A DNA stretch of 61,213 nt from Alphaproteobacteria bacterium. GTDB lineage: Bacteria > Pseudomonadota > Alphaproteobacteria > Rhizobiales > Hyphomicrobiaceae. The translations under genes were made by a program, and so were the position numbers. The DNA lies in assembly GCA_022600345.1 (NCBI GenBank), contig JAHZKP010000013.1:1-61213 (forward strand), written 5' to 3'. Below, one piece after another: positions 1-61,213 of the stretch (within the stretch, counting starts at the first letter, position 1; each line of letters begins with the position of its first letter). The notes below the pieces were generated by a model. That model was not told the DNA's origin. It ran no database searches and was given only the letters and a program-made list of their open reading frames with translations.

Positions 1-278
1 CGAACCATTCTGCCGAGGCGGATTAGTGACAAGATCAAGTGGACCGGCGCAGCGCGTGGCGGTGTCACGGGCAAGACGGGATGCGCAGAGATTGGCGCAA
101 ATCCGCCCGGCCCGTCCAATCGTAGATTGGCTCCGCCAATATGGGTTTCCAAGCGGCGGTCGCCCAGTGCGTCGAGCGGCTTGGCCGATCACCCAGATCG
201 ACCCGCGCCACTCTCCTGCTGGATCGACTCGCCGCTTGAGAAACAGAATGGTTCGATTTGGTCGGAAAGTGCTCTAAA
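1..278. repeat. Dispersed inverted-repeat element, copy A (left end cut by window)
   Basis: The right end (244-278) reads outward as CAGAATGGTTCG followed by ATTTGGTCGG and AAGTGCTCTAAA. The first 12 bases of the window are the exact reverse complement of CAGAATGGTTCG, so the element has inverted ends and its left tip lies outside the window. A second, inverted copy starts at 61148. The interior (about 13-243) has no convincing gene. The AGAGCA...CCGACCA end is the kind of palindromic repeat common between genes in Hyphomicrobiales; that link is from memory. Confidence 0.75.
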
Positions 279-287
279 TGCGAAAGA

Positions 288-1172
288 CTACGCGGTAATC
301 TCCAAGCCGTGCTGCATTTGCGCTGCCTGCAGCGTGTTCTTCAACAGGCAGGCAATCGTCATCGGCCCGACACCGCCCGGAACCGGCGTGATCGCACCGG
401 CAACGGCTGCCGCCTCAGCAAAAGCAACATCGCCTTTTAGCTTGGCCTTGCCGCCGGGAACCTCGACGCGGTTGATGCCGACATCGATCACGATCGCGCC
501 CGGCTTAATCCAATCGCCCTTGACAAATTCGGCAATGCCAACTGCCGCGACCACCAGATCGGCCCCCTTCACGACACTTTGAATGTCCTTGGTGCGCGAA
601 TGAGCAACCGTCACCGTGCAGTTCTCCCGCAACAGCAGAGCTGCCATCGGCTTGCCGACGATGTTGGAGCGCCCGATGATGACGGCATTCATTCCAGACA
701 GATTCTCCTGCACCGATTTCGCCAGGATCAGCGAGCCGGTTGGCGTACAAGGAGCAAGCGCTGGTTCACCAACCCACAGCCGCCCGACGTTGACCGGATG
801 GAACCCATCGACGTCTTTGGCTGGATCGATGGCGTTGAGAACCTTCTCGGAGTTGACGTGCTTGGGCAGCGGCAACTGCACGAGAATGCCGTGCACACCG
901 GCGTCTTTGTTCAATGAATCGACCAACGCCAGGATTTCGGCTTCCGACGTGGTATCGGGCAACTTGTGCTCGATGGAATTCATGCCGACTTCTTTGGTCT
1001 GCTGCCCCTTGTTTCGCACGTAGACCTGGCTGGCAGGATCTTCACCGACCAGCACCACAGCCAGCCCCGGCGTAAACCCATGCGCGCTTTTCAGCGCTTC
1101 CACCTTGCCCGCGATATCAGCGCGAACCTGTGCGGCAACAGCCTTTCCATCGATAATGCTTGCACCTGACAT
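288..1172 (-). CDS. folD: Bifunctional methylenetetrahydrofolate dehydrogenase / methenyltetrahydrofolate cyclohydrolase
   Basis: FolD interconverts 5,10-methylene-, 5,10-methenyl- and 10-formyl-tetrahydrofolate in the cytosol, with NADP as electron acceptor, feeding purine and formyl-Met synthesis. The 294-residue product shows the family motifs [14 protein letters not shown], the QLPLPKH segment, DVDGFHPVN, the nucleotide-binding region [11 protein letters not shown] and the C-terminal [12 protein letters not shown]. The frame is open for 7 more codons upstream. I chose the ATG at 1172 because GGAGGG lies about 10 bases before it and the protein then begins with the usual short leader. DUF167 and YggT genes follow upstream on the same strand, a common alphaproteobacterial neighbourhood. 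Confidence 0.96.
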
Positions 1173-1245
1173 GCCTGAATTTCCCTCCCACATTTTTCTG
1201 GTTCGGGCTTTTGAAGCCCGTTTTCAACAATCCGTTCCGTAAGCT

Positions 1246-1560
1246 TTAAAGCTTTCGGCGAATGGTTTCTACTAAAGTAGCGGGAGCGCCTTGGACATGC
1301 AGCAACTTGACGCGCGATTTCGCTCCTGACCGTAGCGTTACGGCGGATTTGGGCACATCAAGCCAACAGGCAATGAGCTTTTCGACCGCTGAATTGGCTG
1401 CACCATCTTCAGGAACAGCCCGAACTTTAGTCTGGACCGCAGGTCCATCTGCGGTTTCACAAAGTCCTAAAACGATGTCTTTGGACGATTTAGGCGTGAC
1501 GCGAACCCGCAAAGACAGCCCCTCGTCGAGCTGCCGCCACGGCCCGTCACCTTGGTTCAC
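1246..1560 (-). CDS. DUF167 (YggU/UPF0235) family protein
   Basis: This 104-residue cytosolic protein has the DUF167 layout: an N-terminal LRVRVTPKSSKD strand, a central KVRAVPEDGAANSAVEKLIA segment, and a SGAKSRVKLLHVQG C-terminal part. The biochemical role of the family is not established. The start codon overlaps the stop of the YggT gene by four bases (ATGA type), so the two are probably translated together. DUF167 and YggT are frequently adjacent or fused in bacteria, which supports the call. Confidence 0.88.
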   Translation of the reverse strand: MNQGDGPWRQLDEGLSLRVRVTPKSSKDIVLGLCETADGPAVQTKVRAVPEDGAANSAVEKLIACWLDVPKSAVTLRSGAKSRVKLLHVQGAPATLVETIRRKL

Positions 1561-1871
1561 AGACCAAGCGCCTGGACTTGCGGAATGAGAACTTCGGCAA
1601 TGACCCTGATCAGGAACCAGCAGGCCAAAAGCAGCACGATCGGGGAGATGTCGACGGCGCCTAGATCCGGAAGATACCGCCGTATCCGTCGCAGCGCCGG
1701 CTCGGTCAGCGTTGAGATCGCCTGGTAGATCGAGCGCACGGTCGGGTTATAGGCGTTCACCACGCCGAACGCGACGAGCCAGCTAAAAATCACGCTGGCC
1801 AGAACTATGAACGTGTAGATCTGTAGAACCTGAATTGCCAATTCAAGAATGATCACCAACAGGTTGCCCAT
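1557..1871 (-). CDS. YggT family inner-membrane protein
   Basis: The 104-residue protein has two hydrophobic stretches (about residues 3-33 and 75-100) separated by the typical YggT loop with NPTVRSIYQAISTLTEPALR and ending RRYLPDLGAVDISP. YggT proteins are small inner-membrane proteins linked to osmotic or cell-envelope functions, without a fixed biochemical role. It is the first gene of the YggT-DUF167-folD run on the minus strand. The coupled overlap with DUF167 is seen directly; the functional link is inferred. Confidence 0.9.
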   Translation of the reverse strand: MGNLLVIILELAIQVLQIYTFIVLASVIFSWLVAFGVVNAYNPTVRSIYQAISTLTEPALRRIRRYLPDLGAVDISPIVLLLACWFLIRVIAEVLIPQVQALGL

Positions 1872-2067
1872 CGTGCCCCGCTTTAATCAAAGAAAAGATC
1901 GTTGTGATCGCTTGAACAAGAAACGCCGCTCGGCCCGGCAGGCCCCGAATCGCTCCCTCAATCAATCACTTGCCCCGACGTGTAACCCCAGGTCGGGCCG
2001 ACGGCAAGTGCACCTTGCAATCGTCCCCCGTCAGGCAACCCCAACAGCTCCGTCTCAGCGTCTCCGG

Positions 2068-2787
2068 TCAGTCCCCGCCAGCCGAAATCGCCCGTCCGAT
2101 AAGGCCTGGAACTTCGGCATCTTCGCCGATCGGCGCCATCACGGCCCCGCGAAATTCAGCCTGTTCGAGCTGCTCAGGGATATCGCCAATAACATGGCCC
2201 GCTGTTGTTGCAAAAAGCGGCAGGCAAACCGCCGTTCTCCCCGTCAACCCGGCCGCCGCCTTGGCGATCGTCGGCGCCTGTTCAACGAAGCCCAGCCTCA
2301 CATCGCCAAACGCTCCCACCGCCGAGATCCGTCTTTGCACAGCCATTGCCGCTTCCGCCGAAGCCTGACTTCGCTGCGAACCGTGCGCTGCCAACACCAG
2401 GGTTGCCTCGTCGACGCGTCCACCCATCCGGCCGATCGCTTCGCTTGCCCGGCGGACGCACAATGGCGGCAAGGCCTCATCAAGCCCAAATGGATCGAGA
2501 TAAGTTACATCACTATTCGTTGCCAAGCCGACGCGGCGGCGCAGCTCGGAACTGACAAACCACCCATCGCTCATGAAGAACGGATAGATCGCAAGCCTTT
2601 CGCCCTCGATCGCTTGCGCCAAAGCCGCTTCAAGCGATCCCGTTTTTGCCAGCGTCGCGCCTTCGACCCGCATTCCGTTTGCAGCAGCCGAAACCCTCGC
2701 GGCAAGGTCCTTGATCGCACGGTCGAGCGGCTCTGGCTCGCTTGGCGATCCATGCGCAACGACAACTGCAAATGAACCTTGCTTCAC
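2068..2787 (-). CDS. CbiX/SirB-like sirohydrochlorin chelatase family protein
   Basis: CbiX-type chelatases insert cobalt, iron or nickel into sirohydrochlorin. This 239-residue protein has two tandem half-domains, each opening with the metal-ligand motif: VVVAHGSP near the N-terminus and LVLAAHGSQ near residue 130. That is the two-fold internal repeat of long CbiX forms. No other cobalamin or siroheme gene is nearby, so the metal and pathway are open. An upstream TTG (2826) would overlap the GMC oxidoreductase stop. I prefer the GTG at 2787 because GGAGG lies 7 bases before it and the protein then starts just ahead of the first strand. Confidence 0.75.
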   Translation of the reverse strand: MKQGSFAVVVAHGSPSEPEPLDRAIKDLAARVSAAANGMRVEGATLAKTGSLEAALAQAIEGERLAIYPFFMSDGWFVSSELRRRVGLATNSDVTYLDPFGLDEALPPLCVRRASEAIGRMGGRVDEATLVLAAHGSQRSQASAEAAMAVQRRISAVGAFGDVRLGFVEQAPTIAKAAAGLTGRTAVCLPLFATTAGHVIGDIPEQLEQAEFRGAVMAPIGEDAEVPGLIGRAISAGGD

Positions 2788-2822
2788 GTATCTGCCTCCA
2801 GCAAAAAATAACGGGCCGGCCC

Positions 2823-4526
2823 TCAACCAAACGTCGCTGGAGCAGTTACGTCCGCTACCCCGCCTTGGGCCACCCGGCCAGCCTCAAACTTCAATCCATA
2901 ATCGGTTGCCATGTGCACCATCGCACGCTCGGCAAGGGCCGTAATCGTCAGCAGCGGATTGACGCCAAGCGAGCGCGGAATAATCGCCCCGTCAATTACA
3001 TAAAGTCCCTTGTGGACCGAAGTTCCACTCTGGCCACTTGCCCCATCGAAAACCTGGCCCTTGTGATTGACAACACCCTGTCCGCAATCAGCGCCCATGC
3101 CACAGCCACCCAGCGGATGCGCGGTCGCCGGTTGCTTTCCCATCACCGTACCGGCCAACGGATTTTGAACGAAGCTGCCTCCGGTATGCCCGGAAACCTT
3201 GGAAAGCGCCTCGCCCAGCATCGCATAGACGGGTTCATCCTGCGCACCCGGCCAGCTTAAGGCCAGACTGTCGCCTTCCAGACTAAACCGCCCCGAGGCG
3301 CTGTCATGAGACACGGCAAAAAACGTCTGTAGCCGCGAGAACGGCCCCTTGTACACGCCCTTGATAAGGCTTTGAACGGCACCCAGCAGGCGGCCGTTGG
3401 GCAGGAACATCACCGGCAGGATCGGCGCGATGGATGAGGGCATCGCCCCGTCTTGAACGGCATATTCCAGATGCAGGTTTTCGGCATCGCGATATTCCAA
3501 CTGCCCCGTTACCGAAGATCCAACCTCGAATTCATCGATCTTGGCGGGATGGCCGACCCCAATGGCGTTGACGACACGATCGCCGCCGTAGCCGAACCCG
3601 ATGATGTCGCCGTTGGCTGAAAACCGCTGCCCCGCCCGGTCGGAAACATTGAGCCCGGCTTCAGCGCTTCGCAATAAGATTTCCGTTGAGCCCAGCGTGC
3701 CGGCAGCGAGAATAACCACATCGGCTCGTAACTGGATTTCGCCCCCGCCTTCGCCCTTGCCATTTTTCTTTGCACCCGTTGGCCGTACATCAACCTGCCA
3801 ACTGCCATCGCCAAGTTTTACAACGCGCCGGACCGTGAGTTCGGTGAACACCTCTGCGCCATGACGGACGGCATCGGGAAGATACGACAGCGCCACCGTA
3901 TTCTTGGCACCGACATTGCACCCAGAACAGCAGTCGCCGCATGAGGTGCACTCGGGTTGCCGCACCCCGGCTGGGTTGACGTTTTCTTCAAAGCTGACCG
4001 CGACAGGCGTATCGCGCATGGTGCATCCGGTCGCTTCGGCTGCCCCAGCGATTGCCTGGTACTTCGCCATCGCCGATGCCCTGGGATGGGTCGCAGGCCT
4101 GACCCAGGCTTCAGCGCGCCGGTAACCCTCATCAAGCGTTCCGTCCTGGCGGATCTGCCCTGGCCAGACTTCATCTTCAAACACGCGAGGATCAGGCCTC
4201 AGACAAACGCCTGCGTTAATCAGCGACCCCCCGCCAAGCCCACAGCCAACCAGCACATGCACGTCGCTTCCCAGCCGCAGGTCGAACAATGCGGTCGGCG
4301 ATCCCGATTGGGTCGAGCTACCCGAAATTCGCAACTCATTGCGCAGCTCGGGAAATCGCGACGGGAACTCGCCTGTTACAAACTCCCGGCCGCGTTCCAG
4401 CACGGCAACCTTCTTACCCGCCCGTGCCAGCCTGGACGCTGATACGCCCCCGCCATACCCGGAGCCCACGATGATCACATCATAGCGCTCAGCCAAATCC
4501 TCTATGCGGCTCGCCAGTCGGCCCAT
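2823..4526 (-). CDS. GMC-family FAD oxidoreductase (cholesterol-oxidase-like)
   Basis: A 567-residue flavoprotein. The FAD Rossmann motif GSGYGGG is at residues 21-27, followed by the VAVLERG strand. VGCGLGGGSLINAG is near 93-106, and the C-terminal HPLGGCGMG and VNPLLTITALAERA blocks are those of GMC oxidoreductases in the cholesterol-oxidase-like branch. A cysteine cluster C-x2-C-x2-CC-x2-C lies at 193-203, as in several long bacterial relatives; whether it binds metal cannot be told. The substrate is unknown. GAGG about 8 bases upstream supports the ATG. The gene precedes the CbiX-like gene on the same strand. Confidence 0.85.
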   Translation of the reverse strand: MGRLASRIEDLAERYDVIIVGSGYGGGVSASRLARAGKKVAVLERGREFVTGEFPSRFPELRNELRISGSSTQSGSPTALFDLRLGSDVHVLVGCGLGGGSLINAGVCLRPDPRVFEDEVWPGQIRQDGTLDEGYRRAEAWVRPATHPRASAMAKYQAIAGAAEATGCTMRDTPVAVSFEENVNPAGVRQPECTSCGDCCSGCNVGAKNTVALSYLPDAVRHGAEVFTELTVRRVVKLGDGSWQVDVRPTGAKKNGKGEGGGEIQLRADVVILAAGTLGSTEILLRSAEAGLNVSDRAGQRFSANGDIIGFGYGGDRVVNAIGVGHPAKIDEFEVGSSVTGQLEYRDAENLHLEYAVQDGAMPSSIAPILPVMFLPNGRLLGAVQSLIKGVYKGPFSRLQTFFAVSHDSASGRFSLEGDSLALSWPGAQDEPVYAMLGEALSKVSGHTGGSFVQNPLAGTVMGKQPATAHPLGGCGMGADCGQGVVNHKGQVFDGASGQSGTSVHKGLYVIDGAIIPRSLGVNPLLTITALAERAMVHMATDYGLKFEAGRVAQGGVADVTAPATFG

Positions 4527-4828
4527 CGGCTATCCCTCAAACTTCAAATTTGCAATACGCCCCCGTGTCTTAAAGCGATCACGTACGGCCGTCACTGAAT
4601 GTTGTGACGCAGCGGCGATAAAGCCTCACAGCCTATCTCTTGCGACCCGACACCGATTTCGCGACAATTTCAATTGCTGGCTGGCCCTTTTCCGATTCAC
4701 GGCTACACTTTCGCCTAAAACCTCAGATAGCCGAACACTTCCTTCCGGCATGCCGTGTGTCCGGGCTCGTTGAGACCCGGCTGGCGCGCCCCGCAATGCG
4801 GGTGCCGTGTTCCGCGTGTCATAAGGTC
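4527..4828. other. Gene-free interval between the GMC oxidoreductase and the tRNA-like genes
   Basis: About 300 bases between a minus-strand gene start and plus-strand RNA genes, so it must hold promoters for both directions. I see no convincing -35/-10 pair, repeat or short gene. The open frames crossing it lack ribosome sites and continue as antisense of the tRNA-like genes. Confidence 0.5.
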
Positions 4829-4903
4829 GAGGTTGTAGCTCAGTGGTAGAGCGGCCGGACTTGGTCCGGCAGGTCGGGGGTTCGATTCCCTTTAACTTCT
4901 CCA
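4829..4903 (+). tRNA. tRNA-like gene with canonical cloverleaf and encoded CCA, atypical anticodon loop
   Basis: The 75 bases fold into a standard cloverleaf: 7-bp acceptor (GAGGTTG with TAACTTC, two G-U pairs), D-arm GCTC/GAGC with loop AGTGGTA, anticodon stem GCCGG/CCGGC, 5-base variable region, T-arm with loop TTCGATT, discriminator T and encoded CCA at 4901-4903. The 7-base anticodon loop reads ACTTGGT, so positions 34-36 would be TTG (Gln codons). But position 33 is C instead of the near-universal T, and A32/T38 can pair to leave a 5-base loop. The G1-C72 pair and T73 are also unlike glutamine tRNA. Amino-acid identity is therefore unassigned. Confidence 0.7.
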
Positions 4904-4982
4904 ACGCCTGGTGGTCGGGCACTGGACTGTTAATCCAGCGGGCGAAAGCCCTCGTGGGTTCGATTCCCACAATGCGTCTGCA
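4904..4982 (+). tRNA. Aberrant serine-type tRNA-like sequence with GTT anticodon and no normal D-arm
   Basis: It starts at the base after the CCA of the preceding tRNA-like gene. A perfect anticodon arm CTGGA/TCCAG carries loop CTGTTAA (T33, anticodon GTT, Asn codons). It is followed by a long variable arm (GGGC-GAAA-GCCC) and a perfect T-arm GTGGG/CCCAC with TTCGATT. Those two arms look like a class II (serine-type) tRNA. The acceptor pairs imperfectly (ACGCCTG with AATGCGT, five of seven pairs), only 11 bases lie where the D-arm should be, and the 3' end is CTGCA instead of NCCA. It could be a D-arm-less tRNA, an allo-tRNA-like molecule or a decayed tRNA. Confidence 0.45.
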
Positions 4983-5342
4983 CAACGCACTTGGTTAGGG
5001 TCCAAGCAATTGACATCGGGAAGCCGGCCGTAAGGTCTGGCTGCCGCCAAGCCTGTCGCCGGCCTCGGCTGGTGGCTTGTAACGCGGCAGCAGCACGTTC
5101 GCTGCCCTGCGCCTTCCGCGGATACCGCCGCGGGGAATCGTTTGGAGCCCCGCGCCCCGGGCCTGAGCAAAACCTTCGGGTGGAGCCGGTACCCGCAGCA
5201 CCGGGCAAGAAATGTGACCCCGCGGCTCAAGCGGAGGCCCGTGGCGAACCCGTGTGGATCGAGCGGTCGGCGACCCATTGATTGCCGTCATCAGACAGCC
5301 GGCTTCGATTTGAATTACGACTCATTGTTTGAGGTATCCGAA
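4983..5342. other. GC-rich gene-free leader between tRNA-like genes and slipin
   Basis: About 360 bases, very GC-rich, with several local inverted segments, including TGCGT/ACGCA at 4973-4989 just after the second tRNA-like gene. A structured RNA is conceivable. I looked for the hallmark segments of RNase P RNA, SRP RNA and tmRNA on both strands and found none. The open frame running into the slipin gene from 5142 has no ribosome site and is not called. Confidence 0.45.
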
Positions 5343-6503
5343 ATGAAGGTCCTGGGAATTTTCACCGTCGACGTCAAGGATGGCGAGCGCGCATTCCTAT
5401 CCAGGAACGGCCGCTTCGAGCGCCTCCTGGAACCAGGCCGGTTCCGCACCATGGACTGGAAGGGCGCTCTGGCGGCTGAAGTCGTAAAGGTCACGCGTGC
5501 GGAATTTCCAGCCGAGCGCGCGCTGATGTTTGAAAAGACCCATCCCGCAATCGCCGATCAGCATTTCGAGATCGTGCAAACGGCTGCCAACGAGATCGCT
5601 TTGATTTCGTTTGATGGCGAGCCGTTCCATATCGTGCGCCCGAACACGACGCGCGCCTTCTGGAAGACCCTGACGCAAATCGACGTAGAGCGTATCGACA
5701 CCGACGCGGCACCACGCATCCCACAGCGTCTCATCGACAGAATGTCGGACTTCCAAAGCGCGCTGTTTCGCTCCGAGATTGTCGAAGCCCATGAAGTGGG
5801 CCTGTTGTTCTTCGATGGCGCGATGAGCGAGCGGCTGAGCCCCGGTCGGTACGGCTTCTGGCAAGTCGGCCGCAAGGTGGAATTGCGCAAAGTCGACCTG
5901 CGCCCGACACCGCTCGAAGTGTCCGCCCAGGAGATCCTGACCAAGGACCGCGTCGGCATCCGCGTAACGCTGACGGCATTCTACAAAATCGTAGATCCCG
6001 AAAAGGCGGTGCTGGCGTCGGGCGACCTGGCCAACACGCTTTATCGTATGGTGCAGTTTGCCATCCGGGAAGCCGTTGCCACCCGAACGCTCGACGACAT
6101 CCTGGCTGCTCGAGACACCATCGACAACGAGGTGCGCACTTACGTCGACAAGCGCGCTGGCGACCTGGGCGTCGAAATCGGCGAAATCGGCGTCAAGGAT
6201 GTCATCCTGCCCGGCGACGTTCGCGAATTGTTGAACAAGGTGGTGGAAGCAGAACGCGTTGCCAAAGCCAACCTGATCCGTCGGCAGGAAGAAACGGCTG
6301 CAACGCGCTCCCTGCTCAACACAGCCCGCCTGATGGAGGACAACCCGTTATTGTTGCGCCTGAAGGAACTGGAAGCGCTTGAAAAGCTGGTCGAAAAGGT
6401 CGGCCGCATCGATCTACATACCGGCGAAACCGGCGGGTTCGATGCCCTGCTGCAACGGCTCTATAAGCTATCAGGCGACAAGAAAGACGGCGGCGGCGAA
6501 TAA
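5343..6503 (+). CDS. Slipin / SPFH-domain family protein
   Basis: A 386-residue protein whose middle (about 180-320) is an SPFH/prohibitin domain: ELRKVDLRPTPLEVSAQEILTKD (split here as the strand before QEILTKDRVGIRV), then the TLDDILAARDTIDNEV and DLGVEIGEIGVKDVILP blocks. A coiled-coil-prone helix (VEAERVAKANLIRRQEE) follows, then a short leucine-rich tail. Slipins form membrane-associated oligomers, but no clear transmembrane helix is visible here. The N-terminal 150 residues look like a divergent extra repeat. The start ATG has GAGG 8 bases upstream. No NfeD-type partner is adjacent, so the role is open. Confidence 0.85.
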   Translation: MKVLGIFTVDVKDGERAFLSRNGRFERLLEPGRFRTMDWKGALAAEVVKVTRAEFPAERALMFEKTHPAIADQHFEIVQTAANEIALISFDGEPFHIVRPNTTRAFWKTLTQIDVERIDTDAAPRIPQRLIDRMSDFQSALFRSEIVEAHEVGLLFFDGAMSERLSPGRYGFWQVGRKVELRKVDLRPTPLEVSAQEILTKDRVGIRVTLTAFYKIVDPEKAVLASGDLANTLYRMVQFAIREAVATRTLDDILAARDTIDNEVRTYVDKRAGDLGVEIGEIGVKDVILPGDVRELLNKVVEAERVAKANLIRRQEETAATRSLLNTARLMEDNPLLLRLKELEALEKLVEKVGRIDLHTGETGGFDALLQRLYKLSGDKKDGGGE

Positions 6504-6520
6504 TCCAAACCCGTCGCCAA

Positions 6521-6567
6521 CAATTCAGCCGCGGCGCCCACTTTTTGAGGGCAACGCGGCTGAAAAT
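6521..6567 (+). terminator. Hairpin after slipin gene
   Basis: The arms TTCAGCCGCG (6524-6533) and CGCGGCTGAA (6555-6564) are perfectly complementary, with a nested GCCC/GGGC pair and a T-rich loop. It sits about 20 bases after the slipin stop and probably acts as a transcript end, although the trailing T-run is weak. Confidence 0.55.
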
Positions 6568-6745
6568 TGATCACCCCAAATCACATGCCGATGAATTGTT
6601 ACCTGCGGAACAGTTGTCACACACCTGTGAGTCATTGTTGCCCTCCGCGCCCTTGCATCAACAAAGCTGCAGAGCGAGGCTAACAACCAACAAGCCACGA
6701 GAGAGTCCACCCCCCGGGCTCCCGGCAACAAAACTGAGGTAAGTC

Positions 6746-7069
6746 ATGAAAATCGCATTCCCGCTGCTGACAGCAGCCTTTTCCGGCGTGATCGCCACGA
6801 CAATGTTTTCAGCCGCACCCGCTGAAGCCAAAATCCGATGCAACGGCCCATGGCAAGTCACTCGGGACGGCCAGATCGCAACGCCATACTGCGGCGACAA
6901 CTATTTGGCCCGCGTCGCCAAGGGCTATGGCAGCCGTGTCACCGCCCGCATGATTCGCCAGAACCCCAACAAAAAGGCTGAAATCTGCCAGTGGATCGGC
7001 CACGACACCCGAATTCAGGATATCTGCGCCGGCTTCCGCAACGACGATAGCGGCAATCGCGGACGGTAA
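6746..7069 (+). CDS. Small secreted protein of unknown function
   Basis: The 107-residue product has a signal peptide with a hydrophobic core (PLLTAAFSGVIATTMFSA) and a likely cleavage after APAEA near residue 28. The mature part is about 79 residues with four cysteines (in IRCNG, PYCGDN, EICQW, DICAG), consistent with two disulfides in the periplasm. I recognise the general type from Hyphomicrobiales but no function. It stands alone, with a weak ribosome site (GAGG about 8 bases before the ATG). Confidence 0.75.
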   Translation: MKIAFPLLTAAFSGVIATTMFSAAPAEAKIRCNGPWQVTRDGQIATPYCGDNYLARVAKGYGSRVTARMIRQNPNKKAEICQWIGHDTRIQDICAGFRNDDSGNRGR

Positions 7070-7151
7070 AGCTTAAAAAGATCAGCCCGCTGTTGACGTA
7101 AACGTGCGGCACGCGACGCCAAATCCGCCAAGCTCCAATCTGCGGCCGGCA

Positions 7152-7580
7152 TCAATCCTTGGCGTCGCTGGCCCCATCTCCGTCATCGCCGACGTCTTCG
7201 CCAAACAACGGCAGCGGGCGAGCGTGATGGCTTGTCAGCCGCCAGGTGCCATCCTCGTTGACGAACACGTTGCTCGCAGTCATCTCCTGGCCGTTCATGT
7301 CCTCGGTGCAAAACACCATAGCCACGTTGCCCTCGCGCACAATCAGCGGCGAACGCGAAAAAATCGCCGGAGGCTCGGACAGGACCATCACCTGATACCA
7401 CGAGGTCATGACCTCGGCGCGACCGGTAATTCCCGGCCAATTGGGATGATAAACGGAAACCTCTGTGCGCTCGGACCATAACCCGTCCATCTCGGCGAAA
7501 TCGCCCGAACGCAAAACATCATAGAAGCGCTCATTTGCGGCAAGCACCTCGGCCAGCCCGGTATCCTGGTCCATACCCAT
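7152..7580 (-). CDS. NTF2-fold / SnoaL-like (DUF4440-type) protein
   Basis: A 142-residue soluble protein with the alpha+beta cone pattern of the NTF2 superfamily: an N-terminal helix (LAEVLAANERFYDVLRSGDF), VSVYHPNWPGITGRAEVM in the middle, and the strands NVAMVFCTEDMNGQEMTASNVFV and GTWRLTSHHARPLP at the end. It may bind or transform a small ligand, but none is predictable. The open frame extends 22 codons upstream. I chose the ATG at 7580 because GAAGGAG lies 8 bases before it. It lies downstream of the bio operon on the same strand and may be co-transcribed with it. Confidence 0.75.
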   Translation of the reverse strand: MGMDQDTGLAEVLAANERFYDVLRSGDFAEMDGLWSERTEVSVYHPNWPGITGRAEVMTSWYQVMVLSEPPAIFSRSPLIVREGNVAMVFCTEDMNGQEMTASNVFVNEDGTWRLTSHHARPLPLFGEDVGDDGDGASDAKD

Positions 7581-7647
7581 CCGTCGTGCTCCTTCGGAGT
7601 ATTCCCCCTGCCACCGCGTTGATGAGCGCAGCAAGGCGAAACGCAAG

Positions 7648-8643
7648 TTACAAACCCAGGACGACCGACCCGCCAGTCAACCCGGCTCCCGCTGCACACA
7701 GTAACACGCGTTCGCCATTCTGGAAGTCACGAGAACCCGTCATAAACGACATAGTGAATGGGATGGTTGCCGCAGAACTGTTTCCAAAACCGGCAACAGT
7801 CGACAAAACCTGATCATGTGAAAGGCCCAACTGCCCACGAACAGCTTCGATAATCCGCGAATTTGCCTGATGCGGCACGACATGGCGGATGTCGGAACTC
7901 TCCACCCCTGCCTTGGCCATCACCGCCCGGGACGTCTGTGTCATCATCGCCACGGCCCTTTGAAACACAGCCCTCCCATTGCTGAGCGTCATCTTGACAT
8001 CGTCTTCATCGAGATCCGGGTGAAATGGTCGGGCGCTGCCGCCGGCTGCGATTTTAATCAGGTCGTAGTGCGCGCCCTCGCTAGCCAGTTCGGCGGCCAA
8101 GACACCGGCTTGCGGACGCTCGCTTGGACCAAGCAGCACCGCACCGGCCGCATCGGCAAACAAAATGGCACTCGCCGTCTCATTCATATTGATCCGCCGC
8201 GACAAGATATTCGCAGCCACGACTAAGACCGGGGCTTGATGCACGCGCACGAATGCATCCGCCAGGGTCAGTGCATAAAGGAACCCCGCACATGCACCGG
8301 CAAGATCGATGCCGCCTGATTTCGAAAGGCCCAGTCGATGGGCGACCAGCGGAGCCGTCGGCGGCAACAGGTGGTCAGGCGTCGATGTCGCAAGCAGCGT
8401 CAACCCGACTTGATTGCGCTCGATCCCACCACTCGCCAATGCCATCTCTCCCGCGGCAATCGCCATGTCGGAGAGTTTTTCACCGTCCGCCGCCCAGCGC
8501 CGCTCGCGGATGCCGGTCCGCCGCTCGATCCATCCCGGCTCTTGCCCCAGGCGCTGCTCCAAGTCAGCGCTGGTCACGACCCTTTCGGGCGCATAATGGC
8601 CGAGCCCCAAGATCTCAACGCCTGGCATCAAAGCCCCAGCCAT
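7648..8643 (-). CDS. bioZ: BioZ-type beta-ketoacyl-ACP synthase III for biotin precursor synthesis
   Basis: A 331-residue FabH-fold enzyme with the thiolase-type triad in the right places: C118 (DLAGACAGFLYAL), H258 (VVPHQANSRI) and N288 (GFGNSSAATIP). In alphaproteobacteria BioZ condenses glutaryl-CoA or glutaryl-ACP with malonyl-ACP to make the pimeloyl-type chain, replacing BioC/BioH. Position decides the name: it is the last gene of bioB-F-D-A-Z, its ATG overlaps the bioA stop by one base, and no bioC or bioH is nearby. Sequence alone could also fit a housekeeping FabH, which would be an unusual passenger in this operon. Confidence 0.88.
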   Translation of the reverse strand: MAGALMPGVEILGLGHYAPERVVTSADLEQRLGQEPGWIERRTGIRERRWAADGEKLSDMAIAAGEMALASGGIERNQVGLTLLATSTPDHLLPPTAPLVAHRLGLSKSGGIDLAGACAGFLYALTLADAFVRVHQAPVLVVAANILSRRINMNETASAILFADAAGAVLLGPSERPQAGVLAAELASEGAHYDLIKIAAGGSARPFHPDLDEDDVKMTLSNGRAVFQRAVAMMTQTSRAVMAKAGVESSDIRHVVPHQANSRIIEAVRGQLGLSHDQVLSTVAGFGNSSAATIPFTMSFMTGSRDFQNGERVLLCAAGAGLTGGSVVLGL

Positions 8644-9929
8644 CAGCGCGACCCCGCTCCGACAATCTCAGGAGCCTCAGCGATAGCCGCATAAATCTGG
8701 TCGAGTTGTTCTGAGGTGATGCAGTAGGGCGGCATGACGTAAATCGTATTACCCAGCGGGCGCAGCAATATCCCGCAATCCAGGAAGAACGCCTGCAGCG
8801 CCAATCCCGCTTCCGCCAGATATCCCGCATCCGGCACCACCAGATCGAGTGCCGCGATCGTCCCGGACTGCCGGATATTGGCAAACCGTTCATCACCCTC
8901 GAATTTCGCCAATGCCGCCGACTGCCAACCCACCAGATCTCCAACCCGCTCCAGAACCGGCTGATCCTCCCACAACTCGATGTTGGCGAGCGCCGCCGCG
9001 CACGAAATCGGGTTGGCCGTAAACGAGGACGAGTGGAAAAACGTCTTTGACCGATCCTCGGAATAATGCGCCTGATAAATCCGCTCCGAACACAGCGTTA
9101 CTGCCAAGGGCAGGTGCCCGGCGGTCAGGCCCTTTGCCGAACACAGGATATCGGGCGTCACTCCTGCCTGTTCGCAGGCAAACATGGTGCCTGTGCGCGC
9201 CCAACCCGTCATCACTTCGTCGGCAATCAGCAACACATCATACTTGTCGCAGATCGCCCGCATTTCCCGCAGACAATCCGCCGACCACACCAACATTCCG
9301 CCCGCCCCCAACACGAGCGGTTCGACGATCAGCGCAGCGCAATTTTGTTCGCGGCAGGCCGCCTCCAGGGCATCGAGCGTCGCCTGCTCATCGCCCGGCG
9401 ATGGAAACGGCAATCGCTCGACATCAAACAAGAGCGGTTCGTAGGCGGCGTTGAAAACCCCCCGCGCGCCAGCCGACATCGTACCGACGGTGTCGCCATG
9501 ATAGGCATGTTCGAGCGCCAATATTCGCGTTCGAGGCTGACCGGTATTGCGCCAATAGCCGAGCGCCATCTTCAGCGCCACCTCAACCGCCGTCGACCCG
9601 GAGTCGGAATAAAACACACGGTCCAATCCGTCAGGCACGATTTCAAGGAGCTTATGCGCGAGCGTTTCGGCGGGCTCATGGGAAAAGCCTGCAAAGATCA
9701 CCTGATCCAGCCGCTCCGCCTGATCGCGAATGGCCGCAACAATGCGCGGATGGCAATGGCCGTGCGTAATCACCCACCACGACGAAATTGCATCGATGAT
9801 CAACCGCTCGTCGTCGGTTTTCAGCCACGCCCCAAGACCGCGCGAAATCCGTTGCATTTTCGGCTGCAAGGCATGCTGGGTAAACGGATGCCAGACTGGC
9901 GAACTGGCCGGCGAACTGGGGTCGGTCAA
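8643..9929 (-). CDS. bioA: Adenosylmethionine-8-amino-7-oxononanoate aminotransferase
   Basis: BioA transfers the amino group of SAM to KAPA, giving DAPA, using PLP. The 428-residue protein has WHPFTQH near the N-terminus, SSWWVITHGHCHP, YSDSGSTAVEVALK, the PLP-contact pair D237-E238 in LLIADEVMTG and the Schiff-base lysine K266 in CSAKGLTAGH. The start is TTG at 9929, sharing bases with the bioD stop (TTGA), with GGAGG 7 bases upstream inside bioD. The frame stays open upstream, but that part overlaps bioD and does not resemble BioA. Confidence 0.95.
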   Translation of the reverse strand: MTDPSSPASSPVWHPFTQHALQPKMQRISRGLGAWLKTDDERLIIDAISSWWVITHGHCHPRIVAAIRDQAERLDQVIFAGFSHEPAETLAHKLLEIVPDGLDRVFYSDSGSTAVEVALKMALGYWRNTGQPRTRILALEHAYHGDTVGTMSAGARGVFNAAYEPLLFDVERLPFPSPGDEQATLDALEAACREQNCAALIVEPLVLGAGGMLVWSADCLREMRAICDKYDVLLIADEVMTGWARTGTMFACEQAGVTPDILCSAKGLTAGHLPLAVTLCSERIYQAHYSEDRSKTFFHSSSFTANPISCAAALANIELWEDQPVLERVGDLVGWQSAALAKFEGDERFANIRQSGTIAALDLVVPDAGYLAEAGLALQAFFLDCGILLRPLGNTIYVMPPYCITSEQLDQIYAAIAEAPEIVGAGSR

Positions 9930-10558
9930 TCGAAAGCCTCCATATCGAAATTCTCCATCAATGCTGCGGCCAGGCCTTCGCGGGTCAACGGGTCGACGAC
10001 CGGCAACCTGCCCAGCCAACGGGCCGCTCCATAGGCACAGATGGTCTGTTCGCTGTCGATGTTCTCGTCGCCAACGAATGCAACGCCAATGACCCCGATG
10101 GCGCGCGCGCGCAGGGCTTCCAGCGAAAGCAATGTGTGATTGATAGTCCCCAGTGCCGTGCGCGCAACCAATACGACCGGCAGGCCCCATCGCTCCACCA
10201 CGTCAATCTGCAGGCACGACCGCGTGATCGGCACCAACAAGCCACCAGCCAGTTCAATCACAAGTCTCTGCTTGGTCTCCGGCACAACAAGCCTGCCAAC
10301 ATCGATCTCAAGGCCGTCCAACTCGGCTGCCAGGTGCGGCGAGGCAGGCGTCCTCAACCTGTATATCTCCGGCAGTAGACGTTTCCCATCAAGTCCGCTC
10401 AATGCCTTCACGACATCACGGTCGGTTGGCCCATCAAGCCCCGCCTGGATCGGCTTCCAGTAATCGGCATCAAGCACGCCAGCCAACGCGGCGGCAAACA
10501 CTGTCTTGCCGACATCGGTATCCGTTCCTGCGATAACAAAACGCCGGTTGTCATTCAT
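9926..10558 (-). CDS. bioD: Dethiobiotin synthetase
   Basis: BioD closes the ureido ring on DAPA with CO2 and ATP. The 210-residue product opens with the P-loop motif GTDTDVGKT at residues 12-20, then has YWKPIQAG, the SPHLAAELDG segment and IELAGGLLVPI typical of the family. The ATG at 10558 overlaps the bioF stop by four bases. Upstream codons in the same frame lie inside bioF and are not used. The order bioB-F-D-A-Z on one strand with coupled junctions indicates a single transcript. Confidence 0.95.
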   Translation of the reverse strand: MNDNRRFVIAGTDTDVGKTVFAAALAGVLDADYWKPIQAGLDGPTDRDVVKALSGLDGKRLLPEIYRLRTPASPHLAAELDGLEIDVGRLVVPETKQRLVIELAGGLLVPITRSCLQIDVVERWGLPVVLVARTALGTINHTLLSLEALRARAIGVIGVAFVGDENIDSEQTICAYGAARWLGRLPVVDPLTREGLAAALMENFDMEAFD

Positions 10559-11790
10559 GATCCAACTGCCCCGATCCGATCGCCCCGATCGCCAAGTTCC
10601 TCGCTTAGAACCTGGACGAACTCGGCGATCACTTCGCAACTGACATTCAGCGTCAACGGCACCCGCAAACGGGCAGTCCCCTCTGGCACCGTCGGCGGCC
10701 GGATCGCGCGCACATCGAACCCACGCTTTTGAAGCCTCAAAGCCAGCCCGACAGCCCGTTCATCAGGCCCCACAATTATCGGCTGGATGTGCGTCCCCGT
10801 CGGCTCGATCCCGCACCGCTCCGTTAATTGATCGCCAGCGAATTTCACCAATGCCCGGTGCCGCCCTCTGAGGCTCCCATGTCCACCACCTTCGCTCGCA
10901 CCGCCACCGTCGTTCTTTGCAACGATCTTCAAAGCCGCCCTGACGCCCGCTGCCATCAACGGCGAAGGCGCCGTGGAATAGATAAACGGCCGGCAGCGAT
11001 TGATCATGAAATCGATCAACACGCGCGGCCCCAGCACCAGCCCGCCCATGACACCCAGTGCCTTGCCGCAGGTATGCAGCGAGACGACATTGTGCCGGCC
11101 CTCAAGATCCGCACCAAGCCCGCGACCGTTGGGCCCCAGCACACCCGTCGCATGCGCCTCATCGATCACCAGGATGCCGTCGTGCCGGTCAGCCACCGCG
11201 ATCAAATCGCCAAGCGGCGCGATATCCCCATCCATGCTGTAAAGGCTTTCGACCGCAATCCAAACGCGCCCTCGTCCACCTTCCGCGCGCCAAGTGGCAA
11301 TCGCATCCTCAAAGGCATCGACATCGTTATGGGCGGCAATCCTCACCGCCGCGCGAGACTGCTGCACACCGTCATGAACGCTGGCGTGGATCAAGGCATC
11401 GTGGACGATAAGATCGCCGCGCATCGGCAGGGTTGAAAACAGGGCGGCGTTGGCTGCAAAACCGCTGGCAAAATAAAGTGCCGCCTCGGCCTTGAAATAC
11501 TTCGCCGCCTCTTCTTCTAATAAGACGTGTTGCTGATCATTACCCCGCAACAACCGAGACCCGCCCGACCCGATGGCGACGCCTTCTTCAAGCGCCTTGG
11601 CAATAGCGCCCGAAAGCGCCCCCGATCCGGCAAGCCCCAGATAGTCGTTGGAGGAAAAATCCCAACCCTCTCGTGGCGAAAGGGCCCTAAGACGGTTTCG
11701 CCGCGAAAGCGCTTCAAGCGACCGCGCATGCGCAAGACCAACCTTTGCAACAGGTGACGAAGAGCCTGGGCTATGGCCCTTGCCGCTCAC
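10555..11790 (-). CDS. bioF: 8-amino-7-oxononanoate synthase
   Basis: BioF joins L-alanine with pimeloyl-ACP (or CoA) to give KAPA, a PLP-dependent step. The 411-residue protein shows [21 protein letters not shown], the substrate-binding DALIHAS, the cofactor aspartate in [12 protein letters not shown] and the Schiff-base lysine K243 in [10 protein letters not shown]. It is slightly longer than usual because of a Gly-rich insert near 300 ([11 protein letters not shown]). Its ATG overlaps the bioB stop by four bases. Confidence 0.95.
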
Positions 11791-12815
11791 CCCTGGGTCC
11801 CTGAAGCTCCACTGGCTTCAGCCACCAGGCCCAATTTCGCAAACAAGGCTTCATCGGCGTCTTCGCCAGGGTTTTCCGTGGTCAGCAGTTGCTCGCCGCA
11901 GAAAATCGAATTGGCGCCCGCAAAGAAACACATCGCTTGCAGTTCATCCGACATTTCGCTGCGCCCGGCCGATAACCGGACATACGACTTGGGCATAATG
12001 ATCCGGGCAAGCGCAATGGCCCGCACGAACGATACCCCATCAAGCGGCTTGGCGTCTTCCAGCGGAGTTCCTTCCACCGCCATCAGCATATTGATCGGCA
12101 CGCTTTCGGGATGTTCTGGAAGGTTGGCCAACGTTACCAGCATATCAACGCGATCGGTCGGCGTTTCGCCAAGTCCCAGGATTCCGCCCGAACACACCTT
12201 GATGCCGGCTTCCCGGACCCGCGCCAGCGTATCCAGCCGGTCTGCGAAGGTGCGTGTCGTTATGATTTCTGAATAGTAGCGCTCGGATGTATCGACGTTG
12301 TGGTTGTAGTAGTCCAAACCCGCCGACTTGAGTTGCACAACATCTTCGTCCGTCAACATGCCAAGCGTCATGCAGGTCTCAAGTCCCATCGACTTGACCT
12401 CGCTGACCATCGACAACAGCGCGTCCATGTCACGTTTCTTGGGCTCCCGCCATGCAGCCCCCATGCAGTAGCGCGTCGCACCATTTGCCTTGGCGGCCCG
12501 TGCGCCTTTCAACACTTCCTCGATTGCCATCAACTTGGAGGCTGAAAGCCCCGTATCGTAGCGCGCCGACTGACTGCAATAGGAACAGTCCTCCGCGCAC
12601 CCGCCGGTTTTGATCGACAAGAGCTGGCATTTTTGCACGGTATTCGGGTCGAAGTGCTCGCGATGCACGCAGTGCGCCCGAAACAGCAGATCGTTGAACG
12701 GCATGTTGTGGATCGCCTGGGCTTCTTCGCGCGTCCAGTCGTGGCGCGTTCCCGCGGCCGTTTTCGCCGACGGGCTGCCGTTTTCGGCATTCGGGGGCAT
12801 CAGGGTCTCGAGCAT
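11787..12815 (-). CDS. bioB: Biotin synthase (radical SAM)
   Basis: BioB inserts sulfur into dethiobiotin using a radical-SAM [4Fe-4S] cluster and an auxiliary [2Fe-2S] cluster. The radical-SAM cysteines are C73, C77 and C80 in [13 protein letters not shown], followed by [32 protein letters not shown] and [11 protein letters not shown]. The open frame reaches a TTG at 12959, but AGGAG about 11 bases before the ATG at 12815 and normal family length (342 residues) favour this start. It is the promoter-proximal gene of bioBFDAZ and is divergent from the SDH-proteinase module. Confidence 0.95.
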
Positions 12816-13171
12816 ACCGTCTAATTCTCCTGGACTTGTTCCCAACGATCGGTCCGGCGGATTTCGATCAGATTGATCGTTGGCATCGCAATTCGCGTCG
12901 TTCGCGGCAACGATAGACGCTGCAGCGCCGCACACTACATCGCTCGCCGCCAGCGTCAAATATTCACGAATCTTAGGCAGTAACTCTGTTTGAAATCTGA
13001 AATAGCATCAAGAACGAATCCGGAACAACCTTGATAAGTCAACCAAAAATATGTATCTTGTGCGATACATAAGCTCGCAAATTCGCCCAAATGATCGTCG
13101 CAGCATTACTTGTCGTCGCCGAATCGACAAGATGGTGGTTGACGGTCTGCGAACGGGGCTAGGGAGACCGA
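12816..13171. promoter_or_regulatory. Divergent promoter region between bioB and the proteinase module
   Basis: This 356-base gap is visibly less GC-rich than its left flank. It holds two inverted repeats: TATGTATC-N6-GATACATA at 13050-13071 and CTTGTCG-N9-CGACAAG at 13109-13131. A TTGACT sequence on the minus strand (near 13036-13041) could serve bioB. No TTATMKATAA-type BioR box is apparent. Which gene the inverted repeats control cannot be told; their closeness to 13172 favours the module. Confidence 0.5.
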
Positions 13172-13399
13172 ATGCCGATAGGACCAAAAGGTGAAATCCG
13201 TCCAGCCGACGTTGTCGGCCGGGCAATAACTGTGGCTAAAATAGCCGCTGGCGAACTCAAAGATAGTTGCACTTCAACAAAGGGGCGCCAGAAGGTGGCG
13301 CTTGCCGGAGGTCAGGCAGAAGCTAAGAAAATCTCGGAAAAGGAACGTAGCAATATAGCTAAGACGGCCGCAAAATTGCGTTGGGGAATGGACAAATGA
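13172..13399 (+). CDS. Small conserved-type hypothetical protein, first gene of the proteinase module
   Basis: The 75-residue basic protein begins MPIGPKGEIRPADVVGRAI and has two short helices (AITVAKIAAGEL, and AEAKKISEKERSNIAKTAAKLRW). Proteins starting with a 'GPKGE-RPAD' stretch occur widely in alphaproteobacteria without known function; that recollection is not a search result. AGGGAG about 6 bases before the ATG supports it. Its stop overlaps the next ORF's ATG (ATGA). No function is proposed. Confidence 0.6.
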   Translation: MPIGPKGEIRPADVVGRAITVAKIAAGELKDSCTSTKGRQKVALAGGQAEAKKISEKERSNIAKTAAKLRWGMDK

Positions 13400-13608
13400 C
13401 AAAGCGAAACACACCATCCGGCAAGTCGATTCGCCAGGGCACACTCATCGCCCCATACCCCAAAACAGAATCAAACTTGCGCGGCTCTTTTGTTTATCCT
13501 GCCGATAAATCTACAGGGGTACGAATTGTCCGGAATAAAAAAGAACCGAAACAAAAGGATAACAGGTCAGTTTCCAAGGACAAACGACCTTCCGTCACAA
13601 TCATCTAA
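13396..13608 (+). CDS. Small ORF between the 75-aa gene and the SDH proteinase
   Basis: A 70-residue basic ORF (MTKRNTPSGKSIRQGT...) whose ATG overlaps the stop of the preceding gene by four bases, which argues for translation. Against it, the last 83 bases overlap out of frame with the proteinase start. No domain is recognised. It may be a real antitoxin- or adaptor-like protein, or a chance frame that couples translation down to the proteinase. Confidence 0.4.
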   Translation: MTKRNTPSGKSIRQGTLIAPYPKTESNLRGSFVYPADKSTGVRIVRNKKEPKQKDNRSVSKDKRPSVTII

Positions 13609-14377
13609 ATATTGGGCCAAGGAGAAGGACAGATATATCCGTCAGCTCCTCATCAATGATATTGAGGAGCTGACTGGCAGAGAGCTGGTTGTTTACTTTT
13701 CCCAATTAAATGAAGGCATCAATCACACAGATGCGGACGATCTATCCGAGATTATAGAGGGTGTCGAAAGCCCCAACATCGATCTGCTCATTCAGACACC
13801 CGGCGGCATGGTTGATGCCGTCGAGAAGATTATATCGGTCCTACAACAACGACTTGATAGCTATCGAGTCATCGTGCCGAGTTGGGCGAAAAGTGGTGGG
13901 ACTGTAATTGCCATATCTTCAGAGAAAATTTTTCTCGGCGTCAACTCAGAGCTTGGGCCTATCGATCCGCAGATGTTCGTTCCTGACATCGGTATGGTGC
14001 CCTGCGAGATTATTGCAGAAGCAGAAGATCAGCCCGATGCAGTAAAAAAATTAGCTCGGATGGCCGTTGACAGGATGACCGGGCTTGCAAAAAAATATCT
14101 TATTGCTGGAATGATGAAGGGAAAGAGCGAAACTGAGTTGGAGTTGGCCATTAAACGGATTTCATCCCCTCAAAGCTATGGGTCTCACGGGGCTGTCATA
14201 GATTTCTCTGAAGCGGAGGATGTTGGCCTAACTGTCGAATGGCTGAAGCCCGAAGAAGAACTGTGGCGTCGCATCTGGCTACTGTATTGCTTGTACGATT
14301 ACGATACCAAGGACAAGGGCCTTGGAAAGGTATTAGAAGGTTCCAAGAATAGTATAGCACGACTTTCATCATATTGA
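13526..14377 (+). CDS. SDH-type Clp-fold serine proteinase
   Basis: The 283-residue protein matches the serine dehydrogenase proteinase (SDH_sah) group of the ClpP/crotonase fold. NIDLLIQTPGG (oxyanion-hole glycines, 91-94) precedes IVPSWAKSGGT with the candidate nucleophile S123, then SEKIFLGVNSELGPIDPQ. There is no signal peptide or membrane helix, so it is probably cytosolic. The frame opens at a TTG (13490). I prefer the TTG at 13526 because AGGGG lies 6 bases before it and the protein then begins near KRITGQFPRTNDLPSQS, which looks like the family's N-terminus. The region is richer in A+T than its neighbours, suggesting acquisition. Confidence 0.8.
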   Translation: MSGIKKNRNKRITGQFPRTNDLPSQSSKYWAKEKDRYIRQLLINDIEELTGRELVVYFSQLNEGINHTDADDLSEIIEGVESPNIDLLIQTPGGMVDAVEKIISVLQQRLDSYRVIVPSWAKSGGTVIAISSEKIFLGVNSELGPIDPQMFVPDIGMVPCEIIAEAEDQPDAVKKLARMAVDRMTGLAKKYLIAGMMKGKSETELELAIKRISSPQSYGSHGAVIDFSEAEDVGLTVEWLKPEEELWRRIWLLYCLYDYDTKDKGLGKVLEGSKNSIARLSSY

Positions 14378-14492
14378 CGCAGGTGCGTTGGTATACAAAC
14401 TAAGACGCTATCCAATCTAGCGCCTGGAAAATTAAACACTTCCCACGTACACCACCTGACGTCCAACGGGCCAAACACCACCTCAGATGGAA

Positions 14493-16460
14493 TCAAACCC
14501 CGATTTTGCCCCCACCATTGCGGGTAATTGCAACAACCGCCGGCCTTGGCGGCATCTTCCACTGGAAATCCGGCCACCGTGTCGATGGGCTGTCGTAGGT
14601 CGAAACCGTATCATCCGAGCTTTGCCCCGGGTGCTGGACAGCCACGAAGAATGTCCTTAGATCAGGCGTTGCGCACGGCCCGCACATCTCAGCCCCCACC
14701 GGGCACCTGAAGAACAGCCGTCCCGTCCCCCGCTCCTGCCCCTCGGTCTCCAAACCCCAAAGTCCGTCTGCCCGGCCGGTCTTGCCAGCCGTATTGCCAT
14801 CGGTCGCAACCCAAAGGCGCCCCTCCGCATCGACTACGCAATTATCGGGATTGGCAAACCATCCGCTCGCACTGGTCGCCGGATTGAACGTCGCCCCGAC
14901 CTCGGCGATTGCCGGATCGCCGCATTTCACCAGGATTTCCCACCGAAACGTCGGCGCTGCATGGTCCCCGCCATCAGGGGTCATCTCAATGATGTGGCCG
15001 AATGTGTTGAGCGGCCGCGGATTAGCGGCATCGACCGCCAATTCGCCGCGGTCCTTGTTGCTGGTCAACATGCAGTAGACCTTGCCGGTCTTTGGATTGA
15101 CATCGATGTCTTCGGGACGGTCCATCTTGGTCGCCCCGACCAGGTCGGCGGCCATTCTCACGTTGATCAAGACATCGCCTTGATCGCTGAAGCCGCTGGC
15201 TTCGGTTAAAGGTCCCTCGCCAAAAACCAGCGGCAACCAGACCCCGCTGCCATCGGCATTGAAGCGGGCGACATAAAGCGTCCCCTCATCGAGCAGGTCC
15301 TTGTTGCCCTCCCGGCGCGCCTCATCGACCTTTCCCTTGGTCACGAACCGATGGACATAATCAAAGCGCTGGTCGTCGCCCTGATAAACAACGAAGCGGC
15401 CATCCCGATTGACGATATTGCCCGCTCCCTCGTGCTTGAAGCGGCCTAATGCCGTGCGCTTCTTTGGCGTCGAGTTGGGGTCCAGCGGATCGATCTCGAC
15501 GACCCAGCCGAACCGGTTGATCTCGTTGGGCTCGACCCCGACATCGAAGCGGTCGTGATATTCCCCCCAGTTATAGCGTTCCGCCGGTGCCCCATAACGC
15601 TTCAGGGCTGCTGCTTGTGCCGACTTTTTCGCTGCCTTCTTATTCCAGAAATATCCGTTGAAGTTTTCTTCACACGTCAGCCACGTGCCCCACGGCGTCG
15701 TTGCCCCCGCACAGTTGTTGAGCATTCCCAGAACTTTGACACCTTCACGGTCGTAGCTGGTCTTCATCTTGTCATGGCCGCGTGCCGGCCCGGTAATTTC
15801 CATTGGGGTCGCAGCCGTGATCCGCCGCGCATAAACCGAATCCGCAACGATGCCCCACTTGCCGTCCACCTTTTTACCCTCGATGACGGAACCGCCATGC
15901 GCCATCATCTCGACATCGACCCGCTCACGCGTCATTTCCGCAAAGCGCTTTTTCTTGCTGGCCTCAGGATCGATGCCAGGAAACATCAATTCCTCGTTGG
16001 TGTATTCATGATTGACCACCAACAACCCGTGATCGGAACTGCCACCCAGTGGAATGAAGCCGACGAAATCGTTGTTGTAGCCGAACTGCTTTTCCTGCGC
16101 CTGCGCCGTCTGCTTTTCGACGTTGAACTCAGGTGCATCGGCCACAACCTTATCGCCCCACCTGATCAGCACGTCCGCCTTGTACCCATCCGCCACGTAG
16201 TGGCGTTCATTCGAACCAGCCGTCACCTCGGAGAAATTGAATTTCGGCGTCGACGAGGTGTCCTCAGAACAAGCAGCCAGCATTGCAGCAGGCGAAACCG
16301 CACAAGCAACCGCCGTCGTCGCCAAGGCTCCCCGCATCAGATCGCGCCGCGACAACCGCTCGGCCACGACGTCACCGAATGTCGGATTGCCGCTGGAATT
16401 GGTCGGCTCATCTTCGGCCTCTTCAAATTGCAAGGCTCTGGGCTGTTCCAATTTATTCAT
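14493..16460 (-). CDS. PhoX-like (DUF839) alkaline phosphatase family protein, Tat-exported
   Basis: A 655-residue protein with a Tat signal (LSRRDLMRG, then a hydrophobic stretch ending AACSEDTS, which could also be a lipobox). PhoX-type enzymes are Ca/Fe-dependent periplasmic phosphomonoesterases built as a beta-propeller. Family-like segments are DHGLLVVNHEYTNEELMF, NCAGATTPWGTWLTCEENFN, RFGWVVEIDP, KHEGAGN, and PDNCVVDAEGRLWVATDGN. The start at 16460 is chosen over an upstream frame because the Tat motif is then about 37 residues in and GGAG is nearby. It lies far from the pst-pho operon, with no Pho box seen in front. Confidence 0.82.
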   Translation of the reverse strand: MNKLEQPRALQFEEAEDEPTNSSGNPTFGDVVAERLSRRDLMRGALATTAVACAVSPAAMLAACSEDTSSTPKFNFSEVTAGSNERHYVADGYKADVLIRWGDKVVADAPEFNVEKQTAQAQEKQFGYNNDFVGFIPLGGSSDHGLLVVNHEYTNEELMFPGIDPEASKKKRFAEMTRERVDVEMMAHGGSVIEGKKVDGKWGIVADSVYARRITAATPMEITGPARGHDKMKTSYDREGVKVLGMLNNCAGATTPWGTWLTCEENFNGYFWNKKAAKKSAQAAALKRYGAPAERYNWGEYHDRFDVGVEPNEINRFGWVVEIDPLDPNSTPKKRTALGRFKHEGAGNIVNRDGRFVVYQGDDQRFDYVHRFVTKGKVDEARREGNKDLLDEGTLYVARFNADGSGVWLPLVFGEGPLTEASGFSDQGDVLINVRMAADLVGATKMDRPEDIDVNPKTGKVYCMLTSNKDRGELAVDAANPRPLNTFGHIIEMTPDGGDHAAPTFRWEILVKCGDPAIAEVGATFNPATSASGWFANPDNCVVDAEGRLWVATDGNTAGKTGRADGLWGLETEGQERGTGRLFFRCPVGAEMCGPCATPDLRTFFVAVQHPGQSSDDTVSTYDSPSTRWPDFQWKMPPRPAVVAITRNGGGKIGV

Positions 16461-16684
16461 CGCCAACAAGTCTCCGTCTCGAAATATGCCGCACCCGGCG
16501 CTTCCATCGCTCCGATCACTTCGATTTCGGCCGTGGTGCGCACCGCCTCTCGGCCCAGCAGCAAAATCGATCAATCACGATCGCCACCGGCATCACCGCT
16601 CATAGCATTCGGCCCGCCACTTGCAGTCTATCAACGTAATCAGACCCCTTGCCCCGTTTTGGCACAAGCGAAGGCCACTTCAGA

Positions 16685-17212
16685 ATGTTTGAACGAAACA
16701 AAGTTGATAACCCCTCCACTGTCCGTGAAAAAGCCATTCACGTCGAACTCTCGATGGATGATGGCCGCCTCTTGAAGGGGCGCTTCTTCGTGCCCTCGAC
16801 GCGGAAGGTTTATGAGGAACTCAACGGCCAGGGCTCGTTCCTCGACTTTCAATCTTACGACGGCGACCGTGAGATGATCTCCAAGGCTTGCCTGCGTGCC
16901 GTTCGGCTGACCGACATCCCCAGAGCGAAGGGCCTGGCCGCGCGCACGATTAACGACGACTTCGACCCCCACGCGATCCTTAACGTTACAAAAGGCGCCC
17001 AGTGGGAGGAAATCCGCGAGTCCTACCACCAGCTCTCAAAGCTGTATCACCCCGACCGCTACGCCAATACGAACCTGCCTGAAGAAATCTCCAACTACAT
17101 CGACACCATGGCGCGCCGCATCAACGCGGCCTTCTCCGCTCTGGAAAAGCCCCAACAGGTGAAACGTGAATTCACCCGCGCCAAGACCGAACCGATCTAT
17201 CAGCGCGGGTGA
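16685..17212 (+). CDS. J-domain protein with C-terminal J-domain
   Basis: In this 175-residue protein the J-domain is at the C-terminal end (about 94-155): DPHAILNVTKGAQWEEIRESY, then the signature HPD in KLYHPDRYAN, then a helix ending FSALEKPQ. The first 90 residues are a separate small domain (REKAIHVELSMDDGRLLKGRFFVP) that I cannot assign. HPD indicates it can stimulate an Hsp70 ATPase. The ATG at 16685 is chosen over one 12 codons earlier because GAAGG is suitably placed. It is divergent from the PhoX-like gene. Confidence 0.82.
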   Translation: MFERNKVDNPSTVREKAIHVELSMDDGRLLKGRFFVPSTRKVYEELNGQGSFLDFQSYDGDREMISKACLRAVRLTDIPRAKGLAARTINDDFDPHAILNVTKGAQWEEIRESYHQLSKLYHPDRYANTNLPEEISNYIDTMARRINAAFSALEKPQQVKREFTRAKTEPIYQRG

Positions 17213-17292
17213 TTTTTGTGAGGTTATCAGGCGACCTTCAGGGCGAGATGACAGCCCGGTGACACTCATGTGACGCTTTACCGGAACCTTTT

Positions 17293-18549
17293 TCAGCTCC
17301 GGTCGCGTGCGCCCAGCGTACGCAGCCTCAGCGCTTGCAGTCGAATAAAGCCCTCTGCATCCTTTTGGTCATACGCCCCCTTGTCGTCCTCAAACGTCAC
17401 GAGGTCTTCCGAATAAAGGGATTTGTCGCTCTTGCGCCCAATAACGATGACGTTGCCCTTGTAGAGCTTGAGGCGAACTTCACCCTCGACATTCTCCTGG
17501 CTGGTGTCGATCAGCGCCTGCAACATCTCGCGCTCGGGCGAGAACCAGAAGCCGTTGTAGATCAGCTCCGCATAGCGCGGCATCAGTTCGTCTTTCAGAT
17601 GCGCCGCCCCCCGGTCCAGCGTCAGGCTCTCGATTGCCCGGTGCGCGGCAAGCAGGATCGTGCCACCCGGCGTCTCATAGACGCCCCTCGATTTCATGCC
17701 GACAAACCGGTTCTCCACCAGGTCGACCCGGCCGATCCCATTGTCCCGGCCCAAATCGTTCAGGGTTTCGAGTATCGTTGCCGGCGACAGCTTCTTACCG
17801 TCAATTGAGACCGCATCGCCCTTTTCAAATCCGATCGTTACTACGGTCGCTTTATCGGGTGCTTCTTCGGGCGAGACGCTTCTCATGAAGACGTAGCCCG
17901 GTGGCTCCTCGTTTGGATCTTCCAGAACCTTGCCCTCTGACGATGAGTGCAACAGGTTGGCATCGACCGAAAACGGGGCTTCCCCGCGCTTATCCTTGGG
18001 AACCGGAATTTGATGCTGCTCGGCAAATTCGATCAGGTCTTCGCGGCTTTTGAAGTCCCACTCCCGCCAAGGCGCAATGATCTTGATCCCCGGCTCAAGC
18101 GCATAATAGCCCAGCTCAAACCGCACCTGATCGTTGCCCTTCCCGGTCGCCCCGTGACAGACAGCATCGGCCCCCATTTCGCGCGCGATCTCGATCTGCC
18201 GCTTGGAAATCAGTGGCCGCGCAATCGAGGTTCCCAACAGATAAACGCCCTCATAAACCGCATTCGCCCGGATCATCGGGAAGACGTAGTCGGCAACGAA
18301 CTCTTCGCGCAAATCCTCGATGAAGATGTTTTCATCGGGAATGCCCATCAGCTCAGCCTTCTGGCGCGCCGGTTCAAGCTCCTCGCCCTGTCCCAGGTCA
18401 GCGGTAAAGGTGACCACCTCTGCACCATAGTGCTCCTGCAGCCACTTCAGGATGATCGAGGTATCCAGTCCACCAGAATAGGCCAGGACGACCTTCTTGA
18501 TTTTGCCTTTACCGGGCCGTGTAGCGTTGGTCTCGTCAGTAGCTGCCAT
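17293..18549 (-). CDS. argG: Argininosuccinate synthase
   Basis: ArgG ligates citrulline and aspartate with ATP, the penultimate step of arginine synthesis. The 418-residue protein carries the PP-loop motif [11 protein letters not shown] near residue 20, then [27 protein letters not shown] and [19 protein letters not shown]. The frame is open 17 codons upstream. The ATG at 18549 is preferred, with GGAG about 12 bases before it and a normal-length leader. It is monocistronic here. Confidence 0.96.
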
Positions 18550-18760
18550 GTGGTGTTCCAGGCTCCCGTCAATTACGTCATTGCTCGTTTGGCGCGGCAC
18601 TATAGGCCAACTGCGACACGCGGCAAGCAGCCTTTACGTCGCCACAAATGACTGTCACCTCGCACATCAGGGGTTTCAATCGGCGGCTCAAAGTTAGCGT
18701 AATGCCTCTCTGTGTAACGCTTGACCGCCAACAATCACGATCTAACGGAGGTGAATTCTG

Positions 18761-19096
18761 ATGAAACGTACTATTTTCGCACTGGCGGCTGCTGGCATTA
18801 TGGGACTTGGCATGATGTCAGGTGCAGCCCACGCTCAAAAAGCCAAAACGCCTTGCACCGGCCTCGACCAGGCCGCCTGTACCGCTAACACCGCTGATCG
18901 CTGCAAATGGCTTCCTGAAAAAACGAAAGCCGACGGCAAGGTGCGCAAAGCCCTTTGCTGGCAGACCAAGGCCAATCCATGCACAGGCAAAGCCCAGGAC
19001 GCTTGCGACAAAGCCAAATGCGATTGGGTCACCGATGCCGTTAATAAAAAGGGCAAGGCCCGCCCCGCATTCTGCCGCGTCAAGGCTGCGAATTAA
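18761..19096 (+). CDS. Secreted cysteine-rich protein with two tandem PC-x-G repeats
   Basis: A 111-residue product with a signal peptide (cleavage after AHAQ near 26). The mature part is two copies of one module: PCTGLDQAAC...RCKWLP...GKVRKALCW and PCTGKAQDAC...KCDWVT...GKARPAFCR. Each has four cysteines, an aromatic after the third and a GK-x-R-x-A-x-C end. A third copy of the module ends the protein encoded at 19374. Likely periplasmic and disulfide-bonded; function unknown. GGAGG 8 bases before the ATG is a strong ribosome site. Confidence 0.8.
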   Translation: MKRTIFALAAAGIMGLGMMSGAAHAQKAKTPCTGLDQAACTANTADRCKWLPEKTKADGKVRKALCWQTKANPCTGKAQDACDKAKCDWVTDAVNKKGKARPAFCRVKAAN

Positions 19097-19164
19097 TCGC
19101 GACGCTAAGATGATGGCGCTCTAATAATCGAATTCCCATCATCATCGCAAATACGCGTTTCATG

Positions 19165-19207
19165 GCCCCGGAGCGATTCAATCGTTCCGGGGCTTTTCGT
19201 TTTCCGG
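19165..19207 (+). terminator. Rho-independent terminator of the cysteine-repeat gene
   Basis: A 13-bp stem (GCCCCGGAGCGAT at 19165-19177 with ATCGTTCCGGGGC at 19181-19193, one G-T pair) and a 3-base loop are followed by TTTTCGTTTT. This is the clearest intrinsic terminator in the window. Confidence 0.9.
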
Positions 19208-19373
19208 TTCATGCCACCGAAATGGTTCCCAACACGCATCCCATCGTATCGATCTGATGAAAGGTGTTATCCGGCCTGCAAATCGCACAACCGGTTGCGA
19301 GCCTGTTACAACCCAACTTAGATACGACTTGGAATCGTCAACTGATTCTCCTGCAACATGAAGGAGTTGGATT

Positions 19374-19820
19374 ATGACCATCAAACCCGCAGGCGGTCTT
19401 TTTGCCGCCCTGCTGATCGCCTTTGCCGCGTTCGCCACGACGCCATCGGTGACGCTCGCCAAGGACAAGCCGGCAACGGCCACCAAGACCAGCGAAAAGA
19501 AATCGGCGGCCAAGAGCAAAAAGGCGACGTCGAAGCCGAAAAAGGCGAAGGCGGCAAAAAAGAAATCCACCAAGCCGAAAACGACCGCCAAGAGCAAACA
19601 GACCGGAGCAACATCGGCCAAGGCGAAAAAGCCGGCCGGCAAGAAGTCGGGCGCAAAGAAACAAACTGCAAAAAAGTCCGGCACCAAGAAATCCAGCCCA
19701 TGCCAGGGACTGGCAAAAACCGCCTGTGCAGCCAAGAACTGCATCTGGGTCAAGGCGACGACCGTCAACGGCAAGCCGCGCAAGGCATACTGCCGGAAAC
19801 GCCCGGATAAAAAGAACTGA
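19374..19820 (+). CDS. Secreted lysine/alanine-rich protein ending in a PC-x-G cysteine module
   Basis: The 148-residue product has three parts: a signal peptide (AALLIAFAAFATTPSVTLA, cleavage near 29), a low-complexity Lys/Ala/Thr/Ser-rich stretch like a histone H1 tail (about 30-107), and one cysteine module PCQGLAKTAC...NCIWVK...GKPRKAYCRK. The module matches the two in the gene at 18761, so the pair is homologous at this end. The basic stretch might bind anionic polymers such as LPS, peptidoglycan or DNA outside the cytoplasm; that is inference. AAGGAG 7 bases before the ATG. Confidence 0.75.
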   Translation: MTIKPAGGLFAALLIAFAAFATTPSVTLAKDKPATATKTSEKKSAAKSKKATSKPKKAKAAKKKSTKPKTTAKSKQTGATSAKAKKPAGKKSGAKKQTAKKSGTKKSSPCQGLAKTACAAKNCIWVKATTVNGKPRKAYCRKRPDKKN

Positions 19821-19840
19821 AATCAATTCTGAAACGTCAA

Positions 19841-19864
19841 ACGCAGCCGAATTCTCGGCTGCGT
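19841..19864. terminator. Bidirectional hairpin between convergent genes
   Basis: Perfect 10-bp stem ACGCAGCCGA / TCGGCTGCGT with a 4-base loop, lying between the plus-strand gene ending at 19820 and the minus-strand gene ending at 19898. No strong T-run is present on either side, so it may only stabilise 3' ends. Confidence 0.6.
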
Positions 19865-19897
19865 CACGTCTCTGATCGACGACTGGGAGCCTGAAAC

Positions 19898-20548
19898 TTA
19901 CCGGCTCTTGTCGCCGTCTGGCAGCGCGAACATGCGCATCAATGCATCCTGATTGTAAGGCATAACCGAAAACGCCAACGCGAATGGATTGGAACCGCCA
20001 GTTTCGACCCGCTCGACCCGATCCCGCCTAGGGGCTTCCGGGCGATAATCGTTCATCGCTTTTTCGACCGTGTCAGCCGCCATGCTGAACGCATCCATCG
20101 CCGCCGCATTGGCCCGTGCTGTCGGCCAGGCAACCTGCTCGGGCACACCGAACGAAATCATTCCGAAAGCCATCGGCCACGACTTTGCGTGCGCCGGCAT
20201 CATGGCTTCCATCCAATTGTTCATCGGTGAAAACATCCCGTAGGACTGGCCAAACGGATTGAAGGAAGCCATCGGATTGGCATTCATCGCAGCATTGGGA
20301 ACCGCAGCCCAGGGCATCATGCAGGACGCAGCGCTCGTTGGCCTTGACGGCGGCTGAAAGAAGTTGGGCGATTGCGTTAACCGGGGCGACTGCTGTCCAG
20401 ACTGCACCATGGCATCGACCGACTGGCCCCACATCTGCAGCATCTGGTCGGCCATCGCCTGATAGGCAGCCCCGCTGGCTTGCATGTAATTCACCATGGC
20501 ATCTGCGCAGTTCTTATTGAAGCGCGCCTGGGAATTCACATCAAACAT
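19898..20548 (-). CDS. Hypothetical protein, possibly phasin-like at its N-terminus
   Basis: The 216-residue product begins MFDVNSQARFNKNCADAMV and has a helical first 50 residues (QASGAAYQAMADQMLQMWG) that recalls phasins. A Met/Pro/Asn-rich middle (NAAMNANPMASFNPFGQSYG) and a basic segment near 170 follow. There is no signal peptide or membrane helix. I do not recognise a family with certainty. GAGG about 9 bases before the ATG at 20548 decides the start; the longer frame upstream has no site. Confidence 0.6.
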   Translation of the reverse strand: MFDVNSQARFNKNCADAMVNYMQASGAAYQAMADQMLQMWGQSVDAMVQSGQQSPRLTQSPNFFQPPSRPTSAASCMMPWAAVPNAAMNANPMASFNPFGQSYGMFSPMNNWMEAMMPAHAKSWPMAFGMISFGVPEQVAWPTARANAAAMDAFSMAADTVEKAMNDYRPEAPRRDRVERVETGGSNPFALAFSVMPYNQDALMRMFALPDGDKSR

Positions 20549-20735
20549 ATTAGTAGACCTCGCCAAAATTCTGGGCCGCCGGCTCACCAGTAGGAGGCGG
20601 GTGCAACACCACTCCCCCTGGCCGCCACCAGTATGATATCTGCACAATAGTTTATTTTTTGCGCCGCACAACTAGATTCTGCGCTGCAAAAGAAAAAGTC
20701 GCAGGTCTGTGGAGAGAAAATATTCTCGAAACGTT

Positions 20736-21626
20736 TCAATGAGTTCGTCGACCGCCGGCATCGGGCACACGAGCAACTGAGGGCTTCTTCGCCGCGTCCT
20801 TGGCCTCACCTTTGGAGCTGCTGGCCGGATTGGAGCCTTGATTTGCAGACTTCGTCCCTTGGGAGTCAGCCTTTTGGGGAATTTCCTGTCCAGGCTTAGC
20901 CTGTCCCTGCCCCGGCCCCGCACCAGCCGTCTCCAGCTTCCCGGGATTTGCTTTTGTTGCCGCAGCCGCTCCCCCAACTGCGGACGCCCCTGCAGTCCCG
21001 GTATTCGCCGTTACGGGCTTGGCGCCACCAGGCCCGGACTTGCCGCCATCGCCGGAATACCTCTCGGAGAGATACGATCCACCTTTTTTCTCGGCCGGTT
21101 TTTCAGCCCCACCGTAATCCTTGGCCGTCAAATGCTCCCGTGAACCTGCATCCTCACCTTCGCCGTCTACCAAAGCGTGGCCCTGATCGGCTGCTGAAAA
21201 GCCCGCTCCGGCCCGGTAACCGGCCATCACCCAGTAGACATAACCTGCGATAATCCCTGAAAATGCATAGGCGGCAATGGCATAACCATTGGCAATCGTG
21301 AACTCGCTTCCCTGCTCGCCAGCATAGATGACGCCCAGCCCCAGCAGCGCCACGACGAGCCCCGCGAAGACATAGAATGCCCACCCACGCAGACCCATCA
21401 GCACACCAAACAGGACCGCCGCAAGTGCAAACGGGGCTGCGAAGACGGCAATCTGCGCTGCAGCAGAGGCGGCAATCGCCACCGAGAAGCCAAGCCGCTC
21501 CCATCGCGCCTGCCCTTCCAACCCATAAAGATCGGCAGGCGTGATAACGAACAGAACCTGCGTCAGGGCCGCTGCAAAACAGGCCAGCGCAAAACCGAAC
21601 AGAATTCTAAGAGCAGCAGCGATCAT
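20736..21626 (-). CDS. Membrane protein with four N-terminal helices and a long low-complexity tail
   Basis: A 296-residue product. Residues about 1-140 hold four hydrophobic helices, the last ending GYVYWVMAGYRAG. From about 145 to the end it is Gly/Ala/Lys/Ser/Pro-rich and presumably disordered (KANPGKLETAGAGPGQGQA). The next gene upstream (21718) encodes only the helical part and ends GGFVYWLVAGRSA, so the two look paralogous. Function unknown. The start could be the GTG at 21650 or the ATG at 21626; I favour the ATG. Confidence 0.65.
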   Translation of the reverse strand: MIAAALRILFGFALACFAAALTQVLFVITPADLYGLEGQARWERLGFSVAIAASAAAQIAVFAAPFALAAVLFGVLMGLRGWAFYVFAGLVVALLGLGVIYAGEQGSEFTIANGYAIAAYAFSGIIAGYVYWVMAGYRAGAGFSAADQGHALVDGEGEDAGSREHLTAKDYGGAEKPAEKKGGSYLSERYSGDGGKSGPGGAKPVTANTGTAGASAVGGAAAATKANPGKLETAGAGPGQGQAKPGQEIPQKADSQGTKSANQGSNPASSSKGEAKDAAKKPSVARVPDAGGRRTH

Positions 21627-21717
21627 GGTACATCCAAATTGCAACCTCACAGTTGCAAAGCATACACGCCCGCCCCGCTAGACCGCAATCTCCCTGCGCA
21701 TAGCCGCCAGCCTTAAC

Positions 21718-22131
21718 TCAAGCCGAACGCCCGGCAACCAGCCAATACACGAACCCGCCGGCAAATCCGGCCGCGGCAAACACCTGCCACACGATCGCCG
21801 GGCCGCCATCGCTGCCCTGCGCCAACAATGGCATTACCGCAAGCGAAACGCCCCCTCCGATGACGTAGTAGAGCGCCGAACGGATCCGGGCCACTTCACC
21901 GACAATAACGAACACAATCGCCGGTATCACGGTAAATGCGGCAACGAGCGCGGTGCCCTCATTGATGAAGGCGATGATCTGATCGACGTCTTCGAGCCCC
22001 GGCTCCTCGGTGTGGATCGTCGCCGTCAAGCGCTCCAAACCCAGCGTGAACAGCACAAAACCCGCAGCGGTTACCGCAAGCAGAAATGCAATCGGCACAA
22101 CTACCATGCGCCCAACGGTCTTCCAGAACAC
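21718..22131 (-). CDS. Small four-helix membrane protein, unknown function
   Basis: 137 residues with about four hydrophobic segments (residues 8-32, 52-78, 85-102 and 113-134) and a short acidic loop (HTEEPGLEDVDQ). The C-terminal GGFVYWLVAGRSA matches the end of the membrane domain encoded at 20736. The start is GTG at 22131; an in-frame ATG eight codons later is an alternative. It lies 100 bases after rlmN on the same strand. Confidence 0.65.
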   Translation of the reverse strand: MFWKTVGRMVVVPIAFLLAVTAAGFVLFTLGLERLTATIHTEEPGLEDVDQIIAFINEGTALVAAFTVIPAIVFVIVGEVARIRSALYYVIGGGVSLAVMPLLAQGSDGGPAIVWQVFAAAGFAGGFVYWLVAGRSA

Positions 22132-22233
22132 GTTTCAATCCGCCCTGTTGGTTGCCACATTATCTGGATCGACGTTGCAAACGGCATCCTTGCCATCCCG
22201 CACGGACGCATTTCCGCCCGTCGCCCCAGTCCC

Positions 22234-23430
22234 CTAAGATGCCCGCTGCGATGCGCGCACCTTGACGCTGGCCGATTTCAACTGCCCGCAAGCCGCTGAG
22301 ATGTCCCGGCCCCGGGGCGTACGCACCGGACTTGCATATCCAGCCTTGTTGACAACCTCGGCAAATCGCTCGATCTGCTCCCAGTCGGAACACTCATATT
22401 CAGCCCCCGGCCAGGCATTGAATGGGATCAAATTGATCTTTGCGGGTATCCCCTTCAGCAGACGCACAAGCGCACGTGCATCGGCCAGACTGTCATTGAC
22501 GCCTTTCAACATGACGTATTCAAACGTAATCCGCCGTGCATTGGAAAGGCCCGGATAATTCCGGCACGCCTCCAGCAGCTCCTTGATCGGATACTTGCGA
22601 TTGATCGGCACAAGCTCATCACGCAACTCATCGCGCACCGCATGCAGCGAGATCGCCAGCATCGTTCCGGCTTCCTCGCCCCATCGCCCGATTTCTGGCA
22701 CGACCCCGGACGTTGAAAGCGTGATGCGCCGCTTGGAATGCGCCAGGCCGCCGCTATCGGAAGCAATCTCCATCGCCCGGCGCACATTGTCGAAATTATA
22801 AAGCGGCTCGCCCATCCCCATCAAAACGATGTTGGTAATCTTGCGCAGCGAATCTGGGATCATGCCGCCATCGTTGGGTCCATCAGCCCCGGGCCAATCG
22901 CCGATCCGGTCCCGCGCCAGAATAATCTGCCCGACGATTTCCTCATGCGTCAGGTTGCGCACCAGCTTCTGCGTCCCGGTATGGCAGAACGTGCAGGTCA
23001 GCGTGCACCCGACCTGGCTGGAAATACAAAGCGTCCCCCGGCCCGGTTCGGGAATATAAACCGTTTCCACTTCCGGCGCGCTCAACTCGTGACCACGCTT
23101 GGGCAGCCGCAACAGCCACTTCCGCGTCCCGTCCTGCGACACCTGCTCGGAAACGATTTCAGGGCGCTCCACCGAATAGGCCTCCGCCAGTTTGGCACGC
23201 AGGCTCTTGGAAACATCCGTCATGTCATCGAAGGAACGCGCGCCCCTTGCATAAAGCCAGCTCCAAAGCTGATTGGTGCGCATCCGGATCTGCTTTTCAG
23301 GAACGCCGATCCCAGCCAGCGCGGCTTTGAGGTCGTCACGGCTGGCGCCCGCAAGCGTCGGCAGCGCCGCGGCATCAGCTTCCCCGACGGCCCCTTCATG
23401 ATCGGCAACGGTATTGAGAACCAGAACCAT
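22234..23430 (-). CDS. rlmN: 23S rRNA A2503 / tRNA A37 C2-methyltransferase (radical SAM)
   Basis: RlmN methylates C2 of A2503 in 23S rRNA and A37 of some tRNAs. The 398-residue protein has the radical-SAM cysteines C142, C146 and C149 ([12 protein letters not shown]), [35 protein letters not shown] and the C-terminal methyl-carrying cysteine region [11 protein letters not shown] (C381). Length and all motifs are normal. It is divergent from the spermidine-synthase-like gene across 190 bases. Confidence 0.96.
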
Positions 23431-23622
23431 TTAAGCTTCTTTCTGAAGTTTCTTTTGTAGTGCTCATTGGGCAATTGCGCACCGCCTCGAGCCTGAAAGC
23501 TATACATAGACCACTCTGGGCGCGTTGCCATATAGCAGATTGTCATCCCGCCATTCCTACACGTATCGGCTCGTGATAAACGGTCCCGACCAGCAACACT
23601 CCTGCGAGCCGATCGAGGCCCA

Positions 23623-25188
23623 ATGACCTCCCCATCGAATAACCAACAATCCCACAACAGCAGCTTCACCATTGCTGTTTATCTTGTCATCACCGGGCTG
23701 TCGGCAGCTTGCGGGCTGGTCATCGAGATCGTCGCCGGCCGGATGATCGCTCCATACCTTGGCATGTCGCTATATACCTGGACCGCCATCATCGCCGTTG
23801 TGCTGGCAGGCTTTACCGCCGGTCACTGGGTTGGCGGCATACTGGCCGAAAAGCCATCCGGCCAGGCCCGCCGCGCAGTCGCCCTCAGCCTGTTTCTGGC
23901 TGGCATTTTTGCAGCCCTCAGCCTCATCTTGCTCAGGACGATGTCGGGTCCCATCATCCAGCTCGGCCTATCACCGGTCCCGACCATTCTCATCCTGACG
24001 ACCGTCTTATTCTTCCCGCCAAGCTTTTTCGTCGGCATCCCCTCTCCCGCGCTCACCAAGCTTGCAATCGACGAAGCGCCCGGCCGGATGGGCTCGCTGC
24101 TTGGAGCTTTTTACGCCATCGGTGCACTGGGTAGCATCATCGGCACCCTGGCCGCCGGCTACCTATTCATCTCCTACTTCGGCTCGATCCGCACGATCCT
24201 GACGGTCTCCGGCCTGTATATCGTCATGGCGCTGATTCTGTTCCTGCAGGACCGCTGGCTTGACGGCAAACCGCTATCCGCCCGAACAACGGCTCTGCCA
24301 GTCGGCATCGGCGCAATTCTCCTGAGCGGCACATTACTTTGGGGAACCGGCGTCAAGGCCTTCGTCGAACATTGCACCAAGGAGAGCGCCTACTACTGCA
24401 TTCGCGTTATCGACATCACACGCGACGTTGGCACTCCTGCCCGCTCAATGGTGCTTGATAACCTCGGCCACGGCGCCAACCTGAAAGACCGGCCCGACAC
24501 GTTTCTGACGCCCTACGTCGAAGCCCAGGACGCCCTCGTCAGATCCCATTTCAAAGACCGCAGCGGACTTCACGCGTTCTTCATCGGCGGCGGCGCCTAC
24601 ACCTTGCCGCGCGGCTGGCTGGCGCGATGGCCCGATGCCAAGGTCAGCGTTGCCGAAATCGATCCCGACGTCACCATGCTGGCCCACAAAGCCTTCTGGT
24701 TGCCCGCCGGCCCGCGCCTCACCGTCATTCACCAGGATGCCCGCCGCGCACTGACCCAGCAGCCTGAAAACGGCTTCGACATCATCGTCGGCGACGCCTT
24801 TCACGATATCGCCGTCCCCCAACATCTGGTCACGCAGGAGTTCTTCGCACTTATAGCCAGCCGCTTGAATAACAACGGCACCTATCTGATGAACGTCGTT
24901 GACAACGGCACCCGTCCACGTCTGGCCTTGTCGATCCGAAAGACTTTGAAGACGGCCTTTCCGATTGTCGAGCTATGGCGTCCACTCGGCCAGGGCGAGC
25001 GCCAGACGTTCGTCATCATCGCGAGCCAAAACGCCACCGCCAGGGATACGGTGCAGTCGCGTATCGATCCACAGTCCTCATGGCATCGCATTGACGCTGG
25101 CGAACTGCGCCGGCTGGAAATCAAAACCTCACCACTCACGCTGACCGACGACTTCGCCCCCGTCGACCGCCTGATCGGCGTCGAGTGA
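23623..25188 (+). CDS. Fusion of a polytopic membrane domain with a spermidine-synthase-like methyltransferase-fold domain
   Basis: 521 residues. The first 250 contain about seven hydrophobic helices (LVITGLSAACGLVIEIVAGR, then GLSPVPTILILTTVLFFPPS, and others). The second half is a spermidine-synthase-like Rossmann domain: SMVLDNLGHG, AFFIGGGAYTLPR, KVSVAEIDPDVTMLA, VIHQDARRAL, DIIVGDAFHD. This architecture is known among bacterial 'fused MFS/spermidine synthase' proteins, of unproven substrate. The DNLGHG and GGGAYTLPR blocks replace the usual DG-x-Q and GGGDG of true spermidine synthases, so polyamine synthesis is uncertain. Confidence 0.85.
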   Translation: MTSPSNNQQSHNSSFTIAVYLVITGLSAACGLVIEIVAGRMIAPYLGMSLYTWTAIIAVVLAGFTAGHWVGGILAEKPSGQARRAVALSLFLAGIFAALSLILLRTMSGPIIQLGLSPVPTILILTTVLFFPPSFFVGIPSPALTKLAIDEAPGRMGSLLGAFYAIGALGSIIGTLAAGYLFISYFGSIRTILTVSGLYIVMALILFLQDRWLDGKPLSARTTALPVGIGAILLSGTLLWGTGVKAFVEHCTKESAYYCIRVIDITRDVGTPARSMVLDNLGHGANLKDRPDTFLTPYVEAQDALVRSHFKDRSGLHAFFIGGGAYTLPRGWLARWPDAKVSVAEIDPDVTMLAHKAFWLPAGPRLTVIHQDARRALTQQPENGFDIIVGDAFHDIAVPQHLVTQEFFALIASRLNNNGTYLMNVVDNGTRPRLALSIRKTLKTAFPIVELWRPLGQGERQTFVIIASQNATARDTVQSRIDPQSSWHRIDAGELRRLEIKTSPLTLTDDFAPVDRLIGVE

Positions 25189-25230
25189 ACGCTACCGCGA
25201 AGCGCCACCCAAAATTAACTCTCCCACCAA

Positions 25231-25259
25231 CGTCATTCCTGCGAAGGCAGGAACCCATG
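25231..25259. repeat. REP-like palindromic repeat
   Basis: CGTCATTCCTGCGAAGGCAG and the bases after it form a 7-bp hairpin (TTCCTGC/GCAGGAA). This GTCATTCC-type unit resembles short palindromic repeats scattered in many proteobacterial genomes. It lies in the gap between the convergent genes at 25188 and 25404, where it could end both transcripts. Confidence 0.6.
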
Positions 25260-25403
25260 CAAGTTTCAAGGAACCGCTGTTCGGCCCGCAATGACACTGC
25301 CCGTTCCGGCATCTCTTTCAACCCTGGAGAACATAGAAAACGGCAGTTCTAATGTCTGCCCCAGCGGAGGCTCTGCCTTATGGCAGGAATAGCCGTGAGC
25401 TAA

Positions 25404-26720
25404 TCAGAGAATAAACCGCGACAGGTCCGCGTCCTTCGCCAGTTCTCCAACGCGCGACTTTATGTAGTCGGCATCGATAACAACCGTATCGCCATTGCGA
25501 TCGGACGCTTCAAACGAGATTTCGTCCAGCACGCGTTCCATCACCGTTTGCAACCGCCGCGCACCGATGTTCTCGACCGTGTCGTTGACTAGGACAGCCG
25601 TATCGGCAAGCGCATCGATTGCATCGTCGGTGAATTCGAGCGTCAAGCCTTCGGTCGCCATTAACGCCACATATTGCTTGATCAGGCTGGCCTCCGTCTC
25701 GGTCAGGATGCGCCGGAAATCCTCACGCGTCAGCGCCTGCAATTCCACCCTGATCGGCAACCGCCCCTGCAATTCGGGCAATAGATCCGATGGCTTGGCG
25801 ACATGAAACGCACCTGAAGCGATAAACAAGATGTGGTCGGTCTTCACCGGCCCGTGCTTTGTTGCAACCGTGGTTCCCTCGATCAGCGGCAGCAAATCGC
25901 GCTGCACGCCCTCACGGCTGACATCGCCCGCCGCCCGTCCCGCACCATCGGACCGCGAACAGATCTTGTCGATCTCATCAAGAAATACGATACCGTTGTT
26001 TTCCACCGCCGAAACGGCCTCCGACGTCACCTCTTCGTTGTCGATCAGCCGATCGCTCTCTTCATTGATCAAGATGTCGTGGCTCTGCTCAACTGTCATG
26101 CGCCGCTTTTTCGTGCGTCCGCCAAGTGCCTTGCCCAGCATGTCGTTGAGGTTGATAGCGCCAAACGATCCACCGGGCTGGCCGGGTAGTTCGAACATCG
26201 GAATGCCGCCCCCCGAATCTGCGACTTCCAGCTCGACTTCCTTGTCATCGAGTTCGCCGGCCCGCAGCTTCTTGCGAAAACTATCGCGGGTTGCTGGAGA
26301 CGACCCCGCCCCCACCAGCGCATCCAGCACACGTTCTTCTGCAGCCTTTTCAGCAGCCGCCCGAACAGTCTTTCTCTTGGCGTCCTTCAACAGCCCGATG
26401 CCCACCTCGACCAGATCGCGAACGATACTTTCGACATCGCGGCCGACGTATCCCACTTCGGTAAATTTCGTCGCCTCGATTTTCATGAACGGTGCACCCG
26501 CCAGTTTCGCCAGCCGCCGCGAAATTTCGGTCTTGCCCACGCCCGTCGGCCCGATCATCAAGATGTTCTTGGGCAGCACTTCGTCCTTCAGGTCGCCGGT
26601 CAACTGTTGCCTACGCCAACGGTTGCGCAACGCAATCGCCACGGCGCGCTTGGCATCATTCTGACCGATGATGTAGCGGTCCAGCTCAGAAACGATTTCG
26701 CGGGGTGAGAAGTTGGTCAT
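25404..26720 (-). CDS. hslU: HslU, ATPase subunit of the HslUV protease
   Basis: HslU is the AAA+ unfoldase that feeds substrates to HslV. The 438-residue protein begins [17 protein letters not shown] and carries Walker [10 protein letters not shown] (near 57-65), the pore loop region [13 protein letters not shown], Walker [11 protein letters not shown] and the C-terminal ADLSRFIL that docks into HslV. The ATG overlaps the GNAT gene stop by four bases. It is the last gene of hslV-SMR-GNAT-hslU. Confidence 0.96.
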
Positions 26721-27253
26721 GTACTTTTCTGTCTTTCAGTTAGATCGTATTGCAGGATGACACAGTCATCGCTTTTGCCAACAAGGCTCGGCAGTGTTTT
26801 GAAACCGGCTTTTTCGTAAGCGCGTAGCGCCCTGGTGTTCGCAGGATCAGGATCGATGATAATGTTGCGCCACCCCTCCTCGACCAGCCGGTCGACAAAA
26901 GCCTCCAACACCGTCGATCCGATTCCCTTTGACAGTTTTGCAGCAACGCCGATGGACAGGTCGACTCCAACGGTATCGGCGGGCAGTTCGCCAATCCACG
27001 GATAGTCCTTAATCCATTGTTCGTTCTGGTGGTGTCCAATAAACCAGTACTGGATGTAGCCCACCGCTTCTCCGTCGACATGAAATATGAACGGCCGCGT
27101 CGTGTCGCGCCCTTCAACCATATCGCGAATGTAGCCCAGCTCCGTTTCCGGGTCTCCCCACCACTTGCGAACGTGAGGTTCGCGCAGCCACGAATCGAGA
27201 AGCGGCAGGTCGCCTGCACGAACCGGTTCAAAGCGGATTTCGAAAGGGTGCAT
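26717..27253 (-). CDS. GNAT acetyltransferase, AAC(6')/RimJ-like
   Basis: A 178-residue GNAT-fold enzyme: [21 protein letters not shown] at the start, [10 protein letters not shown] in the middle, the acetyl-CoA loop region [15 protein letters not shown] and [14 protein letters not shown] at the end. It is closest in feel to aminoglycoside 6'-N-acetyltransferases (WLREPHV-x-x-WW). Whether it acts on aminoglycosides, polyamines or protein N-termini is unknown. Start is ATG 27253 or GTG 27262. It sits between the SMR gene and hslU with tight junctions. Confidence 0.83.
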
Positions 27254-27254
27254 T

Positions 27255-27590
27255 TCAACCACCCGTAACGACCTTCAAGCCCACAAGCGAGAAGATCAGA
27301 AGGGCCAGGAACCCCAATCGCAAGGCATCGGCAGGCTCACCGAAAGCACCAATGCCCACGATCACCGTGCCGGCCGCGCCAATCCCGGTCCACACCGCAT
27401 AAGCCGTCCCCACCGGGATAGCGCTGCCGCCCGGCAGGCTTACTGAACGGTGAAGGAAGTACAGGCTGGCAGCCCCCAACACGATCAAGCCGATATTGGG
27501 CCAAAGCTTCGTCAGGCCTTCGGAATATCGATAAACGGTTGTTGCCACGACTTCACAAAAACCTGCCGCCAACAAATAAAGCCAGCTCAT
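27255..27590 (-). CDS. Small multidrug resistance (SugE/Gdx-like) exporter
   Basis: A 111-residue, four-helix inner-membrane protein. The essential membrane glutamate is E13 or E14 in AAGFCEVVAT. The block PVGTAYAVWTGIGAAGTV and the ending VGLKVVTGG are those of SMR proteins, nearer the SugE/Gdx (guanidinium) branch. An insert LPGGSA precedes PVGTAY. SMR pumps work as dual-topology dimers and no partner gene is adjacent. AAGGA 6 bases before the ATG at 27590 sets the start. It is embedded between hslV and hslU. Confidence 0.85.
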   Translation of the reverse strand: MSWLYLLAAGFCEVVATTVYRYSEGLTKLWPNIGLIVLGAASLYFLHRSVSLPGGSAIPVGTAYAVWTGIGAAGTVIVGIGAFGEPADALRLGFLALLIFSLVGLKVVTGG

Positions 27591-27636
27591 ACTCGATCCT
27601 TCAGGCCCCGTCTCTTCAGCCAAGGCGCGCCCTGAC

Positions 27637-28209
27637 CTATCCATCAAGGCTTTCAACGACCAGCGAAGTGTTCGTGTAAACGCAGATTTCAGCCGCGATG
27701 CCCATCGCCTTGCGGGCGATTTCTTCGGCTTCCAGCGGTTGGTCGATCAGCGCGCGCGCCGCAGCCAGCGCGTAGTTGCCGCCCGAGCCGATCCCCATCA
27801 CATGGCGCTCAGGTTCAAGCACATCGCCCGTACCTGTCAGCACCAGCGACGTGTTCTTGTCGGCGACGATCATCATCGCTTCCAGCCGCCTGAGATAGCG
27901 ATCCGTGCGCCAGTCCTTGGCAAGCTCGACGCACGCCCGCATCAACTGCCCGGGATATTGCTCAAGCTTCGTTTCCAGCCGCTCAAACAACGTGAACGCG
28001 TCAGCCGTCGCGCCTGCGAAACCGCCGATCACATCGCCCTTGCCCAGCCGTCGAACCTTGCGCGCGTTGGACTTGATCACCGTCTGGCCCAGGCTGACCT
28101 GACCATCGCCCGCGATGACGACCTTGCCATCCTTGCGCACGGTTAGAATTGTGGTGGCGTGCCAGCCGCTGGAACCGGAATGCCGTGTGTTATCGTCATG
28201 CATGTTCAT
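27637..28209 (-). CDS. hslV: HslV, peptidase subunit of the HslUV protease
   Basis: HslV is the threonine peptidase chamber of HslUV. The catalytic threonine is T19 in HATTILTVR, so the 190-residue precursor has an 18-residue leader, as I recall for alphaproteobacterial HslV; it must be removed to expose T19. [15 protein letters not shown] and [18 protein letters not shown] follow as expected. It is the first gene of hslV-SMR-GNAT-hslU and is divergent from hisB. Confidence 0.95.
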
Positions 28210-28839
28210 GGGGGATCGATAAGGGTTGTCGGGCCCGATCTGTCAAGACCCTGTTGGCCACTGCATTTCGTCGTCCTCGATCCCGTGGGCAAAGCCGATG
28301 CAGGTGGAAAGCCGAAGCAGCGCTGAGAATTGTTCGGCGCCGGATACCGCGTAGCGGTGGGCATCCCAAGGCGCAAAAAAAGAACCGGCGTGCCTCGGGA
28401 AACCAGGAGAAAAGGGCCGCTGGCTAAGTCTGTTTTTCGGACCATCAAAGATGACGTTTTCGCTTTAAACTGATAAACGCTTGGCGATCTTTACCCGCCT
28501 TTCTCACAGGGGGTGCGGGCATCACGGAGGCCAAATGGCTGACAGGCAAGACGAAAATTGCAGTTCGATATGGTTTATCGGGCAAGGTTTTCAACGCAGT
28601 ATGTCAGCCATTTGGCCTCGCCTTTTAGGTGGCCTGAGGCGGGTCATCGGCTTTGTGGAGCGGTTTAACCGTATGAACCCATACGCTTTTCACCGCTCTC
28701 CTTGCCGAATGAACCCGCCTGAGGCCATGATGTTCCACTACCCTGTGAGAAAGGCGGGTTAACCCTTCGGCAACCATCACCGCGTCAGCCTTGGATACGA
28801 ACCCCAAAATAAACCCAGCACCGCCTGAGGAATTCGAAC
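28210..28839. other. Divergent hslV/hisB intergenic region
   Basis: 630 bases without a gene. The right half is filled by the 267-bp structured element (28493-28759). The left part (28210-28490) is GC-rich with no recognisable gene or terminator. The element therefore lies only 80 bases before the hisB start, within or next to its promoter. Confidence 0.6.
28493..28759 (+). repeat. 267-bp structured repeat element, copy 1
   Basis: A perfect 19-bp inverted repeat closes the ends (28493-28511 with 28741-28759). Inside are two further stem-loops: GGCCAAATGGCTGACA pairing with its complement ending at 28617, and the GGCCTGAGGCGGG region pairing with CCCGCCTGAGGCC, capped by CGTATG/CATACG. A second copy of identical length is at 30906-31172 in the same orientation. 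No protein is encoded. Confidence 0.88.
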
Positions 28840-29442
28840 GTGAGCAAACCCGCCACCCGCACCGCCAAAATCGAGCGCAACACCAAGGAAACCGAGATTT
28901 CCGTAGAACTCGATCTTGATGGCACCGGCACATTTCTAATCGATACCGGCATCGGCTTCCTCGACCATATGCTCGAACAGCTTTCCCGCCACTCGCTGAT
29001 TGACATCGAGCTGCAAGCCAAAGGCGACCTCCACATCGATGACCACCACACCGCTGAAGATAGCGGCATTGCGCTCGGCCAGGCCTTCAAACAGGCGCTT
29101 GGAGAAAAAAAGGGCATTACGCGGTACGCCGACGTTCATCTGGCGATGGACGAGTGCCTCACCCGCGTCGCCGTGGATGTTTCAGGCCGGCCGTTCCTGG
29201 TCTGGAATGTCGAGTTCCCTCGCGACAAGGTCGGCGAATTCGACACCGAGTTATTTCGCGAGTGGTTCCAGGCGTTTGTGCAAAATTCCGGCATCACCTG
29301 TCATGTGGCCAATATCTACGGCGACAATAGCCATCATATCGCCGAGACTTGCTTTAAAGGTTTGGCCCGGGCCTTGCGTCAGGCAGTAGAACTCGACCCG
29401 CGCCAGGGCGAGCGCATACCCTCGACAAAAGGAACGCTATAA
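28840..29442 (+). CDS. hisB: Imidazoleglycerol-phosphate dehydratase
   Basis: HisB removes water from imidazoleglycerol phosphate, the sixth step of histidine synthesis, with two Mn ions. The 200-residue monofunctional enzyme shows [13 protein letters not shown], the [10 protein letters not shown] metal site, [28 protein letters not shown] and [11 protein letters not shown]. The start is GTG with GAGG 9 bases upstream. It heads hisB-DUF2628-hisH. Confidence 0.96.
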
Positions 29443-29484
29443 TCGATGTTGCTGACATTAAGCCGAATCGGAGCAGCGAACCGA

Positions 29485-29925
29485 GTGGTTGCCTATACCG
29501 TACATGAACCCGCAAATTCATCGTCCGACCCCGTCGAACGGGCCGAAGCGCTGGTTTTCGTGCGCGACGGCATGAACTGGATGGCGTTCTTCTTCGCCCC
29601 GATCTGGCTTCTCGTTAATCTGATGTGGATCCCGCTTCTGGGCTACATCGCGGCAACGGCTTTGGTCGGCGCTGTCTTGGAATTGATCGGCCTCAATCCG
29701 GCCTGGACTACGATGGCCATCCTCGGCATCAACCTGATCGTCGCGCTCGAAGCCGATTCCATGCGCCGTTGGGTTCTGCAACGCAAGGGATGGAAAATGA
29801 TCGGCACGGTTAGCGGCGCCAACACGCGCGAATGCGAACGGCGCTTTTTCGAGCATTGGGTTGACGAAGTCGAGGTTGGCTCCCAGCCCGCCCCCCTCAT
29901 AACTGAAGGCGCGATACCCCAATAA
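29485..29925 (+). CDS. DUF2628 membrane protein
   Basis: A 146-residue protein with two or three hydrophobic helices (WMAFFFAPIWLLVNLMWIPLL, then YIAATALVGAVLELIG and TTMAILGINLIVALEA) after an N-terminal VFVRDGMNW block typical of DUF2628. The family commonly sits between hisB and hisH in Hyphomicrobiales, with no known function. The frame opens at an ATG (29446). I prefer the GTG at 29485, which gives the usual VAYTVHEP-type start, but both are possible. Confidence 0.75.
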   Translation: MVAYTVHEPANSSSDPVERAEALVFVRDGMNWMAFFFAPIWLLVNLMWIPLLGYIAATALVGAVLELIGLNPAWTTMAILGINLIVALEADSMRRWVLQRKGWKMIGTVSGANTRECERRFFEHWVDEVEVGSQPAPLITEGAIPQ

Positions 29926-30579
29926 ATGCAAACCGCTGTCATTATCGACTACGGCTCGGGCAACCTCCACTCAGCCGGCAAAGCTCTGGAACGCGCCGCA
30001 CGCGAAGGCGATCGCGATGCCCGCGTCCTGATTTCCTCAGATCCAGCGGAAGTGTTGAATGCCGACCGCATAATTCTGCCCGGCGTCGGAGCATTTGCCG
30101 ATTGCCGTTCCGGCCTGGAAGCGGTCCCCGGCCTATTCGCAGCCATAACTGAAACAGTCCGGGTAAAACAACGGCCCTATCTGGGCATCTGCGTCGGCAT
30201 GCAGCTCATGGCAACCCGCGGCCTGGAATTCGGCACCACCGACGGATTCGATTGGATTCCTGGCGAAGTACGGCCAATCGAGCCAAACGATCCAACGCTG
30301 AAAATTCCTCATATGGGCTGGAATACGCTCAACCAGCTCCGGCCGCACGCCTTGCTGGAAGATATCAAGACCGGTCCCGATGGCCTGCACGCATATTTCG
30401 TGCACTCCTACCACCTGGCCGCCGATGACCCAGCCCAGACAATCGCCCAATCCGACTACGGCGGCACCATCACCGCGATGGTCGCTCGCGACAACATCGC
30501 TGGAACCCAGTTTCATCCCGAAAAGAGCCAGACCCTCGGCTTGAAGCTCCTGGCCAATTTCCTCAACTGGACACCTTGA
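29926..30579 (+). CDS. hisH: Imidazole glycerol phosphate synthase, glutamine amidotransferase subunit
   Basis: HisH hydrolyses glutamine and channels ammonia to HisF. The 217-residue protein has [16 protein letters not shown], the nucleophile C89 in [10 protein letters not shown] and the H197-x-E199 pair in FHPEKSQ, so the triad is intact. The ATG follows the DUF2628 stop directly. Its partner hisF is not adjacent but about 22 kb away at 52264. Confidence 0.96.
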
Positions 30580-30747
30580 GCGGGAGGCTTAACCCCGCTC
30601 AAACCTCATTTGCTTCACAGGCTCGAAGGCCCGGATCCAGACACGTCTTTGTGCTTATTGAGAAAACTACTGGCTGCCACCGTTGCACGGAGCCGCCAAA
30701 CCATGCGCTCAACAAACAGTCTGCGCACCATCGAAAGGCGTTCTGGG

Positions 30748-30765
30748 CACCGGCCTGCGCCGGTG
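30748..30765. repeat. Short hairpin CACCGGC/GCCGGTG after hisH
   Basis: A perfect 7-bp stem with loop CTGC, flanked by CTGGG and TGACG. The shape resembles the GTCATTCC-type REP unit at 25231 (hairpin flanked by TGACG), so it may be a relative with a changed stem. Confidence 0.45.
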
Positions 30766-30848
30766 TGACGTCTCTATTCGAGGTCGAGGATTAGCCTCAA
30801 AGCTCCACCAATGCCTCAAACCACATTCAAACCTTGTGCATTCCCGGA

Positions 30849-30890
30849 CGCTCATGCCGCCAACCAAATGAGCGAGCCGGGATCTTGCCG
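30849..30890. repeat. REP-like unit, copy 1
   Basis: A GCTCA/TGAGC hairpin (30850-30873) is followed by CCGGGATCTTGCCG. The same hairpin plus CCGGGATCTTGCCG recurs at 50106-50146, again in a gap after a plus-strand gene. Confidence 0.65.
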
Positions 30891-30905
30891 ATCTGAAGAT
30901 CTCTA

Positions 30906-31172
30906 GCCCGCCTTTCTCACAGGGGATGCGGGCATCACGGCGGCCAAATGGCTGACAGGCAAGACGAAAATTGCAGTTCGATGTGGTTCATCGGGCAAGG
31001 TTTTCAACGCAGCATGTCAGCCATTTGGCCCCGCCTTTCAGGTGGCCGCAGCCGGGCCATCGGCTTTGTTGAGCGGCTTAACCGTATGGCCACATACGCT
31101 TTTCACCACTCGCCAAGCCGAATGAACCCGGCTGAGGCCATGATGCTCCACTAGCCTGCGAGAAAGGCGGGC
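30906..31172 (+). repeat. 267-bp structured repeat element, copy 2
   Basis: An ungapped copy of 28493-28759 with about 26 substitutions (roughly 90% identity by my hand count). Several changes are compensatory: the outermost pair is A-T in copy 1 and G-C here, and AGGCGGG/CCCGCCT became AGCCGGG/CCCGGCT. The right end flows into CTA, which is the stop codon (TAG) of the minus-strand gene at 31172. Confidence 0.88.
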
Positions 31173-31519
31173 TAGGCAGCCAGCGCTTCGTCGGCAGCCG
31201 GGAACGTAACGACGTTCGCCTGAGAAGCAGCCTCACCGGAGGCGACACCGGCTTCACCACCGCGACGGCGGAACCAGCGCAGCGAGGTGTTCGTCAACAC
31301 GCTTCCATGACCGATCGCCTGGACCAGAAGGCCGTCCTCGTCACCCAACAACCACGACATCTTTGCTTCGATATCTTCAGCCGACTCGGTGCTCTCGACA
31401 TACCAGGTCTGCTCCAGCGGCCGCGCCCAGCGGTCACCCGAAGACATGATGATTTCAGCAAGCGCCCGCTTCTTGGCGTTGGGGTTGGCGAGGTCATAGG
31501 AGATCAGGTAGGTGCGCAT
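31172..31519 (-). CDS. Small Cas2/VapD-like-fold protein of unknown function
   Basis: The 115-residue product begins MRTYLISYDLANPNAKKRAL, continues IIMSSGDRWARPLEQTWYVES and LLGDEDGLLVQAIG, then a basic tail. The 'Y-x-ISYDL' opening, helix and aromatic second strand suggest a ferredoxin-like fold like Cas2 or VapD. Similar proteins in rhizobia are sometimes labelled SinR-like. No cas genes or CRISPR are present, so a CRISPR role is not supported. Its stop codon is formed at the edge of repeat copy 2. A gene of unknown function follows upstream on the same strand. Confidence 0.65.
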   Translation of the reverse strand: MRTYLISYDLANPNAKKRALAEIIMSSGDRWARPLEQTWYVESTESAEDIEAKMSWLLGDEDGLLVQAIGHGSVLTNTSLRWFRRRGGEAGVASGEAASQANVVTFPAADEALAA

Positions 31520-31745
31520 GGGGGCTCTCGTCGGTTTTGATGACTAAGGCCTTGGAAACGCGAAACAATCTGGCCGGGAACAGCGAAGAACGTAAAAAGA
31601 ACATGACATGAATCGTTCAGCTCGTAAAGCCTAAGTTCAAGTTTTGTTCTCACCGCGTTCAAACTGTGAATTTCTCGGGGCAGCCCCGCCTGTGCACCAG
31701 CCATTTTCCACCGTTGCGCCAGCACGGCGAGCGAAATATCGTCCC

Positions 31746-32066
31746 CTATTCCTCAAACAAGCTGAGCTGACCTGGCGCATTGTTGGAACGCGGGATCACC
31801 CGGTGATTGCCGAAATCGGTCCGATCAATCAGCTCCGGGTAGCGCTCCTCAAACACCTTGAGCGCCCGCTCCCGGCTGGCCGGAAACCGCCTCCCCTCCC
31901 AGATTTCATAAAGCCGCCTTGGGTCGCAACCGTATCGCCGCAGGATCTCACTGCGTCGAACCCGAAGCCAACGCGCAATCCAGATATCGACGGCATCTGC
32001 CTCGGCAATGAGGCCGCGCGGCTGCGGATGTTCGACTGGTGCCACCAGCGGCAGGCTTGTGTTCAT
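31746..32066 (-). CDS. Hypothetical protein, alphaproteobacterial type
   Basis: A 106-residue soluble protein: AEADAVDIWIARWLRVRR, EILRRYGCDPRRLYEIWEGRR and RALKVFEERYPELID suggest a small helical, helix-turn-helix-like core, ending in a flexible LSLFEE tail. The pattern is familiar from Hyphomicrobiales proteins of unknown function. It lies 226 bases upstream of the Cas2/VapD-like gene on the same strand and may belong with it. No clear ribosome site precedes the ATG. Confidence 0.65.
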   Translation of the reverse strand: MNTSLPLVAPVEHPQPRGLIAEADAVDIWIARWLRVRRSEILRRYGCDPRRLYEIWEGRRFPASRERALKVFEERYPELIDRTDFGNHRVIPRSNNAPGQLSLFEE

Positions 32067-32261
32067 ACTTACGACTCAATGTTGCCAGGACGTTCCCTGC
32101 GGCATTATGGTGCAGGGCTGCGGGACGTTACGAGAACATCTTAGCGATTCCATGGCCAACCACACCGAATCTACAATCCGCTACCTGCTGCGGGGTTGAC
32201 CCCGGCAACAAGCCCGCCGAAACAACACTGATCTGCATCCCAAACCATAAGGCCGCCTCAC

Positions 32262-32993
32262 GTGATCCTGTTTCCTGCTATCGACCTCAAAGACGGCCAG
32301 TGCGTCCGCCTCAAACTCGGAGAGATGGATCAAGCTACTGTTTTCAATGACGATCCCGCCGCACAGGCACGCGCATTTCAAGATCAGGGCTTTGCATACC
32401 TTCACATCGTCGACCTGAATGGCGCTTTCGAGGGCCGCCCCGTCAACGGCGCCGCCGTCGACGCAATTCTTGGCGCCCTGACAATCCCTGCCCAACTCGG
32501 CGGTGGTATCCGCGACCTGGCAACCATCGAAAGCTGGCTTGCAAAAGGCATCTCGCGGGTCATCCTGGGCACGATTGCAGTGCGTAACCCCGACCTCGTC
32601 AAGCAGGCCTGCCGCGAATTTCCCGGCCGCATCGCCGTTGGTATCGATGCCAAGGGCGGCAAGGTTGCCGTTGAAGGATGGGCAGAATCAAGCGAGCTAA
32701 CAGCCATCGACCTGGCTTCCCGCTTCGAAGATGCCGGCGTGTCGGCAATCATCTATACCGACATCGAGCGCGACGGCATCCTCAAGGGGCTCAACCTGCC
32801 TGCCACCGCCCAGTTGGCCAGCTCAACCTCGATTCCCGTCATCGCTTCAGGCGGCCTCGCCTCGATTGACGACGTCCGCAACCTGCTTCGCGCCGAATAC
32901 GCCATGCTGGAAGGCGCCATCACCGGGCGTGCCCTGTATGATGGCCGCATTGATGCCGCCGAAGCCCTCGCCCTTCTGAGCGGCGCTCAATAA
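32262..32993 (+). CDS. hisA: Phosphoribosylformimino-5-aminoimidazole carboxamide ribotide isomerase
   Basis: HisA catalyses the Amadori isomerisation of ProFAR to PRFAR in histidine synthesis. The 243-residue TIM barrel has the catalytic D8 in [43 protein letters not shown] and [12 protein letters not shown]. The start is GTG with AAGG 9 bases upstream. It is separated from hisH by the repeats and two minus-strand genes, and from hisF by nearly 20 kb. Confidence 0.96.
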
Positions 32994-33094
32994 CTATCGA
33001 CGCAAACAGGCTCGCTTAGACCGTCTTCAAATTGATTGGCCGCCGTCAGCACTCGCCGGTCACGACCAACCCGCTCGCGCCAATCACGCGCCAA

Positions 33095-34108
33095 TCACGC
33101 CTTGCCAGTCCCCAACTGTGCCGCTGCCTGGGCGCCGGTGATTGCAATCAACTGGTAGATGTCCTGCACGCTGCACCCGCGCGACAAATCGTTGGCCGGA
33201 CGCGCCAACCCCTGCAGGATCGGCCCAAGCGCCATCGCACCACCAACCCGCTCGGCAATCTTGTAGCCGATGTTTCCCGCGCTCAAATCGGGGAATACGA
33301 AGACGTTGGCCTGCCCCTGCACAGCCGAATCGGGTGCCTTCCTTTCGGCGATAGCGGGAATAATCGCGGCATCGAACTGAATCTCACCGTCGACGATCAG
33401 ATCAGGTTGCCTCTGCTTTATGATCTCCACCCCGCCCCGGATACGGCCAATCGATTCATGGGCATCGACGGAGGCGCTGCCGGCGGTCGAAAAAGACAAC
33501 AGCGCGACGCGGGGCTCCACGCCGGTAACCGCTTTCAGTGTCTGGGCCGACGCGATGGCGATGCTGGCCAATTCTTCCGAACTGGGCTGGATGTTCAAGG
33601 CACAATCGCCAAACGCCACCGGGCGGTCGAATGGCTCCTTCAGCACCATAATGAAACAGCTCGACACCACAGTGGCATCCGGCGCCTTGCCGACCACCTG
33701 AAGTGCCGTTCGCACGGTATCGGCGGTTGTGGCAACCGCCCCACCGATGGTCCCGTCCGCATCGCCCTGGCGCACCATCATCGCAGCGAAGCCCAGGCCG
33801 CCCTGCATGACGCCCCGCGCCTTCTCCAGATCAACGCCCTTGTGCTTGCGCAATTCAAAGTAGGCCTGCGTATAGGCGTCCAACTTATCTGACGAACGCG
33901 GGTCGATAATTTCGATACCGTCCCCGCCGTCCTTGCCTGTTAGCTGACTGCGAATGACCCAATCATCACCGATCAGGACCATCTTCGCCAAACCATCCGT
34001 GGTTGCCTGCAAGGCAGCTTCGATAACGCGCGCATCCTCACCTTCCGACAAAACGATTCGCGGAGAAGCAGCGCGGGAAATTGCACAGATTTCGTCAAGC
34101 AGCGTCAT
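33095..34108 (-). CDS. pta: Phosphate acetyltransferase
   Basis: Pta interconverts acetyl-CoA and acetyl phosphate. The 337-residue protein corresponds to the compact catalytic form: PRIVLSEGEDARVIEAA, GLGFAAMMVRQGDADGTIGGA, VAFGDCALNIQPSSEELA, FPDLSAGNIGYKIAERVGGA and LQGLARPANDLSRGCSVQDI. No ackA lies next to it. It is convergent with hisA across 100 bases that contain a short CGCGCCAATCA duplication. Confidence 0.93.
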   Translation of the reverse strand: MTLLDEICAISRAASPRIVLSEGEDARVIEAALQATTDGLAKMVLIGDDWVIRSQLTGKDGGDGIEIIDPRSSDKLDAYTQAYFELRKHKGVDLEKARGVMQGGLGFAAMMVRQGDADGTIGGAVATTADTVRTALQVVGKAPDATVVSSCFIMVLKEPFDRPVAFGDCALNIQPSSEELASIAIASAQTLKAVTGVEPRVALLSFSTAGSASVDAHESIGRIRGGVEIIKQRQPDLIVDGEIQFDAAIIPAIAERKAPDSAVQGQANVFVFPDLSAGNIGYKIAERVGGAMALGPILQGLARPANDLSRGCSVQDIYQLIAITGAQAAAQLGTGKA

Positions 34109-34520
34109 TGATCCACCCCAAGCAAACGATTTAAAAAGAAGGGCGCAGGTCTCATGCCCCCATCAGGAAATGCCGCTTCACTGCTGCGCAAGCCATCCAT
34201 CCCGGCAGCTCCAATCAAGCAGCTTTTCTATCGGCGCAGACACTGACGGTCCGCTTCACTTCTCCGCCGAATGGTTCCCCGAGCCACATCGCCAAGACAA
34301 CCGCAACGAAGGTCTTAGCCTTGCCGGATGCAGCGCGCTATTCAAGCGCCCGGCAATTGCCAACATGGATTTGCCCGGGGCCCGAAAACTTCCGATATAC
34401 CGTCCCCGAACTGACCGCTATTCAATGCTGCGCGATAACTGCTAAGGTTCTTCACCCCGGTAATCTTTCGTGGTGGCCCGAGGCGGGTACTTGACAACTA
34501 ACAATAACCAAGGAGGCGGT
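34109..34520. other. Gene-free divergent region pta/IclR
   Basis: About 410 bases between divergent genes. Apart from the AGGAGG ribosome site at 34511-34516 I see no repeat, operator palindrome or small gene that I would defend. Confidence 0.5.
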
Positions 34521-35309
34521 GTGGCTCAGACCCTGGACATCAAAAGCGTTCGCGGCTCGATGCGGCACCTGCTTATCCTCGAAGAAGTCGCCCGGGTCGG
34601 TATTCCCATGACCCCCACCGAGATCAACCGCAAGATCGGCCTGCCCAAGCAAACGCTGCACCGGTTGTTCACGAATCTGGAAGAGGACGGCTTTCTCCAA
34701 CGCGAACACGATGGACGGTCTTATTCTCCCGGGCCACGCCTTCGCGCCATGGCAACCGGCGTCATGTCCTCGACCCGCGTCAGGGCGGCCCGCCTTGCCG
34801 TCATGAAAGCCTTGTCCAAGGACATCGGCGAAACCTGCAACCTAGTGCTGCCTGGCCGCCACGCCATGATCTACCTTGACCGGGTTGAAACAGACTGGCC
34901 GCTGCGCGTTCAACTCCCGATTGGCACCGAAGTCCCGCTGCATTGCACTGCAAGCGGAAAGCTGTATCTGAGCACGCTGTCAAAAGCCCGCTTGCAGCGA
35001 ATTCTCAATGCAGGCGGTTTCGAAAAGAAGACCGAGCGAACTCTTACCGACCCGGCCGAACTGTCAGCCGAACTCGATCGCGTCCGCCGAAAAGGATATG
35101 CGCAGGACAATGAGGAATTCATTGATGGGATGGTCGCGCTTGCCGCCCCTGTCAAGGACGCCGCCGGGCGGATGGTCTGCAGCCTGGCTTTCCACGCCCC
35201 AACGCCGCGTATGACACTGAGTGTCGCCCACACCCACCTCAATCGCCTCCGCGCCGCGGCCGATGAATTGTCCCGCATCATTGTCGAGGACGATGGCGCA
35301 CACAACTGA
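34521..35309 (+). CDS. IclR-family transcriptional regulator
   Basis: The 262-residue protein has an N-terminal winged helix (RHLLILEEVARVGIPMTPTEINRKIGLPKQTLHRLF split over residues 12-50) and a C-terminal IclR effector domain (ETCNLVLPGRHAMIYLDRVE, PLHCTASGKLYLS, RRKGYAQDNEEFIDGMVALAAPV). The ligand is unknown. The start is GTG at 34521 with AGGAGG 4 bases upstream; longer frames have no site. It is divergent from pta, which is a possible target, though no operator is visible. Confidence 0.9.
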   Translation: MAQTLDIKSVRGSMRHLLILEEVARVGIPMTPTEINRKIGLPKQTLHRLFTNLEEDGFLQREHDGRSYSPGPRLRAMATGVMSSTRVRAARLAVMKALSKDIGETCNLVLPGRHAMIYLDRVETDWPLRVQLPIGTEVPLHCTASGKLYLSTLSKARLQRILNAGGFEKKTERTLTDPAELSAELDRVRRKGYAQDNEEFIDGMVALAAPVKDAAGRMVCSLAFHAPTPRMTLSVAHTHLNRLRAAADELSRIIVEDDGAHN

Positions 35310-35408
35310 CTGCGGAATGCACGGCAACCAGGCGGTCCTCGCTCGAATTGACAGCGGCAGTCCCAACCGGCCCGACTATTATGCCGGGCTTCGGTTGCCT
35401 GCTGCTGC

Positions 35409-36560
35409 CTACTGCTGCAAGCCCAACAGGCTGAGAAGCCCCGGTGCCGTTTGCGGCGGCGGCGCCCGATAATCGGTCATCGCGGTCTTGATCTCTTCGT
35501 AGAGCCCAGGCACCCAGTTCGGCCCCTTGTGCAGCGGCGTCTGGTTCTCATCGCGTTTGTGCCGGAAGTCGGTTGGGGCAATCACGACCTTGATGTTTCT
35601 CTTGCCCACTTCGGCCGCCAACACAAACAATTCCTCCGCCGAATTGTCACCCACGGCCAGACACCCCGCCGAGACGTTCTTGCCGTGGATCATGATGTCG
35701 CCGCCCAGGTCCTTTCGTCCGTCCTTGCGCGCCATCTTTCGATCGAATGCATTGGGATAGTTGACCCGCATGGAGACGTGATAGGCACTATTGGGATTGA
35801 GATAGGAAATCCGGTAAATCCCCTCGGGGACCTGCTTGTCACCGCGTTGTAGTTTCGGCCCGCTTCGGCCGCTCGCCGCCAACACCTTGTAACGGTGCAC
35901 GAAACTCCAGTCTCCATCCTTTGGCCGCGCGTAGAGCTCCAAGGCCTTTTCATCCTTGATCCCCAGCAATGCGATTTTATGAGGTGGCCAGGCGACCTTC
36001 GCGGCTTCAAATTTCGCCGACACCCTTTTCACCGCTGCCGGCGATATCTCGGCAAGGCGCTGTTTCAGGGTGTAGCGCTTCTTTCGAACCTTGCGAGTTT
36101 TCCCAACCTTGGAGTCGCGGCTGGGCTTTGATCGGGCCGCCGCCGGCCGTCGTGGCTTTGCCGCCGTCGCGGGGCGCTGTTGAACCTCAACCGACCAGGA
36201 CTCAGGATGGGCCGCCGCCTCCACGACATCATCGGAAAATTCCAGTTCGCCAACATCAGGACTGACGAACGATAGCCGTGATGGTCGCAATTCTGGCAGC
36301 GTCGTTACCGACGGCTGATCCGCCGAGCGCGTTAAAGCCTGCTCTTGCATCAGCGATGGCCGGGTTGCTGGATGCGGTAAAGATGCCAGGACCGGCTCGC
36401 CAACCGCGACCAGAGATGGGCGTAGTTCTCCTGCTGAGTTTCCTTTTACGACACCATTGGTCTCAGGTGCATCCAGTGAAACAAGCGCCATCGTCGTCCC
36501 TGCACACACAATGCAGGAAAGCGCTGTCGCAACCATTGTAAAGCGTTGGTTCGCCTTCAT
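35409..36560 (-). CDS. L,D-transpeptidase (YkuD) family protein
   Basis: A 383-residue envelope protein. Hydrophobic N-terminus TMVATALSCIVCAGTTMALV is a signal or anchor; residues 30-175 are proline-, alanine- and basic-rich linker. The YkuD domain spans about 190-345 with H292 and C300 in the signature HGKNVSAGC. Such enzymes make 3-3 crosslinks in peptidoglycan or attach lipoproteins to it. The last 20 residues are Pro/Leu-rich. It has an unusually long upstream gap containing the palindrome array. Confidence 0.88.
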   Translation of the reverse strand: MKANQRFTMVATALSCIVCAGTTMALVSLDAPETNGVVKGNSAGELRPSLVAVGEPVLASLPHPATRPSLMQEQALTRSADQPSVTTLPELRPSRLSFVSPDVGELEFSDDVVEAAAHPESWSVEVQQRPATAAKPRRPAAARSKPSRDSKVGKTRKVRKKRYTLKQRLAEISPAAVKRVSAKFEAAKVAWPPHKIALLGIKDEKALELYARPKDGDWSFVHRYKVLAASGRSGPKLQRGDKQVPEGIYRISYLNPNSAYHVSMRVNYPNAFDRKMARKDGRKDLGGDIMIHGKNVSAGCLAVGDNSAEELFVLAAEVGKRNIKVVIAPTDFRHKRDENQTPLHKGPNWVPGLYEEIKTAMTDYRAPPPQTAPGLLSLLGLQQ

Positions 36561-36748
36561 CCCATGCTCACCGGATACTCAGCCAAACTGCCCAGGACCA
36601 TCCCGAACGGTCGACAGAATGTCTGATTCGCGCGGGTAGGTGGAAGTCTGGCCCCTGACAGCCCGCTTCAATCCACGATCAATAAGTCGCGATGAAGCCG
36701 GCAATCCTCCCCGACACGGTCGATGCCCTGATCGTCTCGTTGCCCATG

Positions 36749-36867
36749 GCCCGCCATCCCTAACCCACCCGACGCGACACGACACGGCCCGCCATCCCTA
36801 CCCCACCCGACACGACACGACACGACACGACAAGACACGACACGACACGACACGACACGACACGACA
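36749..36867. repeat. 37-bp duplicated unit plus CACGA pentamer tract
   Basis: GGCCCGCCATCCCTA, then CCCACCC and GACACGACAC, occurs twice in tandem (36749-36785 and from 36786). The second copy leads into eleven tandem pentamers (36811-36865: CACGA ten times and CAAGA once). Such a tract is prone to slippage and may vary in length between strains. Confidence 0.9.
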
Positions 36868-37308
36868 ATGAACAGAGTTGATTCTCGAACCGCTCAAACA
36901 CTGCATGAACCGGGTTCAAATAGGGGACTTGCCGCATATGGAGGCGTGAGTGAACTCAGTTCACGCACGCCTTGCCAGCTCGCAGACAGGACGGATAGCG
37001 TTCACGTCCCCCTCCGAATTGCCTGAAAATCAGGTGAACAGAGTTGACTCTCGAACCGCTCAAACAATGCGTGAACTGAGTTCAAGCAGTGAGGTCGCTG
37101 ACCTAGGGAAGGTGAGTGAACACAGTTCACCAACGCCTTGCCCGTTTGCAAACAGAACAGATAGCGTTCACGCCGCCTCCGTTTGGCCAGAAAGTTTTAT
37201 GAGCGACGTTCACGCCATCCCCGCCCCGCATCAACCACATGCCAAGTGAACAGAGTTCACGCACCTCCCGCCTTATGGCTAAAATGCGCATGAACTAAGT
37301 TCATGTGC
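36868..37308. promoter_or_regulatory. Array of eight 15-bp palindromes, consensus RTGAAC-N3-GTTCAY
   Basis: Sites: 36868-36882, 36905-36919, 36950-36964, 37034-37048, 37071-37085, 37116-37130, 37246-37260 and 37290-37304. Perfect examples are GTGAACTCAGTTCAC, GTGAACACAGTTCAC and GTGAACAGAGTTCAC. The last sits in a 25-bp near-perfect palindrome. Sites 1-3 and 4-6 have identical spacings (37 and 45 bases between starts) because a 166-bp block is tandemly duplicated. Half-sites GCGTTCACG recur between them. The arrangement looks like a protein-binding array; the protein is unknown. Confidence 0.8.
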
Positions 37309-37365
37309 AACCCCTGCTGCCACTGGGCGCATCCCCCCGTGCGGGAACCAGACAAATTGAGAAGG

Positions 37366-38070
37366 CTAATCTTCGTCTTTGTCCAGCGCGTAGCCAGCGC
37401 CGCGAACGGTACGAATAACATCAGGGTGGTCGTTGAGGCTCAGGGCCTTGCGCAGCCGTCCGACATGGACATCAACGGTTCGCAAGTCGACATCCTTTTC
37501 ACGCCCCCAGACCCGGTCCAGCAGACTTTCACGGCTCCAAACCCGGCCCGGCCGCTCCAAGAACGTCGATAGCAAACGGAATTCGGTCGGCCCCAGCTTC
37601 ACGCCCACACCCTCACGCGTGACCTTGTGCTCTTCCAGGTCGAGCTTGATGCCACCATAGGACAGGGTCTGGCTGACACTGCCCGGCCGGGTCCGCCGCA
37701 AGATCGCCCGCACGCGTGCAACCAATTCGTTCAGCGAATAAGGCTTGGTGATATAATCGTCGGCACCCGTATCAAGGCCGCGCACCCGGTCAGCCTCCTC
37801 ACCGCGCGCGGTCAACATCATGATCGGAATGTCCTGCGTTTGGCTTTGCCGCTTCAGGGTCCGGCAAACTTCGATTCCAGACACCTTGGGCAGCATCCAG
37901 TCGAGCACGATAAGGTCAGGCTCCACCTCTTCGACCAGCACCAGCGCCTCTTCGCCATCGCCCGCCGTCGCGGTCTGAAAGCCGGCAGCCTTTAAGTTGT
38001 AGGTCAGCAATTCCAATTGCGCCAACTCATCCTCGACGACGAGGATCATCGCGCTGGTCGGACTGATCAT
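37366..38070 (-). CDS. phoB: Phosphate regulon response regulator
   Basis: PhoB, when phosphorylated by PhoR, binds Pho boxes and activates phosphate-starvation genes. The 234-residue protein has the receiver aspartate D57 (LIVLDWMLPKVSG), switch residues ending in K109 (DDYITKPYS), and a winged-helix output domain (GPTEFRLLSTFLERPGRVWS, RTVDVHVGRLRKAL, IRTVRGAGYAL). The ATG overlaps the phoU stop by four bases. It is the last gene of pstSCAB-phoU-phoB. Confidence 0.96.
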   Translation of the reverse strand: MISPTSAMILVVEDELAQLELLTYNLKAAGFQTATAGDGEEALVLVEEVEPDLIVLDWMLPKVSGIEVCRTLKRQSQTQDIPIMMLTARGEEADRVRGLDTGADDYITKPYSLNELVARVRAILRRTRPGSVSQTLSYGGIKLDLEEHKVTREGVGVKLGPTEFRLLSTFLERPGRVWSRESLLDRVWGREKDVDLRTVDVHVGRLRKALSLNDHPDVIRTVRGAGYALDKDED

Positions 38071-38810
38071 TCCGCCTGCCCACCACCGGCTGCAGCTTCG
38101 CCCGAACTGATCGCAGTAAGGCTCGTCACGTCGCTCTTGGGTCGCTCTTCCTCCGGCAGCGAACCCGACACGACATAATGGATCTGTTCGGCTATTCCGG
38201 TAACGTGATCGCCCATCCGCTCCACGTTCTTGGCAATGAACAACAGATGCATGCAAGGCGTAATCGCACGCGGGTCTTCCATCATGTACGTCAATAGCTC
38301 GCGAAACAGCGAGTTGTGCATCTGGTCGACTTCAACGTCGCGCATGCGCACGTCGTCAGCCAGATTGATGTTGCGCGTCACATGTGCATCAAGGGCGTCC
38401 TTCAACATCTCCTGCACCAAGCCGCACATGCGTTTGACGATGTTCGCCGAAGCCCCGATATCACGAAATTCGCCCAACACCGTTGAGCGCTTGGCAATGT
38501 TCTTGGCAAGGTCGCCGATGCGTTCCAGACTGGCTGCAATCTTCAAGACGGCAACGACCGCGCGCAAATCCTGAGCGGCGGGCTGGCGCAACGCCAATAC
38601 GCGCACCACCGCAATATCGATTTCCGATTCCAGGTTATCGATTTTCCGGTCATCCGCCCGGACCGCCTTGGCCAGTTCCACATCTCGCTGGACCAGTGAA
38701 ATCGCAGAGTTGTCGATCTGCAATTCGACCATGCCGCCCATACGTGAAACCAGGTTTTCGATCTGCTGGAGATCTTCGTCAAACGACCGGACAATGTGAT
38801 CGCTCTTCAT
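38067..38810 (-). CDS. phoU: Phosphate transport accessory regulator PhoU
   Basis: PhoU links the state of the Pst transporter to PhoR and damps signalling when phosphate is plentiful. The 247-residue protein is two three-helix PhoU repeats (SFDEDLQQIENLVSRMGG, SLERIGDLAKNIAKR; then LTYMMEDPRAITPCMHLLFI, NVERMGDHVTGIAE), each with its E-R-[IM]-G-D motif. The ATG at 38810 is chosen over one three codons earlier because AGGA is better spaced. Confidence 0.95.
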   Translation of the reverse strand: MKSDHIVRSFDEDLQQIENLVSRMGGMVELQIDNSAISLVQRDVELAKAVRADDRKIDNLESEIDIAVVRVLALRQPAAQDLRAVVAVLKIAASLERIGDLAKNIAKRSTVLGEFRDIGASANIVKRMCGLVQEMLKDALDAHVTRNINLADDVRMRDVEVDQMHNSLFRELLTYMMEDPRAITPCMHLLFIAKNVERMGDHVTGIAEQIHYVVSGSLPEEERPKSDVTSLTAISSGEAAAGGGQAE

Positions 38811-38853
38811 GTCGAGCATCCTTTAATTGGCAACGAACAAACGCACCGGCCGG

Positions 38854-39675
38854 TCATCCAATTCGACCGGTGATATAGCTTTCGGTTCGCTCATCGTTGG
38901 GGGTTGTAAAAATTTGCTCGGTTTTGCCGTGCTCGACGAGAACGCCCATGTGGAAGAACGCGGTGTGCTGTGACACGCGGGCAGCCTGCTGCATCGAGTG
39001 CGTGACGATGATGATCGTGAATTTCTGCCGCAGTTCGTCGATCAACTCTTCGATATGAGCTGTCGCGATTGGATCGAGGGCCGAACATGGCTCATCCATC
39101 AGGATGACTTTCGGCTCTACGGCAATCGCCCGCGCGATGCATAGCCGTTGTTGCTGCCCCCCCGACAATGCTGTCGCCGGATGATCCAAACGGTCGGAAA
39201 CCTCTTCCCACAAACCTGCCCGCTTCAGACTGGCTTCCACGGTACCTTGAAGATCGCTCTTCTTGCTGGCGAGCCCGTGAATGCGCGGCCCATACGCGAC
39301 GTTTTCGAAAATCGATTTCGGGAACGGGTTCGGCTTTTGAAACACCATCCCCACTTGCGCCCGCAACGAAACGACATCCACCTCCGGGGCATAGATATTC
39401 TGCCCGGCAATCTTGATCTCGCCTTCAACCCGGCAGACGTCGATCAGGTCGTTCATCCGGTTGAGACAGCGAAGGAAGGTCGTCTTTCCGCACCCCGACG
39501 GCCCGATCAGGGAGGTAACCCGGTGCTCGGGAACATCCAGCGATATTCCCTTCAACGCCTGTTTCTCACCATAGAAGACGTCGACATCGACCGCCGAAAT
39601 GAGCGCAGGATCGGACGCCACAGCCTCAGATGGGCCCAGTTGTGCGGCATCGCTCTTCTCAAGTGCATAGGCCAT
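38854..39675 (-). CDS. pstB: Phosphate ABC transporter ATP-binding protein
   Basis: PstB powers high-affinity phosphate import. The 273-residue protein has Walker [10 protein letters not shown], the [20 protein letters not shown] block specific to PstB, signature [17 protein letters not shown], Walker [14 protein letters not shown] and switch [13 protein letters not shown] lies ahead of the ATG at 39675. It follows pstA by 16 bases. Confidence 0.96.
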
Positions 39676-39691
39676 CAGCCCCAATCCTCCA

Positions 39692-40951
39692 TTAGAAGCG
39701 TTGTTCCATTCTTCTGCGCAACACAATCGCAATCAGGTTCATTACGACGAGGAAGAACAAAAGTACGATAATGGCCGCCGAAGCCTTCTCCAGGAAGGCG
39801 CGCTCCGGGCTGTCCGCCCATAAGAAGATCTGCACAGGCAGCGCCGTCGCCGGCTCCAGGATACTTTGCGGAACGTCGGCAATAAAGGCTACCATACCGA
39901 TCATCAGAAGCGGCGCGGTTTCACCCAGAGCACGGGCCATCCCCACAATCGCGCCGGTCAGCATTCCGGGCATGGCGAGCGGCAACACGTGGTGGAACGT
40001 CGATTGCAGCGGACTTGCCCCGATGCCCAGCGCCGCCTCGCGTATCGACGGCGGAACCGCGCGCAACGCAGCCCGCGCGGCAATGATAATCGTCGGCAGC
40101 GTCATCAATGCCAGTACCATTCCACCGACCAACGGCGAAGATCGCGGCAAACCGAATGTATTGAGGAAGATCGCCAATCCTAACAGCCCGAAAACGATGG
40201 ACGGGACAGCAGCCAGGTTATTGATGTTGACTTCGAGCAGATCGCTCCACCATCCCTTTTTGGAGAATTCCTCCAAATAGATCGCGGCCATTATTCCCAC
40301 CGGGAACGAAAGGAAAAAGCAAACGAGCAGGCTCCAGGCGGACCCCACCAGCGCACTCAGGATGCCAGCCAGCTCTGGCTCGCGGGAATCGCCGCTCGTG
40401 AAAAACGCCCAATTGAAGCGTTGCTCAATCCGGCCCTCCGCGGCCAGCGTTGCGACCCACTTCAGTTCCTTGTCCGAAACGCGCCGGTCACTTTCCTTAC
40501 CCTCGACATCGATACCGCCCTTTCGCAGTACGTCGACATCGTCTGAAGCAACAAACCAGAACTTCCTGACGCCCCCAAGCTCGGCGGGGTTTTCTTCAGC
40601 CCACTTTCGCAGAGCAAACGCGGCGTCCGAACTAACGAGCCCATAAAGCTTGCGCCGGTCCCGCCGCGCTTTGACGTCTGGGAACTTCGCCTTGAGCGCT
40701 TTTTTCACAAGCCCGCCGTAGGATGCGCCAGCAAGGTCTTGTGGATCTATCGCATCCTTGCTCAGGTCGATATCAAGCGCCACATAGGTCCGCCAGAACG
40801 CGCCCGTACCCTTGTAGAAGATCGAGCCGATCATGACGAACAAGAAGGCCAGCGCCAGGAAAATCGCAACCCGCCCCGCCCATTGGAAGCGAATTTCAGC
40901 AGCGTGCCTGTTAGCCAGATGCGGACTGTGTTGAGTAAAACTGTCAGTCAT
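39692..40951 (-). CDS. pstA: Phosphate ABC transporter permease PstA, long form
   Basis: At 419 residues it is longer than the roughly 290-residue E. coli protein. After the first helix ([19 protein letters not shown]) comes an inserted periplasmic domain of about 140 residues (DUF3333-type: [19 protein letters not shown] ... [16 protein letters not shown]), then the usual five-helix permease core with the EAA loop region [15 protein letters not shown]. The long form is common in alphaproteobacteria. It overlaps the pstC end by eight bases. Confidence 0.94.
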
Positions 40952-41903
40952 ATTGCTCTCTGAATCGCTTGACGATTTTTAAGGCAGTGACGTTCAACGC
41001 AAGCGTTGCAAAAAACAGCAACAACCCGAGCGCAAATGCCGACAAAGTCTTGGCACTGTCGAATTCCTGGTCGCCGGTCAGCAAAACGACAATCTGCACT
41101 GTGATCGTCGTGACCGAGTCGAGCGGATTGAGCGTCATGTTTGCCGCCAGCCCCGCCGCCATGACAACGATCATCGTCTCGCCGATGGCCGTTGATGTCG
41201 CCAGCAGCAAACTGCCAGCAATTCCCGGCAGCGCGGCCGGCAGGATAACTTTGCGGATCGTCTCCGAATGCGTCGCGCCCATACCAAGTGAAGCATCCCG
41301 CAACGACTGCGGCACCGAGTTGATGACATCATCTGAAAGCGAGGAAATCAGCGGCACGATCATGATGCCCATGGCAACGCCTGCAGCCAGTGCGCTTTCA
41401 GATGCCACTTCCAGTCCGGCGCCCTCCCCGGTCATTCGAATGAATGGGGCCAGTGTCAGCGCGGCAAAGAAGCCGTAAACGACCGTCGGAATGCCGGCCA
41501 AAACCTCAAGCAGCGGCTTCACGACATCACGGGTCTGCTTTTGGGCATACTCCGCAAGATAGATCGCCGATGCCAACCCGATCGGCGTCGCGATGGCCAT
41601 GGCGATAAAACTGATCAGCAGCGTGCCCGTAATCAGCGGAATGGCGCCAAAGCTGCCACTAGCTCCAACCTGATCGGCGCGCAGCGCGGTTTGCGGACTC
41701 CAGTTGGTCCCAAACAGGAAATCCCAAAACGAAACTTTTTCAAAGAACAACCAGGCTTCAAACGCCAGCGAAAAAACAATCCCGACCGTAACGAGAACTG
41801 CGACCAGCGCGCTTAGGATCATCATCCCGTGAACCGCCAGCGCTGCGATATTAAGCTTGCGCTTATGCGTAATATCGAAGCCTTGTGCGCGCGATACACT
41901 CAT
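40944..41903 (-). CDS. pstC: Phosphate ABC transporter permease PstC
   Basis: The 319-residue, six-helix permease pairs with PstA. Diagnostic segments are FLFGTNWSPQ, GIPTVVYGFFAALTLAP, the EAA loop SLRDASLGMGATHSETIRKV and AIGETMIVVMAAG. Length is that of classical PstC rather than the extended form sometimes seen with long PstA. The ATG at 41903 starts the MSVSRAQGFD leader; a longer frame runs into the hairpin region. The gap to pstS is 220 bases with three stem-loops. Confidence 0.94.
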   Translation of the reverse strand: MSVSRAQGFDITHKRKLNIAALAVHGMMILSALVAVLVTVGIVFSLAFEAWLFFEKVSFWDFLFGTNWSPQTALRADQVGASGSFGAIPLITGTLLISFIAMAIATPIGLASAIYLAEYAQKQTRDVVKPLLEVLAGIPTVVYGFFAALTLAPFIRMTGEGAGLEVASESALAAGVAMGIMIVPLISSLSDDVINSVPQSLRDASLGMGATHSETIRKVILPAALPGIAGSLLLATSTAIGETMIVVMAAGLAANMTLNPLDSVTTITVQIVVLLTGDQEFDSAKTLSAFALGLLLFFATLALNVTALKIVKRFREQYD

Positions 41904-41940
41904 GTCAGCGTGCCCCTGCCTTGTTGCGTTCAACTTCAAA

Positions 41941-42106
41941 GGGTGGGCCCACAATGAGCCCACCCTAGAGCATCATCCGACCATACGCGATCACTATTGG
42001 TGATCGGCTGGTCGGATAAAGATGCTCTACACGTTTGATTCTAGAGCAACTTTATTCGATCTATGAATCGCTGAAGGCGATTCCGTTAGATCAAATGTTG
42101 CTCTAG
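41941..42106 (-). promoter_or_regulatory. Three stem-loops in the pstS-pstC spacer
   Basis: In transcript order: 42041-42106 (CTAGAGCAAC with GTTGCTCTAG, inner GATCT/AGATC and ATCG/CGAT), 41966-42029 (TAGAGCATC with GATGCTCTA, then TCCGACCA/TGGTCGGA and GATCAC/GTGATC), and 41941-41965 (GGGTGGGC/GCCCACCC). The first two carry the AGAGCA ends of the dispersed repeat family seen at both window ends. They probably protect the pstS mRNA and lower pstCAB expression; that is inference from placement. Confidence 0.7.
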
Positions 42107-42123
42107 TTTTTGTTCGAATGCTC

Positions 42124-43176
42124 TTACATGGTCAGGTTCTGGAGAGCCTTGACCTTTTCACGCCAAGCTTTGCGCTCATTCTCAGGCATTGGAATGAGAC
42201 CCTTTTCAGCCAGATAACCTTCTCCACCGAAAGCATCTTCGCTGGTGAATTCTGCCAGGAATTCCTTGATTCCGGCAACCTTATCGACATGGGCTTTCTT
42301 GACGTAGAAGAACAGCGAACGCGAAACCGGGTAGCTTCCATCCGAGATAGCTTCGAACGTCGGCTTGACACCATCGATGTTGCTGCCCTGAACGACGTCG
42401 GCATTCTGGTCGAGGAACGAGTATCCGAAGATGCCCAGTGCGTTCGGGTTGGCCTGCAGCTTCTGCACGATGAGGTTGTCGTTTTCACCAGCTTCGATGA
42501 ATGCACCGTCCTCGCGCATCGTGTGGCACAGCGCCTTGTAGGCTTTCTTGTCCTTTTTCTTCATCGCCTTGATCCAGGCAAACGACTTGCAGCCGCCCTC
42601 CATGGCAAGTTCAACGAACGCATCGCGCGTACCCGAAGTTGGCGGCGGCCCCATGACTTCGATTTTGTCAGCAGGCAGCGCCGGATTGACGTCTTTCCAG
42701 GTCTTGTATGGGTTAGGCTTGGTTTTACCTTCGCCGTCAGGAACGTCCTTGGCCAGCGCCAGGAAAACGTCCTTCAACGTCAGGTTCATCGGCTTGGCTT
42801 TTTTCGAGTTAGCCATAACGATGCCGTCAAAACCAACCTTGACTTCGACGATGTCCTTGATGCCGTTCTTTGCGCATTTCTCAACTTCGGAGGACTTGAT
42901 CCGGCGAGAAGCATTCGTGATGTCTGGGTGGTTGTCACCGATGCCGGCGCAGAACAGTTTCAGGCCGCCGCCCGATCCGGTGCTTTCAACGACAGGCGTC
43001 TTGAATTCGGTCTTTTTGCCAAATCGCTCAGCAACGGTCGTGGAAAATGGGAAGACAGTTGAAGAACCGATGATCTTGATCTGATCGCGGGCGACAGCCG
43101 CATCCGTTCCAAGGGTGATGGCGCCAACTACAGCGCTAACCGCCACAGCGGCAATGGTTGTATTGCGAGAAAACAT
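42124..43176 (-). CDS. pstS: Periplasmic phosphate-binding protein
   Basis: PstS delivers phosphate to PstCAB. The 350-residue precursor has a signal peptide (cleavage near AAVA-RDQ, residue 29) and phosphate-contact blocks GSSTVFPFSTTVAERF, ESTGSGGGLKLFC, TNASRRIK and PPPTSGTRDAFVELA. It is of the cysteine-containing alphaproteobacterial type. It is the first gene of the pst operon, behind a Pho-box-like site. Confidence 0.95.
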   Translation of the reverse strand: MFSRNTTIAAVAVSAVVGAITLGTDAAVARDQIKIIGSSTVFPFSTTVAERFGKKTEFKTPVVESTGSGGGLKLFCAGIGDNHPDITNASRRIKSSEVEKCAKNGIKDIVEVKVGFDGIVMANSKKAKPMNLTLKDVFLALAKDVPDGEGKTKPNPYKTWKDVNPALPADKIEVMGPPPTSGTRDAFVELAMEGGCKSFAWIKAMKKKDKKAYKALCHTMREDGAFIEAGENDNLIVQKLQANPNALGIFGYSFLDQNADVVQGSNIDGVKPTFEAISDGSYPVSRSLFFYVKKAHVDKVAGIKEFLAEFTSEDAFGGEGYLAEKGLIPMPENERKAWREKVKALQNLTM

Positions 43177-43487
43177 GCCCGTAATCCTTCTGTTTCACTC
43201 AACGACAATCAATCTGCTGTCGTTGGCCGATCAGCTAGCGGGAACTCGCGAAGGCTATATGAATTTTTTATTACACTTATGTGACAGCCCCAGACCTGGT
43301 TGAGGCGGCAACCAAACGCCCCAGCCTATTCACCGGGAAAATATAGTGACTAGAAAGCTAAATGATTTCAGGCAATTAGCGGGCAATGCTAAAGTGACAG
43401 GGCGCCGCATCGAATGGAGCCGCGATACCCCTGTGACTCCCTTTTGTCGCAACGGTGGAAAACTCTTTGTCACGGCCGATAACGCAT
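43177..43487. other. phoR-pstS intergenic region
   Basis: 311 bases containing the Pho-box-like site (43270-43287) and two more isolated CTGTCAC/GTGACAG elements (near 43394-43400 and 43433-43437). No gene is seen. phoR ends 311 bases before pstS on the same strand, so pstS very likely has its own promoter here. Confidence 0.6.
43270..43287 (-). promoter_or_regulatory. Pho-box-like PhoB site upstream of pstS
   Basis: On the minus strand the sequence reads CTGTCACATAAGTGTAAT: a good first half-site (CTGTCAC against the CTGTCAT consensus), a 4-base spacer and a degraded second half (GTGTAAT). An AT-rich stretch with CATATAG follows about 10 bases downstream as a -10 candidate. It lies about 95 bases before the pstS ATG. 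Confidence 0.6.
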
Positions 43488-44603
43488 TCAGGCCCCCTTA
43501 ACGACCAACGGCAACGACACCACGAACGAGCTTCCCAGCCCCAACTCGCTTCTGATCTGCAGCCTGCCGCGGTGCCGATTGACGGTGTGTTTCACAATCG
43601 CCAATCCCAGCCCGGTCCCGCCGTGCTCACGCGAGCGGCCCGTATCCACTCTATAGAACCGCTCGGTCAGCCGCGGGATGTGCATCGCATCGATGCCCGG
43701 GCCCTGGTCTCGAACTTCCACTTGCACAGCCCGCCCGGCCACACCGACGACATGATCGACGACACCCAACTTTATCAGGACCTGAGCTTCCTTGCCGCTG
43801 TACTTGATCGCGTTTTCAATCAAGTTGTGAAACACCTGGGTCAGTTCATGGGCATCGCCGCGAACCTCGCACCCCTTTGTCACCCCAGTAAGCTCGATTG
43901 TCTTTCCGTCCACTTTCGCCTGCATATCAAGCGTTGCGACCACCTGCTCGACGACCTTGAAGACATCCGCAATCTCGGTGGGCTGAACACGCCGGTTCGC
44001 TTCAACCTGGGACAAGGTCAGCAATTCATTGACCAACCGGTTCATGCGCAGAGCTTCCCGCTCCATCACCTCAAGGAAGTGGCCGCGCGCCTCAGCGTCG
44101 TCTCTTGCCGGTCCTTTCAGCGTTTCGATAATCCCATTAAGAGCCGTCAGCGGCGAACGCAATTCATGACTGACGTTGGCCACGAAGTCGCTCCGCATCT
44201 GCCGGGCATCGTGCAGGTGAGTGATATCGGTAAAGGTAATGGCAGCCCGCGCATCAGCCCCGCTTTCAACAGGCAGGCCGACGACGGCAATCTGGTAGAC
44301 AGACGGCAACGGACTTCGTAACGACAACGTCGTCTGCGCGCTCGCCATGCCCGACAAAACATCGTCGATCGCCTGCAGGCATTCGGGGTGGCGCACGACT
44401 CGAACGAAGTCCCGCCCCACCGTTCCATCGCCGAATTGTTCTCTGGCCGCCTTGTTGGCCAACAACACGACCCGGCCGGCATCGACCAGAAAAACCGCTT
44501 CAGACAGACATTCCAGGATTATTGAGAGCTGATTGTTTGACACAAGCTTCTGTTGCCACTTCGTTTTCGCCAACCCGGATGCTATTGCACAACATCCAGC
44601 CAT
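43488..44603 (-). CDS. phoR: Phosphate regulon sensor kinase PhoR, apparently lacking membrane helices
   Basis: A 371-residue histidine kinase: PAS domain about 25-130 (SIILECLSEAVFLVDAGRVV), HisKA with phospho-acceptor H146 in FVANVSHELRSPLTAL, and HATPase with N-box HNLIENAIKY, GPGID, ERFYRVD and GGTGLGLAIVKH. The PAS-kinase pair and its place upstream of pstS identify PhoR. Usual PhoR has one or two N-terminal helices; here only about 25 residues precede the PAS, and the frame is blocked by the divergent methyltransferase 75 bases away. The start (ATG 44603, or GTG 44543) is uncertain. Confidence 0.88.
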   Translation of the reverse strand: MAGCCAIASGLAKTKWQQKLVSNNQLSIILECLSEAVFLVDAGRVVLLANKAAREQFGDGTVGRDFVRVVRHPECLQAIDDVLSGMASAQTTLSLRSPLPSVYQIAVVGLPVESGADARAAITFTDITHLHDARQMRSDFVANVSHELRSPLTALNGIIETLKGPARDDAEARGHFLEVMEREALRMNRLVNELLTLSQVEANRRVQPTEIADVFKVVEQVVATLDMQAKVDGKTIELTGVTKGCEVRGDAHELTQVFHNLIENAIKYSGKEAQVLIKLGVVDHVVGVAGRAVQVEVRDQGPGIDAMHIPRLTERFYRVDTGRSREHGGTGLGLAIVKHTVNRHRGRLQIRSELGLGSSFVVSLPLVVKGA

Positions 44604-44677
44604 TCCCCGCGCGTTGGTATCATATTCCAACAGGCCGCAACACTGCGCGGCACAACCATCAACTATCGGAAGCGCAA

Positions 44678-45475
44678 ATGTCACGATCGCTCGTTGAACA
44701 GCAGTTCGGCCCCTCCGCCCGCCACTACGCCGAATGCGAAGTCCATCGCAGCGGCGAAAGCCTCAATCGGCTCGTCGAACTTGTTGAACCCAAACCGGAA
44801 TGGAAGGCCCTCGATGTCGCTACGGGCGCCGGCCATACAGCAGCCGTCTTTGCCCCGCACGTCGCCCATGTCGTCGCCAGCGATATCACCCCAGAAATGC
44901 TGGACCAATCCAATGCTCTTGCAATCGAACGCGGCCTGACCAACTTTTCGACCGCCACCGCGCAAGCCCAAGACTTACCCTTCGAAGACGAATCATTCGA
45001 CCTGATCACCTGCCGCCTTGCCGCCCACCACTTTCCAGATATCGCCAGCTTCGTGAACGAATCAACCCGCGTCTTGCGCCCCGATGGCATCCTGGCCATC
45101 GTCGACAATATCCCGCCCGATGCGACCACTGTCCCAGGCCTAGCAGCCAGCGATGTCGAAAAAACTGCCGTTGCATACAATGAGTTCGAAAAACTCCGTG
45201 ACCCGTCCCACGCCCGGGCCCTGAGCACGCAGGAATGGAGGGGCCACATGACCTCTGCGGGCTTGAAGGTTACGGCTGTTGAACTGATGGAAAAGGAAAT
45301 GGGTTTCACACCCTGGGTCGAGCGGATGCGCTGTGACGCCCGGACCGTCGGCCAACTGAACGCCATTCTCCGGCAATCTTCCCCATTGGCGACGTTCCTG
45401 AAACCTCGCGAATTTGAAGGCGACATCCATTTTTCGCTCCGCGAAGCGATAATTGTCGCCGGAAAGATCCTTTAA
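44678..45475 (+). CDS. Class I SAM-dependent methyltransferase
   Basis: A 265-residue UbiE/Methyltransf_11-type enzyme: motif I ALDVATGAGHTAAVFA, the acidic VVASDITPEML, AQDLPFEDESFDLITCRLAAHHF and VLRPDGILAIVDNIPP. The C-terminal 90 residues form the substrate cap. The substrate is unknown; relatives act on quinones, sterols and small acids. It is divergent from phoR, with starts 75 bases apart. GGAAG lies about 7 bases before the ATG. Confidence 0.88.
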   Translation: MSRSLVEQQFGPSARHYAECEVHRSGESLNRLVELVEPKPEWKALDVATGAGHTAAVFAPHVAHVVASDITPEMLDQSNALAIERGLTNFSTATAQAQDLPFEDESFDLITCRLAAHHFPDIASFVNESTRVLRPDGILAIVDNIPPDATTVPGLAASDVEKTAVAYNEFEKLRDPSHARALSTQEWRGHMTSAGLKVTAVELMEKEMGFTPWVERMRCDARTVGQLNAILRQSSPLATFLKPREFEGDIHFSLREAIIVAGKIL

Positions 45476-45718
45476 CAAATTCTTGCCCAGTGGCCGAGTT
45501 AGACCTCTGATTGCTAATTATCAGTGACGAGAGGCAAACTACGGACAAATTGGGGGCAACCGTGTTAGTATAAATGCTGATCCTGGTCTTGCCCGGCTGG
45601 AAGATTCGGGCCAGGAATGCAGGCTAATCCCATGCGGCACGCTAATCTGTAACAGGACGGCCATTGGGACCGGATATTTGAAGACTCGCGACGATTATGG
45701 GAATAAAGGGGCTTTTGA

Positions 45719-46234
45719 ATGCGATCGATTTTGCTTGTAGCTGTGTTGACAACCGGCTCCATGCTAGCAGCATTGGTCCTGCCCGCCGCAGCCGACGGCC
45801 CACCCACACCTGAAGAATATGTCGACTACGTCGGCGGAGACGCCCGGATTGTTGCCCCCGGCGGACTAAAATTCGATGGTCAAACCCAGAAATGCGGTCG
45901 CCGCCCCACCGTGCTCGATCCCAACCTGGATGACTATGGCGCAGCCTATCCCGGTTTCCTGATCATGAACCCGAAGCTGCTTGCGCGCGTTTCCGCGCCG
46001 GTCAAGAAATGGATCTACGCCCACGAATGTGGCCATCAGTTCCGCGGCCCCGACGAGGAAACCGCCGATTGCTTTGCCGTCCAGCGCGGCCGCCGTTACG
46101 GCTGGCTGACAAACAAGGGGCTAGACGCGGTCTGCAAATTCATTGCTCCGGCCAAAGGCGACATGATGCACCTTCAGGGCTCCTACCGCTGCGAGTACAT
46201 GCGCAAATGCTACGCTGACCCAGCGGTCCGCTAA
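45719..46234 (+). CDS. Secreted HExxH-type zinc metallopeptidase-like protein
   Basis: The 171-residue protein has a signal peptide (cleavage after PAAA near 25). Its Zn-site motif is H102-E103-C-G-H106 (YAHECGHQFRG), and DEETADCFAVQRG eight residues on could supply the third ligand (E114 or D117), a gluzincin-like layout. Six cysteines are in the mature part. Small proteins of this form are found in alphaproteobacteria without known substrates. It is a likely periplasmic peptidase or a catalytic relic. Confidence 0.75.
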   Translation: MRSILLVAVLTTGSMLAALVLPAAADGPPTPEEYVDYVGGDARIVAPGGLKFDGQTQKCGRRPTVLDPNLDDYGAAYPGFLIMNPKLLARVSAPVKKWIYAHECGHQFRGPDEETADCFAVQRGRRYGWLTNKGLDAVCKFIAPAKGDMMHLQGSYRCEYMRKCYADPAVR

Positions 46235-46373
46235 GCCCGATCAGCCAGCCATCAGCGCCAATTCGCACCTCCTTCCCTCCACTGTGCTGCCGATACCGGT
46301 AATCCCCGACCCTCGGAGATCCAGATAGACTGAGCTGATCGCTCACTTTCAGGACCCAGGGGCCGGATGGATA

Positions 46374-46811
46374 ATGCGGTGGGCCGATGTCGCAAAGAAG
46401 GTGCTGGCGCTAGCCGAAGTCGTTCATCGCTGGCTTGCAGCCGTCTCCAAGTTGGAACCCGAGCGCAAGGCGCGTGTCGCCAGGTATGCAGACGCCATCG
46501 CAGACACCCTGGCGCGCACCGCCGAATTACTGGGCGAATTGGAAGCTGGCAAAATCGATCCCAAAACCCACCGCCAGGCCATCCGTGAACTGGCCCGGGT
46601 CCGCGGCTACGTCGCAACCATTGTCGACGTACTCGAGCATCAGCTTGACGGCAGGCGGTTAGCTGGCGTTAAAAGACGGCTTGAAACGCTCGATTGCGGC
46701 CAGGTTGGCGAATTCGACGAGGCAGCGCCTGGCGCGCAAAACCCTCGTATCGAACGCCTCTATGCCGCCGAAGGCTATTTCCGCGCTCTCTCGGATGGAT
46801 TACGGGTCTGA
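46374..46811 (+). CDS. Hypothetical all-helical protein before leuD
   Basis: 145 residues, predicted mainly helical ([61 protein letters not shown]), charged, without signal or cysteine motif. I do not recognise the family. It ends 50 bases before leuD and may be co-transcribed with it. Confidence 0.55.
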
Positions 46812-46861
46812 CCCTCAATCCAGTTCCCGAGATGTCAGATGCCTGCTTCTGGAGACCACGA

Positions 46862-47467
46862 ATGGATAAGTTCACGACCCTTACCGGTGTCGCCGCCCCG
46901 TTGCCGATCCGCAATGTCGATACCGACATGATCATCCCCAAGCAGTTCCTGAAAACCATCCAGCGCTCAGGCCTCGGAAAATCACTGTTCTATGAGATGC
47001 GCTTCGACCAGCAAGGCACCGAGATCGCCGACTTCGTCCTCAATAAGCCTGCCTACCGCGACGCCAAGATCCTTGTCGCCGGCGACAACTTCGGTTGCGG
47101 CTCCTCGCGCGAGCACGCCCCCTGGGCACTCCTCGACTTCGGCATTCGTTGCGTTATCGCCACCGACTTCGCTGACATCTTCTATAACAACTGCTTCCAG
47201 AACGGCATTCTTCCCATAAAGCTGCCACAAGATGACGTCGATAAGCTGATGGATGACGCCGAGCGCGGCGCCAACGCCACCATGACGATCGACTTGGAAA
47301 CCCAGGAAATCCGTGGGCCCGACGGCGGGGTTATCAAGTTTGAAATCGACGCCTTCAAGAAGCACTGCCTGATGAATGGCCTCGACAACATCGGCCTGAC
47401 CCTTGAAAAGTCCGACCAGATTGCAGCCTACGAAGAAAAAGCCGCCACCGCGCGCCCCTGGCTCTAG
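46862..47467 (+). CDS. leuD: 3-isopropylmalate dehydratase small subunit
   Basis: LeuD, with LeuC, isomerises 2- to 3-isopropylmalate in leucine synthesis. The 201-residue protein has [51 protein letters not shown] and ends in ATARPWL. The ATG at 46862 has GGAG 7 bases upstream; the longer frame is discarded. leuC is not in the window, so the two subunits are encoded separately. Confidence 0.96.
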
Positions 47468-47480
47468 AACAAGCGCCACG

Positions 47481-47519
47481 CGAGCCGGCAAGACTAACCT
47501 GAGAATTGCTGCCGGCTCG
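47481..47519. terminator. Bidirectional hairpin between leuD and the Ada-like gene
   Basis: Perfect 10-bp stem CGAGCCGGCA / TGCCGGCTCG with a 19-base loop, placed between the convergent stops at 47467 and 47528. Confidence 0.65.
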
Positions 47520-47527
47520 TAATACGC

Positions 47528-48493
47528 TCAAGCTTCGCTTTCCCCGCCAATCTGACCGGCCTCCCAGCCGATCAGGGCCAATTTGCGCGTCACCCCCCAG
47601 TGATATCCACCAAGCCCCCCGTCGGCTCTCATAACCCGGTGACACGGCACCACGAACGATAGCGGGTTCTTGCCCACCGCCGCCCCGACGGCCCGCGCCG
47701 CGCGCTCGCTACACACCGTCTTGGCAACATCCCGGTAACTGACAGCCTTTCCCATCGGGATCTTTAGCAGTGCCTGCCAGACGCGGACCTCAAAGTCGGT
47801 CCCGATCATCACCAGGCGAACCGGGTCCGATAAAGACCAGCGCCCCGGATCAAAAATCACATCGATATAGGGTTGTGTTTCTTCCGGCTCCCGCTGTAGG
47901 CGAGCCGCCGGCCAGCGCCGGGCCAGGTCGACCAGGGCATCGTCGGCCGTCTGCCCCTTGTCCTCATCCACAAAGGCCAATCCCGCCAGGCCCCTGTCGG
48001 TCGCAACCGCCACCGCCTCGCCGAATGGCGTGGGATGAGTTCCCCAAGACATCTCAAGCCCGGCGCCCCGCCGCTTGTAGTCCCCCGGTGTCATCGCTTC
48101 ATGCGAAACGAACAGATCGTGCAAACGCCCTCCGCCCGACAACCCCACCTCAAGGGCCGTATCAAGCACCGAGCGATCCGGGCCTAACATCTCGCGCGCC
48201 CGGTCAATGGCAATCGCCGCGGTGAACTCCTTGGGAGACAACCCGCACCATCGCTTGAACAGTTTTTGGCAATGCGACGCCGACAAACCCAAATGATCGG
48301 CCAGGCCCTCAAGCCCGGGGGCCGCGTCCCTTTGACGTCGCAAAAAAACGATCGCCCGGCGGATCGTTTCATAGTCCCTGCCCGCCACCTCAAAGACGCC
48401 CGCCCGCTCCGCGAGGCCTGCAGACTTTCGCACGCTCACCTGATGAGGCGGCATGGCCTTGATATTCGACGGGGAATGCGGGCGATCGGCCAT
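47528..48493 (-). CDS. Ada-like protein: AraC-type DNA-binding domain plus O6-methylguanine-DNA methyltransferase
   Basis: The 321-residue protein joins an AraC-type helix-turn-helix domain (about 40-140: GLEGLADHLGLSASHCQKLF, DTALEVGLSGGGRLHDLF, MTPGDYKRR) to a methyltransferase domain (about 150-315) with the acceptor cysteine C284 in VVPCHRV and SYRDVAKTVCSERAARAVG. The N-terminal Zn/Cys methylphosphotriester sensor of E. coli Ada is missing, so it repairs O6-alkylguanine but may not switch on transcription in the Ada way. Confidence 0.9.
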   Translation of the reverse strand: MADRPHSPSNIKAMPPHQVSVRKSAGLAERAGVFEVAGRDYETIRRAIVFLRRQRDAAPGLEGLADHLGLSASHCQKLFKRWCGLSPKEFTAAIAIDRAREMLGPDRSVLDTALEVGLSGGGRLHDLFVSHEAMTPGDYKRRGAGLEMSWGTHPTPFGEAVAVATDRGLAGLAFVDEDKGQTADDALVDLARRWPAARLQREPEETQPYIDVIFDPGRWSLSDPVRLVMIGTDFEVRVWQALLKIPMGKAVSYRDVAKTVCSERAARAVGAAVGKNPLSFVVPCHRVMRADGGLGGYHWGVTRKLALIGWEAGQIGGESEA

Positions 48494-48585
48494 CGTGGCT
48501 TTCCGGTACTGACAGAATTCATGCCAGACCTACACTGGCGGGCTCTACCAAGCGACCCGAATCTTGCTCTTGCACAGTGCCCCGA

Positions 48586-49077
48586 TCAGGTTTGAAAACC
48601 ACGCGCCGTTTGCAACGCCGAGCCCAAGGCGTCCGCGAATTCACGCCGCTCGTCATCGCTTAAGAAATGTCCAAACACCATCTCTCGGCCGTGCGAGGCA
48701 AGCCACAGAATCGTTCGCCCATCGTGCTCCTCGTAGAGCCCGACCCGCACCCAGTATGGATTGAAATCAAACGTTTGTGCCCGCCCCCGCTGGTCGACCC
48801 TCGTCAACTTCAAAAGCCCCGGTGACAACTCAACGGTTTCATATTCCCGCGCAGCCCGGTAGTTCAATTTGAACGCGACATAGACCAATAAAACCTCAAG
48901 CCCCATGAAACCGAAGATCGGCCAGGCGCCCAACGTCAAAAAATAGAGCCCGATCGCAAAGCTGGTGCCCCCGATCAGCAACATCAGCACAACAAACCCC
49001 GCCGGACTAAGCGACCGGTGCGGGGTAAGAATTGCGTTGAAGGTTGCCTCACTTTGCGGTTGTTGTTGGTGTTCCAT
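48586..49077 (-). CDS. DUF2244 membrane protein
   Basis: 163 residues: a short polar leader, ILTPHRSLSPAGF, two hydrophobic helices (VVLMLLIGGTSFAIGLYFLTL and WPIFGFMGLEVLLVYVAF), the NYRAAREYETVELSPGLLKL block and a cytosolic C-terminal domain with FNPYWVRV. This is DUF2244, of unknown function, often adjacent to endonuclease III in alphaproteobacteria; here the two are divergent with starts 56 bases apart. Confidence 0.85.
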   Translation of the reverse strand: MEHQQQPQSEATFNAILTPHRSLSPAGFVVLMLLIGGTSFAIGLYFLTLGAWPIFGFMGLEVLLVYVAFKLNYRAAREYETVELSPGLLKLTRVDQRGRAQTFDFNPYWVRVGLYEEHDGRTILWLASHGREMVFGHFLSDDERREFADALGSALQTARGFQT

Positions 49078-49133
49078 CCAAGTCGGCCCGCTTTAGCGGC
49101 TATTCTCCTCTCAATCATGATCGACGAGCGCCT

Positions 49134-50027
49134 ATGAAAGACGACAAATCCGCCAAAGCCAAGGGCCCCGCAGTAAAAACGACGCGAGCTGCAAAAGTGA
49201 CCTCCAAATCCCGGACAGCACAGGCAAAAACGGCCTCGAAGCCAGATAAGAACAAGCCGGGGACCAGGAAGTCTGCTGCAAGCACGACGGCAACCAAGAA
49301 GCCTGCAGCAAAAGAGCCAGCCGCAAAGAAGCCAACCCCAAGAAAGCCAGCGAAGTCAAAGACCAAGCGCCGCCGCCCCTCCGTGTCGCCCGACAGGATC
49401 AATGCGATCTTCTCCCGCTTCCACCAGATCGATCCCGAACCCACAGGCGAGTTGGAGCACACCGACGCATTTACCCTGCTGGTCGCCGTCGTCCTCTCCG
49501 CGCAAGCCACCGACGCCGGTGTCAACAAGGCAACCCGCCACCTGTTTGCCGCCGCAAAAACACCGCAGGAGATGGTCGCGCTCGGCGAAGACAAGGTCCG
49601 TGAGTTGATCAAAACCATCGGCCTTTATCGCAACAAGGCCAAGAACGTCGTCGCGCTCTCTCAAAAGCTGATCGACGAATACGACGGCGAAGTACCCAAT
49701 GACGAAACGGCGCTGGAAAGCCTGCCCGGCGTCGGCCGCAAGACAGCCAACGTCGTCCTCAACGTTTGGTTTGGCAAACCGACCATGGCCGTCGATACAC
49801 ACGTCTTCCGCATCGCCCATCGACTCGGGTTTTCGAATGGCAAAACCCCCGACGATGTCGAGCGCGATCTACTGGCCATTGTGCCTGAAGAATACGGCGT
49901 GCCCGCCCACCACTGGCTGATTTTACACGGGCGCTATCTGTGCAAGGCCCGCAAACCCGAATGCTGGCGGTGCCCGATCGAAGAGCACTGCCCCATGAAA
50001 GACAAAACGCCGGCCCCTCGTAAATAG
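49134..50027 (+). CDS. nth: Endonuclease III with a long basic N-terminal tail
   Basis: Nth removes oxidised pyrimidines and nicks at AP sites. The catalytic part (about 84-297) has LSAQATDAGVNKAT, the helix-hairpin-helix LPGVGRKTANVV with K203, D221 in VDTHVFR, and the iron-sulfur cysteines C-x6-C-x2-C-x5-C (CKARKPECWRCPIEEHC). Residues 1-82 are a Lys/Ala/Pro/Thr-rich low-complexity tail, making the 297-residue protein about 85 longer than E. coli Nth. The tail probably increases DNA affinity. Confidence 0.94.
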   Translation: MKDDKSAKAKGPAVKTTRAAKVTSKSRTAQAKTASKPDKNKPGTRKSAASTTATKKPAAKEPAAKKPTPRKPAKSKTKRRRPSVSPDRINAIFSRFHQIDPEPTGELEHTDAFTLLVAVVLSAQATDAGVNKATRHLFAAAKTPQEMVALGEDKVRELIKTIGLYRNKAKNVVALSQKLIDEYDGEVPNDETALESLPGVGRKTANVVLNVWFGKPTMAVDTHVFRIAHRLGFSNGKTPDDVERDLLAIVPEEYGVPAHHWLILHGRYLCKARKPECWRCPIEEHCPMKDKTPAPRK

Positions 50028-50040
50028 GAACCGGCGTTTC
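50006..50040 (+). terminator. Hairpin overlapping the nth stop
   Basis: AAACGCCGG (50006-50014) pairs perfectly with CCGGCGTTT (50032-50040), with the TAG stop in the loop. It ends in GTTTCG and may work as a terminator or 3'-end stabiliser. Confidence 0.55.
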
Positions 50041-50105
50041 GAATAAGCAGTCTTCAAGGTCCCGCGCTGACATACGGCCAACTCAACCTGTTTGCGTTCC
50101 AGCAA

Positions 50106-50146
50106 GCTCACGCAGCAAACCAAGTGAGCTATCCGGGATCTTGCCG
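50106..50146. repeat. REP-like unit, copy 2
   Basis: GCTCA/TGAGC hairpin (50106-50129) followed by CCGGGATCTTGCCG, the same arrangement as 30849-30890, here downstream of nth. Confidence 0.65.
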
Positions 50147-50171
50147 GCCAGTTGGGAACTTGAACACCTTA

Positions 50172-50318
50172 GACCGTGTTCATCTTAGATGAACGCGGTC
50201 AGGGCTGCGACCGCAGCCCCGGCGCGAGCGCCGCACCCTCGTAGGGCCCGGCAGAATGCCGGAACGGCCCGTGAGAGAGAAGAACCTAAAGCGATTCCAC
50301 CGAAGGTGGACACGCTTT
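50172..50318. repeat. Cluster of consecutive palindromes between nth and the EF-hand gene
   Basis: In order: GACCGTGTTCATC/GATGAACGCGGTC (50172-50200), GGGCTGC/GCAGCCC (50202-50219), a GGCGC/GCGCC unit near 50221, CCGGCA/TGCCGG near 50249-50263, and AAAGCGATTCCACC pairing with GGTGGACACGCTTT (50288-50318). The last runs into the stop codon of the minus-strand gene at 50317, so it may be its terminator. They resemble mosaic palindromic repeats. Confidence 0.65.
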
Positions 50319-50736
50319 AATACCAGATCACAGCCAGCAGGCGGCGGCCGGCGCGCGTCTTCAGCTCATCGCACTCGATCGTGCGGTCACCGTCAGGGTT
50401 GGCTGCATAAAAGCGAGCCTTTACCAGGCGGGTCCACTCGATCCGGTCGAGACCCTTGCCCCTGATGACGTTATATTTTGCAAACGTCTTGGGACCGATG
50501 CGGCCACGAACTTCGTCATATTCCAGTGTGAAGTCGCCATCCGGGTTGAGGGCTTTGAAAGTCGCCTTACCGGCGCGCTTGACTTCGAAGATGTTAAGCT
50601 TGCCATCGCCGCGACGATCGTACTTCTTGATGATCGAGCAGACATGGCCGTGAGCTTCGGCAGCCGGGGCAACCGCAGTTGCAGCGAAACCGACAGCGGT
50701 GAGGGCAGCAAGGCCCAGAGCAATTTTGGACTTCAT
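50317..50736 (-). CDS. Secreted EF-hand-like protein
   Basis: The 139-residue protein has a signal peptide (ALTAVGFAATAVAPAAEA, cleavage near 28). Three calcium-loop-like stretches follow: KYDRRGDGKLNIFEVKRA, NPDGDFTLEYDEV and NPDGDRTIECDEL. They have the D-x-[DNR]-x-G/D pattern, the last two with N-P at the first positions, so calcium affinity may be low. The role is unknown. No neighbour on the same strand is close. Confidence 0.75.
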   Translation of the reverse strand: MKSKIALGLAALTAVGFAATAVAPAAEAHGHVCSIIKKYDRRGDGKLNIFEVKRAGKATFKALNPDGDFTLEYDEVRGRIGPKTFAKYNVIRGKGLDRIEWTRLVKARFYAANPDGDRTIECDELKTRAGRRLLAVIWY

Positions 50737-51025
50737 AAGTAAAACCTCCTGTTAGGCAACCGCCTGGAAACATCATCGACAGACTTCCAGCCCGCTTCGG
50801 CTGAAAGCAGCCCGCCGCGAAGTCCTGCAACGGTTAAAGTCACACCTGAGCCCTAACACCATAAGTCGCCACCAGGAAATAAAATTTTGCAGTGCAGCAT
50901 TTAGCCGCAACGGATTGGAAAATGAAAAGTGCGCGGGAGATTGAAACATCTCCCGCGCCAATATTGATTTCATTCAGTTTTTTGCCTGCGGTCATGCCTG
51001 CCGCATTTTCCCGCGCGAATTCAGC

Positions 51026-51499
51026 CTAATCGTTAATGTCTTCCAGAGCGTCTCCGGCGATTGCCAGTCCCGCGCCTAACAAAACGATATCCTTCAGCAA
51101 GAATTGCCCAGGCACGACTGAAAGCGCAGGGAAACCGCCAAGACTTGGTTCCCAGCCTGGCGCCGAGAAGATGAACGTTAATGTGACCGCAGTCGTTGCT
51201 GCGACCAGGAGACCACCAACCAACCCGGCCCTTGCATCAAAAAAGCGTGCAAGAAGGAGCAAGCCGGTAACAATTTCAACCGACCCGATCAGGTTTGCCA
51301 CTGTTTGCACTTCGAAGATCGAATATAGCCATGACAGCAACGGACTTGAGGCAACCAGCCCCTTGATTGCGTTTGCTTCATAGGCCGTAAATTTCATTGC
51401 GCCGATCCACAAAAACACCAGCGCCAATCCAAACAGGGCGATCTTTCCGCCAACGTTAGCCAGCGCATTGTCCGCTTTGCCGTAATAAGTCGTGCTCAT
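51026..51499 (-). CDS. DUF417/DoxX-like membrane protein
   Basis: 157 residues with four hydrophobic helices; GGKIALFGLALVFLWIGAMK, YEANAIKGLVASSPLLSWLY and GSVEIVTGLLLLARF are typical of DUF417 (YkgB-like) proteins in the DoxX group, which respond to oxidative or electrophile stress in several bacteria. It is divergent from a TetR-type regulator (51683) and is probably its target. The start is the ATG at 51499, with AAGG about 10 bases upstream. Confidence 0.82.
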   Translation of the reverse strand: MSTTYYGKADNALANVGGKIALFGLALVFLWIGAMKFTAYEANAIKGLVASSPLLSWLYSIFEVQTVANLIGSVEIVTGLLLLARFFDARAGLVGGLLVAATTAVTLTFIFSAPGWEPSLGGFPALSVVPGQFLLKDIVLLGAGLAIAGDALEDIND

Positions 51500-51591
51500 G
51501 ATCATCTTACCTTTCCACCAATCCGGAAACTTCAAAGTTGCTGCTTTCAGCGGTCGTTTTTCGCTTGCCGCTGCCCCCTACTAAGCATTTG

Positions 51592-51605
51592 GAACCGATT
51601 GGTTC
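51592..51605. promoter_or_regulatory. Candidate TetR operator GAACC-N4-GGTTC
   Basis: A 14-base inverted repeat centred between the divergent DUF417 and TetR genes, about 80 bases before the regulator's ATG. Placement and symmetry fit a TetR-family operator controlling both genes. Confidence 0.6.
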
Positions 51606-51682
51606 AAAACACATTCCCGTGAGTTATTGACTTTTCGGTCCCTAACGCTGATTGATGGCAAGGCATAAAGGAGACGACAGAC

Positions 51683-52267
51683 ATGGCGCGACCCCGCGAG
51701 TTTGAAATTGACGAAGCCGTGGCCAAAGCCGTCGAAGTTTTTTGGGAAAAGGGCTACGAAGGCGCCGCATTGCCAGATCTACTGGAGGGAATGGGCATTG
51801 CGCGAGGCAGTCTCTACAAGGCCTTCGGCGACAAGAAGCAGCTCTATCTTCAGGCACTGTCGCGCTATGATGGAACAGCGGTAACTGAAGCCGTCGAAAT
51901 GTTGACGGACGATACTCAACCCGATGGCGCGAAACGCATTGCCCGCCTGTTCGACTCCATAGTCAATGCTGTCCGAAAAGGCGATCGACGCGGCTGCCTG
52001 ATGTGCAACGCGGCTGCCGGACCGGCATCTAAAGACGCCGACATTGCTCGCGCGGTTGCTGCAATGCTGAAGCGTATGACGAGCGGATTCGCAGCCGCCA
52101 TTCGGGCTTCAGATTACAAGAACAAGTCGAAACGTTTGGAAGTCGAAGCTGCGGCACGGAGCCTGACGACAGCCTACATCGGACTTAGAATTCTGGCAAA
52201 GGCAGGAGAATCGGTCGCCCATCTGCAAGCTGTCGCCAAAAACACCGTCAGCAAATTGACGACCTAA
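51683..52267 (+). CDS. TetR-family transcriptional regulator
   Basis: The 194-residue protein has an N-terminal HTH ([20 protein letters not shown], then [23 protein letters not shown]) and a C-terminal TetR_C-type domain ([21 protein letters not shown]). The C-L-M-C pair near 115-118 is seen in redox- or electrophile-sensing members, but that is only suggestive. It is divergent from the DUF417 gene. Its stop overlaps the hisF stop by three bases (convergent). Confidence 0.9.
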
Positions 52268-53046
52268 ATCCCATCCATCCGCATGGCGATTCCAGCTTTC
52301 GCCATGTGCTGCTTGGCTTCCCCGATGGTGTAGGTGCCGAAGTGGAAAATGGAGGCGGCCAATACCGCGCTAGCGTGACCTTCGCGCACGCCATCGACCA
52401 GATGATCGAGCGTTCCCACGCCGCCTGAAGCAATCACAGGAACACTGACCGCATCCGAGATCGCCCGCGTCAATTGATTATCGAACCCCGCCTTGGTGCC
52501 GTCGCGGTCCATCGAGGTCAAAAGGATCTCCCCCGCCCCCAACGCCACGACCTCCTTGGCGTATTCGATGGCGTCAATACCGGTCGGCTTGCGTCCACCA
52601 TGGGTAAATATCTCCCAACGCAGCGGCTCGCAGTCTCCCGAAACCTTCTTGGCATCGATTGCGACAACGATGCATTGTGTGCCGAATTTTTCGCTGGCTT
52701 CCTTGACGAACTCACGGTTGCTCACGGCTGCCGTATTGATCGACACCTTATCGGCGCCAGCTTCCAAAAGCTTGCGCACATCCTCCACCGTCCTCACCCC
52801 GCCCCCAACCGTCAGCGGCATGAAACAGCGCTCGGCCGTTTCTTCCACGATATGAAAGATCGTGTCGCGATCCTCGTGACTGGCCGTTATGTCGAGAAAA
52901 CACAACTCATCGGCCCCCGCCGCATCATAAGCGGCGGCAGCTTCCACCGGATCACCGGCATCGATCAGATCGACGAAATTGATACCCTTGACGACGCGGC
53001 CATCCTTGACGTCGAGGCACGGAATAATGCGGATCTTGTGTGTCAT
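52264..53046 (-). CDS. hisF: Imidazole glycerol phosphate synthase, cyclase subunit
   Basis: HisF uses ammonia from HisH to make imidazoleglycerol phosphate and AICAR. The 260-residue TIM barrel has [16 protein letters not shown] with catalytic D12, [42 protein letters not shown] and [13 protein letters not shown]. The frame extends 14 codons upstream; the ATG at 53046 gives the family N-terminus. It follows the HI0933-like gene by 42 bases and is far from hisH and hisA. Confidence 0.96.
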
Positions 53047-53088
53047 ATCAGATGGGTATCGCGGCAATCGATGTGCGGCAAGCCCCAA

Positions 53089-54333
53089 CTACTTTCCAGC
53101 CAGCCAATCCACTACACCCCGCCCGGCAGCCGCCCCCGTCGCAAACGAGGCCTGCAACAGATACCCGCCCGTTGGCGCATCCCAATCGAGCATTTCTCCA
53201 GCAACGAACACGCCGGGCTTGTTGCTAAGCATGAACCGCCCATCCACCTCATCGAAACGCACCCCGCCGGCAGTAGAAATAGCCCGGTCCATCGATGCTA
53301 TTCCCGTCAGCCCAACCGGCACAGCCTTGATCAACGCCGTCAACTCCTCCCCTCCAAGATCGCCAAGCCGGACCGGCATCGATAATGCCGCCTCCTGCAA
53401 CAACCCGATAGCTGGCGGCGATAATCGCCCGGCCTTGCGCAGGAACGTCGATAGCGATTGCTTCTTGCGCGGCCCATCAAGGGGCACCGCAAGATCGCCG
53501 GCCATGATGTCCGGCCTCAGATCTATGTGCAGCGTCGCACAGCCATCGCGCAAAATCGCCTCGCGCAGCGGCCCCGACAGGGCATAAATCGCCCCGCCTT
53601 CAAGGCCACCCGCCGTTATCATCGCTTCGCCACGCACGGTTCTGTCGCCGACTTGAAGCGCGATCCGCTTCAACGGCTGGCCTTGGAACTTGCCGCGAAA
53701 ATGATCCGACCACTCGACGGTAAAGCCGCAGTTGGATGGCGCCAGGTCGGCAATGCCAACACCCTGCCCACGCAGGATCTCCACCCACCCGCCATCGGAG
53801 CCAAGCCGCGCCCAACTGCCCCCGCCCAGCGCCAGCACCACAGCATCGGCAGCCACACCGGTCAGCCCCTCAGGCCCCTCGAATTTCAGTTGGCCAGTTT
53901 CGCCCCAACCAAGCCACCGCTGCCGGGTTTTAAACTCAACACCACGCTCTCCCAGTCGCCGCAGCCATGCGCGCAACAGCGGTGAAGCCTTCATGGATTT
54001 GGGAAACACTCGCCCGCTGGACCCCGTAAACGTCTGCTGCCCCAGACCCTCGCACCAGCTTTTCACGGCGTCGGGACCGAATGCCTCTATGACCGGCCGC
54101 AACTCATCGGCCCGCCCACCATAGCGCTCCAGGAACCGCTCCAAATCCTCGCTATGCGTCAGGTTGAGCCCACCTCGCCCCGCCATCAGAAACTTGCGTC
54201 CGACTGACGGCATCCGGTCATAGACCGTGACCCGAATTTGCCCGCCGCTTTCAGCGGACACAACGTCGGCCGCCATCAGACCGGCAGGACCTCCGCCGAT
54301 AACCGCAACATCACACGAAGATTTCTGAACCAC
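53089..54333 (-). CDS. HI0933-like (YhiN/BaiN-type) FAD-dependent oxidoreductase
   Basis: A 414-residue flavoprotein: FAD motif VAVIGGGPAGLMAADVV (residues 9-25), VGRKFLMAGRGGLNLTHSE, the mid-domain GGGSWARLGSDG, and the C-terminal SNKPGVFVAGEMLDWDAPTGGYLLQASFATG. This matches the HI0933-like family, of uncertain substrate; BaiN members reduce bile-acid double bonds. The start is GTG at 54333. hisF lies 42 bases downstream on the same strand. Confidence 0.88.
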   Translation of the reverse strand: MVQKSSCDVAVIGGGPAGLMAADVVSAESGGQIRVTVYDRMPSVGRKFLMAGRGGLNLTHSEDLERFLERYGGRADELRPVIEAFGPDAVKSWCEGLGQQTFTGSSGRVFPKSMKASPLLRAWLRRLGERGVEFKTRQRWLGWGETGQLKFEGPEGLTGVAADAVVLALGGGSWARLGSDGGWVEILRGQGVGIADLAPSNCGFTVEWSDHFRGKFQGQPLKRIALQVGDRTVRGEAMITAGGLEGGAIYALSGPLREAILRDGCATLHIDLRPDIMAGDLAVPLDGPRKKQSLSTFLRKAGRLSPPAIGLLQEAALSMPVRLGDLGGEELTALIKAVPVGLTGIASMDRAISTAGGVRFDEVDGRFMLSNKPGVFVAGEMLDWDAPTGGYLLQASFATGAAAGRGVVDWLAGK

Positions 54334-54434
54334 TGTTCACCGCAGGTTGGCGCGCGCCCAGACAAGCGCTCTAATCAAGCCGCCAGCGTTAGCACTCGAT
54401 GCTCGGCTATGACAATGCAGAAGCGAACGGTAGA

Positions 54435-56063
54435 TTAATCCGTCGTTCGCCACCGTGAGCGCTGTACGAACGCGATCGTCACCAACGGCGCCACCACCGT
54501 CACGACCGCCGCAACGATCAACAACCACCCCAGCACGGAATAGTCGGCTGGAACTTCGACAACTCCGCTGCTTCGGTCCTTCACTTCCCGGGTGACGACA
54601 AAGACTTCATTCAGGTACTTCGTCAAAAGGCTGCTCGCCGACAGTGCCAGGTTGGTGAACGACGCCATCACCGCAAAGAACGTCGCCTTCAGATTATCGG
54701 GCGCATTTCGCGCAATCCACGCCAGCATCGGGATCATCGCGACCTGACCCAGCGGCGACTCGATTGCCGTATCCAGAATCGCAATAAATCGGGCATCGAC
54801 AACGCCGCCCGTCAACGGCCCGGTCCAATGGTGGATGCCGTAGTAAAGGGCAATATTCGGAATTGAGAGAATGCCGGCAGCGATCGTCAGCAAGATCACG
54901 ATGTAGGTGATCGACCGCGACGCCATCAGCGGCCGCAAAACGATCATTCCGACCAGCGTCAGGCAGGCTGTAACCAGCGTCAGGACCGACAAGAATTGCT
55001 GGTCGAAGCCCAACACGTCGATTTCAAACCAGGTTTGCCCGGCCCCCGGCGAGGGCACGGCGCGGAATATGAAGATGATCAGAGCCGTCCCAAACAGCAT
55101 GCGCGCCTTGGCCGGCTCCAGCGCCTTGGACAACTGAAACATCAGCGCCAGTACGATTCCCATCGAGCCGGCGAATACAATTTCCTGAGCAAACGGCACC
55201 TTGCCCAGCCCCACCGTGAGGCTAACGACCACGAATCCCGCACCGCCGATGAAATACCAATAGTTCGGTTTTGTCGGCTCTCCTTCGGGCTCCAACGCCG
55301 CAGCAACTTCATTAGGCGGCAACCCCGTTTCGAGCAAGCGCATCCTTTGCCGATGCTTGAACACTTCCGCCAGAACCACTCCGCTGACCGAGACCAACGG
55401 GATGATCAGGGCGAATAAGTAGATGCGTCCGTAGACCACTGCTTTTTGCGCCTGGCTGGCATCCTCGATACCCGAAAACATGAAAATATTGAGCAGCGCA
55501 ACGAACACCAACCCGCTGATCAGCGCAATCCGCCCCAGCGTCTGCATCGTCGTGTGCAGCGCCTTTTGTTCATCCTCGCCCAGCGGCTGACCGTCGACAT
55601 CGATCCGCGGAACTGCTTCCACCGACATCGCATCGGCGACCGAATCCTGCACAACATACCCAAGCGGAGCCAACAGCACGCTGAACACATACCAGGCTTC
55701 AATCGGCATAATCGCCGACATCTGCTCGGGATACGTGATGAGCCAATACATGATCAGCAAGCTGGCTGCGATCAGCGCCGCACCCAGATAAACCAGCAGC
55801 GATTTCCAGCGCCAAATGAGATCGACCAGGTGCCCCAGCGGCATTTTCAAGGCCCACGGAAGGCCCGCCCAAAACGATAACCCCGCCAGGAATGCCGCCG
55901 ATAACCCCAGGTACTCCTTGACGAAAAACATACCGACAATCGCTGTGAGCCCGGAAATCCCGGCAGCGAAATAAACCATCAACGGTGGCAGAAACGACCA
56001 GCGGAACTGCCGCCGCAAATCGAGCACCGTGGCATCGAACCAGTCGGATATCGCCTGCATCAT
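54435..56063 (-). CDS. BT1 / folate-biopterin-transporter-like MFS protein
   Basis: 542 residues with about 12 hydrophobic helices. The block APLGYVVQDSVADAMSVEAV with acidic residues in a helix is typical of the BT1 branch of the MFS. Loops include an inserted GQPLGEDEQKALHTTMQTLG after it. The substrate is not predictable. The frame opens at a TTG (56177); the ATGATG at 56063 is preferred because the preceding 38 codons look non-coding. Confidence 0.75.
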   Translation of the reverse strand: MMQAISDWFDATVLDLRRQFRWSFLPPLMVYFAAGISGLTAIVGMFFVKEYLGLSAAFLAGLSFWAGLPWALKMPLGHLVDLIWRWKSLLVYLGAALIAASLLIMYWLITYPEQMSAIMPIEAWYVFSVLLAPLGYVVQDSVADAMSVEAVPRIDVDGQPLGEDEQKALHTTMQTLGRIALISGLVFVALLNIFMFSGIEDASQAQKAVVYGRIYLFALIIPLVSVSGVVLAEVFKHRQRMRLLETGLPPNEVAAALEPEGEPTKPNYWYFIGGAGFVVVSLTVGLGKVPFAQEIVFAGSMGIVLALMFQLSKALEPAKARMLFGTALIIFIFRAVPSPGAGQTWFEIDVLGFDQQFLSVLTLVTACLTLVGMIVLRPLMASRSITYIVILLTIAAGILSIPNIALYYGIHHWTGPLTGGVVDARFIAILDTAIESPLGQVAMIPMLAWIARNAPDNLKATFFAVMASFTNLALSASSLLTKYLNEVFVVTREVKDRSSGVVEVPADYSVLGWLLIVAAVVTVVAPLVTIAFVQRSRWRTTD

Positions 56064-56504
56064 CCAGTCATCCCAATTGCCATCGCTGCGAATTCCAATC
56101 GACCCCGTCGACGCACTTGGCCGTCCTTGCCATGCGCCACCGTCGCCTGGAAGCCTGACAACGCGTTCGATAGTCAAGCTGAAAGATTGCTTGGTCCCGA
56201 CCCTGGATGCTGATAAACCCGAGCCTTGGACCTCAGTTTCGATTAGAAAACCGGGCTGAACTCGACTGTGCTGAAATGGTCAGGTGGCCGAAGATTGAAT
56301 TTCGAACACGCTTCTATACCGATGCCTCACACAAACAGAATGAATTTTTCAAACAACTTCGCCACACCTGAATCTCCCATGCATACTGCTCGCCCGAATC
56401 GGCTCGACCTTGCGACCCACGGCGGACTATCCTTTGCCGTAACAGGCTATTGAGTTGAGGGAACTTTATTCATTGTCGCGAAGCTAACCGGGGTATCGCC
56501 ATCG
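56064..56504. other. Divergent promoter region, BT1-like and RND genes
   Basis: About 440 bases with no gene (330 if the longer BT1-like start is used). The right half (56250-56480) is visibly richer in A+T than the surrounding genes, as expected for promoters. I see no clear operator or repeat. Confidence 0.5.
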
Positions 56505-58916
56505 ATGCTGAGCAACAACCCTGTGCGGCCTGAAGCCAAAGGCGAACCCGACAGCCGGCTGGCTCGCATTTTGTGGCCGCTAATTGCGCTGGCCGAGTTT
56601 TCGCGGCTTCGCCCGGCAATTGCCTTGGTGGCGATCGTCTTGTTGACGGCCATTATGCTGGTCGGCTTCAAGTGGCTCGCTGCCGACGATTCCCTTGAGA
56701 GTTTTTTGCGAGCCGACACCCCCGGCTACCACACCTACGAAACGCTGCGCGATCGCTTCCCATCCAGCGACCTGGATGTCTTCGTCACCGCAGAAGCGCC
56801 CAACCTGTTCACCGCCGACCGGCTCCAGGCCATGCAGGACTTGAACTTCACGCTCCTGATTGCCGATCCGGTAAAATCCGTTCTTTCAATATTCTCGCTG
56901 AAACAACCGCTGACGTCAGGCGATCTGCCGCCCTCGATACTGCCCGAGGACATCCCCGAAGACGAAGCAAAGCTGAACAGCCTGTCGCAACAGATCTACG
57001 CCCACCCGATCGCCAATAACAGGCTGCTGTCTTCGCCCGATGCACCCCAACAGCTTTCACTTTTCGTCGTCGGGCTTGATCCCGAATTCGTCCGTGCCAA
57101 CGGCCTGCCTGCCACAATCGACCTGCTGAAGGAAGAAATTGCGGCAATTCCCGAAACCGAAAGCTTCAAAATCGGCGTCGCCGGTGTGCCTGCGATGAAG
57201 GCCGAGGTGATCGTCAGCACCGCCCGCGACATCGTTCTGTTCAACAGCGTCGGCCTGCTTGTCGGCGCCATGATCTGCTGGCTGTTCTTTCGTCGCGCCC
57301 TGCTCGTCCTGATCGCCAATATCCCGACAGCCCTGGCGGTTGTCTTCTGCCTGGGGCTTTTCGGCTGGACCGGCACCAAGATCGACCCGCTGATGAATGC
57401 GATAATGCCGCTGGTCCTGGTGGTGACCTACAACAACGCCATGCACTACCTGTTTGCCATTTGCCGCAACCTCGACAGCGGACTGGCAAAGGGGCAGGCC
57501 ATCAGGTACGCAGCAATCGAGATCGGCCCTGCCTGTGCGCTGACATCCATCACCACGTCGATTGCGCTGTTCTCGCTGATGTTCTCCAGCTCACCCTTGA
57601 TCAAGACCTTCGGCCTGCTGGCGGGCTCATCCGTATTGATCGCCCTCACATTGATCATCGTCATCATGCCGGTCTGCGCGGTCTACTTGTTGAAAGACGG
57701 CAGATCCTACCTGCACGGCAAGGGCTCGCATCAGGGCATCAGCCTGCTGGACCGCTTGGCGGAACGCATCAGTAGGACCGTCAACAAAAACCGCGAAGCC
57801 TACGTAACTTTCGGAGCGCTCCTGACAGGGTTTTTCTTCTTTGCCTATTTCCTGCTGGAGCCCCAATACCGGTTAAGTGAAATGCTGCCCGACCACGGAC
57901 AGGCAGCCGACGTGACAAAGCGCATGGAGGACCGTCTGGGCGGCGTTTTCCCACTAAACGTCATGATGAAATGGCCGACAGGCGAAACCCCGACATCGCC
58001 CGCCGTCCGCAACGTCACCCAATCGATACACCAAGCCGTTGCCGCCCATCCCCGCATCAGCAAGGTCAGCTCACTCAACGATCTTCAAAACTGGGCGCAA
58101 TCTGGCGGACTGGCACCCCAGGCGGCAGCCGAACGGCTGCTCGACGACCTGCCACCTTCCATTCGCTCCCGCTTCGTCGACCTCAAGTCGGGCTCGGCCA
58201 TTATCACCGGTTACATCGCCGACCTTGAGGCCCGCGAAATTTTGCGACTGTCGGCCGAGCTGGAAGGCGAACTGGACAGGATCCGCGCAGCCAATCCCAA
58301 CTTCGAGATTTCGCTAACCGGTCTTTCCAGCATCGCGGCAAGCCGTTCGACCAGCGTCATTTCGCAATTGAGCATCAGCATGCTTGGCGCGGTTATTGTC
58401 GTCATCGCCGTTATCGGACTGGCCTTCGGATCGCTGGCCATGGCCGGTCTCAGCGTCCTTCCCAATCTATTCGCGATTTTTGCCACCGGCACCTGGCTGC
58501 TTTTCACCAACGGCGGCCTCGACTATGCCACCGTCGTCGGACTGACCGTCGCGTTCGGCCTTGCCGTTGACGACACGATCCATGTCCTCAACCGCTTTCA
58601 GATCGAAAAGCAAACCGCTGCGCTGACTTCTGAGGCCACCGATCGAACGTTGCGGCTGATCGGAACGGTTCTCATTCTTACCACCGCCGTATTGCTGGCC
58701 GGCCTGTCGGTCACGCAACTAAGCGCGGTCCCACCAACGCGCCAATTTGGTCTGATCTGCATTTTCACGCTGCTGTTCGCACTTATAGCCGATTTGGTCA
58801 TATTACCGGCGTTGATCCTGGTTACCCACGGAACAGGAGATCGGCGGGCTGCACGTATAGCGTTGCAGAACCGGCCCGGCACCAGCCAGACCGCCGAAAC
58901 AATAAAATCTCAATAG
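56505..58916 (+). CDS. RND-superfamily (MMPL / sterol-sensing type) transporter
   Basis: 803 residues in the two-fold RND layout: helix 1 (IALVAIVLLTAIMLVGF), a periplasmic domain (65-235), five helices with VLVVTYNNAMHYLFAICR, a second half with helix 7 (AYVTFGALLTGFFFFAYFLL), another periplasmic domain and five helices with VGLTVAFGLAVDDTIHVLNRF. The VAFGLAVDDTIH motif provides the proton-relay acids. Relatives export lipids, including hopanoids. A small secreted protein and an SDR-DoxX fusion follow at 9 and 59 bases. Confidence 0.88.
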   Translation: MLSNNPVRPEAKGEPDSRLARILWPLIALAEFSRLRPAIALVAIVLLTAIMLVGFKWLAADDSLESFLRADTPGYHTYETLRDRFPSSDLDVFVTAEAPNLFTADRLQAMQDLNFTLLIADPVKSVLSIFSLKQPLTSGDLPPSILPEDIPEDEAKLNSLSQQIYAHPIANNRLLSSPDAPQQLSLFVVGLDPEFVRANGLPATIDLLKEEIAAIPETESFKIGVAGVPAMKAEVIVSTARDIVLFNSVGLLVGAMICWLFFRRALLVLIANIPTALAVVFCLGLFGWTGTKIDPLMNAIMPLVLVVTYNNAMHYLFAICRNLDSGLAKGQAIRYAAIEIGPACALTSITTSIALFSLMFSSSPLIKTFGLLAGSSVLIALTLIIVIMPVCAVYLLKDGRSYLHGKGSHQGISLLDRLAERISRTVNKNREAYVTFGALLTGFFFFAYFLLEPQYRLSEMLPDHGQAADVTKRMEDRLGGVFPLNVMMKWPTGETPTSPAVRNVTQSIHQAVAAHPRISKVSSLNDLQNWAQSGGLAPQAAAERLLDDLPPSIRSRFVDLKSGSAIITGYIADLEAREILRLSAELEGELDRIRAANPNFEISLTGLSSIAASRSTSVISQLSISMLGAVIVVIAVIGLAFGSLAMAGLSVLPNLFAIFATGTWLLFTNGGLDYATVVGLTVAFGLAVDDTIHVLNRFQIEKQTAALTSEATDRTLRLIGTVLILTTAVLLAGLSVTQLSAVPPTRQFGLICIFTLLFALIADLVILPALILVTHGTGDRRAARIALQNRPGTSQTAETIKSQ

Positions 58917-58925
58917 GAGACCCAG

Positions 58926-59318
58926 ATGAGAGCATTTATTTTCGCAATTTTGCCCGCCCTGCTCGTACTCGCAGGTTATCCCGGCACCGGACACGCAGCT
59001 TCGCTTGCTGGAAGCTGGAACGGTAGCGGTTATGTCAACCCGACGAAGGGCAAACGCGAAAGAGTCCGCTGCCGGATCACCTACTCCAAGCAAACGAGCA
59101 AGGTCTTCAGCGTGCGCGCCTCCTGCGCAACCGCCTCAAACAAGATCCTGCAAACCGGCGAAGTGCTGATGGTCAACGCGAGCAGATATGTCGGCGATTT
59201 TTATAACAGCGAGTACGACATTTCCGGCCGCGTCCACGTCAGCGTCAATGGTTCCCGCCAGACGGTTTCGTTTTCCAGCGGCCGCGGCTCAGGCCGCGTG
59301 AACCTGAGGAAGCGCTGA
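58926..59318 (+). CDS. Small secreted protein following the RND gene
   Basis: The 130-residue product has a signal peptide (cleavage after GHAA near 25) and a mature part rich in beta-strand patterns (SLAGSWNGSGYVNP, RVRCRITYSKQTSKVFSV, GRVHVSVNGSRQTVSFSS) with two cysteines. It resembles small periplasmic beta-barrel proteins of unknown function. GGAG 8 bases before the ATG, and a gap of nine bases after the RND gene, suggest one transcript and perhaps a shared task in lipid export. Confidence 0.75.
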   Translation: MRAFIFAILPALLVLAGYPGTGHAASLAGSWNGSGYVNPTKGKRERVRCRITYSKQTSKVFSVRASCATASNKILQTGEVLMVNASRYVGDFYNSEYDISGRVHVSVNGSRQTVSFSSGRGSGRVNLRKR

Positions 59319-59377
59319 TCCGCTTCGGCCGGATAGTGCTTGTTCAGCAAAAGTGTGAGCGGCAGGAATAGACCGGC

Positions 59378-60676
59378 ATGCGAATTCTCGTCCTGGGCGC
59401 TTACGGCCTCATTGGTCAAGCCATTGTCCGCCATCTTCGATCCCACGGCCATGAGGTCGTGGGTATCGCGCGCAGTCCAAAACACGGGGCCGCGCATTTT
59501 CCGGAAATCGACTGGATCATAGGCGACCTGAACTATCTCACCACGGTCCGGGACTGGTCCGGCCACCTGGACGGCATCAACGCCGTTGTCAACGCATCCG
59601 GCGCGCTGCAATCCGGGCTCAAAGATGACCTGAAAAAGGTCCAGTTCACCGCGATAGCAGCGCTAATAGAAGCCTGCTCGCAGTCATCTTCGGCACACCG
59701 CTTCATCCAAATTTCCGCCCCCGGTGCAACACCGGACTCGCGAACTGAATTCTACCGCACCAAGGCTCTGGCCGATGAAGCCCTTCGCGCCAGCCAACTC
59801 AGATGGACGATCCTCAAACCGGGCCTGGTCATTTCTGAGACGGCATATGGCGGAACCAGCCTGTTGCGCATGCTGGCCGCTGTTCCCGTTATCCAACCCA
59901 TCACCCTGCCGGACGCCCAATTGCAAACCATTGCCGCAAACGACGTCGCCAGCGCGGTTGTCAATTGCATCGACCAACCCGAACTGGAGCAACGCGAATT
60001 CGACCTCGTCTCCAGTCCCCCCCAGACACTGCAGTCAATCGTTCTACAGTTCCGCGAATGGCTTGGCGCCCCGCCGCCAACAGCGGTCTGGCAGGTTCCC
60101 AATGTCGTGGGTCGCGCAATCGGCCGCTTGGCCGATTTGGCCGGCTTGCTAGGTTGGCGTTCACCGCTTCGAACAACGGCACTTCAAGTGCTCGAAGATG
60201 GCGTCCTTGGAGATCCTGACCCCTGGCGGAAAGCCACAGGACAATCGTTTGGCAGCCTCAATGAAACGCTTCGCGACATGCCGGCCACCCGGCAGGAACG
60301 CGTATTTGCCCGCACCCAGTTGGTGTTCCCCATATTGGTGGGAACTTTCGCCGCCTTCTGGATGGCCTCAGGTGCCATCGGCCTGTGGCAGCTTGACCGG
60401 GCAGCCTCGATGATTTCGGCCTCGGTAGGCACCAGCACAGCAATTGCCTTAGTTATAACAGGCTCGCTTGCCGACATCGCAATCGGCACTGCATTACTGG
60501 TGAAAAGAACCTTCGGCACGGCCTGCCTGGCAGCTCTCGGAGTGTCGGCGGTCTATTTGGTGATGGGTAGCATTCTAACTCCCGGCCTGTGGGCCGACCC
60601 GCTCGGCCCCCTGGTCAAGATCCTGCCGGTGATGGCAGTATCGCTCGCACTGATCGCAATGGCGCAGGAACGATGA
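59378..60676 (+). CDS. Fusion: NAD(P)-binding SDR/NmrA-like domain plus DoxX-like membrane domain
   Basis: 432 residues. The N-terminal Rossmann domain has GAYGLIG (residues 7-13), the VVNASGALQ strand, and a Y-x3-K pair in FYRTKALADEAL, all as in atypical SDR (complex I NDUFA9-like). The C-terminal 120 residues contain four hydrophobic helices (VFPILVGTFAAFWMASGAIG and others) of DoxX-like type. It overlaps the DUF2269 gene by four bases. Role unknown. Confidence 0.83.
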   Translation: MRILVLGAYGLIGQAIVRHLRSHGHEVVGIARSPKHGAAHFPEIDWIIGDLNYLTTVRDWSGHLDGINAVVNASGALQSGLKDDLKKVQFTAIAALIEACSQSSSAHRFIQISAPGATPDSRTEFYRTKALADEALRASQLRWTILKPGLVISETAYGGTSLLRMLAAVPVIQPITLPDAQLQTIAANDVASAVVNCIDQPELEQREFDLVSSPPQTLQSIVLQFREWLGAPPPTAVWQVPNVVGRAIGRLADLAGLLGWRSPLRTTALQVLEDGVLGDPDPWRKATGQSFGSLNETLRDMPATRQERVFARTQLVFPILVGTFAAFWMASGAIGLWQLDRAASMISASVGTSTAIALVITGSLADIAIGTALLVKRTFGTACLAALGVSAVYLVMGSILTPGLWADPLGPLVKILPVMAVSLALIAMAQER

Positions 60677-61152
60677 TGGAGTGGGTCGAACTTCTCCGCT
60701 GGCTGCACATCATCGGCGCCAGCGTATTGCTTGGAACCGGCGCCGGCATCGCCTTTTTCATGTTGATGGCACACCGCACCAACGATGCGCGCATCATTGC
60801 CCACACCGCCTCCACGGTCGTCATCGCCGATTGGGTATTCACTTCAAGTGCCGTATTCTTGCAACCGATCACCGGAGCCCTGCTCGCGACCGCCGTCGGC
60901 TGGGACTGGAGTGAAGGTTGGATCGTCCTATCGCTCATCTTGTACGTGGTGACAGGCGCATTCTGGATCCCCGTCGTCGTGATCCAGCAAAAATTGCGCG
61001 ACCTGGCCGTCACCGCCATGCAATCAGGCGAGCCTTTGCCAGCGCGGTACTATAGCCTTTTCCGGATCTGGTTCGTCTGCGGTTTCCCCGCCTTTGCAGC
61101 CGTTCTCACCATACTTTGGCTGATGATCGCCCGGCCGCAGATTTCGTTTTAG
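60673..61152 (+). CDS. DUF2269 integral membrane protein
   Basis: 159 residues, about four helices: WLHIIGASVLLGTGAGIAFFM, VIADWVFTSSAVFLQPITGA, WIVLSLILYVVTGAFWIPVV and WFVCGFPAFAAVLTILWLMIA. The HIIGASVLLGTG opening is typical of DUF2269. The ATG overlaps the SDR-DoxX stop (ATGA). The TAG stop falls within the end of repeat copy B. Confidence 0.85.
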   Translation: MMEWVELLRWLHIIGASVLLGTGAGIAFFMLMAHRTNDARIIAHTASTVVIADWVFTSSAVFLQPITGALLATAVGWDWSEGWIVLSLILYVVTGAFWIPVVVIQQKLRDLAVTAMQSGEPLPARYYSLFRIWFVCGFPAFAAVLTILWLMIARPQISF

Positions 61153-61213
61153 AGCACTTTCCGACCAAATCGATTCAATTCTGTTTCTCAAGCGGCGAGT
61201 CGATCCAGCAGGA
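61148..61213. repeat. Dispersed inverted-repeat element, copy B (cut by window end)
   Basis: TTTAGAGCACTTTCCGACC and the following 45 bases match the reverse complement of 214-278 almost base for base; only the stretch after AAATCGA differs (TTCAATT against ACCATT). So this is the same element as copy A in opposite orientation. Confidence 0.85.

Follow-up and report, generated by a model that had tools for sequence, protein, structure and literature searches.

A TGAAC-N3-GTTCA palindrome array upstream of an L,D-transpeptidase gene as a probable TetR operator cluster of a membrane-stress regulon

The window studied here, a stretch of 61,213 nucleotides from a member of the Hyphomicrobiaceae, carries a dense cluster of palindromes between a phoB response-regulator gene and an L,D-transpeptidase gene. 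Which protein would recognize these palindromes, and to what end have so many of them been gathered in one place?

The array and its surroundings

The palindromes share the consensus TGAAC-N3-GTTCA and occupy positions 36869-37303, with no strand assigned. They lie between the 3' end of phoB (37366-38071, minus strand, stop at 37366; the gene was named from its open reading frame and its start codon is approximate) and the start of the L,D-transpeptidase gene (35409-36560, minus strand, ATG at 36560), 315-737 bp upstream of the latter, which is the gene downstream of the array. The transpeptidase has a YkuD domain and a partial, sub-threshold match to the LdtF/DpaA/YafK model. An earlier note on this DNA had counted eight palindromes of 15 bp; the array and its single consensus stand, with a core of 13 bp and nine sites. 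Six of these are exact (starts at 36906, 36951, 37072, 37117, 37247 and 37291 in a scan of the window) and three have one mismatch: 36869 and 37035, both TGAAC-AGA-GTTGA, and 37200, which reads TGAGC-GAC-GTTCA. One of the N3 triplets, listed in that note as CTG, is actually TGA.

The 166-bp block with three sites that had been described as tandemly duplicated was recovered as a direct duplication, which TRF detects too. Copy 1 (36869-37034, plus strand) contains the sites at 36869, 36906 and 36951, and copy 2 (37035-37200, plus strand) those at 37035, 37072 and 37117; the site spacings are 37 and 45 in both and the copies are identical at 115/166 positions. The series continues with the degenerate site TGAGCGACGTTCA (37200-37212) and the exact sites TGAACAGAGTTCA (37247-37259) and TGAACTAAGTTCA (37291-37303). 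The DNA between the sites has drifted more than the sites, as the note had maintained: arm bases are identical between the copies at 30/30 positions, N3 bases at 6/9 and the remainder at 79/127 (30/30 for arms vs 85/136 for all non-arm bases, Fisher p = 4e-6). Shuffling the interval 2000 times under a first-order Markov model gave a maximum of one exact site and two sites with one mismatch or better, against six and nine observed.

On the transpeptidase side the array abuts a (CGACA)12 microsatellite (36808-36867, plus strand), which is overlapped by a 38-bp repeat (36748-36824). Separate from the array, the box GCGAATCAGACAT (36619-36631, minus strand), situated 59-71 bp before the transpeptidase ATG, is a candidate proximal promoter element. 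Its core, CGAATCAG-N-CAT, is invariant in the six aligned transpeptidase upstream regions (the window and five orthologs) and contains GANTC, the CcrM methylation site. This conserved box, nearer to the ATG, may hold the transpeptidase promoter, and its GANTC makes a cell-cycle promoter possible. A sigma70 scan of 36400-37500 gave no match on the transpeptidase strand and one on the plus strand (shuffle mean 0.5).

A scan of the whole 4.09-Mb genome, which the note had recommended, excludes a chance frequency of the motif: the exact consensus occurs 30 times and a reversed-pattern control twice. Most exact sites are clustered, and 28/30 lie outside recognizable genes (open reading frames judged by eye). 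Six are on the contig of the window (C34), six on C134, four on C11, three each on C27, C144 and C142 (those of C142 lying apart), two on C81 and one each on C43, C94 and C97. While the array of the window neighbours the L,D-transpeptidase gene, the C134 cluster neighbours genes for a TetR regulator and for PspA/IM30, the C11 cluster one for RlpA, the C27 cluster one for an acyltransferase-carrier-AMP-ligase fusion behind a membrane gene, and the C144 cluster one for Aas, an acyl-ACP phospholipid acyltransferase (above the NCBIfam equivalog cut-off). The single sites of C97, C43 and C94 have as neighbours a DUF2157 gene, an aldo-keto reductase gene and a LuxR-type regulator gene, respectively. 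Two of the C142 sites (L025:5728 and L025:8912) are in or beside duplicated sequence with similar flanks that was named Rhs-like by reading.

A TetR regulator linked to pspA and aas

The candidate regulator is the tetR gene of C134 (L023:4582-5199), which stands beside a divergent pspA whose product matches PspA_IM30 with 67.8 bits (cut-off 33.9); six exact sites lie between the two genes. The TetR protein exceeds the Pfam cut-offs for PF00440 (28.2 bits, cut-off 24) and PF13305 (58.1 bits, cut-off 26.8), a TetR_N + TetR_C_33 architecture, and has sub-threshold NCBIfam matches only, among which BioQ does not figure. When 103 genomes of the family were searched with this protein, 96 contained some match at E 1e-10. 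The relatives were divided into clade A, made up of the protein itself and those at 38-66% identity, and clade B, at 33-37%. Among the 30 loci read, an exact site is present within 300 bp upstream of tetR in 19/24 of clade A (own genome included), is absent from that distance in the other five, and is found upstream in 0/6 of clade B. With no sites in any of its six loci, the clade B TetR was not adopted as the regulator of the array. In three of them (L052, L053 and L055), a gene close to it encodes a product that contains MANF-THI. In genome G002, which has one exact site, the clade A tetR (L034) contains an in-frame stop.

A clade A profile was built from 17 proteins, and the best 80 of 200 relatives in named genomes were used; 20 of these loci belong to genomes already in the family set and 60 are new. 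The named genomes of these best 80 include Filomicrobium, Hyphomicrobium and many members of the Roseobacter group. An exact site occurs within 400 bp upstream of tetR in 72/80 of these loci and in 56/60 of the new ones, and the reversed control pattern matches once in the 80. The pspA gene lies within the fetched flank in 11/24 clade A loci and 52/80 named loci (again the best 80 of 200), and was not detectable within the flanks of the other 28. Where pspA is downstream of tetR on the same strand, two or three exact sites lie just before it in 43/43 loci (three in 23, two in 20), spaced by 22-23 and 33-36 bp, or by 56-59 bp at the two-site loci. Each of the nine divergent tetR/pspA pairs contains one or two exact sites, a number that rises to as many as four if one mismatch is tolerated. 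The 80 named loci contain 204 exact sites, distributed between the tetR start (84), the stretch just before a detected pspA (109), the corresponding place in loci without detected pspA (8) and elsewhere (3, in L270).

The aas gene was read in 30 loci, the aas of 45 further genomes falling outside the count. In 22 of them, two sites, neither with more than one mismatch, lie upstream of the gene at a distance of 31-39 bp from each other, and both are exact in 17. The first site forms a TTGAAC -35 element and the second is about at the expected transcription start; a -10 element with at least 4/6 matches at the best 15-18 bp spacer is found in 17/27 site-bearing loci, a raw count without a shuffle baseline. 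This placement is the usual repressor geometry. In the array, with the left arm as -35 as it is at aas, 0/9 sites reach 4/6 at -10, whichever strand is read. If the right arm is taken as -35 instead, the plus-strand site 37247 has 5/6 and the transpeptidase-strand site 36906 has 4/6, both graded weak. In four loci (L069, L071, L073 and L086), inspection by eye shows a probable ribosome-binding site with a start codon after the aas operator pair, suggesting that a small gene, absent from the annotation, precedes aas.

Across the family, the genomes with a clade A protein have on average 5.4 exact sites (n = 24) versus 1.2 in the others (n = 79; p = 1e-9, or 3e-9 when the own genome is left out). 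In clade A genomes the reversed control is slightly higher too (1.8 vs 1.3, p = 0.02). G008, a genome of the same genus, lacks both the TetR and the aas sites. G053 has a clade A protein, yet a single one-mismatch site at aas. Six genomes (G009, G096, G098, G099, G104 and G111, two of them represented by assemblies 78% and 88% complete) have the aas pair but no clade A protein; their lower-scoring TetR relatives (29-36% identity) were placed in clade B, three by alignment and three by score, and another protein may therefore read the site there. G023, which belongs to another family, has 22 sites (L137-L151), most of them single and sharing the core TGAACTTGGTTCA; it was dropped as a second expanded genome on these grounds, since most of these sites probably correspond to a dispersed repeat element. 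A triple of sites on its contig C242, which adjoins TetR (32%) and PspA (40%) homologs, was assigned to the TetR-linked set.

Because the sites of relatives are linked to tetR, pspA and aas, the array is best read, as the most likely explanation, as a group of operators belonging to a membrane-stress regulon under TetR control. The idea that the palindromes are binding sites of a dimeric protein is thus well supported at the sequence level, the probable protein being the TetR encoded next to pspA, and it seems very likely that the array consists of operators bound by it. The statement of the earlier note that no alphaproteobacterial regulator with this site was known has been overtaken, as the site marks a TetR in Hyphomicrobiales and Roseobacter-group genomes.

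Growth of the site set in one lineage

The own genome has 30 exact sites and its eight sister genomes have 1-10. A search for the array DNA in 29 genomes returned matches in the own genome only, and a plasmid search with the 761-bp interval returned none. The note had asked whether sister species keep the sites better than their spacers. The array is absent there, and the better preservation of the arms holds between the two internal copies only. The five transpeptidase orthologs that the eight sister genomes yielded (51-66% identity) have no sites, and phoB was not found within their fetched flanks. Upstream sites are also missing from 29 further transpeptidase matches in the family, 13 of them at 46% identity or more and the rest probably paralogs. 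Likewise, none of the eight rlpA relatives whose upstream DNA was long enough to read, drawn from seven genomes, has a site; there was no upstream DNA at a ninth locus.

Next to the extra clusters are short tandem repeats whose units are unrelated (window positions 36748-36867; L020, L021, L022, L023 and L024): (CGACA)12 in the window, 7-mers on C94 and C97, an 11-mer on C81, a 13-mer on C142 and several units on C134. No tandem repeats were found at aas (C144) or at the C43 site. Six of the nine merged tandem-repeat loci in site-bearing stretches are within 83 bp of a site versus 0/10 in a 266-kb sample, which is an association only, because the stretches were chosen for their sites. By automatic count, a repeat is present in 3/10 site-bearing intergenic segments versus 4/170 others (p = 0.004), in 3/10 versus 4/89 when segments of at least 300 bp are considered (p = 0.02), and in 0/90 segments of a sister genome sample. 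The automatic gene caller took spurious open reading frames for genes, one of them over the repeat of the window, and the regions were therefore recounted by hand. This gave 6/10 site-bearing regions versus at most 13/170 others (p = 1e-4), in a set that differs from the automatic one by leaving out the two Rhs-like places of L025 and including L017 and L021.

Possible roles of the array and relation to known systems

The reading that we favor, with a probability of roughly 0.78, is that the array is a TetR operator cluster in a membrane-stress regulon whose sites have multiplied in this lineage. A TetR dimer would bind each TGAAC-N3-GTTCA palindrome. At pspA, tetR and aas, where the sites are at or next to the promoter, the bound TetR would keep RNA polymerase from acting, and its release by a membrane or lipid signal would induce the membrane-maintenance genes. 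The inducer could be acyl chains or lysophospholipids, a guess that stems from the link to aas and thereby to lysophospholipid repair. In the Filomicrobium lineage, the site set has grown to 30 and now lies also beside cell-wall and lipid genes, including that of the L,D-transpeptidase, which may be tuned by several TetR dimers on the upstream array. The odds that the array controls the transpeptidase gene are roughly even. The multi-operator proposed for this gene in the earlier note is possible but unproven, given that the orthologs read have no sites and that the array shows no aas-like promoter overlap. A wider scenario can be entertained tentatively and is rather doubtful as a whole: a TetR with a conserved operator of two or three sites would govern pspA and lysophospholipid repair across Alphaproteobacteria, as a PSP system independent of PspF, and a single Filomicrobium lineage would have multiplied the operators six- to seven-fold into promoter-distant arrays beside microsatellites, where slippage could vary operator number and spacing and so retune cell-wall genes or titrate the regulator.

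Several other scenarios may explain the array. It could be a decoy that binds TetR without controlling any local gene, lowers the free repressor and sets the induction threshold of tetR, pspA and aas. The large number of sites, none of them in the promoter geometry of aas, the lineage-specific extra arrays next to a conserved core and the retention of arms while spacers drift would all fit. Nevertheless, other extra clusters too are upstream of envelope or lipid genes (rlpA, the acyltransferase/AMP-ligase, DUF2157), a placement that would be superfluous for a pure sponge, and we consider this explanation unlikely. It seems less plausible still that the array is mostly non-functional accretion, in which slippage and duplication enlarged intergenic DNA whose sites would be chance passengers or the legacy of an older operator. 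Its contact with (CGACA)12 and the 38-bp repeat, the proximity of tandem repeats to sites elsewhere in the genome and its absence from sister species are what such a process would leave behind, but the perfect agreement of the arms between the two diverged copies argues against neutral drift, and six exact sites remain.

A different DNA-binding protein, for instance another TetR with the same preference, might read the array instead. This would agree with the six genomes that have the aas pair and no clade A match, and with differences seen by eye within the sites: G precedes TGAAC in 4/6 exact sites of the window, and the N3 centres are unlike those at tetR and aas. The actinobacterial TetR-family regulator BioQ also has a predicted site that is written identically, TGAAC-N3-GTTCA (PMC3398298), the paper on it being the only one returned by a literature search for the written motif. 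Yet BioQ is linked to biotin genes, whereas the C134 TetR is linked to pspA and aas. No biotin gene is present among the annotated flanking genes of the own-genome clusters, and at E 1e-5 the clade A profile finds a single protein in the own genome; a different reader is accordingly improbable. The roles at the scale of the chromosome that the earlier note also listed (centromere, condensin loading, replication or segregation site) start from the tandem arrangement of the palindromes, which share a consensus and lie where there are no genes. They are unsupported, because the sites of relatives gather before tetR, pspA and aas and coincide with the -35 element at aas, and sister genomes do without the array. 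A parS- or centromere-type array, in which sites would not be tied to particular promoters, was rejected for the same reason, and an element of this kind is extremely improbable.

The favored TetR operator cluster resembles those of autoregulated TetR multi-operator repressors in the TetR_N + TetR_C_33 architecture, the palindrome upstream of the regulator's own gene and the operator over the -35 element of a core target. It differs from them in the linkage to pspA and aas and in the very large arrays of one lineage, away from recognizable promoters. The closest solved sequence is PDB 3cjd ("Transcriptional regulator, TetR family"; profile E 4.5e-46, nearly full length), for which the table names no function and the literature search found neither ligand nor operator. 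The likeness to PspA/IM30 phage-shock systems lies in the linked PspA_IM30 gene and in the YiaAB and DUF2157 genes that are in or near the gene set in some genomes. DUF2157 is also part of LiaF of the Bacillus lia operon (PMC11237479). The regulators of PSP systems named in that comparative survey are PspF, LiaRS and PadR-type proteins, as opposed to the TetR proposed here, and a text search of its main text did not find the word "TetR" (PMC11237479).

A TetR gene and psp genes have also been considered in Zymomonas, which is an alphaproteobacterium. Deletion of its ZMO0281, one of the TetR regulators paired with RND-family operons in that study, is reported to raise a pspA transcript (PMC10998469), and a pspABC set has been listed for it (PMC3495753). 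The proposed TetR-controlled membrane-stress regulon was not described in the titles and abstract openings covered by the literature search, in which subscription journals are thinly represented, so that it may be in print elsewhere.

Taken with the strength given above, the sites give membrane-stress control in two large groups of Alphaproteobacteria a probable regulator with its probable operator and core genes (tetR, pspA and aas, joined by YiaAB and DUF2157 in some genomes). The growth of operator arrays in a limited lineage would make repressor titration, long-range repression and repeat-driven tuning testable against close relatives that are free of the array.
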